A DNA stretch of 38,188 nt from an uncultured Oscillospiraceae bacterium (GTDB lineage: Bacteria; Bacillota; Clostridia; Oscillospirales; Oscillospiraceae), in assembly GCA_947626495.1 (NCBI GenBank), contig CANQSJ010000022.1:1-38188 (forward strand). The letters run 5' to 3'. The notes beneath the pieces were generated by a model. That model was not told the DNA's origin. It did no database searches and was given only the letters and a program-made list of their open reading frames with translations. Each line of letters begins with the position of its first letter. Within the stretch, counting starts at the first letter, position 1. This document shows, piece after piece, positions 1-38,188 of this stretch. The position numbers and the translations under genes were made by a program.

Positions 1-64
1 ATGGGAATCGAACCCACGTCCCCAGCTTGGAAGGCTGGTGCACTAGCCGTTGTGCTACGCCCGC
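1..64 (-). tRNA. tRNA-Gly (anticodon TCC), 3' end cut by window edge
   Basis: Read on the minus strand from position 64, the sequence gives a tRNA 5' acceptor strand GCGGGCG, a D arm, an anticodon stem CCAGC/GCTGG around the loop CTTCCAA (anticodon TCC, reads GGA glycine codons), and a T arm with TTCGATT. The window begins inside the gene, so the last acceptor bases are missing. The overlapping open frame on the plus strand is only a shadow. A well-formed promoter lies a few bases upstream (75-103). Confidence 0.93.
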
Positions 65-74
65 AAGCTAGGAA

Positions 75-103
75 ATTCTATCATTCTCCCGGGAAAAAGT
101 CAA
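75..103 (-). promoter_or_regulatory. promoter of tRNA-Gly
   Basis: On the minus strand, TTGACT (98-103) and TAGAAT (75-80) are separated by exactly 17 bases. The predicted start at about 68 would leave only a short leader before the tRNA 5' end at 64. Confidence 0.75.
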
Positions 104-121
104 TAGGTCCGGAAAGAAAAC

Positions 122-1324
122 TTAATTTTTTTCCGGCGGCTCCGGGGCCGTCTCCGGCGCGGCTTCCGCTGCGGCGGCCGCGGGCGCGGGGGCGCCCTCC
201 CGGCGCAGCAGGTGGATGACGCCGCTGTCGTCCAGGTTCTTGATGATGGCGCAGGCGATGGGCAGGCCCAGCAGACCGATGCCGCCGAAGAGCTTGGTGC
301 CCACCAGCATGGCGATCAGGGTGACCAGCGGGTGCAGGCCCACCTGGTGGCCCACCACACGGGGCTCCATGAACTGGCGGATGATGGTGATGACGATGTA
401 CAGGGCCAGCAGACCCAGTCCCTTGGCGATGCTGCCGGAGAGAAGGGTGATGATGCCCCAGGGGATGAGGATGAAGCCGGCGCCCACCACCGGGAAGATG
501 TCGAACACCGCGATGATCAGGGCCAGCAGAGGCGCCTGCTGCTGCCGCAAAAGCAGTAGCCCGACCAGCAGCTCGCAGAAGGTGACGCCCATGATGATGC
601 CGTAGCTCTTGCCGTATTTCAGCACCACGGAGACGAAGGTCTCCTTGGCCTTGACGGTCACGTGACGGGCCCGCGCGGGCAGCTGCCGGAGCAGGAAAGC
701 GGTCATTTTGTGGAAGTCGAGGGTCATGAACACCGTGGCGATCACGCAGATCAGGGTGCTCAGCAGCATGGAGGGCAGCTTCGTCACCAGGCCGGACACC
801 ACGCCCACCGCACGCATGGAGAAGCTGGTGACGGCGTTGCCGATGGAGGAGACGATGTTGGGGATGGCGGAGGTGACGATCTCGTAGGCGTCGGGGCCCA
901 GGCGCTCGGAAAAGTGCATGGCCCAGTCCATGGCGGACTGCAGCCAGGGCTCGATGTTGTTCCGGTACAGCTGGGGCAGAAAGACCACCAGATTCTGCAG
1001 CCCGGACACCGCGCTCACCGTCAGCACCGCCAGCAGCCCGCCCAGAACGGTGAAAAACAGCAGCAGGCAGATGATCGCGGCGATGGGGCGCTTCACGTGG
1101 CACTTCACCGTCATCCAGCGGATGAGCGGCGTCATGCACCAGGAGAAGAGGAATGCCAGGAAGAACGGCCAGATCAGACCCAGCACGTACTTCACCGTCA
1201 GCAGCACGATGGCGAGGATCAGAGCCACATAGACGACGTTTATGATGAAATTGCGGCGATGCTCGATGTTCGTGACAGATCCCTCCCTCCGGTTCGTGGA
1301 CAGATCATACCTCCGGCCGGTCAA
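122..1324 (-). CDS. ytvI: AI-2E/PerM-family permease, YtvI-like sporulation membrane protein
   Basis: Predicted polytopic membrane protein of up to 400 residues in the AI-2E exporter/PerM family. Hydrophobic segments lie near residues 25-65, 80-105, 185-205, 235-255, 265-300 and 305-375. The C-terminal block with EPRVVG and GLHPLVTL followed by a glycine-rich helix pair is typical of YtvI, a membrane protein of sporulating Firmicutes whose transport substrate is unknown. The tail is Ala/Pro/Glu-rich and low in complexity. The start is unclear: the longest frame begins with TTG at 1324 without a visible ribosome site, while a strong purine run (GGAGGGAGGG) precedes residue 18, an ACG codon at 1273, with no ATG, GTG or TTG in frame nearby. 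Family assignment is firm; the sporulation role is inferred from family resemblance and the neighbouring spoIIR. Confidence 0.85.
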   Translation of the reverse strand: MTGRRYDLSTNRREGSVTNIEHRRNFIINVVYVALILAIVLLTVKYVLGLIWPFFLAFLFSWCMTPLIRWMTVKCHVKRPIAAIICLLLFFTVLGGLLAVLTVSAVSGLQNLVVFLPQLYRNNIEPWLQSAMDWAMHFSERLGPDAYEIVTSAIPNIVSSIGNAVTSFSMRAVGVVSGLVTKLPSMLLSTLICVIATVFMTLDFHKMTAFLLRQLPARARHVTVKAKETFVSVVLKYGKSYGIIMGVTFCELLVGLLLLRQQQAPLLALIIAVFDIFPVVGAGFILIPWGIITLLSGSIAKGLGLLALYIVITIIRQFMEPRVVGHQVGLHPLVTLIAMLVGTKLFGGIGLLGLPIACAIIKNLDDSGVIHLLRREGAPAPAAAAAEAAPETAPEPPEKN

Positions 1325-1363
1325 GGGACCGGGCAGGAAACGGTAAAAATATCCTCTTGGTCC

Positions 1364-1392
1364 AGAATACCATTGGCCGGACGGGTTGTCAA
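1364..1392 (-). promoter_or_regulatory. promoter of the YtvI-like gene
   Basis: On the minus strand, TTGACA (1387-1392), a 17-base spacer ending in TGG, then TATTCT (1364-1369). The perfect -35, the TG extension and the spacing support a vegetative sigma-A promoter reading into the gene that ends at 122. Predicted transcript start is about 1357. Confidence 0.75.
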
Positions 1393-1411
1393 TGTGAGGG
1401 GGATTAATATT

Positions 1412-2029
1412 TTATGAACACCGCACGCCCTCCAGCCACCGGGCCAGGGCGCCCCACCACTCCACCAGCCGAAAGCGGATCACGTAGCCGGCGCCGTCCT
1501 GTGTGATGAGCGCCGCCTCGCCGTCAGGCAGGGCCTGGAAGGCGTCCTCCGTCGGCTCCGCCAGCGCCTCGGTGCACAGCGGCGGGAAGACCACGCACCA
1601 CCAGTTATGGCCCTGTCCCGCGCCCATGACCACCCGCAGGGACAGATACTCCCCCGCGGGCAGGGAGAAGGTGCCGTAATCCCGGGTGGGATACCGCTCC
1701 GTGCCCAGAGACACGGCCACGTCCCCCAGCGCCTCCAGATCCGGGATGCGGTCCCGGATCGCGTCCGCCGCATCCTCCCGGCTGGCACAGCCCTCCAGGG
1801 CGGGGGCGAGCAGGGCCAGCACCTGATCCCGCATTTCCAGTTTGGCGGCCTGGTCGGCCTGGGAGTCGGAGTTGGCGATCACGTGCAGCCGCACCAGACC
1901 GCCGGCCAGCTCCTCCTGGGTGCGGGCCGCCCAGACGCCGGCCAGGAAGAACAGGCACAGTGCCATCAGCAGCGCCGCCTCCCATTTTTTCAGTTCATAA
2001 GTACCCTTTGCTTTGGGGTGTATCCGCAT
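1412..2029 (-). CDS. spoIIR: stage II sporulation protein R
   Basis: SpoIIR is the secreted forespore signal that triggers SpoIIGA to process pro-sigma-E in the mother cell. The 205-residue protein has an N-terminal hydrophobic segment (about residues 16-36) for export. It carries family hallmarks: RLHVIANSDS followed by a DQ...KLEMRDQV stretch, and NWWCVVFPPLC in the C-terminal half. The start was set at the ATG at 2027-2029, six bases after a GGTGAT ribosome site. A longer in-frame start at 2104 would run into repeat DNA (2071 onward) and add 25 unrelated residues. A hairpin covers the ribosome site (2036-2062). An extended -10 (TGGTATAAT) at the edge of the upstream repeat could drive the gene, although the family is normally under sigma-F; no clear sigma-F site was recognised. 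Confidence 0.93.
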   Translation of the reverse strand: MRIHPKAKGTYELKKWEAALLMALCLFFLAGVWAARTQEELAGGLVRLHVIANSDSQADQAAKLEMRDQVLALLAPALEGCASREDAADAIRDRIPDLEALGDVAVSLGTERYPTRDYGTFSLPAGEYLSLRVVMGAGQGHNWWCVVFPPLCTEALAEPTEDAFQALPDGEAALITQDGAGYVIRFRLVEWWGALARWLEGVRCS

Positions 2030-2035
2030 AAAAAC

Positions 2036-2062
2036 ATCACCGACGGGATTATCGCCGGTGAT
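2036..2062 (-). promoter_or_regulatory. hairpin enclosing the spoIIR ribosome binding site
   Basis: On the minus strand ATCACCGGCG and CCGTCGGTGAT form a stem of about 10 pairs (one G-U) around a short AT-rich loop. The distal arm contains GGTGAT, which ends six bases before the spoIIR ATG, so the fold would hide the Shine-Dalgarno sequence. The stem is seen directly; translational control is an inference. Confidence 0.5.
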
Positions 2063-2070
2063 GGGATCAA

Positions 2071-2190
2071 TTATACCATGTCGGTTGCGCGGTTTCCGGC
2101 GCAAACTGGGAGCGCGACCGGTATCTTTTGGTATAATAGCGCGGAGCGTCTGTTATACCATGTTGGTCGTGCGGTTGCAGCGCAAGCAGG
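2071..2190 (-). repeat. palindromic repeat, locus A (one diverged unit plus a truncated unit)
   Basis: One unit of the repeat family described at 5018-5259, followed by a partial second unit. Unit 1 (2075-2156) is 82 bases: it matches the 77-base unit but carries a 4-base insertion in the left outer arm and an extra T. Its second hairpin, between GGTATAATAG (2130-2139) and CTGTTATACC, retains pairing through one G-U. The second unit (2157-2190) starts normally with GTCGTGC and a GCAA loop but decays after GCAAGCAGG. On the minus strand the gene-proximal edge reads TGGTATAAT (2070-2078), pointing at spoIIR. Confidence 0.85.
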
Positions 2191-2261
2191 GTTTTGGAGA
2201 TGTACTGCACTTATCTCGTCTGCTCTCTGTGCAAGAACGTCAGACCAAAACGGTTGTATGT

Positions 2262-2741
2262 TCATTCTATCGCCTTACCAAAAATTCGCTCTCCGACTGA
2301 TGATGTACGAGAGAATTCAAACCCATTACGGAAATAAAAGCGTTCAGCCTTTTCAGCAGGATTAGTCTCTATATACTTTGCGCCCAATGATCGAAGATGG
2401 TTTTCGACGATTCGACATACAGCAGAACCAACACCGGAGCTTCTACGCTCTCTACATACATAGAAGTTGTTGATAAAGCCCTTGTTGCGTTCCTCATTAT
2501 ACGAATAGGTGATCAATCCAACGCAAACTTCATTTTCTACGATCCGCATAACAAAATACGGATCATGTTCTCGAAGCGTCTGCCCGATCATTTCCGCGTT
2601 CAGTTCATCATTGTGAAGATCGTCGATCTCCTCTTGATATTCTTCTTCGCCGCACACTTCGCTCAGAAACGTACTGAACAAATCATAGAAATCATCCCAT
2701 TCGTCTTTTTTCTGTAAATCAAATCGTATCAGTTTGATCAT
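2262..2741 (-). CDS. GNAT-family N-acetyltransferase
   Basis: The 159-residue protein resembles a single-domain GNAT acetyltransferase, transferring an acetyl group from acetyl-CoA to an unknown amine. The acetyl-CoA loop RRSSGVGSAV follows the strand NNFYVC, and the end of the domain has AEKAERFYFRNGF, the usual conserved C-terminal strand and helix. The DNA is clearly more AT-rich than its neighbours and uses many A/T-ending codons, which suggests recent acquisition. Its ATG lies 3 bases after the stop codon of a truncated reading frame (2745-2900), as if the two were once coupled. No terminator or own promoter is obvious. Substrate cannot be predicted. Confidence 0.85.
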   Translation of the reverse strand: MIKLIRFDLQKKDEWDDFYDLFSTFLSEVCGEEEYQEEIDDLHNDELNAEMIGQTLREHDPYFVMRIVENEVCVGLITYSYNEERNKGFINNFYVCRERRSSGVGSAVCRIVENHLRSLGAKYIETNPAEKAERFYFRNGFEFSRTSSVGERIFGKAIE

Positions 2742-2744
2742 AGC

Positions 2745-2900
2745 CTATACCAATTCGTTCAAATAAGAAATCAGATCATAGGGGAATTTGTTATTCATTG
2801 CATCGGCTGTCAGCACTCGAACTGCATATTCCTCAAAGACATTTCGTCTGCCTGCATTATCACCGGATAAATAATAGGATCCATCAACTGAATCATTGTT
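2745..2900 (-). pseudogene. remnant: C-terminal 51 codons of an unidentified AT-rich gene
   Basis: Immediately after the ispE stop, the same minus-strand frame stays open for 51 codons and ends at TAG (2745-2747), 3 bases before the GNAT start. The peptide contains GDNAGRRNVFEEYAV and ends FPYDLISYLNELV, which looks like a real soluble protein end, but there is no start codon or ribosome site. The AT-rich composition matches the GNAT gene, not ispE. It is best read as the tail of a gene whose 5' part was lost at the ispE junction. I do not recognise the family. Confidence 0.45.
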
Positions 2901-3755
2901 TTACGCCTGCCCGCCGGACCAGGGGCGGGTGAGCCAGCACTCCTGATACTGCCCGGCCAGCGCCTCCCAGGCCCGGCGGGCGGCCTCGCCGTCGTCAAAC
3001 AGGCCGAACACGGTGCTGCCGCTGCCGGTCATGGCCGCGCCCAGGGCGCCCATCTCCGTGAGGGCGCTCTTGATGGCGGCGATGCCGCTGCCCCGCCGGC
3101 CCAGCACGTCCTCGAACACGTTGAAGCTCCGCCGGGCCACCCCGGCCAGGTCGCCCTCCTCCAGCGCGGCGATCATCCCGGCGGTGTCCGGATGCAGTCG
3201 GCTCCGCCGCCGGTCGATCCGGGCGAACAGCTCCGGGGTGGAGATGGAGAAGGCGGGCTTGCACAGCACGATGGCGCATGCCGGCAGGGAGGGGAGGGGC
3301 GTGAGCTTTTCCCCCCGGCCCTCCGCCAGAGCGGCGCCCTCCGTCACGCAAAAGGGCACGTCGCTGCCCACCTGGGCGCCCAGCTCCGCCAGCGCCTGCA
3401 GGGAGAGGCCCCGGCCGGTGAGGGCGTTGAGAGCCCGGAGCACGGCGGCCGCGTCGGCGCTGCCGCCGCCCATCCCGGCGCACACCGGGATCCGCTTGAC
3501 CACGCGGATGTTTGCGCCCAGGCCGGTGCCCTCCAGGAACAGGCGCGCGGCCTTCACGGCCAGGTTCCGGCCGTCCGCGGGCAGATAGGACTGGCCGGGA
3601 TCGATGGTGAAGCTGCCGTCGCGGGTCAGCTCCACATCCAGGTCGTCGCCGAAGGCCACCGTGTGCATCACGGAGCGCAGGGCGTGGTATCCGTCCTCTC
3701 CGCGGCCCAGCACGTCCAGGGACAGGTTCAGTTTTCCATGGGCTGTTACAATCAT
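2901..3755 (-). CDS. ispE: 4-diphosphocytidyl-2-C-methyl-D-erythritol kinase
   Basis: IspE phosphorylates CDP-methylerythritol with ATP in the non-mevalonate (MEP) isoprenoid pathway. The 284-residue length is normal. It is a GHMP kinase: the N-terminal lysine (K8) in AHGKLNLSL, the phosphate-binding glycine loop PVCAGMGGGSADAA (residues 90-103), GSDVPF (130-135) with the catalytic aspartate, and the C-terminal motif MTGSGSTVFGLF. The start ATG overlaps the stop of apgM by four bases (ATGA), so the two genes are translationally coupled. Downstream the sequence passes abruptly into AT-rich DNA. Confidence 0.96.
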   Translation of the reverse strand: MIVTAHGKLNLSLDVLGRGEDGYHALRSVMHTVAFGDDLDVELTRDGSFTIDPGQSYLPADGRNLAVKAARLFLEGTGLGANIRVVKRIPVCAGMGGGSADAAAVLRALNALTGRGLSLQALAELGAQVGSDVPFCVTEGAALAEGRGEKLTPLPSLPACAIVLCKPAFSISTPELFARIDRRRSRLHPDTAGMIAALEEGDLAGVARRSFNVFEDVLGRRGSGIAAIKSALTEMGALGAAMTGSGSTVFGLFDDGEAARRAWEALAGQYQECWLTRPWSGGQA

Positions 3756-4984
3756 TTCTCAAATAGTATATCCAAAAGTTTCGTTCCCTCCGGCAGGAAC
3801 AGTCCGGTCTTCAGACCGTTTTTTTCCGTATAGCTCAGACCGGAGCACTCCCGCTCCCGGCTGTCGTAGATGAGGAAGGGCACCGGGTCGCCGTCGTGGG
3901 CCCGGTTGGCGGTGAGGGTCTTGTGGTCGGACAGCAGCAGGATCCGGAAGTCCTCCCCCGTGGAGCGCAGATACTCCACGATGGGCCCGGTCTCCCGGCT
4001 GGACAGCCACTCGATGGACTGAAGCTTGCCCGGGGTGTCCCCGTTGTGGGTGCACTCGTCCGGCGCCTCGATGTGCAGCGCGGCAAAATCGCAGCGGGAG
4101 AGGATCTCGATGGTCTTTTGGCACTTGCCGTCCCAGTTGGTGTCGATCTCCCCGGTGACGCCCTCCACCAGCGGGGCGGGCAGACCGGAAAGCCGGGCGA
4201 TGCCCCGGACCAGGGGCACGGCGGAGACCACCTCGCCGGTGTGGCCGTATTTTTCTGCGAAGTCCGGCAGCAGGGCGGCGGTGCCCTCCGCCCAGAACCA
4301 GATGCCGTTGGCGGGCAGCTTTCCCGCCGCCCGGCGGGCCTGGTTCAGCGGGTGGCGGTCCAAAAACCGGAACGCCTCCTCCTGCAGCCGGCCCAGCTTC
4401 TCCGCCACGGCGCAGCCGGAGGGAGCCAGCGGCCCGATCTGCTCGCCCAGGTGGTCGTGGGGCGGGATGAGGCGGATGCCGGCGATGTCCGCGTGGTGCA
4501 TGACCGCAAAATGGCGGAAGGAGGAACCGGGATTGATCTCGATGTCGTATTCCTTTGCCAGCGCGGCGAACGCCGGACTGGCCCACAGCTCGGTGATGAG
4601 CCGGTCGGCCGTCTCGCCGTCGATGGAGCCGGCGCTGTGGGAGAGGATCCGCCGCTGCCCGTAGGGCATGTCGCCGTCCTCCAGGGCCACCATGTTGCAC
4701 CGGCAGGCCATGTCCCCGTCGGCCAGTGCGATGCCCTGGGCGGCGGCCTCCAGCGGTCCCCGGCCGTGGTAATAGGCCAGGGGCGAGGCCCCGAAAATGG
4801 ACATGATGGCCGTGGCGCTGCCCGGCTCGAATTCCTTGGGGCAGTTGACCACGCTGCCCAGCAGTCCCCGGCGGCTCAGATCGTCGATGACGGGCTTGTC
4901 CGCCACCTCCAGGGGGGTCTTGTCTCCCAGCGCGGGCACGGGATTGTCCGCCATGCCGTCGCCGATGATCAGAAGATACTTCAT
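3752..4984 (-). CDS. apgM: cofactor-independent phosphoglycerate mutase, archaeal (ApgM) type
   Basis: A 410-residue member of the alkaline-phosphatase superfamily, ApgM branch. These proteins interconvert 3- and 2-phosphoglycerate; the same family in bacteria has also been proposed to be a homoserine kinase, so substrate is not certain. Visible metal-site motifs are LIIGDGMADNP at the N-terminus (D9), HIEAPDECTHNGD near residue 300 and LLLSDHKTLT near residue 350. The ATG at 4984 was chosen because GAGGAG lies 7-8 bases upstream; the open frame continues to 5071 only because it runs into the 77-base repeat array. The gene is followed by ispE with a 4-base overlap. An extended -10 (TGGTAAAAT, 5019-5027) at the repeat edge is the best promoter candidate. 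Confidence 0.9.
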   Translation of the reverse strand: MKYLLIIGDGMADNPVPALGDKTPLEVADKPVIDDLSRRGLLGSVVNCPKEFEPGSATAIMSIFGASPLAYYHGRGPLEAAAQGIALADGDMACRCNMVALEDGDMPYGQRRILSHSAGSIDGETADRLITELWASPAFAALAKEYDIEINPGSSFRHFAVMHHADIAGIRLIPPHDHLGEQIGPLAPSGCAVAEKLGRLQEEAFRFLDRHPLNQARRAAGKLPANGIWFWAEGTAALLPDFAEKYGHTGEVVSAVPLVRGIARLSGLPAPLVEGVTGEIDTNWDGKCQKTIEILSRCDFAALHIEAPDECTHNGDTPGKLQSIEWLSSRETGPIVEYLRSTGEDFRILLLSDHKTLTANRAHDGDPVPFLIYDSRERECSGLSYTEKNGLKTGLFLPEGTKLLDILFEK

Positions 4985-5017
4985 TGTGCGCTCCTCTTTT
5001 CTGGATTCACGGTTGGT

Positions 5018-5259
5018 TATTTTACCATGTCGCGCGGTTCCGGCGCAAGCCGGGAGCGCGACTGGTATCATTTGGTATAACAGCGCTCTGCGTCTGTTTT
5101 ACCATGTCGCGCGGTTCCGGCGCAAGCCGGGAGCGCGACCGGTATCGTTTGGTATAACAGAGCTCTTCGTCTGTTATACCATGTCGCGCGGTTCCGGCGC
5201 AAGCCGGGAGCGCGACCGGTATTATTTGGTATAACAGAACTCTTTGTCTGTTATACCAC
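5018..5259 (-). repeat. tandem palindromic repeat array, locus B: three 77-bp units
   Basis: Three units start at 5024, 5101 and 5178, and the same edge recurs at 5255, giving an exact 77-base period. Each unit holds two structures. The first is a nested hairpin: outer arms GTCGCGC/GCGCGAC (5029-5035 with 5056-5062), internal loop GGTT/GA, inner stem CCGGC/GCCGG and a GCAA tetraloop (5045-5048), with TACC/GGTA able to extend it. The second is GGTATAACAG paired to CTGTTATACC around a variable 10-base loop. Units differ mostly in that loop and in single bases. On the minus strand the edge next to apgM reads TTGCGC, 18 bases, TAAAAT, preceded by TGG. Confidence 0.95.
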
Positions 5260-5279
5260 GGTTCCTGTCGCGGGGCAAC

Positions 5280-5307
5280 AAAAAACCGCCGGAACTTTGT
5301 CCGGCGG
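5280..5307 (-). terminator. intrinsic terminator of the DUF1622 gene
   Basis: On the minus strand an 8-base stem (CCGCCGGA with TCCGGCGG) is followed by six T residues. It lies 12 bases past the stop codon of the gene at 5320-5745. Confidence 0.88.
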
Positions 5308-5319
5308 CTGTAGGTGAAA

Positions 5320-5745
5320 CTATGGTTTCTCCGGTGATTTCTCCGGGGGCTTTCCCGGGTGCAGTCTCTTGCGGCTGAGAACGGAGGCGGGATCGTCCGA
5401 CAGACTCTTGTACAGCGCCTCGATCTTGGCCTCCTTGGTGATCTCCCAGTAGATCAGCGCCGCCACAAGACCCCGCAGGAGAATGATGACGAAGATGCTC
5501 ACCAGCTCCGCCGTCTCCGTGGCGATCACTGTGCGCAGCACCTCGCCGCCCATTTTGAAGGCCAGGGCCAGCAGGATGCCCTCGGAGAGGGTGGTGCGCA
5601 CGTCGGGGGAGCGCTTGATCCACTTGCGGATGCTGACGATGGCGGTGGCCAGCAGCACCAGTACGCCAAAGGACTCCAGGATCAGGATGCCCCATTCCAC
5701 GATGTAGTGGAAGAGAGCCTGGGAATTGCTCAAAACAGCTGCCAT
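5320..5745 (-). CDS. DUF1622-family membrane protein
   Basis: A 141-residue protein of unknown function that fits the DUF1622 family. Hydrophobic helices lie at about residues 12-38 and, in the second half, at 80-100, with the conserved stretch GGEVLRTVIATET between them and a helix IVILLRGLVAALIYWEI. The C-terminus is charged and Pro/Lys-rich. The ATG at 5745 has AGGAGG about 9 bases upstream; an ATG eight bases earlier is out of frame and too close to that site. It has its own promoter (5776-5804) and terminator, so it is probably monocistronic. Role unknown. Confidence 0.82.
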   Translation of the reverse strand: MAAVLSNSQALFHYIVEWGILILESFGVLVLLATAIVSIRKWIKRSPDVRTTLSEGILLALAFKMGGEVLRTVIATETAELVSIFVIILLRGLVAALIYWEITKEAKIEALYKSLSDDPASVLSRKRLHPGKPPEKSPEKP

Positions 5746-5775
5746 TGACCATCGCCTCCTGTCTTATTTTATACA

Positions 5776-5804
5776 ATTTTACTATATCGGCAGGAGGATG
5801 TCAA
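5776..5804 (-). promoter_or_regulatory. promoter of the DUF1622 gene
   Basis: On the minus strand TTGACA (5799-5804), a 17-base spacer, then TAAAAT (5776-5781). It sits between the stop of the GNAT-Nudix gene and the DUF1622 start, so the latter is independently transcribed. Confidence 0.8.
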
Positions 5805-5817
5805 TAGTTTGCCGGGC

Positions 5818-6681
5818 TCAGATCTCCGCGCCGCCGGCCTCCATGGCCGCCAGATAGTCCCGGGCAGCGGTGAGCACGCGCCTGTCGTCGGCGTAGGTGA
5901 GGCTGTCCAGCGCCTGGTCAAAGGGGAGAAAATGCACCTGGCGGATCTCCTCGGGCTGGGGCACGGCGTCCGTGCTCTCCGTCCGGGCCAGGAAAAAGAC
6001 GACGGTTTTCACCCGGTCGGCAAAGGCGCTGTAGCGGGATATGGCCCGGAAGTCCCCCACGAAGGTCACGTCCAGGCCGGTCTCCTCCCGGATCTCCCGG
6101 CGGGCGGTCTGGCGCTCGTCCTCGCCGGGTTCCATGTGGCCCTTGCACAGGGCGGTATGGCCCTTGTGGGTGGTCTCGGTCAGCCACAGGGTCCGGCCGT
6201 CCCGGCGGGCGAAGATGGCCGCGCCGCAGCAGCGCTCGTCCAGCCGCAGCTCCCGCCCGGGATAGCAGACCAGCCGCACCGCGCCGTCCGCGCCCTCCCC
6301 GTCGGTGGAGAAGCCCATCTGCGCAAAAAACCGGCGGGCCTTATCCGCCGTCTCCGGCACATAGAGACACACCCTGTCCGCGCCCAGCGAGGTCATGTCC
6401 CGCAGCGCCGCGGACAGCATCCACCGGCCCAGCCGCCGGCCGTGATAGGCCGGCAGCAGATACAGCGCCGTCAGCTCGCTCCAGCCGGCACTATCCGTCC
6501 CGCCGGCGGGGCCGTAGCCGACCGCGCCCACCGCCTGTCCGCCGTCCCGGAGGACGAGGACCTGCCCGCCGGGGACCACCGGCCGGAGCCGGCAGTGGGG
6601 ATACGCCCGGCACAGCGGGGCAAGGTCGTCGGAGGGCGTCAGGGGAGACAACGTGATAGAAACAGGATTATGGGCATGCAT
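5818..6681 (-). CDS. GNAT acetyltransferase-Nudix hydrolase fusion
   Basis: A 287-residue two-domain protein. Residues about 5-145 are GNAT-like: SELTALYLLPAYHGRRLGRWML aligns with the acetyl-CoA loop region, but its glycine pattern is altered (HGRRLG where RGxGxG is usual), so CoA binding may be weakened. Residues about 150-287 are a Nudix domain with an intact box: G181, E187, R195-E196, E199-E200 and G202. This domain should hydrolyse a nucleoside diphosphate linked to another group. Start chosen at the ATG at 6681, with GGAGG upstream; the frame extends further only through the rplL terminator. No separate promoter is seen, so expression may come from readthrough of rplJL. Substrate unknown. 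Confidence 0.85.
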   Translation of the reverse strand: MHAHNPVSITLSPLTPSDDLAPLCRAYPHCRLRPVVPGGQVLVLRDGGQAVGAVGYGPAGGTDSAGWSELTALYLLPAYHGRRLGRWMLSAALRDMTSLGADRVCLYVPETADKARRFFAQMGFSTDGEGADGAVRLVCYPGRELRLDERCCGAAIFARRDGRTLWLTETTHKGHTALCKGHMEPGEDERQTARREIREETGLDVTFVGDFRAISRYSAFADRVKTVVFFLARTESTDAVPQPEEIRQVHFLPFDQALDSLTYADDRRVLTAARDYLAAMEAGGAEI

Positions 6682-6703
6682 GGTACCGCCTCCGATGCTT
6701 TGG

Positions 6704-6740
6704 AAAATGCAAAAGGGCCCGGCTCTCCGGAGCCGGGCCC
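6704..6740 (-). terminator. terminator of the rplJL operon
   Basis: On the minus strand GGGCCCGGCTC and GAGCCGGGCCC form a perfect 11-pair stem with a 4-base loop (6715-6740), followed by TTTTGCATTTT. The interrupted T run may let some transcription pass into the GNAT-Nudix gene. Confidence 0.85.
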
Positions 6741-6777
6741 CTGCGGGGCCGAGACCCCTCAAAAGCGCGATATGGAA

Positions 6778-7149
6778 TTACTTCAGCTCGACCTTCGCGC
6801 CCACGTCCTCCAGGCGCTTCTTCAGCTCCTCGGCCTCTTCCTTGGAGACCTGCTCCTTGATGACGGCGGGGATGCCCTCCACCTTCGCCTTAGCCTCGGC
6901 CAGGCCCAGGTTGGTGATGGCGCGCACTTCCTTGATGACCTTGATCTTCTCAGCGCCGAAGTCGGTCATGACCACGTCGAACTCGGTCTTCTCTTCCACA
7001 GCGGGGCCGGCGGCGGCAACAGGAGCGGCCACGGCGGCGGCGGCGGAGACGCCGAAGGCGTCCTCGATCGCATGTACGAGCTCAGCCAGCTCGAGAACGG
7101 ACAGACCCTTGATCTCCTCGATCATAGCGGTAACTTTTTCGCTAGCCAT
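6778..7149 (-). CDS. rplL: 50S ribosomal protein L7/L12
   Basis: L7/L12 forms the flexible stalk of the large ribosomal subunit that recruits elongation factors. The 123-residue protein has the N-terminal dimerisation helices (residues 1-35), an Ala/Pro-rich hinge (about 37-52), and the conserved C-terminal domain with [21 protein letters not shown]. It follows rplJ with a gap of about 50 bases and ends before a strong terminator. Length and order are standard. Confidence 0.98.
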
Positions 7150-7201
7150 TTCTTTTATTCTCCTTCAAAATAGTAATCAGTTGTCGGTTGGATGGGGCCG
7201 C

Positions 7202-7732
7202 TCACTCGGCGGCAGGGGCTTCCTCAGCGGGAGCGCCGCCCTTCTGCTCCAGGACCTGGCCGAGAACGACGGCCAGAGAAGTGATGGGGGCGAGCATGGT
7301 GCCAAGGACCTTGGAATACAGCGCGTCACGGCTGGGCAGGGGAGCCAGCTCCGCCACCTCGGCGTCGCTGAGGACCTTTCCGTTGACGAAAACGCCCTTG
7401 ATGGTGAACAGCTGTCCCATTTTGTCGCTGAACTCGGTCAGCTCATGGATGGGGACCAGGGGATCGGTGGCGCTGGTGGCCAGGCTGGTGGTGCCGTTCA
7501 GGTGGTCGTCCAGACCGGACAGACCGGCCTTGTCCAGAGCCAGGCGGGTCAGGGTGTTCTTCACCACGGTGTACTCCACGTCCTTCGAACGCAGATCACG
7601 GCGCAGCTCGGTATCCTGGGCCACGTTGATGCCCTTGTAGTCCACCAGCACGCCGCCCTCGGCCTCCTTCAGCCGCTGGGCCAGAGCCTCGACGATGGCC
7701 TGCTTTTCGGTCAATACTGCTTTGCTGGGCAT
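7202..7732 (-). CDS. rplJ: 50S ribosomal protein L10
   Basis: L10 anchors the L7/L12 stalk to the ribosome and represses its own operon by binding the leader. The 176-residue protein begins MPSKAVLTEKQAIVEAL and contains VDYKGINVAQDTELR and VVKNTLTRLAL, both conserved in L10. The C-terminus is Ala/Glu-rich and would form the helix that holds L12 dimers. Start at 7732 was preferred to upstream methionines because AGGAGGTG lies about 11 bases upstream. The gene is preceded by an L10-type leader (7733-7864) and a strong promoter. Confidence 0.97.
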   Translation of the reverse strand: MPSKAVLTEKQAIVEALAQRLKEAEGGVLVDYKGINVAQDTELRRDLRSKDVEYTVVKNTLTRLALDKAGLSGLDDHLNGTTSLATSATDPLVPIHELTEFSDKMGQLFTIKGVFVNGKVLSDAEVAELAPLPSRDALYSKVLGTMLAPITSLAVVLGQVLEQKGGAPAEEAPAAE

Positions 7733-7864
7733 AGGTTTCGTTTCACCTCCTGTATAAAGAAAAATGTCCTTGTCCAAAGAGACAACGACACATAGAAACA
7801 TCACGATCCTATTTGACGTCCTCGGCGGGACTTACGCCTTGCGGCTGCCTGCTGTCTTTGAACG
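7733..7864 (-). promoter_or_regulatory. ribosomal protein L10 leader (autoregulatory mRNA element)
   Basis: The minus-strand transcript between the promoter and rplJ contains the L10-leader core: AAGACAGCAGGCAGCC, a short GC-rich hairpin, then CCCGCCGAGGACGTC, followed by a second helix before the ribosome site. This matches the known L10 leader of Firmicutes, where free L10(L12) represses the operon. Boundaries are approximate. Confidence 0.8.
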
Positions 7865-7870
7865 GCCATT

Positions 7871-7899
7871 ATCTTACCAGAACCGGGCGGCGTTGTCAA
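7871..7899 (-). promoter_or_regulatory. strong promoter of rplJL
   Basis: On the minus strand TTGACA (7894-7899), a 17-base spacer ending TGG, then TAAGAT (7871-7876): a consensus -35 with an extended -10. Predicted start is about 7864, placing the whole L10 leader in the transcript. Repeat locus C begins 24 bases upstream. Confidence 0.85.
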
Positions 7900-7922
7900 G
7901 ATTTTTTTCGCCGGAGCGCTGT

Positions 7923-8008
7923 GGTATAACAGAAGCTGTGCGCTGTTATACCAAAAAGATACCGGTCGTGCTCCCGGCTTGCGCCGGAACCGCACGACAT
8001 GGTAAAAT
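7923..8008 (+). repeat. palindromic repeat, locus C (single unit, inverted relative to A and B)
   Basis: One unit of the 77-base family in opposite orientation. The distal hairpin is GGTATAACAG paired with CTGTTATACC (7923-7952). The nested hairpin spans 7965-7998: outer arms GTCGTGC (7965-7971) and GCACGAC (7992-7998), inner stem 7974-7978 with 7983-7987, and loop TTGC on this strand (GCAA on the other). Relative to the B units, one pair in the outer arm changed on both sides and pairing is kept. The gene-proximal edge reads TTGCGC (7979-7984), 18 bases, TAAAAT (8003-8008) preceded by TGG, facing the gene at 8094. Confidence 0.92.
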
Positions 8009-8093
8009 CGGGGGGACAAGACGGACAATCTGGGGAACTTTTTTCCGCCGCCGGCGTCAGAAGGACAAGACCTATGAAAGGAGCCGTTTGGAT

Positions 8094-10343
8094 ATGAAAC
8101 GCTGGATCGCGCTTTTGCTGGCCCTTGCCGTGACGGCCGCGCTGGCCGTGCCGGCCCTGGCTGAGACGGAGGACGGGGAGCCGGAGATCGACACGGGTAT
8201 GATGGATCTGGAGGACACCGTCTCCTTTCCTGTGCCGGAGGAGGAGACGGATATGAAGGCGCAGCTGGAGGCCGTCACCCTGGCGGTGAAGCAGACGCTG
8301 GACGTGGGGGACGAGTACACGGATTTTTCCGGCGAGTACCGTGACGACGTCAGCCCGAGATGGAGCCTTTACTGGTCCATGGACGGCCGGGATCTGAGCG
8401 TGGAGGCGGACGGCGCCGGCAAGGTGCTGAACGTGAACCGCTGGATCGACCGGGGCGTCGACGACCGGTTCTACGGCTTCGACCCCGTCTTCCCCGCCGT
8501 GGAGCGGGACCGGGCGGAGAAGCAGGCCTCCGATTGGATGGACAGGCTCTTCACCGGCGAGGAGGCCGGCCGGATCGACAGCGTGCGGGTCTATCTGGGC
8601 CGGGAGGGGTACTATTCCTTCTCCGGGGAGGTGCTGAAAAACGGCCTTCCCAGCCCGGTGGGCTTCACGCTGTGCGTGGACGGAGAGGGCATGCGGAGCT
8701 TTTACCGCTCCGACTGCTACGGCGGCTATGTGGGCCAGCTTCCCGGCCCGGAGCCGGAGGCGGATGAGACGGCCGCCGCCGACGGACTGGCGAAGGCGGT
8801 GGAGCTGGAGCTGTGCTATGTCTCCGACGGCGAGGGCGGCGCCCGGCTGCGCTATGTGCCCGTGGGGCCCGCCACCGTGGTGGACGCCCTCACCGGCGAG
8901 GCGGTGGATATGGACGCGCTGTACGCCGCCTTCGGGAGCAGCTGGAGCATGAACACCGCCGCCACCATGGACGCCGCGGCCCCCGAGGCGGCCGCAGAGG
9001 CCGAGGGCGGCGCGATCCTGACGGAGACGGAGCTGGCCTCCATCGAAAACTACGCCGACGTGCTCTCCCAGACGGCTATCGACGAGGGACTGCGGGAGAC
9101 GAAGGCCCTGGGCCTGGGGGATTTCACCCTGGCGCGCTGCTCCTATGCTCTGGACAGCGACAGCGGCGATGTGACCGCCACGGCCCGGTACACCGCCCCT
9201 ATGACGGAGGAGGAGCTGTACGGCTTCTCGCCCCGGGCCTTTGAAGACGCCCAGGAGCAGGGCCGGGACCTCACCATCTACAAGACCGTGGTCCTGGACG
9301 GCAAGACCGGCCGGATCCGGAGCGTGTATACCCAATATCCCCTGTGGGACCGGGACGGGGACGTGACCATGTCGCAGCAGGCCGCCCGGCGCGCGGCGGA
9401 CAATTTCCTGGCCAACACCGTGCCGGAGCTGGCGGCGGAGAGCGCGCTGTGCACCCTGAAGGGCTACAACGAGGACGCCGCGGGGCCGGTGGTGTATGCC
9501 CGGACCCATGACGGGTACTTCTTCCCGGAGAACACCCTGGCCGTGGCAATCAACCCCTCCTCCGGCACGGTGGACAGCTTCTCCTTCGTCTGGGACGAGG
9601 ACGTGACCTTCGCCGACAGCCGGGAGCCCGTGGGTGAGAAGAAGGCCCTGGAGGTCTACACGGACGCGCTGGAGGTGACCTTGGGCTATGTGGCCTGGCC
9701 GGTGGACATCACCCTGGAGGAGGACGGCGTCTACAAGGAGTACCGGAACGAGGGCTACACCTACGTGGAGCAGCTGCGCCTGGCCTATTTCTATGGGGGC
9801 CTGGAGGATGTGGCCGGCGTGGACGCCCTCACCGGCGAGGCGGTGGCGGCCCCGTCCGGGGACGGGACCTTCGCCTATGACGATCTGGCCGGGGAGGAGC
9901 GGGCGGATATGATCCGCGCCCTGGGCCAGGCGGGCATCGGCTTTGTCGGCGGGTCCTTCCGGCCGGCGGAGGCGCTGACTCAGAGGGACGCCCTGGTTCT
10001 GCTCCTGCAGGCGGACGGCTATGCCCCCGATCCGGAGGACGAAGAGAGCTTCCGGGAGCGGGCGGTGCGCCAGGGCGCCATCGGCGGGGAGGACTGGGCC
10101 CCGGAGGAGGCGGTGACGCGGATGGCCTTTCTGCGGATGCTGCTGGCGCCCTCCCGGTACGGCGACGCGGCGGAGCTGACCGGCATCTGGGACGCGGGCT
10201 TCGCGGACGTGGATGGCGCCGACGCGGCCTACGCCGCCATCGCCCGGGCCCTGGGCCTGGCGGAGGGAGACGTTCTGGCCCCGGACGAGACGCTCACCCG
10301 CGCCGACGCGGCGGAGATCCTCTACCGGTTCATGGACCGGTGA
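8094..10343 (+). CDS. secreted YcdB/YcdC-domain protein with C-terminal SLH-like region
   Basis: A 749-residue exported protein. A signal peptide covers residues 1-23 (basic start, Leu/Ala core, PALA cleavage site). The body (about 50-590) has repeated beta-rich blocks such as LDGKTGRIRSVYTQYPLW and VAINPSSGTVDSFSFVWD, fitting YcdB/YcdC (DUF4901-type) repeats. The last 160 residues resemble S-layer homology modules: ALTQRDALVLLLQ, AVTRMAFLRMLL and GFADVDGADAAYAAI, then TLTRADAAEILYRFM. SLH modules usually bind pyruvylated cell-wall polymer, so wall attachment is likely. Start at ATG 8094 was chosen for the GAAAGGAG site about 10 bases upstream; the open frame further upstream crosses repeat C. 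A terminator follows. Function beyond surface location unknown. Confidence 0.8.
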   Translation: MKRWIALLLALAVTAALAVPALAETEDGEPEIDTGMMDLEDTVSFPVPEEETDMKAQLEAVTLAVKQTLDVGDEYTDFSGEYRDDVSPRWSLYWSMDGRDLSVEADGAGKVLNVNRWIDRGVDDRFYGFDPVFPAVERDRAEKQASDWMDRLFTGEEAGRIDSVRVYLGREGYYSFSGEVLKNGLPSPVGFTLCVDGEGMRSFYRSDCYGGYVGQLPGPEPEADETAAADGLAKAVELELCYVSDGEGGARLRYVPVGPATVVDALTGEAVDMDALYAAFGSSWSMNTAATMDAAAPEAAAEAEGGAILTETELASIENYADVLSQTAIDEGLRETKALGLGDFTLARCSYALDSDSGDVTATARYTAPMTEEELYGFSPRAFEDAQEQGRDLTIYKTVVLDGKTGRIRSVYTQYPLWDRDGDVTMSQQAARRAADNFLANTVPELAAESALCTLKGYNEDAAGPVVYARTHDGYFFPENTLAVAINPSSGTVDSFSFVWDEDVTFADSREPVGEKKALEVYTDALEVTLGYVAWPVDITLEEDGVYKEYRNEGYTYVEQLRLAYFYGGLEDVAGVDALTGEAVAAPSGDGTFAYDDLAGEERADMIRALGQAGIGFVGGSFRPAEALTQRDALVLLLQADGYAPDPEDEESFRERAVRQGAIGGEDWAPEEAVTRMAFLRMLLAPSRYGDAAELTGIWDAGFADVDGADAAYAAIARALGLAEGDVLAPDETLTRADAAEILYRFMDR

Positions 10344-10345
10344 AG

Positions 10346-10418
10346 ATGCCTCCCGCGGCGGGAGACGCATGAAACGGAGCGGCGCTCGCTGACCGGGGCG
10401 GCGCCGGTCCGGACCGGC
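10346..10418 (+). other. two GC-rich hairpins after the SLH-protein gene
   Basis: CTCCCG/CGGGAG around CGG, then the perfect palindrome GCCGGTCCGGACCGGC (about 10402-10417). Neither has a T run; both precede the true terminator. They may stabilise the mRNA 3' end, which is inference. Confidence 0.4.
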
Positions 10419-10428
10419 GTACAACAGA

Positions 10429-10469
10429 CACGAGGCAGGGGGAGTACTCCCGATGCCTCGTGTTTTTTT
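10429..10469 (+). terminator. intrinsic terminator of the SLH-protein gene
   Basis: CACGAGGCA (10429-10437) pairs with TGCCTCGTG (10454-10462); the loop itself contains GGAG/CTCC, and seven T residues follow (10463-10469). It also lies just past the end of the convergent hxlR-type gene. Confidence 0.93.
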
Positions 10470-10472
10470 AGG

Positions 10473-10802
10473 TTATCTGTGTTCCTCTCCCCAGGTGCAC
10501 ATCTGATCCAGGATCGGCATCAGCGACTTTCCCCGCTCCGTCAGGCTGTACTCCACCTTCGGCGGGATCTGCGGATATTCCTCCCGGTGGACCAGACCGT
10601 CGGCCTCCAGTTCCTTGAGGGTGGAGCTGAGCGTCTTATAGGAGATACTGCCGATGAATTTTTTCATCTCGTTGAAGCGCACGACGCCGAACCACGCCAG
10701 CGCGTAGAGGATGAACATTTTGTACTTCCCCTGGATCAGGGACATCGTGTAATTGAAGCCGGTGTCCTCCAGCTTGGCGTCCTGAATACACTCGATATTC
10801 AT
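10473..10802 (-). CDS. HxlR-family winged-helix transcriptional regulator
   Basis: A 109-residue DNA-binding protein of the HxlR family, small winged-helix dimers that often sense quinones, aldehydes or redox stress, commonly through cysteine. Typical features are the region around LIQGKYKMFILYALAWFGVV, the recognition-helix region FIGSISYKTLSSTLKELEADGLV, and the wing ending VEYSLTERGKSLMPIL. Cysteines lie at residue 5 and near the C-terminus (QMCTWGEE). It is divergent from a flavin reductase gene starting at 10930, the usual arrangement in which the regulator controls its neighbour. Target control is inferred from this arrangement. Confidence 0.92.
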   Translation of the reverse strand: MNIECIQDAKLEDTGFNYTMSLIQGKYKMFILYALAWFGVVRFNEMKKFIGSISYKTLSSTLKELEADGLVHREEYPQIPPKVEYSLTERGKSLMPILDQMCTWGEEHR

Positions 10803-10819
10803 TTTCTCACTTTCCTTTT

Positions 10820-10875
10820 GGTAAGTATTGAACCTGAATGTGCGTACTTGTTTTTTGTCCCATTCACGGTATAGT
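10820..10875 (+). promoter_or_regulatory. intergenic promoter with a possible HxlR operator
   Basis: TTGTTT (10848-10853), 16 bases, TATAGT (10870-10875) is a plausible promoter for the flavin reductase. Just upstream GTAAGTA (10821-10827) and GTACTT (10844-10849) form an imperfect inverted pair that overlaps the -35; HxlR proteins often bind GTAC-type half sites. The sequences are visible; the operator role is inferred. Confidence 0.5.
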
Positions 10876-10929
10876 TATAGAACGGAACCGGGAAAAAGTC
10901 AATCCCGCCAATACATGGAGGTATTCATT

Positions 10930-11475
10930 ATGAGCAAAAAGATCGTTGTGATCACCGGCAGTCCCCGGAAACACGGAAACAGCTTCGCCATGACCGACGC
11001 TTTCATCAAGGCGGCGGAGGCAAAAGGGCATACGGTCACCCGTTTCGATGCGGCGTTCAAAAAGGTGGGCGGCTGCCACGCCTGCGAGACCTGCTATTCC
11101 ACCGGCAAGGCCTGCACCTTTGACGACGACTTCAACACCGTCGCGCCGGCCATCCTGGAGGCGGACGCCCTCGTGTTCACCATGCCCGTCTATTGGTATT
11201 CCATCCCGGCGCAGATCAAGGGCGTCATCGACCGGATCTACTCGATGGTGGTGGGCGGCAAGGATATTTCCGGCAAGGAATGCGCCCTGATCGCCTGCTG
11301 TGAGGAGGACGACCTGTCCGTCATGGACGGCGTCCGCATCCCCCTGGAGCGGACCTGCGCCCTCAACAAGTGGAAGATGGTGGGCGAGGTGCTGGTCCCC
11401 GGTGTGCTGAATGTGGGCGACATCGACAAGACCGACGGCTGCCAGAAGGCGGCGGCGCTGGCCGACGCGATCTGA
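10930..11475 (+). CDS. flavodoxin-fold NAD(P)H-dependent FMN reductase
   Basis: A 181-residue flavodoxin-like oxidoreductase. The FMN phosphate loop is ITGSPRKHGNS near the N-terminus, and MPVYWYSIPAQIKGVIDRIY in the middle is the second flavin-contacting region typical of the NADPH-dependent FMN reductase and iron-sulfur flavoprotein group. Cysteines cluster as CHACETCYSTGKAC, which resembles the cluster-binding loop of iron-sulfur flavoproteins, so a bound Fe-S centre is possible. Start ATG 10930 has GGAGGT 8 bases upstream. It is divergent from the HxlR gene and followed by a terminator. Physiological substrate unknown. Confidence 0.88.
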   Translation: MSKKIVVITGSPRKHGNSFAMTDAFIKAAEAKGHTVTRFDAAFKKVGGCHACETCYSTGKACTFDDDFNTVAPAILEADALVFTMPVYWYSIPAQIKGVIDRIYSMVVGGKDISGKECALIACCEEDDLSVMDGVRIPLERTCALNKWKMVGEVLVPGVLNVGDIDKTDGCQKAAALADAI

Positions 11476-11485
11476 GAAAAAGCCG

Positions 11486-11513
11486 GGACGGCATGATCTC
11501 GCCCATGCCGTCC
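11486..11513 (+). other. perfect 10-bp hairpin downstream of the flavin reductase
   Basis: GGACGGCATG (11486-11495) pairs with CATGCCGTCC (11504-11513) around an 8-base loop. There is no T run; the proper terminator follows at 11540. Confidence 0.55.
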
Positions 11514-11539
11514 TGGAAAACCCGATAAGACTTATTTCA

Positions 11540-11568
11540 ACGCCCCGCTCCGGCAGGGGCGTTTTTTT
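11540..11568 (+). terminator. intrinsic terminator of the flavin reductase gene
   Basis: ACGCCCC (11540-11546) pairs with GGGGCGT (11556-11562), followed by a run of seven T residues. It lies between the convergent flavin reductase and DUF362 genes. Confidence 0.9.
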
Positions 11569-11577
11569 GCTGCGCTT

Positions 11578-12447
11578 TTATACCTGGACCAGCTCGTAGT
11601 CCTTGGAGCCGATGCCAAGCGCCGCCGCGGCGTCCACGGTCAGCGGCCCGTGCAGGGACTCGATGCGCTCCAGCAGATGGTCCCGGCCGGGGTCAGAGGA
11701 GGCGTAGACCAGGTCCAGGCAGGCCTGATCCAGGGCCACCGGGTCCAGGCTGGACAGGATGCCGATGTCCGCCATGCAGGGGTCCTCCGCCACCTCGCAG
11801 CAGTCGCAGTCCACGGAGAGGTTCATCATGGCGCTGACGTAGGCGATCTTGCCCGGGCCGAAGAGCTTCACCACGCTGGAGGCCGCGTCGGCCATGGAGC
11901 GCAGGAAGCTGTCGTGGTCGGAGTGCCAGAAGTTGTCCACATCGCCCACGCCGTGGATGTATTTCTTGCCGTAGGAGGAGGCCAGGCCGATGGACAGCTG
12001 CTTCAGCGCGCCGCCGAAGCCGCCCATGGGGTGGCCCTTGAAGTGGCTGAGCACCAGCATGGAGTCGTAGTTCTGGATGTTCTTGCCCACGAAGTTTTTC
12101 TTGATGCACGCCCCGTCGGGGATGGCCAGCTCCAGGTCCGGGCCCTCCGCGTCCAGGATGTCCACGGTGAAGTGGCGGCTCCAGCCGTGCAGGTCCATGG
12201 TCTTCCAGTGCTTTTCGGTGGTGTCCCGGCCGCCGTCGTAGGCGGTGTTGCACTCCACCACGGTGCCGTTCACCTTTGCGATGGCGGGGGCCATGAATTC
12301 CGGGCGCAGGTAGTTCTGGTTGCCCACCTCGCCGGAGTGCAGCTTCACGGCCACCTTCCCGGGCAGCTGGACGCCCAGCTTCTCGTACAGGCGCACCACG
12401 GCCTCGCCGGTGAGCTCCTTTGTGAAATAGACGATCGACTTTGCCAT
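11578..12447 (-). CDS. DUF362 domain protein
   Basis: A 289-residue protein of the DUF362 / uncharacterised Fe-S centre family. Conserved features are VAVKLHSGEVGNQNYLRP near the N-terminus, SHFKGHPMGGFGGALKQLS in the middle, and CDCCEVAEDPCMADIGILSSLDPVALDQA near the C-terminus. Many relatives carry an extra ferredoxin domain; this one has only the CDCC...C cysteine cluster. ATG at 12447 has GGAGGT upstream. It lies about 100 bases downstream of the FAD oxidoreductase on the same strand and could share its transcript. Enzymatic role unknown. Confidence 0.87.
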   Translation of the reverse strand: MAKSIVYFTKELTGEAVVRLYEKLGVQLPGKVAVKLHSGEVGNQNYLRPEFMAPAIAKVNGTVVECNTAYDGGRDTTEKHWKTMDLHGWSRHFTVDILDAEGPDLELAIPDGACIKKNFVGKNIQNYDSMLVLSHFKGHPMGGFGGALKQLSIGLASSYGKKYIHGVGDVDNFWHSDHDSFLRSMADAASSVVKLFGPGKIAYVSAMMNLSVDCDCCEVAEDPCMADIGILSSLDPVALDQACLDLVYASSDPGRDHLLERIESLHGPLTVDAAAALGIGSKDYELVQV

Positions 12448-12479
12448 AATATAACCTCCAAGATGATTTGCTTTACTTG

Positions 12480-12500
12480 CCCATATCCGTGTATGGGCAA
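12480..12500 (-). other. hairpin between the FAD oxidoreductase and DUF362 genes
   Basis: TTGCCCATA pairs with TATGGGCAA around a 6-base or smaller loop in the 98-base gap. It lacks a T run on either strand, so it is more likely an mRNA processing or stability element than a terminator. That role is inference. Confidence 0.4.
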
Positions 12501-12545
12501 CTTCGGGTATTCATCAAACAGATTCAATGGTAGTATATCCGCTTT

Positions 12546-13934
12546 TTACGCCAGCTTCCGGCCCATGAGCACACCCATCACCGAGCTCATCATCAGCCCC
12601 CGGGTCCAGCCGGAGCTGTCCCCCAGGCAGTGCAGCCCGGCCACGTTGGTGTTGAAGTTTTCGTCCATGCGGATGCGGTTGGAGTAAAACTTCAGCTCGG
12701 GGGAGTAGAGCAGCGTCTCATAAGCGGCGAAGCCGGGGACCACCTGGTCCAAAGCTTTGATGAAGTTGATGATGTTGATCATGGCCCGGTAGGGCATGGC
12801 GGCGGTGATGTCCCCGGCCACCACATCCGGCAGGGTGGGGCGGACGTTGGACCGGTCCAGCTCCTTCTGCCAGGTGCGCTTGCCGTCCAGGATGTCCCCG
12901 AACCGCTGCACCAGAAGCTGGCCGTTGGCCAGCATGTTGGTCAGCTCGCCCACCTTCTGGGCGTAGGCGATGGGCTGGTTGAAGGGCACGGAGAAGTTGT
13001 GGGACACCAGGATGGCCAGATTGGTGTTCTCGCTCTTGATCTCCTTATAGGAATGGCCGTTGACCACCGCCAGGCCGTTGTCGTAATTCTCCTGGGCCAC
13101 GAAGCCGCCGGGGTTCTGGCAGAAGGTGCGGACCTTGTTCTTGAAGGGGGGCGGGTAACCGATGAGCTTGGACTCATAAAAGGCCCGGTTGACCACCTCC
13201 ATGACCTCGTTGCGCACCTCCACCCGCACGCCGATGTCCACGGTGCTGGGCACGTGGTCCACCCCGTAGGTGGAGCACATCCCCTCCAGCCAGTCCGCGC
13301 CCCGGCGACCGGTGGCGATCACCGTCTCATCGGCGGCCAGCTCGTGCTCGGCGTGGCCGTCGGAATAGGTGACGCCCTGGCAGCGGCCGTCCTTTACCAG
13401 CAGGCCCGTGCACTCGGTGTCGAAGAGGATCTCCACGCCCCGCTCCAGCAGCCAGTGCTCGATGTCCGTATAGAGCTTCTGGGCCTTTTCCGTGCCCAGG
13501 TGGCGGATGGGACAGGATACCAGCTTCAGGCCCGCCTGGATGGCCCGGGTGCGGATGCGCTTGACCTCTTCGGTCTCCTCCAGACCCTCCACGTGCTCGT
13601 CCGCGCCGAATTCCAGATAGATCTTGTCGGTGTAGTCGATGGTGTCCTGGGCCAGCCGCTCGCCGATGAGCTGGGGCAGCTCGCCGCCCACCTCGCAGGA
13701 GAGGCTCAGCTTTCCGTCGGAGAAGGCCCCCGCGCCGGAAAAGCCGGTGGTGATGGCGCAGTAGGGCTGGCAGTTCATGCACCGGCCGGTCTGGGCCTTG
13801 GGGCAGCGGCGCTTTTCCACGCTCTTGCCCTTTTCCAGGATGGTGATTTTCTTATGGCTCCCCAGACGGAGCATCTCAATGGCCGTGAAGATGCCGGCGG
13901 GGCCGGCGCCCACGATGGCGACGTCAGTTTTCAA
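12546..13934 (-). CDS. NAD(P)/FAD-dependent oxidoreductase (COG2509 type)
   Basis: A 462-residue flavoprotein. It opens with the dinucleotide-binding loop VAIVGAGPAGIF, then RRCPKAQTGRCMNCQPYC, a four-cysteine stretch, followed by GFSGAGAFSDGKL; these mark the uncharacterised FAD-dependent dehydrogenase group common in Clostridia. A second FAD contact is VIATGRRGADWLEG, and the C-terminal LHCLGDSSGWTRGLMMSSVMG closes the flavin site. Initiation is at TTG (13934), with GGGAGG about 8 bases upstream; no nearby ATG fits. It is divergent from hemZ. Substrate unknown; the cysteines may be redox-active or bind metal, which is inference. Confidence 0.87.
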   Translation of the reverse strand: MKTDVAIVGAGPAGIFTAIEMLRLGSHKKITILEKGKSVEKRRCPKAQTGRCMNCQPYCAITTGFSGAGAFSDGKLSLSCEVGGELPQLIGERLAQDTIDYTDKIYLEFGADEHVEGLEETEEVKRIRTRAIQAGLKLVSCPIRHLGTEKAQKLYTDIEHWLLERGVEILFDTECTGLLVKDGRCQGVTYSDGHAEHELAADETVIATGRRGADWLEGMCSTYGVDHVPSTVDIGVRVEVRNEVMEVVNRAFYESKLIGYPPPFKNKVRTFCQNPGGFVAQENYDNGLAVVNGHSYKEIKSENTNLAILVSHNFSVPFNQPIAYAQKVGELTNMLANGQLLVQRFGDILDGKRTWQKELDRSNVRPTLPDVVAGDITAAMPYRAMINIINFIKALDQVVPGFAAYETLLYSPELKFYSNRIRMDENFNTNVAGLHCLGDSSGWTRGLMMSSVMGVLMGRKLA

Positions 13935-13983
13935 CGGTTTTTCCTCCCGGGATCTGAAAAGTGGTGCGTATACAGGGAAAGTG

Positions 13984-13992
13984 TGCTATACT
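13984..13992 (+). promoter_or_regulatory. extended -10 element for hemZ
   Basis: TGCTATACT (13984-13992) is an extended -10; the -35 position is not recognisable. A start near 13999 would give a leader of about 73 bases before hemZ. Confidence 0.45.
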
Positions 13993-14071
13993 AATGAACG
14001 AGTAAACAGGGACTTTGTTCCAATTCCTATTAAAACACGGATAAATCGTCAATGTCAAGAGGACGGCCCGG

Positions 14072-15475
14072 ATGGACCTTTATTTGATAGGACACAACTA
14101 TAAATACGCCGCCGAGCAGATGCTGCTGAGCCTGTTTCCCGACCAGCGGCCGGTATATCCGGCGGGGGAGGTGACCGGCGACGGGGCGCGCATCGCCCTG
14201 GCGGACGGGGAGGCGGTGTGCACCCTGGTCCGGGAGGGCGTGGCCTATACCGGCCGGGCGCCGGCGGACTATACCGGCGGGGAGCGGGAGCGCGTTCGCG
14301 CGGAGCAGCGGGCGGTGAAGCTGAGCTTTTACCGGGCGGCGCTCTCTTCCGGCGTGCCCAAGCCGGTGTGGGGAGCCCTCACCGGCGTCAAGCCCGGCAA
14401 GCTCATGGCCCGGTATCTCACGCAGGGCAGGACGGCGGCGGACTTCGCCCGGGACTTCGACGTGGACCCGGATCGGGCGGCCCTGTGTCAGGCCACCACC
14501 CGGGCGGCGCTGGCGGTGAAGGCGTCTCTGGCGGCCGGGGACATCGGCCTTTACGTGGGCATCCCCTTTTGTCCCACCCGGTGCGCCTACTGCTCGTTCA
14601 TCTCCAGCAGTCTGGGCACCAGCGGAAAGCTGGTGGAGCCCTATCTGCAGGCGCTTTTCGGCGAGATCCGCCGCACGGGGGAGCAGGTCTGCCGGGCGGG
14701 ACAGCGGCCCGCGGCGCTGTATCTGGGCGGCGGCACCCCCACCACCCTGACGGCAGCGCAGCTGGAGGCACTGTGTACGGCGCTGGAGGAGAGCTTCGAT
14801 CTTGCCGCCCTGCGGGAGTACACCGTGGAGGCGGGCCGGCCGGACACCATCACCGCGGAAAAGCTGGCGGTGCTGAAAAAGCACGGCGTGGGCCGGGTGT
14901 CGGTGAACCCACAGACCATGTCCGACGCGGTGCTGGCGGCCATCGGGCGAAAGCACACGGCGCAGGATATCCTGGACGCCCTGGCGCTGGTGCGGGCGGC
15001 GGGGGATTTTGCGGTAAATATGGATCTCATCGCGGGTCTGCCGGAGGACACACCGGAGGGCTTTGCCGATACGCTGGAAAAGGTGCTGGCCCTGGCGCCG
15101 GAGAACGTCACCGTGCATACCCTGGCCATCAAAAACGGCTCCTATCTGGCCCAGCGGCCGGAGGCGCTGCCGGGGGCGGAGGACGTGGGCCGGATGGTGT
15201 CCCTGGCGTCCCGGCGGCTGGCCGGGGCGGGATACGAGCCCTACTACCTCTACCGGCAGAAGTACATGTCCGGGGGCTTCGAGAACGTGGGCTGGGCCCG
15301 GCCCGGCACCGGGAGTCTTTACAACATCGTCATGATGGAGGAGCTGTGTTCCGTGGTCGCCATGGGCGCGGGGGCCTCCACAAAATTCACGGGACCGGAC
15401 GGGTCGGTCCGCCGGCGGAGCAATCCCAAGTACCCGAAGGAGTATATCGAAAGGATGAGCGAATATGGCGTTTGA
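14072..15475 (+). CDS. hemZ: coproporphyrinogen dehydrogenase HemZ (radical SAM)
   Basis: A 467-residue radical SAM enzyme of the HemZ branch, assigned to oxygen-independent oxidation of coproporphyrinogen III in haem synthesis, though activity in vivo is debated for this branch. An N-terminal extension of about 155 residues, typical of HemZ, precedes the SAM domain. The cluster motif is CPTRCAYC with C167, C171 and C174, and the SAM-binding LYLGGGTPTTL follows. NMDLIAGLPEDTPEGF is the usual HemN/HemZ segment. SD AGAGGA lies about 9 bases before ATG. It overlaps the kinase gene by 11 bases, so they are co-translated. Confidence 0.92.
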   Translation: MDLYLIGHNYKYAAEQMLLSLFPDQRPVYPAGEVTGDGARIALADGEAVCTLVREGVAYTGRAPADYTGGERERVRAEQRAVKLSFYRAALSSGVPKPVWGALTGVKPGKLMARYLTQGRTAADFARDFDVDPDRAALCQATTRAALAVKASLAAGDIGLYVGIPFCPTRCAYCSFISSSLGTSGKLVEPYLQALFGEIRRTGEQVCRAGQRPAALYLGGGTPTTLTAAQLEALCTALEESFDLAALREYTVEAGRPDTITAEKLAVLKKHGVGRVSVNPQTMSDAVLAAIGRKHTAQDILDALALVRAAGDFAVNMDLIAGLPEDTPEGFADTLEKVLALAPENVTVHTLAIKNGSYLAQRPEALPGAEDVGRMVSLASRRLAGAGYEPYYLYRQKYMSGGFENVGWARPGTGSLYNIVMMEELCSVVAMGAGASTKFTGPDGSVRRRSNPKYPKEYIERMSEYGV

Positions 15476-16400
15476 ACTGGAAAAGATCAACCACGCGGCC
15501 AGGACGGACCCGGCGGGATTCATCGCCGCCTGCGACGAGGAGTATAACGGGCGCATCTGCGCCACGGCGGAGAGGATCATCGAGAACCTTCCCCACAGCC
15601 CCATCGTGCTGCTCAGCGGCCCCTCCGGCAGCGGCAAGACCACCACGGCCATGAAGATCCGGGACGAGCTGAGCCGCCGGGGCGTGAAGAGCCACAGCAT
15701 CTCCATGGACAACTACTTCAGGACCGTCCGGCCGGAGACCGTGCCCCGCACGGAGGACGGGGAGCCGGATCTGGAGAGCCCGCTGTGCATGGATATGGAG
15801 CTGCTCAACGAGCACTTCACCATGCTCAGCCGGGGGGAGCGGATCTTCGTGCCCAAGTATGAATTTGCCCGGCAGATGCGCTCTATCGAGCCCAGCCAGT
15901 CCCTGCGCCTGGGAAAGGACGAGGTGGCCATCTTCGAGGGGATCCACGCGCTGAACACCTCCATCACCGACGTGCATCCGGAGGCGTTCAAGCTGTATGT
16001 GAGCGCCCGGTCCAACATCATCGACAGCCAGGGGGAGTATGCCTACAAGGGCACCTGGCTGCGCCTGACCCGCCGGGTCACCCGGGACCACCTGTTCCGG
16101 GGGGCGGACCCGGAGGACACCATGCGCATGTGGGAGAACGTGCGCCACGGGGAGATCCGCAACATCTCGCCGTACAAGAACAAGGCGGATGTGCAGCTGG
16201 ACACCGCCTTCCCCTACGAGGCCTGCATCATGCGACCCATCGCCGAGCCCCTGCTGGCCCACGTGCCGGAGGACATCCCCTATCAGGAGCTGCGCCAGGT
16301 GGGACCGGCCCTGCAGCGCTTTGAGCCCATCGATCTGGGCTATCTGCCGGCGGACGCCCTGCTGCGGGAGTTCACCGGCGGCGGGATCTACGAGTACTGA
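15465..16400 (+). CDS. uridine kinase-like nucleoside kinase
   Basis: A 311-residue P-loop kinase of the phosphoribulokinase/uridine kinase family. Walker A is GPSGSGKT (residues 52-59). Further landmarks are SISMDNYFR, which fits the substrate aspartate region, and VAIFEGIHALN, the second acidic region. ADPEDTMRMWENV is shared with clostridial nucleoside kinases. It lacks the N-terminal TGS-like part found in some relatives. The start lies inside the hemZ end (11-base overlap), implying coupling. A strong hairpin terminator follows. Uridine is the likely but unproven substrate. Confidence 0.83.
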   Translation: MAFELEKINHAARTDPAGFIAACDEEYNGRICATAERIIENLPHSPIVLLSGPSGSGKTTTAMKIRDELSRRGVKSHSISMDNYFRTVRPETVPRTEDGEPDLESPLCMDMELLNEHFTMLSRGERIFVPKYEFARQMRSIEPSQSLRLGKDEVAIFEGIHALNTSITDVHPEAFKLYVSARSNIIDSQGEYAYKGTWLRLTRRVTRDHLFRGADPEDTMRMWENVRHGEIRNISPYKNKADVQLDTAFPYEACIMRPIAEPLLAHVPEDIPYQELRQVGPALQRFEPIDLGYLPADALLREFTGGGIYEY

Positions 16401-16407
16401 CGGCCCG

Positions 16408-16455
16408 AAAAAGAAAAAGACGGTCCCCCGCCCGCGGCGGGGGACCGTTCGTTTT
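16408..16455. terminator. bidirectional terminator between convergent genes
   Basis: ACGGTCCCCCGCC (16420-16432) pairs perfectly with GGCGGGGGACCGT (16436-16448). On the minus strand it is followed by CTTTTTCTTTTTC, a good tail for the ABC ATPase gene; on the plus strand TCGTTTTC follows, serving the kinase gene. Confidence 0.9.
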
Positions 16456-16468
16456 CAGCGGATATGGA

Positions 16469-17623
16469 TCAGAAATCGTAGCTCTTGCACACAGGGGCGT
16501 CTGCGTTGGCGGAGTCGGCGTCGTACCAGATCAGGTTGTTGCCGCTCTCCTTGTCGAACAGCTGGATCAGCTCGGGCTTGGTCGAGAATTTCACCGTCGC
16601 GCCCATACTCACGTCCACCTTCAGATCCACCGTGGGGATCACCATGACCACCTCGTCGCCGTTGCTGTCCGCGTGCAGGTGCACCTCCGAGCCCATCATC
16701 TCGTTCACCACGATCTTCGCCTCCAGCTCGCCCTCGCCCACGTTGATGTGCTGCGGCCGGATGCCCGCGATGATGTCGCACGCCTTCGCCCCGTTCGCCT
16801 TCAAAGCCTTCTGCTGGAACTCGCTCAGCTTGATCTTCGCGTTCCGGATCTGGGCGTAGTACTCCCCGTTCTCCACCAGCAGCTGGCAGTTGTCGAAGAA
16901 GTTCATCACCGGCATCCCGATGAACCCCGCCACAAACAGGTTCACCGGCTTGTCGAATACCTCTCCCGGCGTGCCGATCTGGTTCACGTAGCCGTCCTTC
17001 ATGATCACGATCCGGTCGCCCAGCGTCATGGCCTCCGTCTGGTCGTGGGTCACGTACATGAACGTGGTGTTGATCCGGCTGCGCAGCTTGATGATCTCCG
17101 CCCGCATCTGGTTACGCAGTTTCGCGTCCAGGTTGGAAAGCGGCTCGTCCATCAGGAACACCTTCGGGTCCCGGACCATGGCCCGGCCGATGGCCACGCG
17201 CTGCCGCTGGCCGCCGGACAGCGCCTTGGGCTTCCGCTCCAGGTACTGGGTGATGTCCAGAATCGCCGCCACTTCCTTGACCTTCTTGTCGATCTCCGCC
17301 TTGGGCACCTTCTTCAGCTTCAAAGCGAAGGCCATGTTGTCGTACACCGTCATGTGGGGATATAGGGCGTAGGACTGGAAGACCATGGCGATGTCCCGGT
17401 CCTTGGGCTCCACGTTGTTGCACAGCTTCCCGTCGATGTACAGCTCGCCCTCCGTGATGTCCTCCAGGCCCGCCACCATACGAAGCGTGGTGGACTTGCC
17501 GCAGCCGGAGGGGCCCACCAGCACGATGAACTCCTTGTCCGCGATGGACAGGTTCACATCGTGCACCGCCGTGACGCCGCCGTCATAGACCTTCTTCAGA
17601 CCCTTCAATACGACTTCAGACAT
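16469..17623 (-). CDS. sugar ABC transporter ATP-binding protein (MsmK/UgpC type)
   Basis: A 384-residue ATPase that powers carbohydrate uptake permeases. Walker [10 protein letters not shown] (37-45), the Q-loop [11 protein letters not shown], signature LSGGQRQR (135-142), Walker B VFLMDEP (155-161) and switch histidine in [12 protein letters not shown] are all intact. The C-terminal 150 residues form the TOBE/regulatory domain of the MsmK, MalK and UgpC group. No permease or binding protein is adjacent; such stand-alone ATPases often serve several sugar transporters, as MsmK does in streptococci. It has its own promoter (17833-17861), a leader of about 200 bases and a terminator. The ribosome site before ATG is weak (AGAGAG). 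Confidence 0.95.
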
Positions 17624-17832
17624 GTTTTATCTCTCTGGCAGCCGGGCCTCCGCCCATGCCGCCTCGCGCCGGCCACGAGAGCCGGACCGCTTTACGACAG
17701 GTCTCCACACTGCCGCACCGCGAGAGCGCGGTTCCTTTTCCTCCTTTTTTATGGGCCCGCGGCGCTATGATAGAGGAGTAGCGGCGCGGATCCTGATTGA
17801 TGAAGTGATGCCGGGGTCGATGTTATAAAGTT
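17624..17832 (-). other. long structured 5' leader of the ABC ATPase gene
   Basis: About 200 GC-rich bases between the predicted start and ATG. Visible elements on the minus strand: an A/G run AAAAAAGGAGGAAAAGG (near 17734-17750) that looks like a ribosome site but has no start codon at proper distance, then the hairpin ACCGCG/CGCGGT, then overlapping CCGG-rich stems up to the start codon. I recognise no known riboswitch. Confidence 0.4.
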
Positions 17833-17861
17833 ATAATATCATAATGATTGACGGATTGCAA
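17833..17861 (-). promoter_or_regulatory. promoter of the ABC ATPase gene
   Basis: On the minus strand TTGCAA (17856-17861), 17 bases, TATTAT (17833-17838), in the AT-rich part of the divergent intergenic region. Predicted start is about 17826. Confidence 0.6.
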
Positions 17862-17940
17862 CAGAAACTCCCTCTATCCGAACAAATCTTTGGTTATTTT
17901 TGCATTTGCGGACCGGGGAAGGGCGGAAAAGAATTTTTGG
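17862..17940. other. AT-rich spacer between divergent promoters upstream of rpmH
   Basis: The middle of the 414-base gap between the ABC ATPase and rpmH. It is AT-rich compared with the genes and has no convincing DnaA box cluster or open frame. In many Firmicutes dnaA and the origin lie next to rpmH; here nothing of that kind is seen. Confidence 0.5.
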
Positions 17941-17969
17941 TTGACACGGATTTGGATTTTTTATATAAT
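17941..17969 (+). promoter_or_regulatory. consensus promoter of the rpmH operon
   Basis: TTGACA (17941-17946), exactly 17 bases, TATAAT (17964-17969): a perfect sigma-A match, as expected for a ribosomal protein gene. The leader is about 60 bases. Confidence 0.93.
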
Positions 17970-18037
17970 GGTGCAGTTGCCAACTACGGCGGCTTTCGTC
18001 GCTGATGAGTAATACGAAAAGAAAGGAAACGAGAAAA

Positions 18038-18172
18038 ATGCTGCGTACCTATCAGCCCAAGAAGCGCCACGTCCAGAAGGAGCATGGCTTCCGCAAGCGC
18101 ATGAGCACAAGCAATGGCCGGAAGGTGATCTCCGCCCGCCGCGCCAAGGGCCGCAAGAGACTGAGCTACTGA
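18038..18172 (+). CDS. rpmH: 50S ribosomal protein L34
   Basis: A 44-residue basic protein of the large ribosomal subunit. It starts [18 protein letters not shown] and continues with [13 protein letters not shown] and [11 protein letters not shown], which is the standard L34 pattern along its whole length. GAAAGGAAAC lies upstream of the ATG. It is followed by rnpA after 24 bases, the usual arrangement near the origin, and is driven by the consensus promoter at 17941. Confidence 0.97.
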
Positions 18173-18196
18173 GGACTGCCTCGGGAGCGGGGGACC

Positions 18197-18532
18197 GTGA
18201 GATTCACATCCTCGTTAAAATCGAACCGTGATTTTCGCCGTGTGTACCACAAGGGGACCAGTGCCGTCAGGCCCTGCCTCGTGGTATACGCCCGCAGGAC
18301 GGGCGCCAGCGGCAACCGCCTTGGCATCACCGTGACGGCCAAGGTGGGGAAGGCGCACACCCGCAACCGGGTGCGCCGGCGCCTGCGGGAGATCTACCGT
18401 CTGCATGAACAGACCATCCGCCCGGGCTATGACCTGGTGGTGGTGGCCCGGACCAGGGCGGCGGCGGCGGAATATGCCAGGCTGGAGAGGGAATTTCTCT
18501 CCGCCAGCAAGGAGCTGGGGGCGGCGCTGTGA
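18197..18532 (+). CDS. rnpA: ribonuclease P protein component
   Basis: The protein subunit of RNase P, which binds the catalytic RNA and helps remove tRNA 5' leaders (and tmRNA 5' ends). The 111-residue protein starts with GTG and has the conserved N-terminal [12 protein letters not shown] and the RNR motif [16 protein letters not shown]. Its end overlaps the start of yidD by four bases (GTGA), so expression is coupled. Confidence 0.96.
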
Positions 18533-18747
18533 AAGGGCTGCTGCTGGCTTTGATCCGTTTTTACAGGAAGTATATCTCCCCCCTCACCAAACCGAGCTGC
18601 CGGTTCATCCCCACCTGCAGCCAGTATGCCCTGGAGGCCATTGAGCGCTACGGGGCGTGGAAGGGCGGCTGGCTGGCGCTCAAGCGCATCTGCCGCTGCC
18701 ATCCGTTCCATCGGGGAGAGCACGATTTTTATGATCCTGTGCCGTAA
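18529..18747 (+). CDS. yidD: membrane protein insertion efficiency factor YidD
   Basis: A 72-residue protein with GTG start that assists YidC-mediated insertion. Hallmarks are [28 protein letters not shown] and the C-terminal [18 protein letters not shown]. Cysteines are conserved. It overlaps rnpA and precedes yidC by 13 bases, the conserved order. Confidence 0.96.
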
Positions 18748-18760
18748 ATAGGAGAGTACT

Positions 18761-20203
18761 ATGTTAAAAGCTATTGCGAAGCCGTTTGGCGCGTTGATGC
18801 TCTGGCTTTACAACCTGGTGGGCAACTACGGCGTGGCCGTGATCCTGTTTGCCCTGGTGGTGAAGCTCATCATGCTGCCCTTCCAGCTGAAGAGCAAAAA
18901 GAGCATGATGCGCACTTCCCGTATGACTCCCCGGCTGAAAGAGCTGGAGAAGAAATTCGGCAACGATCAGCAGCGCTATCAGCAGGAGCTGGCCAAGTTC
19001 TATAAAGAGGAAGGCGTCAGCCCCATGTCCGGGTGCCTGTGGAGCCTGCTGCCGTTCCCCATCCTGATCGCCCTGTACAACGCCATCCGCTACCCCCTGA
19101 CCACCATGATGGGGGTGCCGGAGAGCCTGCTGGCCGAGGGCGGCGCCCTGCTGGAAAAGCTGACGGCCATGGGCTACCAGGCCGGTACCGGCCGGGCCGC
19201 CTTTTACGATCAGATCTACCAGTCCAAGTTCATCACCGAGAACTTTGCCAGTTTTGCCGGCATCTCGGACAAGCTGCAGCAGCTGAAGTATAACTTCCTG
19301 GGGCTGGATCTGAGCCAGACGCCCAGCTTCGCCTTCTGGAACTGGGATTTCTCCTCGGCGAGCAAATGGCTGCCCCTGCTGGGACTGTTCATGATCCCGG
19401 TGCTCAGCGCCCTTTTGAGCTGGCTAGGCATGAAGGTGTCCAACGCCAGCATGCCCCAGACCGCGGAACAGCAGCAGCAGACGCGGACCATGTATCTGAT
19501 CATGCCGCTGATGAGCCTCTATATCTGCTTCACCATGCCCGCCGTCATGGGCATCTACTGGATTGCCCAGAGCGTGTTTGCCATGGTCCAGGACCTGATC
19601 CTGAACAGGGTGTTCTCCAAGCAGCTGGACATTGAGGACGCCGACCGCATCCAGCGGGAGAAGGCCCGGGAGGCGGAGCTGGAGGCCAAGCGCCAGGAGA
19701 CCGAGCGGCTGAAGGCCGCCGGCGCCACCGTGGCCAACCGGAGCACCTCCAAGAAGAACAAGCGCGCCGTGGCCGCCCAGAAGGAAGTGGAGCGCAAGGC
19801 CGCCGAGGCCCGCGCGGCCAAGGCCGCCCGCCGGGCGCGTCTGGGCATCGAGGACGACAAGGAAGATATCCCCGCCTCCCAGGTGGGAGACCGGCGCTAT
19901 GCCCGCGGCCGGGCCTATGTGCCCGACCGGTATACCAACCCGGAGGAAGCGGAGGAGAAGACCGCCGCCGCTGCGGCGGAGAGCGAGATTTACGATGCGG
20001 AGCTGGCCGCGTCCGATGGGGAAGATGCGGACACCGCCGCCGTGCTGACGGCGCCGGATACCGCCCCGGAGGCGGAGGAGCCTGCCGAGGCCCCGGAGGA
20101 GGAGACAGCGGAGGCTGCCGGGCCCGCGGAGGCGGAGGAGCCGGAGGCTGCCGCGTCGGAGGAGCCTGAGAAGAGGGACGAGCCCGATCAGGCCCAAGAG
20201 TAA
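18761..20203 (+). CDS. yidC: membrane protein insertase YidC/Oxa1
   Basis: The insertase places membrane proteins in the cytoplasmic membrane, alone or with Sec. The core (about residues 1-290) has helices at 20-42 (VAVILFALVVKLIMLPFQL), a cytoplasmic hairpin region RMTPRLKELEKKF, a segment around LLPFPILIALYNAI, and later helices near 205-225 and 240-280. A long tail follows (about 290-480): first a charged Lys/Arg/Glu helix, then an Ala/Glu/Pro-rich acidic segment that is unusually long for the family. There is no obvious lipoprotein signal at the start. It lies between yidD and jag in the usual order. Confidence 0.95.
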   Translation: MLKAIAKPFGALMLWLYNLVGNYGVAVILFALVVKLIMLPFQLKSKKSMMRTSRMTPRLKELEKKFGNDQQRYQQELAKFYKEEGVSPMSGCLWSLLPFPILIALYNAIRYPLTTMMGVPESLLAEGGALLEKLTAMGYQAGTGRAAFYDQIYQSKFITENFASFAGISDKLQQLKYNFLGLDLSQTPSFAFWNWDFSSASKWLPLLGLFMIPVLSALLSWLGMKVSNASMPQTAEQQQQTRTMYLIMPLMSLYICFTMPAVMGIYWIAQSVFAMVQDLILNRVFSKQLDIEDADRIQREKAREAELEAKRQETERLKAAGATVANRSTSKKNKRAVAAQKEVERKAAEARAAKAARRARLGIEDDKEDIPASQVGDRRYARGRAYVPDRYTNPEEAEEKTAAAAAESEIYDAELAASDGEDADTAAVLTAPDTAPEAEEPAEAPEEETAEAAGPAEAEEPEAAASEEPEKRDEPDQAQE

Positions 20204-20223
20204 CGGAGGAGAACGTAAAGAAC

Positions 20224-21099
20224 ATGCAAAAGTCGATCGAGGTCCGTGGAAAGACGACGGACGACGCCCTGGCGAAGGGCCTGGCGCAGCTGGGCCTGGA
20301 GCGGGACGACGTATCCGTCGAGATCATAGAGCGGGGCAAGAAGGGCATCTTGGGCATCGGCGCCGCCGACGCGGTGATCCGCCTGTCCTATGAGGCCCCC
20401 GATGAGGAGCCGGCTCCCCCGAAGCCGGCGCCCCGGCCGGAGAAGCCCATCCCCGTAAAGCCGGAACCCAAGCCGGCGCCCGCCCCCGCCAAGCCGGCGC
20501 CCAAGCCGGAGAAGCGCCCGGAGCCCAAGGCCGGGCCCAAGCAGGAAGGGAGACCGGAGCCCAAGCCGGCGCCCGCTCCCGCCAGGGTGCGCCGTCCCGA
20601 GGGGACCCAGGCGGAGCAGACCGAGGCGTTCCTGCGGGGCCTTTTGGAGCGCATGGGCGTGCAGGCGGACATGGAGATCCGTCCCCGGGAGGGCGGCGGA
20701 CTGGACGTGCAGCTGACCGGCCCCGGCATCGGCGCCGTCATCGGCCGCCGGGGCGAGACCCTGGACGCCATCCAGCATCTGACCAACTACGCCGTGAACC
20801 GGGGCAGCGACCGCCACGACCACATCAGCGTGGACGCGGAGAACTACCGCTCCAAGCGGGAGGAGTCCCTGGTCCATCTGGCGGAGAAGATGGCCGCCAA
20901 AGCCGTCAAGTATAAGCGGAGCATGGCTCTGGAGCCCATGAATTCCTATGAGCGGCACGTGATCCACACCGCCCTGCAGGATTACGAGGGCGTCACCACC
21001 AGCTCCATCGGCACCGAGCCCAACCGCCGGGTGGTCGTGTCCTATGTGAAGCCGGAGACTCCCAAGAAGGAGCCCTCGGGCTACAAGGAATGGTGCTGA
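20224..21099 (+). CDS. jag: RNA-binding protein Jag/KhpB
   Basis: A 291-residue RNA-binding protein (SpoIIIJ-associated Jag, also KhpB). The N-terminal Jag domain (1-56) has the conserved ERGKKGILGIGAADA. A Pro/Lys-rich linker (about 58-125) with repeated KPAP/EPKP units follows. The KH domain has VIGRRGETLDAIQHL (GRRG at 174-177), and the C-terminal R3H domain has PMNSYERHVIH. Jag works with KhpA on RNAs linked to cell division in other Firmicutes. It is last in the rpmH operon; a terminator follows, and mnmE and mnmG, common next neighbours, are absent here. Confidence 0.96.
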   Translation: MQKSIEVRGKTTDDALAKGLAQLGLERDDVSVEIIERGKKGILGIGAADAVIRLSYEAPDEEPAPPKPAPRPEKPIPVKPEPKPAPAPAKPAPKPEKRPEPKAGPKQEGRPEPKPAPAPARVRRPEGTQAEQTEAFLRGLLERMGVQADMEIRPREGGGLDVQLTGPGIGAVIGRRGETLDAIQHLTNYAVNRGSDRHDHISVDAENYRSKREESLVHLAEKMAAKAVKYKRSMALEPMNSYERHVIHTALQDYEGVTTSSIGTEPNRRVVVSYVKPETPKKEPSGYKEWC

Positions 21100-21105
21100 A
21101 CCCAT

Positions 21106-21144
21106 AACCGTAAAGGGACGGCTCCGGCCGTCCCACGGTTTTTA
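21106..21144 (+). terminator. terminator of the rpmH-jag operon
   Basis: Inner stem GGGACGG/CCGTCCC, outer stem AACCGT (21106-21111) with ACGGTT (21135-21140), followed by TTTAT. It lies 6 bases past the jag stop. Confidence 0.88.
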
Positions 21145-21167
21145 TTGAGAGAGGAGGTCCCGGCCGA

Positions 21168-22625
21168 ATGGTCTATTCCAGCGCGATCTTTCTGTTCGCC
21201 TTTTTCCCGGCGGCGTTCGTCCTGTACCGGCTGGTGCCGTCCGTCCGGGGCAAAAATCTGCTGCTGCTGGCGCTGAGCTTGGTGTTCTATGCCTTTGGCC
21301 GGCTGGCCTACGTGCCGCTGCTGCTGGGCTCGATCCTGCTGAACTGGGGCGCGGGACGGCTGCTGGGCCGGCTGGAGGACAAGCGGGCCCGCCGGGCCGT
21401 GGGCGCGACGGCGGTGGCGGTGAACATCGGGGCGATGGCCCTGTTCAAATACCTGGATTTCGTCATCGCCAATCTGAACGCCCTGCTGGGCACGGCCATT
21501 CCCGCGGCGGGCATCCCGCTGCCTCTGGGCATCTCCTTTTTCACATTCACCGCCGTCAGCTATGTGGTGGAGGTGTGGCGCAAGCCCGCCAACATGGCGG
21601 AGAGCTTTTTGGATACGGCCCTTTATATCAGCTTTTTCCCCGTCATCCTCTCCGGGCCCATCGTGCCCTGGAAGACGGCGGCGCCCCAGCTTCGGGAGCG
21701 CCCGGCCACGGCGGAGGACGCCGCCCGGGGCATCCGCCGCTTCATCGTGGGCATGGCGAAAAAGCTGCTCATCGCCGACGTGGTGGGCACGCTGGTGGAC
21801 GGCCTGTACGCCTCCGGCGCGCCGGACGCGCGGTTGGCCTGGCTGGGTGCGCTGGGATACGCGGTGCAGATCTATTTTGACTTCGCCGGCTATTCGGACA
21901 TGGCCATCGGCCTGGGCCGGTGCTTCGGCTTTGCGCTGCCAGAGAACTTCAACATGCCCTACCGGTCCCTGGGTATGACGGATTTCTGGAAGCGCTGGCA
22001 CATCAGCCTCACCTCCTGGTTCCGCGAATATGTGTATATGCCCCTGGTGATGACCAAGCCGCTGCGGAAGCTCTATAAGAAGCTGTCCGCCCGCTACGGC
22101 CGGGCCAAGGCCAACCGGCTGAGCATCCTCATCCCCATGTCGGCGGTGTGGCTGCTGACGGGCCTGTGGCACGGGGCGGCCTGGCACTATGTGCTGTGGG
22201 GCCTGTGGCACGGGCTGTTCTGCGCCCTGGAGGGCGTGGGGCTCATCTCCGTCCCGACGCTGAAAAAGACCGGCGCCGGCCGCGTCGCACTGGGGGTTTA
22301 TACGGCCCTGGTGGTGCTGGTGGGGACGGTGCTGTTCCGGGCGGAGGATCTGGCCCAGGCCGGCCGGATGCTGGCGGCCATGTTTGCCGGCTGGCGCTTC
22401 ACCGCCGCGGGGACGCTCTCTCTGCAGACGGCGGCCAACGGCCTCAACATCGCCTGTCTGGCGGCAGGCATAGCGCTGTCCCTGGCCCCGCCCCTGAAGG
22501 GCCGGCTGGCGGAGGGGACGGCTGTGCAGGCGGCGGGCTATCTGGGCAGCCTGGCGCTGCTGGCGCTGTGCGTCATGGCCATGGCCCACGGCGGCTTCGC
22601 CCCGGGCATCTATCTGCAGTTCTGA
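21168..22625 (+). CDS. MBOAT-family O-acyltransferase (AlgI/PatA-like)
   Basis: A 485-residue polytopic membrane protein of the MBOAT family, which passes acyl groups, usually acetyl, across the membrane to a surface polymer. It begins MVYSSAIFLFAFFPAAF, typical of AlgI-like proteins. Conserved segments are PLGISFFTFTAVSYVVEVWR, YFDFAGYSDMAIGLGRCFGF, and FWKRWHISLTSWFREYVY. The essential histidine lies in TGLWHGAAWHY. SD GAGGAGGT is about 9 bases upstream of ATG. It precedes an AlgX/AlgJ-like gene by 15 bases; together they form a surface O-acetylation pair. The polymer target is not evident. Confidence 0.93.
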   Translation: MVYSSAIFLFAFFPAAFVLYRLVPSVRGKNLLLLALSLVFYAFGRLAYVPLLLGSILLNWGAGRLLGRLEDKRARRAVGATAVAVNIGAMALFKYLDFVIANLNALLGTAIPAAGIPLPLGISFFTFTAVSYVVEVWRKPANMAESFLDTALYISFFPVILSGPIVPWKTAAPQLRERPATAEDAARGIRRFIVGMAKKLLIADVVGTLVDGLYASGAPDARLAWLGALGYAVQIYFDFAGYSDMAIGLGRCFGFALPENFNMPYRSLGMTDFWKRWHISLTSWFREYVYMPLVMTKPLRKLYKKLSARYGRAKANRLSILIPMSAVWLLTGLWHGAAWHYVLWGLWHGLFCALEGVGLISVPTLKKTGAGRVALGVYTALVVLVGTVLFRAEDLAQAGRMLAAMFAGWRFTAAGTLSLQTAANGLNIACLAAGIALSLAPPLKGRLAEGTAVQAAGYLGSLALLALCVMAMAHGGFAPGIYLQF

Positions 22626-22640
22626 GAGGGGGCGGACGGG

Positions 22641-23957
22641 ATGAAAAAAACCGGCTATCGGATCTTCACCGCGGTGGTCCTGCTGGCCTGCCTGGTGCCC
22701 CTGATCGGCATGATCGCCGTCGGGCCGGCGGAGCCGGCGGCCAACGAGCTGCCAGCGGCCAAGCCCCGGCTGCTGGATTACGACGGCAGCATCAATACCT
22801 CCTTCCTCCAGGAGCTGCAGAACTATGTCTCCAACGGATTCTGGCTGCGGCTGGAGGGCATCACCGCCTGGGACAGCCTGGCGGCGAAGGTGTTCCACGC
22901 CTCCGGCAACGAGGACGTGCTCATCGGCCCAGACGGGTGGCTTTTCTACGGCGAGGCGGTAAACGACATCTCCGGCGCGGAGCAGATGACCGACCGCCAG
23001 ATCTGGTGCGCTGCCCGGAGCTTGGCCCTGATGCAGGAATACGCCGAGGGGCAGGGCGCCCGGTTCGTCTTCACGGTCCCCTGCGGGAAATATACCCTCT
23101 ATCCCCAGCACGCCCCGGACTACGTCACCGTGGCCGAGGGGAGCAACCGGCAGCGGCTGGAAGCGGCGCTGGGGGAGCAGAATGTGAATTATGTAAACCT
23201 ATACGACGTGTTCACCGCCGTGGACGAGGAGCTCTACTGGCATCTGGACAGCCACTGGCACAGCCGGGGCGCGGCGCTGGCGGCGGACGCCATCCTGGGG
23301 CGGCTGGACCGCCGGACGGACTATTTCGCCGGTCCCTTCGTCCAGGGCGAGGACCACGAGGGGGACCTTTACGCCATGCTCTATCCCACCGGGACGGAGC
23401 GGGAGCCGGACTGGACGTGGCAGCCGGGCTTCACCTTTGCCTACCGGAGCGATTTCCACTCCGCCGACGACATCGCCATCGAGACGGAAAACGCCGGGGA
23501 GTCGGGGAGTCTGCTCATGTTCCGGGACTCCTCCGGCCGGAGCCTCTATCCCTACATGGCCCAGAGCTACGGCCAGGCGCTGTTCTCCCGGGAGAACAGC
23601 TACCGGCTGGATCAGATCGACCAGCGGCAGGCGGACGCCGTGGTGGTGGAGCTAGCGGAGCGGACGCTGCCCTATCTCCTCCGGTATCCGGCGGTCTATC
23701 CCGCCCCGGAGCGGGATGCCTCCGCCCTGGACGGGGCGCAGGCCGTGGAGAGCGCCCTGGCCGCCGAGGAGCCGGACGCGGTCATGGAGGGCTATTTCAA
23801 ACTCACCGGCACGCTGCCGGCGACGGCCGATGACGCGGCGATATATGTGTCGGTGGACGGCGCGGTGTACGAGGCTATCCCCAACGAGGGGGGCTTCACG
23901 GCCTGGCTGCCTGCCGGGACCGACTGGCAGAACGCCCGGATTTGGGCGGGAGCCTGA
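22641..23957 (+). CDS. AlgX/AlgJ-like SGNH-hydrolase-type (DHHW family) exported protein
   Basis: A 438-residue protein with an N-terminal signal anchor (about residues 7-30). The region VLIGPDGWLFYGEAVND begins a domain like AlgX/AlgJ and DHHW proteins, which complete polymer O-acetylation outside the membrane. DSHWHSRGAALAADAI carries the conserved Asp-His motif, and SLLMFRDSSGRSLYPYMAQS likely contains the nucleophile serine. A C-terminal region (about 350-438) resembles a small beta domain. It follows the MBOAT gene at 15 bases; the two are expected to act together. Exact substrate unknown. Confidence 0.82.
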   Translation: MKKTGYRIFTAVVLLACLVPLIGMIAVGPAEPAANELPAAKPRLLDYDGSINTSFLQELQNYVSNGFWLRLEGITAWDSLAAKVFHASGNEDVLIGPDGWLFYGEAVNDISGAEQMTDRQIWCAARSLALMQEYAEGQGARFVFTVPCGKYTLYPQHAPDYVTVAEGSNRQRLEAALGEQNVNYVNLYDVFTAVDEELYWHLDSHWHSRGAALAADAILGRLDRRTDYFAGPFVQGEDHEGDLYAMLYPTGTEREPDWTWQPGFTFAYRSDFHSADDIAIETENAGESGSLLMFRDSSGRSLYPYMAQSYGQALFSRENSYRLDQIDQRQADAVVVELAERTLPYLLRYPAVYPAPERDASALDGAQAVESALAAEEPDAVMEGYFKLTGTLPATADDAAIYVSVDGAVYEAIPNEGGFTAWLPAGTDWQNARIWAGA

Positions 23958-23996
23958 ACAAAGGAAACGATCACAGAATAAAGGAGCGGACTTACC

Positions 23997-25493
23997 ATGC
24001 AGATGCAAGAGGCACTGAACACCCTGGAGAGCATCCAGAAGAAGATGTACGCCTTCGGCGCGGCCAGCTCGGCGCTGTATCTGGACGGCGTCACCGTGGC
24101 CCCCAGGGACACGGCGGAGGGCCGGGGCGTGGCCCTGGGCATCCTGGCGGGGGAGGAGCACAAGCTCATGACCAGCCCGGAACTGGCCGAGGCCCTGGCC
24201 TGTCTGGAGGAGCACGCGGGGGAGCTGGACAGGCTCCACGCCCGCCAGGTGGAGGAGCTGGGCCGGCAGGTGCGCAAGCTCAGAAGCGTCCCCGCCCAGG
24301 AGTATATGGACTACGCCCGGCTGACCAACGAGGCCAGCGCCATCTGGCACCGGGCCAAGGAGACCAGCGACTTTGAGCTGTTCCGGCCCTGTCTGGAGAA
24401 GCTGGTGGAGTATAACCGGAAATTCGCCGGGTACTATGCCCCGGACAAGGACCCCTACGACGCGCTGCTGGACGATTATGAGCGGGGCCTGAACAAGGAG
24501 TATCTGGACCGGTTCTTCGGCGTGCTGCGCCAGCGGCTGGTGCCCCTGATCCAGGCGGTGGGGCAGCGGCCCCAGCCGGACGTGAGCTTCCTGCATGTCC
24601 ATTATCCCGCCGAGCAGCAGCGGAAGTTCTCCGATTATCTCATGGAGGTGATGGGGCTGGACCGGGCCCACTGCACCATCGGGGAGACGGAGCATCCCTT
24701 CACCCTGGAGTTCAACAACAAGGACGTGCGCATCACCACCAACTACCGGGAGGACGACGTGTCCGGGTCCATGTACTCGGTGATCCACGAGGGCGGCCAC
24801 GCCCTGTACGAGCGGAATATCTGCGATGAGGTACAGTATACCTGCCTGGCGGGGGGCACCTCCATGAGCGTGCACGAGAGCCAGAGCCGGTTTTACGAGA
24901 ACATCATCGGCCGGTCCCGGCCCTTCATCGAGGCCATCTATCCCAAGGTGCAGTCGTTCTTCCCCCAGCAGCTGGCCGGCGTGACGGCGGAGCAGTTCTG
25001 GCGGGCGGTGAACATGGCCCAGCCCTCCCTCATCCGCACGGAGGCGGACGAGCTGACCTACTGCCTGCACGTGATGGTCCGCTATGAGATCGAAAAGCAG
25101 CTCATCGGCGGTACGCTGGAAGTGAAGGACGTGCCGGAGGTATGGAACCGGCTCTACAAGGAATATCTGGGCGTGGACGTGCCCGACGACCGGCACGGCT
25201 GTCTGCAGGATTCCCACTGGTCCGGCGGCAGCTTTGGCTATTTCCCCTCCTATGCCCTGGGTAGCGCCTACGGCGCCCAGATGCTGGCCAATATGGAAAA
25301 GGACATCGACGTGTGGGGCCCGGTGGCCAAGGGAGACCTGAGCCAGGTCACCGGCTGGCTGAAGGAGAAGGTCCACAAATACGGCAGCCTCCTCACCCCC
25401 GACCAGGTGATCGCGGGCGCCTGCGGCTCCTTCGATCCCACGTATTACACCGATTATCTGACCGGGAAATATTCCACTTTGTACGGCCTGTAA
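23997..25493 (+). CDS. M32-family metallocarboxypeptidase
   Basis: A 498-residue carboxypeptidase of peptidase family M32 (thermostable carboxypeptidase 1 type), removing C-terminal residues from peptides using a divalent metal. The metal motif HEGGH occurs in VIHEGGHALYE near residue 263. Other family signatures are SMSVHESQSRFYEN, LIRTEADELTYCLH, and a C-terminal HWSGGSFGYFPSYALG. The length is standard. SD AAAGGAGCGG precedes ATG. Gap of 39 bases after the AlgX-like gene suggests possible cotranscription. No clear terminator follows; the hydrogenase operon has its own promoter. Confidence 0.95.
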   Translation: MQMQEALNTLESIQKKMYAFGAASSALYLDGVTVAPRDTAEGRGVALGILAGEEHKLMTSPELAEALACLEEHAGELDRLHARQVEELGRQVRKLRSVPAQEYMDYARLTNEASAIWHRAKETSDFELFRPCLEKLVEYNRKFAGYYAPDKDPYDALLDDYERGLNKEYLDRFFGVLRQRLVPLIQAVGQRPQPDVSFLHVHYPAEQQRKFSDYLMEVMGLDRAHCTIGETEHPFTLEFNNKDVRITTNYREDDVSGSMYSVIHEGGHALYERNICDEVQYTCLAGGTSMSVHESQSRFYENIIGRSRPFIEAIYPKVQSFFPQQLAGVTAEQFWRAVNMAQPSLIRTEADELTYCLHVMVRYEIEKQLIGGTLEVKDVPEVWNRLYKEYLGVDVPDDRHGCLQDSHWSGGSFGYFPSYALGSAYGAQMLANMEKDIDVWGPVAKGDLSQVTGWLKEKVHKYGSLLTPDQVIAGACGSFDPTYYTDYLTGKYSTLYGL

Positions 25494-25532
25494 AAACGGG
25501 AAAAATTGGATGTTTTGACGTATTTGTTTTGG

Positions 25533-25561
25533 TTGACGATACGGGCGCATGCAGGTATACT
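25533..25561 (+). promoter_or_regulatory. promoter of the hydCBA operon
   Basis: TTGACG (25533-25538), exactly 17 bases, TATACT (25556-25561). Predicted transcript start is about 25568, 45 bases before hydC. The -10 box lies in the centre of a large palindrome (25541-25573). Confidence 0.82.
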
Positions 25562-25573
25562 GTATGCGCCCGT
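25541..25573 (+). promoter_or_regulatory. 33-bp palindrome over the hyd -10 box (candidate operator)
   Basis: Arms ACGGGCGCATGCAG (25541-25554) and CTGTATGCGCCCGT (25560-25573) match in 13 of 14 positions around GTATA. It spans the spacer, the -10 and the start point, so a dimeric repressor bound here would block polymerase. It does not look like a Rex site. The structure is seen; the operator role is inferred. Confidence 0.6.
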
Positions 25574-25612
25574 CGCATATTTGGGGCGGCTATTACATTT
25601 GTGGGTGAGAAA

Positions 25613-26101
25613 ATGAAAAAAGAGAACCGACAAGCCGACGAGGTGAGGCGGATCGTGGACAGCTATGACTGCCAGGAATCCAACCTCATCGCCATTTTGC
25701 AGGATGTGCAGAACGAGTTCAAATACCTGAGCGAGGAGGCGCTGACCGTCATCGCGGAAAAGCTGGGCGTCAGCACCGCGAAGGTGTACAGCGTGGCCAC
25801 GTTCTATGAGAATTTCTCCCTGGAGGCCAAGGGGAAGCACATCGTGCGCATCTGCACCGGCACGGCCTGCCACGTGCGCAAGAGCCAGCCTATCTATGAC
25901 ACCATCCGGGAGTATCTGGGCCTGTCCGGCAAGCGGAGGACCTCCGACGACGGCCTGTTCACCCTGGAGACTGTGGCGTGTCTGGGCGCCTGCGGCCTGG
26001 CCCCGGTCATGACCATCGACGGGGAGGTCCACGCCAAAATGACGCCGGAGGACGCCGTGGCGCTGATGGAGGACATCCGGCGGAAGGAGGCGGCGGTATG
26101 A
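25613..26101 (+). CDS. hydC: NADH-dependent [FeFe]-hydrogenase, NuoE-like subunit
   Basis: A 162-residue thioredoxin-like [2Fe-2S] protein homologous to NuoE and to the HydC subunit of trimeric hydrogenases. The helical N-terminal part contains LIAILQDVQNEFKYLSEEAL, and cluster ligands are CTGTAC and CLGAC (Cys-X4-Cys and Cys-X3-Cys). YSVATFYENF is a conserved NuoE motif. ATG at 25613 follows GGTGAG; an upstream open frame lacks a site. It overlaps hydB by four bases (ATGA). It should relay electrons between the flavin in HydB and HydA. Confidence 0.93.
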   Translation: MKKENRQADEVRRIVDSYDCQESNLIAILQDVQNEFKYLSEEALTVIAEKLGVSTAKVYSVATFYENFSLEAKGKHIVRICTGTACHVRKSQPIYDTIREYLGLSGKRRTSDDGLFTLETVACLGACGLAPVMTIDGEVHAKMTPEDAVALMEDIRRKEAAV

Positions 26102-28005
26102 CGAGACGCAATAAGCTGACACGGGACACCTTCCACGTGTTCCAGGCCAACGCCAAAAATGCCCTGCGCCAGAGCGAGCAGGTCACCAGCGTGCTGATCT
26201 GCGCCGGTACCGGCTGCATCGCCGGCGGGTCTCTGGATATTTATGAGAACATCAAGGCCGAGTGCGAGAAGCGGGGCCTGGCCGTCTATGTGGGGCTGAA
26301 GCACGACTCCGACGAGGAGAAGAGCCTGCATGTGAAGATGAGCGGCTGCCACGGCTTCTGCGAGATGGGGCCGCTGGTGCACATCGAGCCCATGGGCGTG
26401 ATGTACATCCACGTCAAGCCCGAGGACTGCCACGAGATCATCGAGAAGACCGTCCTGGGCGGGGAGATCATCGACCGGCTGGTGTACAAGCTGGACGGCG
26501 TGGCCTATCCCCGGCAGGAGGACATCCCCTTTTATAAGAAGCAGCACCGGGTGGTGCTGGAAAACTGCGGCCGCTCCGACGCGGAGGACATCGAGGAATA
26601 TGTGGCCAAGGGCGGCTATGCCGCCTTTGAGAAGGCCCTGTTCGAGATGACCGACGAGGAGATCTGCCGGTCCATCACCGACTCCGGTCTCCGGGGCCGG
26701 GGCGGCGGCGGCTTCCCCGCCGGCCGGAAGTGGGACGGCGCCCGCCGGCAGAAGTCCGACGTGAAATACATCGTCTGCAACGGCGACGAGGGCGACCCCG
26801 GCGCGTTCATGGACCGGTCCGTCATGGAGGGCAACCCCCACTCCGTGCTGGAGGGCATGATGATCGCCGGCCGGGCCGTGGGCAGCCATGAGGGCTATAT
26901 CTACGTCCGGGCGGAGTATCCTCTGGCGGTGAACCGGCTGAAGGCGGCCATCGCCCTGGCGGAGGAATACGGCCTGCTGGGCGACAACATCATGGGCTCC
27001 GACTTCTCCTTCCGCATCCACGTCAACCGGGGCGCGGGCGCCTTCGTCTGCGGCGAGGGCAGCGCCCTCACCGCCTCCATCGAGGGCAAACGGGGCATGC
27101 CCCGGGTCAAGCCGCCCCGCACCATCGAGCAGGGCCTGTGGGCCAAGCCCACGGTGCTCAACAACGTGGAGACCTTCGCCAACGTGCCCCTCATCATCCG
27201 CAATGGCGTGGACTGGTACCGCTCCATCGGCACCAAGACCAGCCCCGGCACCAAGGCCTTCGCCCTCACCGGCAACGTGGTGAACACGGGCCTGATCGAG
27301 GTGCCCATGGGCACCACCGTCCGGGAGGTCATCTTCGACATCGGTGGCGGCATCCGCAAGGGCAAGGCGTTCAAGGCCGTGCAGATCGGCGGCCCCTCCG
27401 GCGGCTGCTGCTGCGCCAGCGAGGAGCATCTGAACCTGCCCCTGGACTTTGATTCCCTCAAGGGCATCGGCGCCATGATCGGCTCCGGCGGCCTGGTGGT
27501 CATGGATGAGGACACCTGCATGGTGGAGACCGCCCGGTTCTTCATGGAGTTCACCCAGAAGGAATCCTGCGGCAAGTGCGTCCCCTGCCGGGAGGGCACC
27601 AAGCGGATGCTGGAGATCCTCAACCGCATCGTGGCCAACAAGGGCACGCTGGAGGATCTGGATCTGCTGGAGGAGCTGGCGGACACCATCACCAACACCG
27701 CCCTGTGCGGCCTGGGCCAGAGCGCCTGCAAGCCGGTGCAGAGCACCCTGAAATACTTCCGGGACGAGTATCTGCGCCATGTGGTTGATCACCACTGCCC
27801 CATCTGCAACCGGGAGAAGCCCCATCCGGTCATCGACGCGGAAAAGTGCAAGGGCTGCGGCAAGTGCCGCAAAAACTGCCCCATGGAGGCCATCTCCGGC
27901 ACGGTGAAGCAGCCTCACTCCATCGACCCGGCCAAGTGCGTCAACTGCGGCGCCTGCGTTTCCAACTGCCCCTTCGGGGCCATCACCGCTGCGAAGGAGG
28001 GCTGA
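26098..28005 (+). CDS. hydB: NADH-dependent [FeFe]-hydrogenase, NuoF-like flavoprotein subunit
   Basis: A 635-residue subunit that binds FMN and NAD. In order: an N-terminal thioredoxin-like [2Fe-2S] domain with CAGTGC and CHGFC; the NuoF core with GRGGGGFPAGRKW (FMN/NADH), NGDEGDPGAFMDR and CGEGSALTASIEGKRG; an SLBB-like part; the [4Fe-4S] motif CGKCVPCREGTKRM with a fourth Cys in GQSACKPV; and a C-terminal ferredoxin with CKGCGKCRKNCP and CVNCGACVSNCP. This is the layout of HydB in electron-bifurcating hydrogenases, which couple NADH and reduced ferredoxin oxidation to H2 production, or the reverse. Start at 26098 is coupled to hydC. Confidence 0.95.
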   Translation: MTRRNKLTRDTFHVFQANAKNALRQSEQVTSVLICAGTGCIAGGSLDIYENIKAECEKRGLAVYVGLKHDSDEEKSLHVKMSGCHGFCEMGPLVHIEPMGVMYIHVKPEDCHEIIEKTVLGGEIIDRLVYKLDGVAYPRQEDIPFYKKQHRVVLENCGRSDAEDIEEYVAKGGYAAFEKALFEMTDEEICRSITDSGLRGRGGGGFPAGRKWDGARRQKSDVKYIVCNGDEGDPGAFMDRSVMEGNPHSVLEGMMIAGRAVGSHEGYIYVRAEYPLAVNRLKAAIALAEEYGLLGDNIMGSDFSFRIHVNRGAGAFVCGEGSALTASIEGKRGMPRVKPPRTIEQGLWAKPTVLNNVETFANVPLIIRNGVDWYRSIGTKTSPGTKAFALTGNVVNTGLIEVPMGTTVREVIFDIGGGIRKGKAFKAVQIGGPSGGCCCASEEHLNLPLDFDSLKGIGAMIGSGGLVVMDEDTCMVETARFFMEFTQKESCGKCVPCREGTKRMLEILNRIVANKGTLEDLDLLEELADTITNTALCGLGQSACKPVQSTLKYFRDEYLRHVVDHHCPICNREKPHPVIDAEKCKGCGKCRKNCPMEAISGTVKQPHSIDPAKCVNCGACVSNCPFGAITAAKEG

Positions 28006-28009
28006 GAAA

Positions 28010-29710
28010 ATGGCAAAAGGGATCATGTATATCGACGGACAGCGGGTCCCCTTCGACGGGGAGAAGAACGTCCTGGCCGTCATCCGCAAGGCGGGCATCG
28101 ATATGCCCACGTTTTGCTACTACTCCGAGCTGAGCGTCTACGGCGCCTGCCGGATGTGCGTGGTGGAGGACGAGCGGGGAAAGATCGACGCGTCCTGCTC
28201 CATGGAGCCCCGGGACGGCATGCGCATCCGCACCAATACGGCCAAGCTGCTCAAGCACCGGCGGCTGAATCTGGAGCTGATGCTGGCCAGCCACTGCCGG
28301 GACTGCACCACCTGCGAGAAGAACGGCAACTGCCGGCTGCAGGAGCTGGCGCTGCGCTTCGGCGTGCGGCGCATCCGCTTTGAGGACACCCGCCCCCACT
28401 ATGAGCGGGACTCCACGTCGCCCTCCATCGTCCGGGACCCCAACAAGTGCATCCTGTGCGGCGACTGCATCCGGGTGTGCGAGGAGATGCAGGGCATGAG
28501 CATTCTGAACTTCGCCTACCGTGGCAGCGAGCTGCAGGTGATGCCCGCGTTCGGGAAAAAGCTGGCGGAGACCAACTGCATCGGCTGCGGCCAGTGCGCC
28601 GCGGCCTGCCCCACCGGCGCCATCACCATCTACAACGAGATCGGACCCGCCTGGCGGGCCCTGCACGACCCCACCAAGCGGGTGGTGTTTCAGATCGCCC
28701 CGGCGGTCCGGGTGGCGGTGGGCGAGGCCTTCGGCCTGGAGCCCGGCGTCAATACCCTGAACCGGCTGGTATCCGCCCTGAAGATGATGGGCGCGGACGA
28801 GGTCTACGACACCACCTTTGGCGCGGACCTGACGGTGATGGAGGAGGCGGACGAATTTCTGGAGCGTCTGGCCAAGGGCGGTCCCTTCCCCATGTTCACC
28901 AGCTGCTGCCCGGCGTGGGTGAAGTACGTGGAGAAAGAGGCGCCCCAGTTTTTGAAGAACATCTCCACCTGCAAATCCCCCATGCAGATGTTCGCCGCCG
29001 TGCTCCGGCAGGAGCATGACAAGCTGGACCAGGAGGACGGCCGGACCACCTATCACATCGCCATTATGCCCTGCACCGCCAAGAAGGGCGAGGCCGCCCG
29101 GGAGGAATTCACCCACAACGGCCGCCGGGATGTGGATCTGGTGCTGACCACCCAGGAGGTGGTCAACATGATCAAGGAATCCGGCATCCGCTTCGCGGAT
29201 CTGGAGGGCGAGGCACCGGATCTGCCCTTCGGCATGGGCACCGGCGCGGGCACCATCTTCGGCGCCACCGGCGGCGTGGCCGAGGCGGTGATCCGTCGGG
29301 TCATGGAGGACAAGAGCAAGAACACCCTCCGGGACATCGAGTTCTCCGGCCTGCGGGGCACCGACGCGGTGCGCACCGTGAGTCTGCCGGTGGGCGACCG
29401 GATGCTGCGCATCGCGGTGGTCCACGGTCTGGTGAATGTGCGCAAGCTGCTGGCCGACATCGAAGCCGGCGAGGAGTATTACGACCTGGTGGAGGTCATG
29501 ACCTGCAAGGGCGGATGCGTCGGCGGCGCCGGCCAGCCCTACGGCCTGACCGCGGTGAAGAACCAGCGGGCGGGCGGCCTCTACGACACCGACCGGCGGG
29601 CGCTCATTAAGAGCTCCGAGCGCAACCCCATCGCGGCGCGGGTGCTGGAGGAGCTGAAGGACAAGACCCACGAGCTGCTCCACGTCCACTACCAGGGCGC
29701 GGCGAAATAA
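28010..29710 (+). CDS. hydA: [FeFe]-hydrogenase catalytic subunit
   Basis: A 566-residue catalytic subunit. N-terminal [2Fe-2S] ligands are C36, C47, C50 and C63. A His-Cys3 cluster follows in HCRDCTTCEKNGNC. Two [4Fe-4S] motifs are CILCGDCIRVC and CIGCGQCAAACP. All three H-cluster motifs are intact: TSCCPAWVKY (L1), MPCTAKKGEAAR (L2) and MTCKGGCVGGAGQP (L3, with Ala where Gly is common). With HydB and HydC it fits the trimeric, NAD- and ferredoxin-linked type. It is shorter than the Thermotoga HydA. GAAGGAGG precedes the ATG, 4 bases after hydB. Maturases HydE, HydF and HydG are not in the window. Confidence 0.97.
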   Translation: MAKGIMYIDGQRVPFDGEKNVLAVIRKAGIDMPTFCYYSELSVYGACRMCVVEDERGKIDASCSMEPRDGMRIRTNTAKLLKHRRLNLELMLASHCRDCTTCEKNGNCRLQELALRFGVRRIRFEDTRPHYERDSTSPSIVRDPNKCILCGDCIRVCEEMQGMSILNFAYRGSELQVMPAFGKKLAETNCIGCGQCAAACPTGAITIYNEIGPAWRALHDPTKRVVFQIAPAVRVAVGEAFGLEPGVNTLNRLVSALKMMGADEVYDTTFGADLTVMEEADEFLERLAKGGPFPMFTSCCPAWVKYVEKEAPQFLKNISTCKSPMQMFAAVLRQEHDKLDQEDGRTTYHIAIMPCTAKKGEAAREEFTHNGRRDVDLVLTTQEVVNMIKESGIRFADLEGEAPDLPFGMGTGAGTIFGATGGVAEAVIRRVMEDKSKNTLRDIEFSGLRGTDAVRTVSLPVGDRMLRIAVVHGLVNVRKLLADIEAGEEYYDLVEVMTCKGGCVGGAGQPYGLTAVKNQRAGGLYDTDRRALIKSSERNPIAARVLEELKDKTHELLHVHYQGAAK

Positions 29711-29724
29711 ACAAAAACAGACGA

Positions 29725-29755
29725 AAGACCGGGAAGCGGACCGCTCCCCGGTCTT
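29725..29755 (+). terminator. hairpin after hydA, weak terminator
   Basis: AAGACCGGG (29725-29733) pairs with CCCGGTCTT (29747-29755), with AGCG/CGCT inside. Only CTGTCC follows, so it may act with the next hairpin. Confidence 0.55.
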
Positions 29756-29772
29756 CTGTCCGTCATAAGCGC

Positions 29773-29808
29773 AAAAAAAGAGCATGGCCGGAAGCCATGC
29801 TCTTTTTT
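29773..29808. terminator. bidirectional terminator between hydA and the DUF1002 gene
   Basis: GAGCATGGC (29780-29788) pairs with GCCATGCTC (29794-29802), with seven A before and six T after. It can stop transcription from both convergent units. Confidence 0.92.
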
Positions 29809-29819
29809 GTCGGCTGGGA

Positions 29820-30683
29820 TCAGCCGAACAGGTTTTTGAAGAAACTCACCACGTTCTTGAAGAAGTCGGCCACCTTGGCGCCAAAGCCCTGGACCTGCTG
29901 GGCATAGTGGGTGACGGAGGAGAGGGCGTCCTTGAACTGCTCCACCTTCTGCTGCAGCTCGTCGGTGGACAGCCCCTCCAGATCGCGGCACAGCCCGATC
30001 AGCCGGCTGATGGTGGCGTCGTCCAGGGTGTAGCCGTACTGGGAGGCGATCTGGACCACCTGGGCGCGCAGCTCGTCGTCCGTCATGTTCTTCGTCTCGT
30101 CCAGCAGCAGCTTCAGCTCGTTGACGATGGCCACCGCGTCCACCTCGTCGATCTGGTCGGCCAGCTCCGCCGTGATCACCAGCTCGTCGGTGGCGGCCTC
30201 CTTGGCCTGCTGCTGCAGCTGCACGCCGGTGATGTTCTCGTACGCCTTGTAGATGCCCGTGAGGGCGGCGGTGCCGGATACCCCGAAGGGGGCGGCCACC
30301 TTCACCTCGGCGTCGTAGATGCCGGCGGTCATCAGGGCGGCCTTGTACATCTCCTCGGTGCACCAGGTGATGTTGCTGGCGCTGACGGTCAGACCGGAGT
30401 TGGCGGCCAGGGTCTTGATATACACGCAGGAGATGGAACGGGTGCCGATGACGCTCTCGTCCACCAGACCCTCCAGATATTGCCGCTCCTCGCTGTTGCT
30501 GACGGTGAGCTCCGTCACGGCGCCGCGGGTCAGGCCGAACTGGCCGTATACGTTCAGGATCTGGTCCTCGGTCAGGTCGGCGCCGAGGACCACCCGCTCC
30601 TCGCCCTCGCTCAGGGCAAAGGCGGGCACGCTCAGGGCCAGAAGGGCACAGACGACGAGAAGAATGCTGAGGAATTTTTTCAT
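29820..30683 (-). CDS. exported DUF1002 protein
   Basis: A 287-residue protein of the DUF1002 (YpuA-like) family, common in Firmicutes and of unknown function. The signal peptide covers residues 1-23 (MKKFLSILLV start, cleavage after AFA). The domain is marked by VVLGADLTEDQ at the start, SISCVYIKTLAANSGLTVS in the middle and GVSGTAALTGIYKAYE. The C-terminus is a Phe-rich amphipathic helix (VADFFKNVVSFFKNLFG). Its AAAGGAG site overlaps the stop codon of pgcA, 10 bases upstream, so it is likely the last gene of the murA-to-DUF1002 unit. Confidence 0.92.
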   Translation of the reverse strand: MKKFLSILLVVCALLALSVPAFALSEGEERVVLGADLTEDQILNVYGQFGLTRGAVTELTVSNSEERQYLEGLVDESVIGTRSISCVYIKTLAANSGLTVSASNITWCTEEMYKAALMTAGIYDAEVKVAAPFGVSGTAALTGIYKAYENITGVQLQQQAKEAATDELVITAELADQIDEVDAVAIVNELKLLLDETKNMTDDELRAQVVQIASQYGYTLDDATISRLIGLCRDLEGLSTDELQQKVEQFKDALSSVTHYAQQVQGFGAKVADFFKNVVSFFKNLFG

Positions 30684-30693
30684 GAAATGGGTA

Positions 30694-32430
30694 TTACTCC
30701 TTTCCCAGGGCCTCCGCCGCAGCGGCGCAGGCTTCGATCTTGGCCTGGCACTCCGCCCGCTCCTTTCCTCTCACGAGAATGTAGATCTTGATCTTGGGTT
30801 CGGTGCCGGAGGGCCGGATGATAAAGTTTGTGTCGCTCTCCAGTTCAAAATACAGGACATTGGACCCGGAAATGGGCGTACGGCCCACGGGGCCCAGGCC
30901 GGGCACGGAGACGGTGCCGTCCCGGTAATCCCGCATGCGGATCACCCGCTGGCCGGCGAACTGGGAGGGGGTGTTCTCCCGCAGGGAGGTCATCAGCGCG
31001 GCCATCCGCTCGGGGCCGTCCACGCCCTCCATGTAGATGTTCACGGTCTTCTCGGAGAAGAAGCCGTATTTGGCATAGAGCGCTTCCAGCGCGTCCAGCA
31101 GGGTCATGCCCTTCTGGTAGTAGTGGGCGGCCATCTCCGCGATCATCATGGAGGCGGTGACAGCGTCCTTGTCCCGGACGTAGTCGCCCATCATGTAGCC
31201 GTAGCTCTCCTCAAAGGCCAGCAGGTACTGCTCCCCAGAGCCCGCGGCGGCATAGTCGCTCAGCCGCTCGGCCATGAACTTGAAGCCGGTGAAGGTCTCG
31301 CCGAAGGCGACGCCGTTGGCCTCGCAGATGGTCTTTGTCATGGAGGTGGACACGATGGTGGACAGGATCACCGGCTTGGCGGGCATGGTGCCGGCGGCCT
31401 TCCGGGCGGTGATCACGTAATCGGCCAGCAGGGCGCCCATCTGGTTGCCGGTGATGGTGTGGTAATCCCCGTCCTTGCCACGGGCCATGACGCCCACCCG
31501 GTCGGAGTCGGGGTCGGTGCCGATGATCAGGTCGCTGCCCACCTTCCGGGCCAGATCCACCGCCAGATAGAAGCCCTCGGGATTCTCCGGGTTGGGGCTC
31601 TCCACTGTGGGGAAGTGGCCGTCGATGACCATTTGCTCCGGCACGGGGTGGATGTGCTTCAGCCCCAGACGCTTCAGCGCCTCAGGCACCAGGATGTGGC
31701 CGGCGCCGTGGAAGGGGGTGTAGACCACCTGGAAATCGTCCGCCACGGCCTTCACCGCCGCCGGATCGATGGCCTGGCCCAGCACGTTTTTCAGGAACAG
31801 CTCGTCCGTCTCCGCGCCCAGATACTCGATCAGGCCCTTTTCCACCGCCTCGTCGAAGTCCATGGACTTCACGCCGTTGAAGATGTCGATCTTGGCCATG
31901 TTGGCGGCCACCACCTCGGCGTGGTGGGGCGGCAGCTGGGCGCCGTCGGACCAGTAGACCTTATAGCCGTTGTAGGCTGTGGGGTTGTGGCTGGCGGTGA
32001 CGTTGATGCCCGCCGTGGCGCCGTAGTGCAGCACTGCGAAGCTCAGCTCCGGGGTGGGGCGCAGCGCGTCGAAGATGCGCACGTGGATGCCGTTGGCGGC
32101 GCAGACGCAGGCGGCCTCCCGGGAGAATTCCGGGCTGTTGATGCGGCAGTCGTAGGCGATGACCACGCCCTTGTGCCGGGCCTCGTCGCCTTCCTCCACG
32201 ATCAGAGAGGCGAAGGCCTGGGTGGCCCAGCGGACCACGTGGATGTTCATGCGGGCAAGGCCGGCTCCCATCACGCCCCGCAGACCGGCGGTGCCGAATT
32301 CCAGCGGACCGCGGAAGCGGCTTTTGATCTCGTCCTCGTCGCTGCGGATGGCGTCCAGCTCCCGCCACTCCTCGTCGGACAGGGCGGGGCTGTTCAGCCA
32401 GCGATCATATTCCTTCCTGTAATTGGTCAT
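30694..32430 (-). CDS. pgcA: phosphoglucomutase / phosphomannomutase family enzyme
   Basis: A 578-residue alpha-D-phosphohexomutase, most likely phosphoglucomutase (PgcA type), interconverting glucose-1- and glucose-6-phosphate for envelope sugar synthesis. The N-terminal EFGTAGLRGVMGAG is the family start motif, TASHNP carries the phosphoserine, GTDPDSDRVG binds the metal, the sugar-binding loop is in AFEESYGYM, and the phosphate-binding loop is RPSGTEPKIKIY. The length suits the bacterial long form. AAGGAG lies upstream of ATG. Its first 26 bases overlap the DUF2007 gene. Confidence 0.94.
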   Translation of the reverse strand: MTNYRKEYDRWLNSPALSDEEWRELDAIRSDEDEIKSRFRGPLEFGTAGLRGVMGAGLARMNIHVVRWATQAFASLIVEEGDEARHKGVVIAYDCRINSPEFSREAACVCAANGIHVRIFDALRPTPELSFAVLHYGATAGINVTASHNPTAYNGYKVYWSDGAQLPPHHAEVVAANMAKIDIFNGVKSMDFDEAVEKGLIEYLGAETDELFLKNVLGQAIDPAAVKAVADDFQVVYTPFHGAGHILVPEALKRLGLKHIHPVPEQMVIDGHFPTVESPNPENPEGFYLAVDLARKVGSDLIIGTDPDSDRVGVMARGKDGDYHTITGNQMGALLADYVITARKAAGTMPAKPVILSTIVSTSMTKTICEANGVAFGETFTGFKFMAERLSDYAAAGSGEQYLLAFEESYGYMMGDYVRDKDAVTASMMIAEMAAHYYQKGMTLLDALEALYAKYGFFSEKTVNIYMEGVDGPERMAALMTSLRENTPSQFAGQRVIRMRDYRDGTVSVPGLGPVGRTPISGSNVLYFELESDTNFIIRPSGTEPKIKIYILVRGKERAECQAKIEACAAAAEALGKE

Positions 32431-32719
32431 TTTCAGGCTCTCCTTTCAAAAGTTCCTGGGCGTCCGCCAGGAGGCTTTTTGGTACGAATATATCCACGCC
32501 GTTGCCGCTCATGCCCAGCATGACCTTGCCGAAGGCCCCATCGCCGGGATAGCGGATGGTGCTGGGGATGCCGTAAGCGGACAGCATGTTGCGCAGCATA
32601 TCCGAGGCCATGTCGATCTGCGACAGGTTGGTGAGAAAGGCCGGCTCCTCCGGTTCTCCGTCCGGGCCCTTGGGCCAGGCCTCATAATCTTTGCCATAGC
32701 GATGCAGTCCCCAGGACAT
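32405..32719 (-). CDS. DUF2007-like small protein
   Basis: A 104-residue protein. LSQIDMASDMLRNMLSAYGIPSTIRYPGDG followed by GVDIFVPKSLLADAQELL resembles DUF2007, a small alpha/beta domain proposed to act in signalling, but no function is known. AGGTGATC lies upstream of the ATG at 32719. It overlaps the start of pgcA by 26 bases in another frame, so translation is likely coupled. It sits between rlmH and pgcA in the minus-strand unit. Confidence 0.72.
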   Translation of the reverse strand: MSWGLHRYGKDYEAWPKGPDGEPEEPAFLTNLSQIDMASDMLRNMLSAYGIPSTIRYPGDGAFGKVMLGMSGNGVDIFVPKSLLADAQELLKGEPENDQLQEGI

Positions 32720-32749
32720 TGCAGGATCACCTCATAATCAGAATGACAT

Positions 32750-33175
32750 TCATTTGTGATATTTTGTTCCCGCGAGGATGGAAAATGCCCGGTAGATCTG
32801 TTCCAGGACCATCACCCGGGCCAGATGGTGGGGAAAGGTCATGTCCGACATGGACAGGGAGAAGTCCGCCGCGGCCTTCGCCGCCGGCGGCAGCCCCTCC
32901 GAGCCGCCGATGAGAAAACAGATGTGACTGCGGCCCTGATTGGCCTGTTTTTCCAAAAGCGCCGCCAGACCGGGACTGGAGAGCTTCCGGCCCTCCACGC
33001 ACAGGGCGATCACGTAGGCCCCCTTGGGGACGCGGCTGAGGATATCTCCGTCCTCGGCCAGCTCGATGACCTCCGGCTTGCAGAAGGCGCCCAGCCGCTT
33101 GACGTATTCCCGGCAGGCGTCGGCGTAATAGGGCTCCTTCAGCCGGCCCAGGCAGAGGACGCTCACCCGGAGCAT
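32750..33175 (-). CDS. rlmH: 23S rRNA (pseudouridine1915-N3)-methyltransferase
   Basis: RlmH (SPOUT family) methylates pseudouridine 1915 in helix 69 of 23S rRNA after ribosome assembly. The 141-residue protein has VSVLCLGRLKEPYYADAC at the start, the SAM-binding FLIGGSEGL loop, and the conserved C-terminus MTFPHHLARVMVLEQIYRAFSI ending in KYHK. ATG 33175 lies inside the end of walJ (13-base overlap), so they are coupled. Longer upstream frames are out of context. Confidence 0.96.
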   Translation of the reverse strand: MLRVSVLCLGRLKEPYYADACREYVKRLGAFCKPEVIELAEDGDILSRVPKGAYVIALCVEGRKLSSPGLAALLEKQANQGRSHICFLIGGSEGLPPAAKAAADFSLSMSDMTFPHHLARVMVLEQIYRAFSILAGTKYHK

Positions 33176-33942
33176 GCCGTCACCTCCACTTCCAGGCGGC
33201 CCAGCTCCGGCGCCACATACAGCTCCGTCCGGGTGCCCTCCAGGCCGCGGACCACCGTCCGGCGGGCGAGGGAGGGGACGTTGTTGTTTTTGGAGATGTG
33301 GCCCAGCACGATCCGGCCGGTGCCCTGATGGGCCAGCACTGCCGCCAGCCAGGTGCACTCGGCGTTGGACAGATGCCCCCTGTCGGAGAGGATGCGCCGT
33401 TTCAGATAGGCGGGATAGGGGCCCGCGCGCAGCATGGCCTCGTCGTGGTTGGCCTCGATGAGAGCCGCGTCCGCCCCGGTGAAGTAGCGGAGCATCAGCG
33501 GCGTGACGCAGCCGGTGTCGGTGGCCGTGACCAGCGCCGCGCCGTCCGCCTCGATGCGGTAGCCCACGCTCTGGGCTGTGTCATGGCAGGTGGGGAAAGC
33601 CGTCACGGTCATGCAGCCCAGGGAGACCGGCTGCTCCGGCTCGATGTCCCGTATATATGGGCCGACCCCCGGGAGAGACCGGCGCAGAGCGCCCGCCACT
33701 GTCCCGGGGGCATAGACTGGCAGGGGATACCGCTTGAGAAAAACAGGGAGCCCCGAGACATGGTCCGCATGTTCGTGGGTGATGAAGACGCCGTCCAGTC
33801 CGGCGGGAGCCACGCCCGCCGCCGCCAGCGCGTCGCCCATGCGCCGGGCGGAGATGCCGGCGTCCAGCAGGATGGCCCGCCCGCCGCCCCGGACCAGGGC
33901 ACAGTTGCCCGTGGAGCCGCTGGCGAAAACGGTCAGGCGCAT
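33163..33942 (-). CDS. walJ: MBL-fold metallohydrolase, WalJ/YycJ-like
   Basis: A 259-residue metallo-beta-lactamase-fold protein like WalJ/YycJ, a conserved Firmicutes protein with proposed nuclease activity linked to cell division or wall homeostasis. It begins MRLTVFASGSTGNCALV, has the metal motif THEHADHVSG, then AFPTCHDTAQSVGYRI, ATDTGCVTPLML, ANHDEAMLRAGPYPAYLKRR, and GHLSNAEC. The usual partners walR and walK are not adjacent. Start ATG 33942 is directly after the murA stop (1-base gap), and the end overlaps rlmH. Confidence 0.9.
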   Translation of the reverse strand: MRLTVFASGSTGNCALVRGGGRAILLDAGISARRMGDALAAAGVAPAGLDGVFITHEHADHVSGLPVFLKRYPLPVYAPGTVAGALRRSLPGVGPYIRDIEPEQPVSLGCMTVTAFPTCHDTAQSVGYRIEADGAALVTATDTGCVTPLMLRYFTGADAALIEANHDEAMLRAGPYPAYLKRRILSDRGHLSNAECTWLAAVLAHQGTGRIVLGHISKNNNVPSLARRTVVRGLEGTRTELYVAPELGRLEVEVTACSG

Positions 33943-33943
33943 G

Positions 33944-35263
33944 TCAGCCGGCGATGTGGGGGCGGGAGGAGGAATTGTCCGTCTCGTCCGGCTCATCCAC
34001 ACAGGTGATATCCGCGCCCAGGGCACGGAATTTTCCCACCAGGTTCTGGTAGCCCCGCTCGATGTAGCGGATGTCCTCCACGGTGGTGACGCCCCGGGCC
34101 GCCAGACCCGCGATCACGGCGGCGGCGCCGGCCCGCAGGTCGCAGGCCTTCACCACGGCGCCGCTGAGATGGTCCACGCCCTGGATAAAGGCGGACTGGT
34201 CCTCCACCTGGATATCGGCGCCCATTTTTTTCAGCTCGCCCACGTATTTGAACCGGCCGCTGCTCCACACGCCCTCCGTCACCACGCTCACGCCGGGGGC
34301 GCAGCAGAGCACCGCCGTCATCTGCGGGTGCATGTCGGTGGGGAAGCCGGGATAGGGCATGGTCTTCAGATTGGCCCGGTGGAGGGGACCCTCCCGGCGG
34401 ACCAGAACATAATCGTCGCCCTCCTCGATCTCCACGCCCATCTCCCGCAGCTTGCTGGAGATGCACTCCAGGTGCTTGGGGATCACATTGGACACCCGGA
34501 TGGCGCCGCCGGCGGCGGCCACCGCCGCCATGTAGGTGCCGGCCTCAATCTGGTCGGGGATGAGGGTGTAGGAGCCGCCGTGCAGCTGCTTTACGCCCCG
34601 GATCTTGATCACATCGGTGCCCGCGCCGCGCACGTCCGCGCCCATGGAGTTGAGGAAGTTGGCCAGGTCCACGATGTGGGGTTCCCGGGCCACGTTCTCG
34701 ATCACCGTGCGCCCCTCGGCGGTGGCGGCAGCGATCATGATGTTGATGGTGGCGCCCACGGAGACCTTATCCAGGTACACGGTGGTGCCCTTCAGACGGC
34801 CGTTTTTGGCGGTGGCGCGGATGAAGCCGCCGTTCACTTCCATGTCCGCGCCCAGGGCCGTCAGGCCCTTGATATGCTGGTCAATGGGACGCTCGCCGAA
34901 ATTGCAGCCGCCGGGCATGGTGCTCCGGGCCCGGCCGAACCGGCCCAGCATGGCGCCGATCAGGTAATAGCTGGCCCGGATCTTCCGGGTCAGGGCCCAC
35001 ATCTGCTTGGGCAGAACGTCCATCTGCACGTTGGTGCAGTCCAGCTCCACGGTGGAGCGGTTGATCATGTTCACCTTCGCGCCCAGATAGGTGAGGATGT
35101 GCAGGAGCGTGTCGGTGTCGCTTATCGCAGGAAGATTTTCCAGGCGGCATACGCCGCGGACCATGAGGGCCGCCGGGATGATGGCCACCGCCGCGTTTTT
35201 CGCGCCGGAGATGTCCACCTCGCCCCGGAGGGGCTTTCCGCCCTGAATCACATACTTTTCCAT
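33944..35263 (-). CDS. murA: UDP-N-acetylglucosamine 1-carboxyvinyltransferase
   Basis: MurA makes the first committed step of peptidoglycan synthesis, adding enolpyruvate to UDP-GlcNAc. The 439-residue protein has the catalytic K22-N23 in SGAKNAAVA, the active loop with cysteine 120 (MPGGCNFGERPID), the fosfomycin target, and FPTDMHPQMTA near the C-terminal domain. Start ATG 35263 has GGGAG about 5 bases upstream; an upstream in-frame TTG (35275) lacks one. It leads the minus-strand unit murA-walJ-rlmH-DUF2007-pgcA-DUF1002. Confidence 0.96.
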   Translation of the reverse strand: MEKYVIQGGKPLRGEVDISGAKNAAVAIIPAALMVRGVCRLENLPAISDTDTLLHILTYLGAKVNMINRSTVELDCTNVQMDVLPKQMWALTRKIRASYYLIGAMLGRFGRARSTMPGGCNFGERPIDQHIKGLTALGADMEVNGGFIRATAKNGRLKGTTVYLDKVSVGATINIMIAAATAEGRTVIENVAREPHIVDLANFLNSMGADVRGAGTDVIKIRGVKQLHGGSYTLIPDQIEAGTYMAAVAAAGGAIRVSNVIPKHLECISSKLREMGVEIEEGDDYVLVRREGPLHRANLKTMPYPGFPTDMHPQMTAVLCCAPGVSVVTEGVWSSGRFKYVGELKKMGADIQVEDQSAFIQGVDHLSGAVVKACDLRAGAAAVIAGLAARGVTTVEDIRYIERGYQNLVGKFRALGADITCVDEPDETDNSSSRPHIAG

Positions 35264-35339
35264 AAGAGCTCCCAATGATATGTATTATAACGGTGGGCCG
35301 ACCGCCGGCCCGATGGGGTTGCATGGCAAAGTTATCGGT

Positions 35340-35368
35340 ATTTTACCATATCCGCACGGAAAAATCAA
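35340..35368 (-). promoter_or_regulatory. promoter of the murA unit
   Basis: On the minus strand TTGATT (35363-35368), 17 bases ending TGG, TAAAAT (35340-35345): an extended -10 promoter. It overlaps the stop codon of the upstream Nudix gene. A GGGCCG/CGGCCC stem in the 70-base leader lies at about 35296-35312. Confidence 0.65.
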
Positions 35369-35904
35369 TTCCCGGCGAGAAGCCCGGCCGCCCGCAGCGC
35401 GCCGATCACGGTTTTGGCATCATGGATCTCGTCCCGCCGGGCCATGGCGGTCAATTCTGCCAGGTCCATCCACTCCACGTCCAGAAACTCGTTGGGGTCC
35501 GGATGGGCCGCGCCCTGGCGCAGATCCGTGGCCAGATAGAGGTACAGCTTTTCCGTCGAGATGCCGGGGGAGACATAGATGTGACCCATATCCCGCCAGA
35601 CGGCCGCCTCCAGGCCGGTCTCCTCGCTCAGCTCCCGCCGGGCCGCCGGAAGGGGATCCTCCCCCTTCTCCAGCTTTCCCGCCGGCAGCTCCAGGAGCGT
35701 CCGGCCGAAGGGGTAGCGGTACTGGCGCACCACGGCCACCCGGCCCGCCTGATCCACCGCGGCCACGCATACCCCGCCGGGATGGTGGACCACCTCCCGG
35801 ACGGTGTGGGCGCCGTTGGTCAGCTCCACCATGTCCTCCGTCAGCTCCACCACCACGCCCTGGTACGAGCTGATCCGGCGGATGGGCTTTTCCACGTATT
35901 CCAA
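35365..35904 (-). CDS. Nudix hydrolase, ADP-ribose pyrophosphatase type
   Basis: A 179-residue Nudix protein like NudF/ADP-ribose pyrophosphatase, cleaving ADP-ribose or similar nucleotide sugars. The Nudix box starts at GKLEKGEDP and continues with ARRELSEETGLEA; the upstream VAVVRQYRYPFGRTLLELPAG and the downstream IYVSPGISTEKLYLY are typical of the ADPRase group. No ATG is available; the TTG at 35904 fits best because the purine run GAGAGGGGG lies upstream. An alternative TTG at 35925 has no site. It is read from its own promoter (35974-36002). Confidence 0.9.
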   Translation of the reverse strand: MEYVEKPIRRISSYQGVVVELTEDMVELTNGAHTVREVVHHPGGVCVAAVDQAGRVAVVRQYRYPFGRTLLELPAGKLEKGEDPLPAARRELSEETGLEAAVWRDMGHIYVSPGISTEKLYLYLATDLRQGAAHPDPNEFLDVEWMDLAELTAMARRDEIHDAKTVIGALRAAGLLAGN

Positions 35905-35973
35905 AACCCTTATGCCCCCTCTCAAAACCTGGATAAAACGGGAAACAGGTTACATAATACCAGTTCGTTCCCC

Positions 35974-36002
35974 AGTATACCACGTTCCTGTACAAATTAC
36001 CA
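35974..36002 (-). promoter_or_regulatory. promoter of the Nudix gene
   Basis: On the minus strand TGGTAA (35997-36002), 17 bases, and the extended -10 TGGTATACT ending at 35974. The -35 is weak; the TG extension may compensate. Confidence 0.55.
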
Positions 36003-36037
36003 CATTTTTATTCTATGCTTTGCCACTTTCTTTGCAT

Positions 36038-36043
36038 TATAAT
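36038..36043 (+). promoter_or_regulatory. -10 element for the MecA-like gene
   Basis: TATAAT lies about 40 bases upstream of the ATG at 36084. No good -35 is seen at the usual distance (the best is ATGCTT at 17 bases). Confidence 0.45.
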
Positions 36044-36083
36044 CAGGATGAGGATCTTTTGTGCGCGGGAGGGCATACATATC

Positions 36084-36554
36084 ATGAAAACGGTACAGGC
36101 CACGGACACGGCGGTGTCCATCTGGATCAGCCGGGAGGCGGCGCCCACGGGGGAGCAGATGCTCTTGCTGGTGCGGCAGGCGCTGATGGAGCGGGGGCTG
36201 GCGCCCTGGTCGGAGACGGAGGCGGAGTGCTTCACCGCCGGGGAGGATACGCTGGTGATCGCCCGGCCGGGCCATGGCCGCCGGCAGGGGTTCTATTTTG
36301 CGGATCTGGAGGACCTGCTGGCCGGGGCGCAGGGCTGCGCCGACGGGTCCGGCAGCCTGTATGCGTTGGAGGAGGGGTATCTGCTCGTCCTGGCGCCGGA
36401 GGCGGCAGGACCGGCCCTGTATGAGTACGGCGAGGCCCGCTCCATGGGGCCGGATTGGGAGCTCCATGCCCGGGAACAGGGCATGGGTCTGATCCGGGAG
36501 GACGCCGCGGCCGTCCTGCGCCGCGTTTTTTCCCGGGGGGAGAGCGGTCTGTAA
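36084..36554 (+). CDS. MecA-like adaptor protein, short form
   Basis: A 156-residue protein that resembles the C-terminal half of MecA, the adaptor that delivers substrates to the ClpC unfoldase. The matching stretch is FYFADLEDLLAGAQG, SGSLYALEEGYLLVL, LYEYGEARSM, and HAREQGMGLIREDAAAVLRRVF. The N-terminal part is short (about 65 residues) and poorly similar to the MecA substrate-binding domain. Full MecA is about 220 residues, so this may be a shortened or specialised adaptor. GGAGGG lies about 11 bases before ATG. This identification is moderate; a novel protein with a MecA-like C-domain is also possible. Confidence 0.55.
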   Translation: MKTVQATDTAVSIWISREAAPTGEQMLLLVRQALMERGLAPWSETEAECFTAGEDTLVIARPGHGRRQGFYFADLEDLLAGAQGCADGSGSLYALEEGYLLVLAPEAAGPALYEYGEARSMGPDWELHAREQGMGLIREDAAAVLRRVFSRGESGL

Positions 36555-36582
36555 ACTTTTTTCAAACACTGTCCCGAACCGT

Positions 36583-36611
36583 TTGCCAAAACGGCGGGAT
36601 TACGGTATAAT
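36583..36611 (+). promoter_or_regulatory. promoter of the smpB operon
   Basis: TTGCCA (36583-36588), exactly 17 bases, TATAAT (36606-36611). Predicted start is about 36618, 42 bases before smpB. Confidence 0.82.
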
Positions 36612-36659
36612 ACATCTGGAAAACGACGCGCGCCCGCAGACCGGAGGAGGTGGACCGTC

Positions 36660-37130
36660 ATGCCGGTGAAGGGAAAGGGCACAAAGACCATCGCGGACAA
36701 CCGCAAGGCCCGGCACGACTATTTCATCCTGGACCGGTTTGAGGCGGGCATCGAACTGACCGGCACGGAGGTAAAATCCGTCCGGGCGGGGACGCTGAAT
36801 CTGAAGGACTGCTACGCCCGGGTGAAAAACGGCGAGCTCTGGGTGAAGGGGATGCACATCAGCCCCTACAAGCAGGGCAGCTACTTCAACGCCGACCCGG
36901 ATCGGGACCGGCGGCTGCTGATGCACCGGCGGGAGATCGTCCGCCTGGGGGCGAAGGTGCAGCAGGAGGGACTGGCCCTTGTGCCGCTGAGCCTGTACTT
37001 CAAGGACAGCCTGGTAAAGGTGGAGTTGGGCCTGTGCAAGGGCAAGAAGCTCTACGACAAGCGCTCCGACGCGGCGGAAAAGAGCGCCAAACGCGAAATG
37101 GACCGAAAATTCAAGGAGGCTAACGCATGA
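36660..37130 (+). CDS. smpB: tmRNA-binding protein SmpB
   Basis: SmpB binds the tRNA-like end of tmRNA and carries it into stalled ribosomes. The 156-residue protein begins with a basic stretch, then [50 protein letters not shown] and [11 protein letters not shown], with the basic C-terminal tail [29 protein letters not shown] lies before ATG. It overlaps the cyclophilin gene by four bases (ATGA). The tmRNA gene is 700 bases downstream. Confidence 0.97.
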
Positions 37131-37645
37131 AAAATCCCATCGTGACCATCCGGATGCATGACGGCGGCGTCATCAAGGCGGAGCTGTATCCCGAGATCGC
37201 GCCCAATACGGTGAACAACTTCATCTCCCTCGTCCAGAAGGGTTTTTATAACGACCTGATCTTCCACCGGGTCATCCCCGGCTTCATGATCCAGGGCGGC
37301 TGCCCCAAGGGCAACGGCACCGGCGGCCCGGGCTATTCCATCCCCGGCGAGTTTGCCGCCAACGGCTATACCAACGATCTGCGCCACACCCGGGGCGTGC
37401 TGAGCATGGCCCGGGCCATGGACCCGGACAGCGCCGGCAGCCAGTTTTTCATCATGCACGAGGACGCGCCCCATCTGGACGGCCAGTACGCCGCCTTCGG
37501 CCAGGTGCTGGAGGGTATGGATGTGGTGGACAAAATCGCCAACACCAAGACCGGCTGGGGCGACAAGCCCCTGACCCCCCAGGTGATGCAGAAGGTCACC
37601 GTGGACACCTTCGGCCAGGATTATCCTCCTCCGAAAAAGGCTTGA
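37127..37645 (+). CDS. cyclophilin-type peptidyl-prolyl cis-trans isomerase
   Basis: A 172-residue single-domain cytoplasmic cyclophilin with no signal peptide, speeding proline isomerisation in folding proteins. The catalytic region is [13 protein letters not shown] (arginine and phenylalanine of the active site), and [24 protein letters not shown] includes the conserved hydrophobic pocket. Start is coupled to smpB by the ATGA overlap. It is followed by an intergenic region with strong hairpins and ssrA; no standard terminator is visible. Confidence 0.95.
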
Positions 37646-37724
37646 AGTTTAGTTTAATCTGTTCGTTCTCACAATATGCTCCGGGGAACAAATCGACGCT
37701 TCCGCCCCGAAAAGGGCCTCCGAG

Positions 37725-37821
37725 CGAACCATGCAAAGCTGTTCGCGAGGGGAGAGGAGGAGCCGCGGAGTATCCGGGATATGGCGCTTGCGCCATATCC
37801 CGGCCTACGGAGCGTACTCCG
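37725..37821 (+). other. nested hairpins upstream of ssrA
   Basis: A perfect 14-pair stem, CCGGGATATGGCGC (37774-37787) with GCGCCATATCCCGG (37790-37803) and a TT loop, is enclosed by CGGAGTA (37766-37772) and TACTCCG (37815-37821). A preceding imperfect stem lies near 37725-37757 (GAGCGAAC with GTTCGCGAG). No T run follows. It could be a transcription stop, a processing signal or a repeat element; which is not known. Confidence 0.65.
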
Positions 37822-37825
37822 ACGA

Positions 37826-38188
37826 GGGGCTGCAATGGTTTCGACGGGGGCGTGGGGGCGGAATAAGCGGGCGGATGACCCGGACATCCTTAAAACTGGG
37901 AACCTTTCAAAGTAACTGAGAACGACAACACCGTTCTGGCCGCCGCTTAAGGCAGGCCCGTCCAGCCCGGGAGCGCTGCGGCCCGGGGCCTGGGCGTCGA
38001 CTAGCAGCGTCCGTGCGTGCGCAAAGCTTTGAGCGCACCATGCATCATGAAGCTACCTGACCCGTATCGCGTGACGGCTTGCGCCGGGAAGGGGAAGAGC
38101 GCCTCGAGCGCAAAATAACCGCCTGCGCCCGGAGAAAGTTCCGCTGAAGTGCTTTCGGACAGGGGTTCGATTCCCCTCAGCTCCACCA
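37826..38188 (+). ncRNA. ssrA: transfer-messenger RNA (tmRNA)
   Basis: A 363-base one-piece tmRNA with encoded CCA. The 5' strand GGGGCTG (37826-37832) pairs with CAGCTCC (38178-38184), including the G-U pair used for alanine charging. GGTTTCGACGGG follows the 5' end, and the T arm is AGGGGTTCGATTCCCCT. The likely tag frame is 37918-37950, Glu-Asn-Asp-Asn-Thr-Val-Leu-Ala-Ala-Ala then TAA, following AAAGTAACT; the resume codon is an inference. The tag ends LAAA-like, which suits recognition by ClpXP. All open frames crossing this region are shadows. Confidence 0.96.

Follow-up and report, generated by a model that had tools for sequence, protein, structure and literature searches.

The window, that is, the whole stretch of 38,188 nucleotides analysed here, from an uncultured Oscillospiraceae bacterium, carries a three-unit tandem array upstream of apgM, the gene for a 2,3-bisphosphoglycerate-independent phosphoglycerate mutase (Table 1). 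TRF reports a repeat of period 77 at 5023-5258 (3.1 copies, 94% matches, score 416). Unit starts fall at 5024, 5101 and 5178, and ACC, the edge sequence, is found again at 5255, which bears out the three 77-bp units claimed in an earlier sequence-only reading of this DNA. By folding, each unit has the two hairpins that had been described. Hairpin A consists of the foot ATACC/GGTAT, the stem GTCGCGC, a two-base GG bulge, TTCCGGC and a GCAA loop; hairpin B has the arms GGTATAACAG...CTGTTATACC. The stems had been called intact, which holds for the B stems of units 2 and 3, but that of unit 1 has one mismatch (GGTATAACAG/CTGTTTTACC). Changes between units had been placed mainly in the second loop, and they do lie mainly in the linker and hairpin B. 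The array was rightly held not to be CRISPR: whole 77-bp units repeat, with no spacers between them. At gathering thresholds no Rfam 15 family matches over the element in the window, and six element loci compared with Rfam 15 gave no element match up to E=1.

Table 1. Features of the apgM locus and of the other two occupied promoters in the window; -10 and -35 boxes are predictions.
Feature	Position	Strand	Basis
Array of three element units (A-B-A-B-A-B), period 77	5022..5257	+	TRF and covariance model
Matches of the three units	5022-5098, 5099-5175, 5176-5257	+	covariance model
Hairpin A, unit 1 (gene-proximal)	5022..5068	+	model R2 match
Hairpin A, unit 2	5099..5145	+	model R2 match
Hairpin A, unit 3 (gene-distal)	5176..5222	+	model R2 match
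Hairpin B, unit 1 (one stem mismatch)	5074..5103	+	sequence
Hairpin B, unit 2	5151..5180	+	sequence
Hairpin B, unit 3; outer arm holds the gene-distal -10 box	5228..5257	+	sequence
Native apgM -10 box, TAAAAT in gene sense, adjoining the array	5019..5024	-	predicted; orthologue comparison, logo
Second -10 box, TATAAC in gene sense, made by the hairpin B end	5250..5255	-	predicted; logo
Native -35 box TTGCCC, 17 bp from the distal -10	5273..5278	-	predicted
apgM (2,3-bisphosphoglycerate-independent phosphoglycerate mutase), downstream gene	3752..4984	-	Pfam PF10143, PF01676
apgM Shine-Dalgarno	4991-4996	-	
apgM start	4984	-	
Second locus: one unit at the spoIIR -10	2073..2159	+	gene by PF09551
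Third locus: one unit at the -10 of a YcdB/SLH-domain gene (start 8094)	7923..8005	-	PF16244, PF00395

The array has a predicted -10 box at each end. The native box of apgM adjoins it on the gene side and is preceded by TGG, as in an extended -10 (predicted), and the other box is made by the end of hairpin B. TTGCC stands at the same -35 place in most of the apgM orthologues read. Single units are found at two more promoters in the window, those of spoIIR, where a decayed hairpin A is also seen at about 2161-2192, and of a gene for a YcdB/SLH-domain protein (here ycdB-like). Given these and further copies elsewhere in the genome, the array is well beyond chance. BLAST within the own genome finds 8 places. 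A covariance model built from 11 copies (R1) gives 11 strong matches there (75-101 bits) at eight loci, three weaker ones at 33-42 bits, and ten below 29 bits that are mostly the opposite strand of the same places. Three of the eight loci with strong copies (eleven loci if weaker copies are counted) fall within 6 kb, at 2073-8005 of the window. Two other genomes, G001 and G021 (G and L numbers are our designations for genomes and loci), are also occupied at some of the spoIIR, apgM and ycdB-like promoters.

Among 60 genomes searched, the own genome and 59 relatives, 32 have matches to the element. They include 30 of 34 congeners, with up to 41 matches each (none in G004, G020, G022 and G023), and, of 25 genomes from other genera, one. 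A dispersed family would have been contradicted by a lack of other copies; the search of the genome and its relatives instead found many, at eight own loci and in those 30 congeners. A pattern scan of named genomes returned 108 stretches with the element (L062-L169), all from MAGs labelled Lapin, which we take to mean rabbit gut; most are named as uncultured Oscillospiraceae, and three otherwise (Clostridia, Lachnospiraceae, Acetatifactor). Model R2, made of hairpin A alone from 13 variants and wider than R1, matches in 19 of 295 genomes across the order at E up to 0.001, and in 2 of 391 across the class at E up to 0.0001; these two belong to the own family. Relatives with three hairpins (C-A-B) occur in several other genera and other families of the order, with tandem spacings of 108-114, and some C-A-B units are also present in the own genome (L020-L022). 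C-A-B arrays are found among L215-L263, for example L247 (G294) and L237 (G066). The C-A-B copies of G294 and G143 include near-identical ones, which suggests activity in the recent past. No match to an already described family was found in Rfam, in the phage, plasmid and viral sets or in the literature searched; the viral-contig pattern scan, phage BLAST and plasmid BLAST each gave no match to the element.

The sequence-only reading had suggested selection on structure, and the alignments argue for it. The covariation set comprised 100 of 267 loci (139 matches, 120 distinct). In the 120 distinct rows, 98.6% of paired cells hold standard pairs, in an alignment fitted to the model's structure, which favours pairing. 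Changes on both sides of a pair amount to 124 cells at 11 pairs, against a shuffled mean of 44.1, and none of 500 shuffles of this model-fitted alignment was as high. Without a model, complementarity of the B arms in 155 copies is 0.741 versus at most 0.625 in 1000 shuffles. Of the 148 copies that could be parsed among these 155, 147 retain the GG bulge, and CATG, GCGGTTC and GGAGC with the GG bulge are conserved in the alignments. As judged from these comparisons, the structure of the element is evidently maintained by compensatory change. Strand-specific (ssDNA) recognition was considered from wobble pairs: one T.G pair persists in 119 of 120 rows, and at another pair seven rows are unpaired (mostly C.A) versus two with T.G. 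This evidence is mixed, and therefore no claim on such recognition is made.

The exact placement of the element at the -10 box is a feature that the sequence-only reading did not contain. Read outward from the neighbouring gene, the element starts exactly at that gene's sigma-A -10 box and ends in a second, -10-like box. Of 169 distinct hits, 165 score at least 40, and the B end was not found in 10 of these 165. Junctions with enough flank for the promoter tests number 106 on the right and 123 on the left; the block tests used 113 blocks, 110 of which do not start at another B hairpin. The logo of 138 non-tandem left junctions, in gene sense, reads CATGG followed by T (.93), A (.99), T (.75), A (.80), A (.79) and T (.68), a motif that is a putative extended -10 box. 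The right end, formed by hairpin B, is mostly TATAAT or TATAAC in gene sense, and the logo of 112 non-tandem right junctions has the -10 motif at the B end and TTG (.56-.61) at the -35 place. TTG occurs at a spacer of 17 in 39 of 106 right junctions and at 16-18 in 57 of 106, versus 0-3 of 106 at each spacer of 10-15 and 19-25; by blocks it is present at 16-18 in 59 of 113. Within the window only the apgM locus has TTG at 16-18; it is absent at spoIIR and the ycdB-like gene, whose copies also adjoin a -10 box. A start codon with a Shine-Dalgarno sequence follows within 160 nt on the promoter side at 79 of 123 left junctions. The corresponding counts are 33 of 106 at the other side of the element and 693 of 3000 for places picked at random. 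The downstream genes include, by Pfam, those for phosphoglycerate mutase, SpoIIR, a YcdB/SLH protein and a MutY-like protein and, as recognised by eye, UvrB, MurA and glucose-6-phosphate isomerase. One exception is the copy at L068, which lies not in a promoter but at the 3' terminus of a coding region.

Orthologous promoters carry the element in some genomes and are empty in others. apgM was found in 30 of 35 genomes, and the 30 upstream regions were read by eye. The promoter is occupied in five: the own genome (3 units), G001 (1), G003 (decayed), G034 and G018. In G021 (L186) hairpin B stands alone at the -10 box, without hairpin A, possibly a product of excision or deletion; the remaining 24 have no unit. 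In one clean pair, G018 reads ...CGTGGTACAAT[element]CATGGTACAATTGACAAAAATC, versus ...CGTGGTACAATTGACAAAAATC in the empty G032; a second is formed by G034 (occupied) and G009 (empty). The ycdB-like promoter is occupied in the own genome and G021, versus ...ACGCTATGCTATAATCAATAATG with no insert in G001, and an element HMM finds a copy upstream of this gene in 2 of 30 loci fetched. At spoIIR the HMM likewise finds 2 of 30 loci, the own with one unit and that of G001 with four A hairpins, the last lacking B. G021 appears to retain only a decayed hairpin A at spoIIR, and this site is therefore an array-length difference, not a clean empty site. A masked screen for empty sites gave candidates for 9 copies, not all of them convincing, including L043/L111, L124/L073 and L068.

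In G294, ten near-identical copies lie in eight stretches, their shared part bounded by TTATAGC-like motifs. Their flanks are unrelated and the native -10 boxes vary; one copy is truncated at the right end. The latter (L248, G294:C12, about 7215) lies beside a stretch that by eye resembles the C-terminal remnant of a large serine recombinase. Orthologous sites that are filled in some genomes and empty in others, together with near-identical copies in unrelated flanks, indicate that the element is mobile by its behaviour. A REP/MITE-like dispersed family had been proposed from the array alone, and the genus-wide and dispersed copies, the compensatory changes and the orthologous sites that are occupied or empty agree with it. 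Hairpin A alone is found at L127:7240, directly upstream of GGTATAATGGGG, and L172, at about 2060-2155, has nearly the surroundings of L127 without hairpin A, before a short broken frame that by eye resembles a transposase start.

We consider it likely that these copies represent a family of mobile elements in Oscillospirales, short, palindromic and non-autonomous, that insert into the -10 box of sigma-A promoters, present here in a two-hairpin A-B form of about 77 bp net. The insertion itself follows from comparison of sites; how the element moves and how the promoter acts are inferred. At apgM, in gene sense, the comparison runs from TTGnnn-N17-TATAAT to TTGnnn-N17-TATAA[hairpin B - linker - hairpin A - CATGG]TATAAT. 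The two ends of the element, CCATG... and TAAYAG..., have no inverted match (junction logos, G294 copies), and the insertion junction lies at or next to -13/-12. When the native hexamer is compared with that at the far end in copies of the genus, C at position 3 agrees in 4 of 12 versus 4 of 98 cases (p=0.005), position 1 gives p=0.12, and position 6 shows no association. Cases at positions 4-5 are few; in an earlier count on 93 single-unit copies, 1 of 17 and 1 of 23 deviating targets agree. Statistically, the shared target would thus be the first three bases (TAN) of the hexamer. The simplest reading would be a duplication of TA or TAN, with the far-end AAT or AAC belonging to the element; a model of cleavage with no target duplication may also apply. 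Copying of the inner arm of B from the target was considered and rejected, since the fit of the two B arms to each other is far closer than their fit to the native -10.

After insertion, the original -35 would pair with the -10 of hairpin B, and transcription would run through the element into the gene. The native -10 would gain an extended TGG from the element and might provide a second start. A gene with the element is probably still switched on. If transcription proceeds through the element, insertion would therefore be tolerated in housekeeping promoters. An enzyme acting in trans would recognise the GG-bulged hairpin A. As a unit restores the target at its end, repeated insertion would be expected: every unit would re-form an insertion site at its far end and further units could be added head to tail, with slippage adding more.

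The arrays are consistent with growth of both kinds. The 113 blocks comprise 87 single, 16 double, 7 triple and 3 quadruple ones. In 23 of 39 adjacent array pairs the two members are each other's nearest relatives among the units compared, and other pairs are plainly unlike (for example L141, 0.82, and L043, 0.83). Arrays thus grow by local duplication and by the joining of different copies. Recent tandem duplication, which the sequence-only reading offered for the array, therefore fits the mutually closest pairs but not those that are clearly unlike.

How the element comes to lie in promoters can be read in more than one way, all compatible with mobility. It might recognise simply a sequence like GGTATAAT, such sites being mostly promoters in a G+C-rich genome, and we give this close to an even chance. 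Outside elements, TTG is present at 16-18 in 98 of 298 TATAAT sites and in 27 of 43 TGnTATAAT sites, and the feet of the hairpins can base-pair with the target sequence. Because TGnTATAAT sites themselves often have TTG, a simple preference for the sequence accounts for much of the location at promoters. However, at targets that depart from TATAAT (TACAAT, TATACT, TAAAAT, TATGAT and others) TTG exceeds the expectation from hexamer-matched non-coding sites, for which the non-coding filter was crude. With one mismatch it is found at 30 versus 12.0 expected (n=52), and with two or more mismatches at 8 versus 1.0 (n=26, expectation available for 22). At exact TATAAT targets the figures are 19 versus 11.0 (n=32), and over all blocks 57 of 110 versus 24.0 (expectation available for 104). 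We read the excess beyond the hexamer as a preference for promoters or as survival in them, since the hexamer-matched test would fit either; purging of harmful insertions could contribute to it. A more specific proposal, which we put forward as tentative and somewhat doubtful, is that the element targets functional sigma-A promoters and not just a sequence, perhaps at the upstream fork of the open complex formed by RNA polymerase, and carries a replacement -10, so that each insertion would rebuild the promoter and remain a target for the next unit.

An improbable explanation of the family is a REPIN-type repeat moved in trans by a RAYT or an IS200-type (HUH Y1) transposase. The accessible parts of two papers describe REP and REPIN sequences as short, non-autonomous extragenic palindromes that form ordered tandem clusters (PMC3116915, PMC3733652), and the element resembles them in these respects, as in its bulged palindromes and its target-internal pairing. 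A Y1_Tnp domain (PF01797) is found in 12 of 35 congeners, in G183 as two weak matches (25.7 bits, above the cut-off, and 20.3 bits, below it), and in G143 as a broken remnant. However, the own genome lacks it, as do 6 of 8 carriers outside the genus (G294, G042, G085, G130, G066 and G318, 90-100% complete), and it is present in 3 of 4 element-free genomes in the same search. G294, which is 99% complete and has 10 equal-scoring element copies, has none. Inspected by eye, the Y1 proteins in the genus resemble ordinary IS200 TnpA, and the two Y1 loci whose surroundings were read (L170, L172) have ends that differ from those of the element. The element model finds a copy near 1 of 14 Y1 loci in the genus (L172, in G009, about 650 nt away); it is the only one, so its proximity is probably chance. 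The mixed wobble evidence also gives the explanation no help. The link to a RAYT that the sequence-only reading had thought worth looking for is thus unsupported, as Y1_Tnp does not track the element.

Other mobilisers fared no better. An IS630-type transposase (PF13358, DDE_3) is present in 0 of 19 genomes, 16 of them carriers, and IS110 (PF01548) in 5 of the same 19, one below the cut-off, and does not track the element. As for an autonomous version, at four places with hairpin A only (about 700 nt and the ORF list, by eye) no transposon with the ends of the element was recognised, nor was any transposase by eye in the ORFs around some of the G294, G085 and G143 copies.

The element also differs from REP and REPIN sequences in having no linked RAYT that was found and no unpaired GTAG or CGTC tag in the alignments. 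TGTC at the foot of hairpin A in the own genus is base-paired, and TGTT is found in the others. REP sequences of the 2013 survey lie downstream from coding regions, so far as its accessible text goes, unlike the element, which is at promoters upstream of genes, and a term search of that text gave no mention of Firmicutes or Clostridi- (PMC3733652). Correia elements and other MITEs carry sigma-70-like promoters and often lie upstream of genes, according to the accessible part of a further source (PMC10969869). The element is likewise non-autonomous and intergenic and brings promoter parts. Unlike them, it has no terminal inverted repeats and has two or three separate hairpins; its insertion point is precisely the -10 box, in many cases at a distance of 17 bp from the native -35; and no DDE_3 transposase accompanies it in the 19 genomes. 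Since the RAYT test fails and both the tag and the terminal inverted repeats are lacking, we file the element outside both the REPIN and the Correia/MITE families. The attC sites of integrons are imperfect hairpins with extrahelical bases, as are the hairpins of the element, but no gene cassettes were noticed around it. Insertion of IS5 at fucAO creates a fusion promoter, as stated in the part of the source available (PMC11894529); the element differs in being gene-less, 77 bp long and inside the -10 box of many genes, with a box at both ends.

A structured regulatory cassette had also been raised for the array. Understood as a fixed cis-regulatory module of a regulon (an operator or structured leader), with tandem copies tuning expression, it seems very unlikely to us. 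The fixed orientation to the gene, the conserved structure and the promoter position all suit it. However, a fixed regulon is unsupported because the genes downstream of the copies are unrelated and occupancy of orthologous promoters is patchy (5 of 30 loci read at apgM and 2 of 30 each at spoIIR and the ycdB-like gene), and array length varies at the same site, from 3 units (own) to 1 (G001) at apgM and from 1 (own) to four A hairpins (G001) at spoIIR. Single copies that have been domesticated for a regulatory role are possible. Local tandem duplication alone, with no mobility, is scarcely credible: it would fit the 23 of 39 adjacent pairs that are closest to each other and holds for part of array growth, but is refuted for the family by dispersed copies in unrelated places, empty orthologous sites and arrays of unlike units.

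On the preferred reading, that of a mobile element inserting into the -10 box, the kind of entity is known, namely, small dispersed mobile palindromes, and the new part would be the habit of nesting in promoters. Small mobile repeats usually persist between genes, and this family appears to persist inside the promoter core by restoring it. A parallel is found in elements that integrate into tRNA genes and restore the tRNA, as the element would restore the -10 box. One to four units stacked on housekeeping promoters form a natural series in gut bacteria. They raise the question of how a gene-less element of 77 bp locates the -10 box, and what enzyme mobilises it. The open-licence literature searched holds no description of an element inserted at the -10 box, an absence that is weak evidence.

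Four further features of the window deserve mention. A ribosomal protein L10 leader (RF00557) lies beside the third copy, on the divergent side (7750-7879, minus strand). A malK-I RNA (RF03069, 131 bits) is found at 17618-17796 (minus strand), upstream of a frame that by eye resembles an ABC transporter ATPase. A tmRNA gene (37826-38188, plus strand) occupies one end of the contig, and a tRNA match is cut off at the other (1-64, minus strand).
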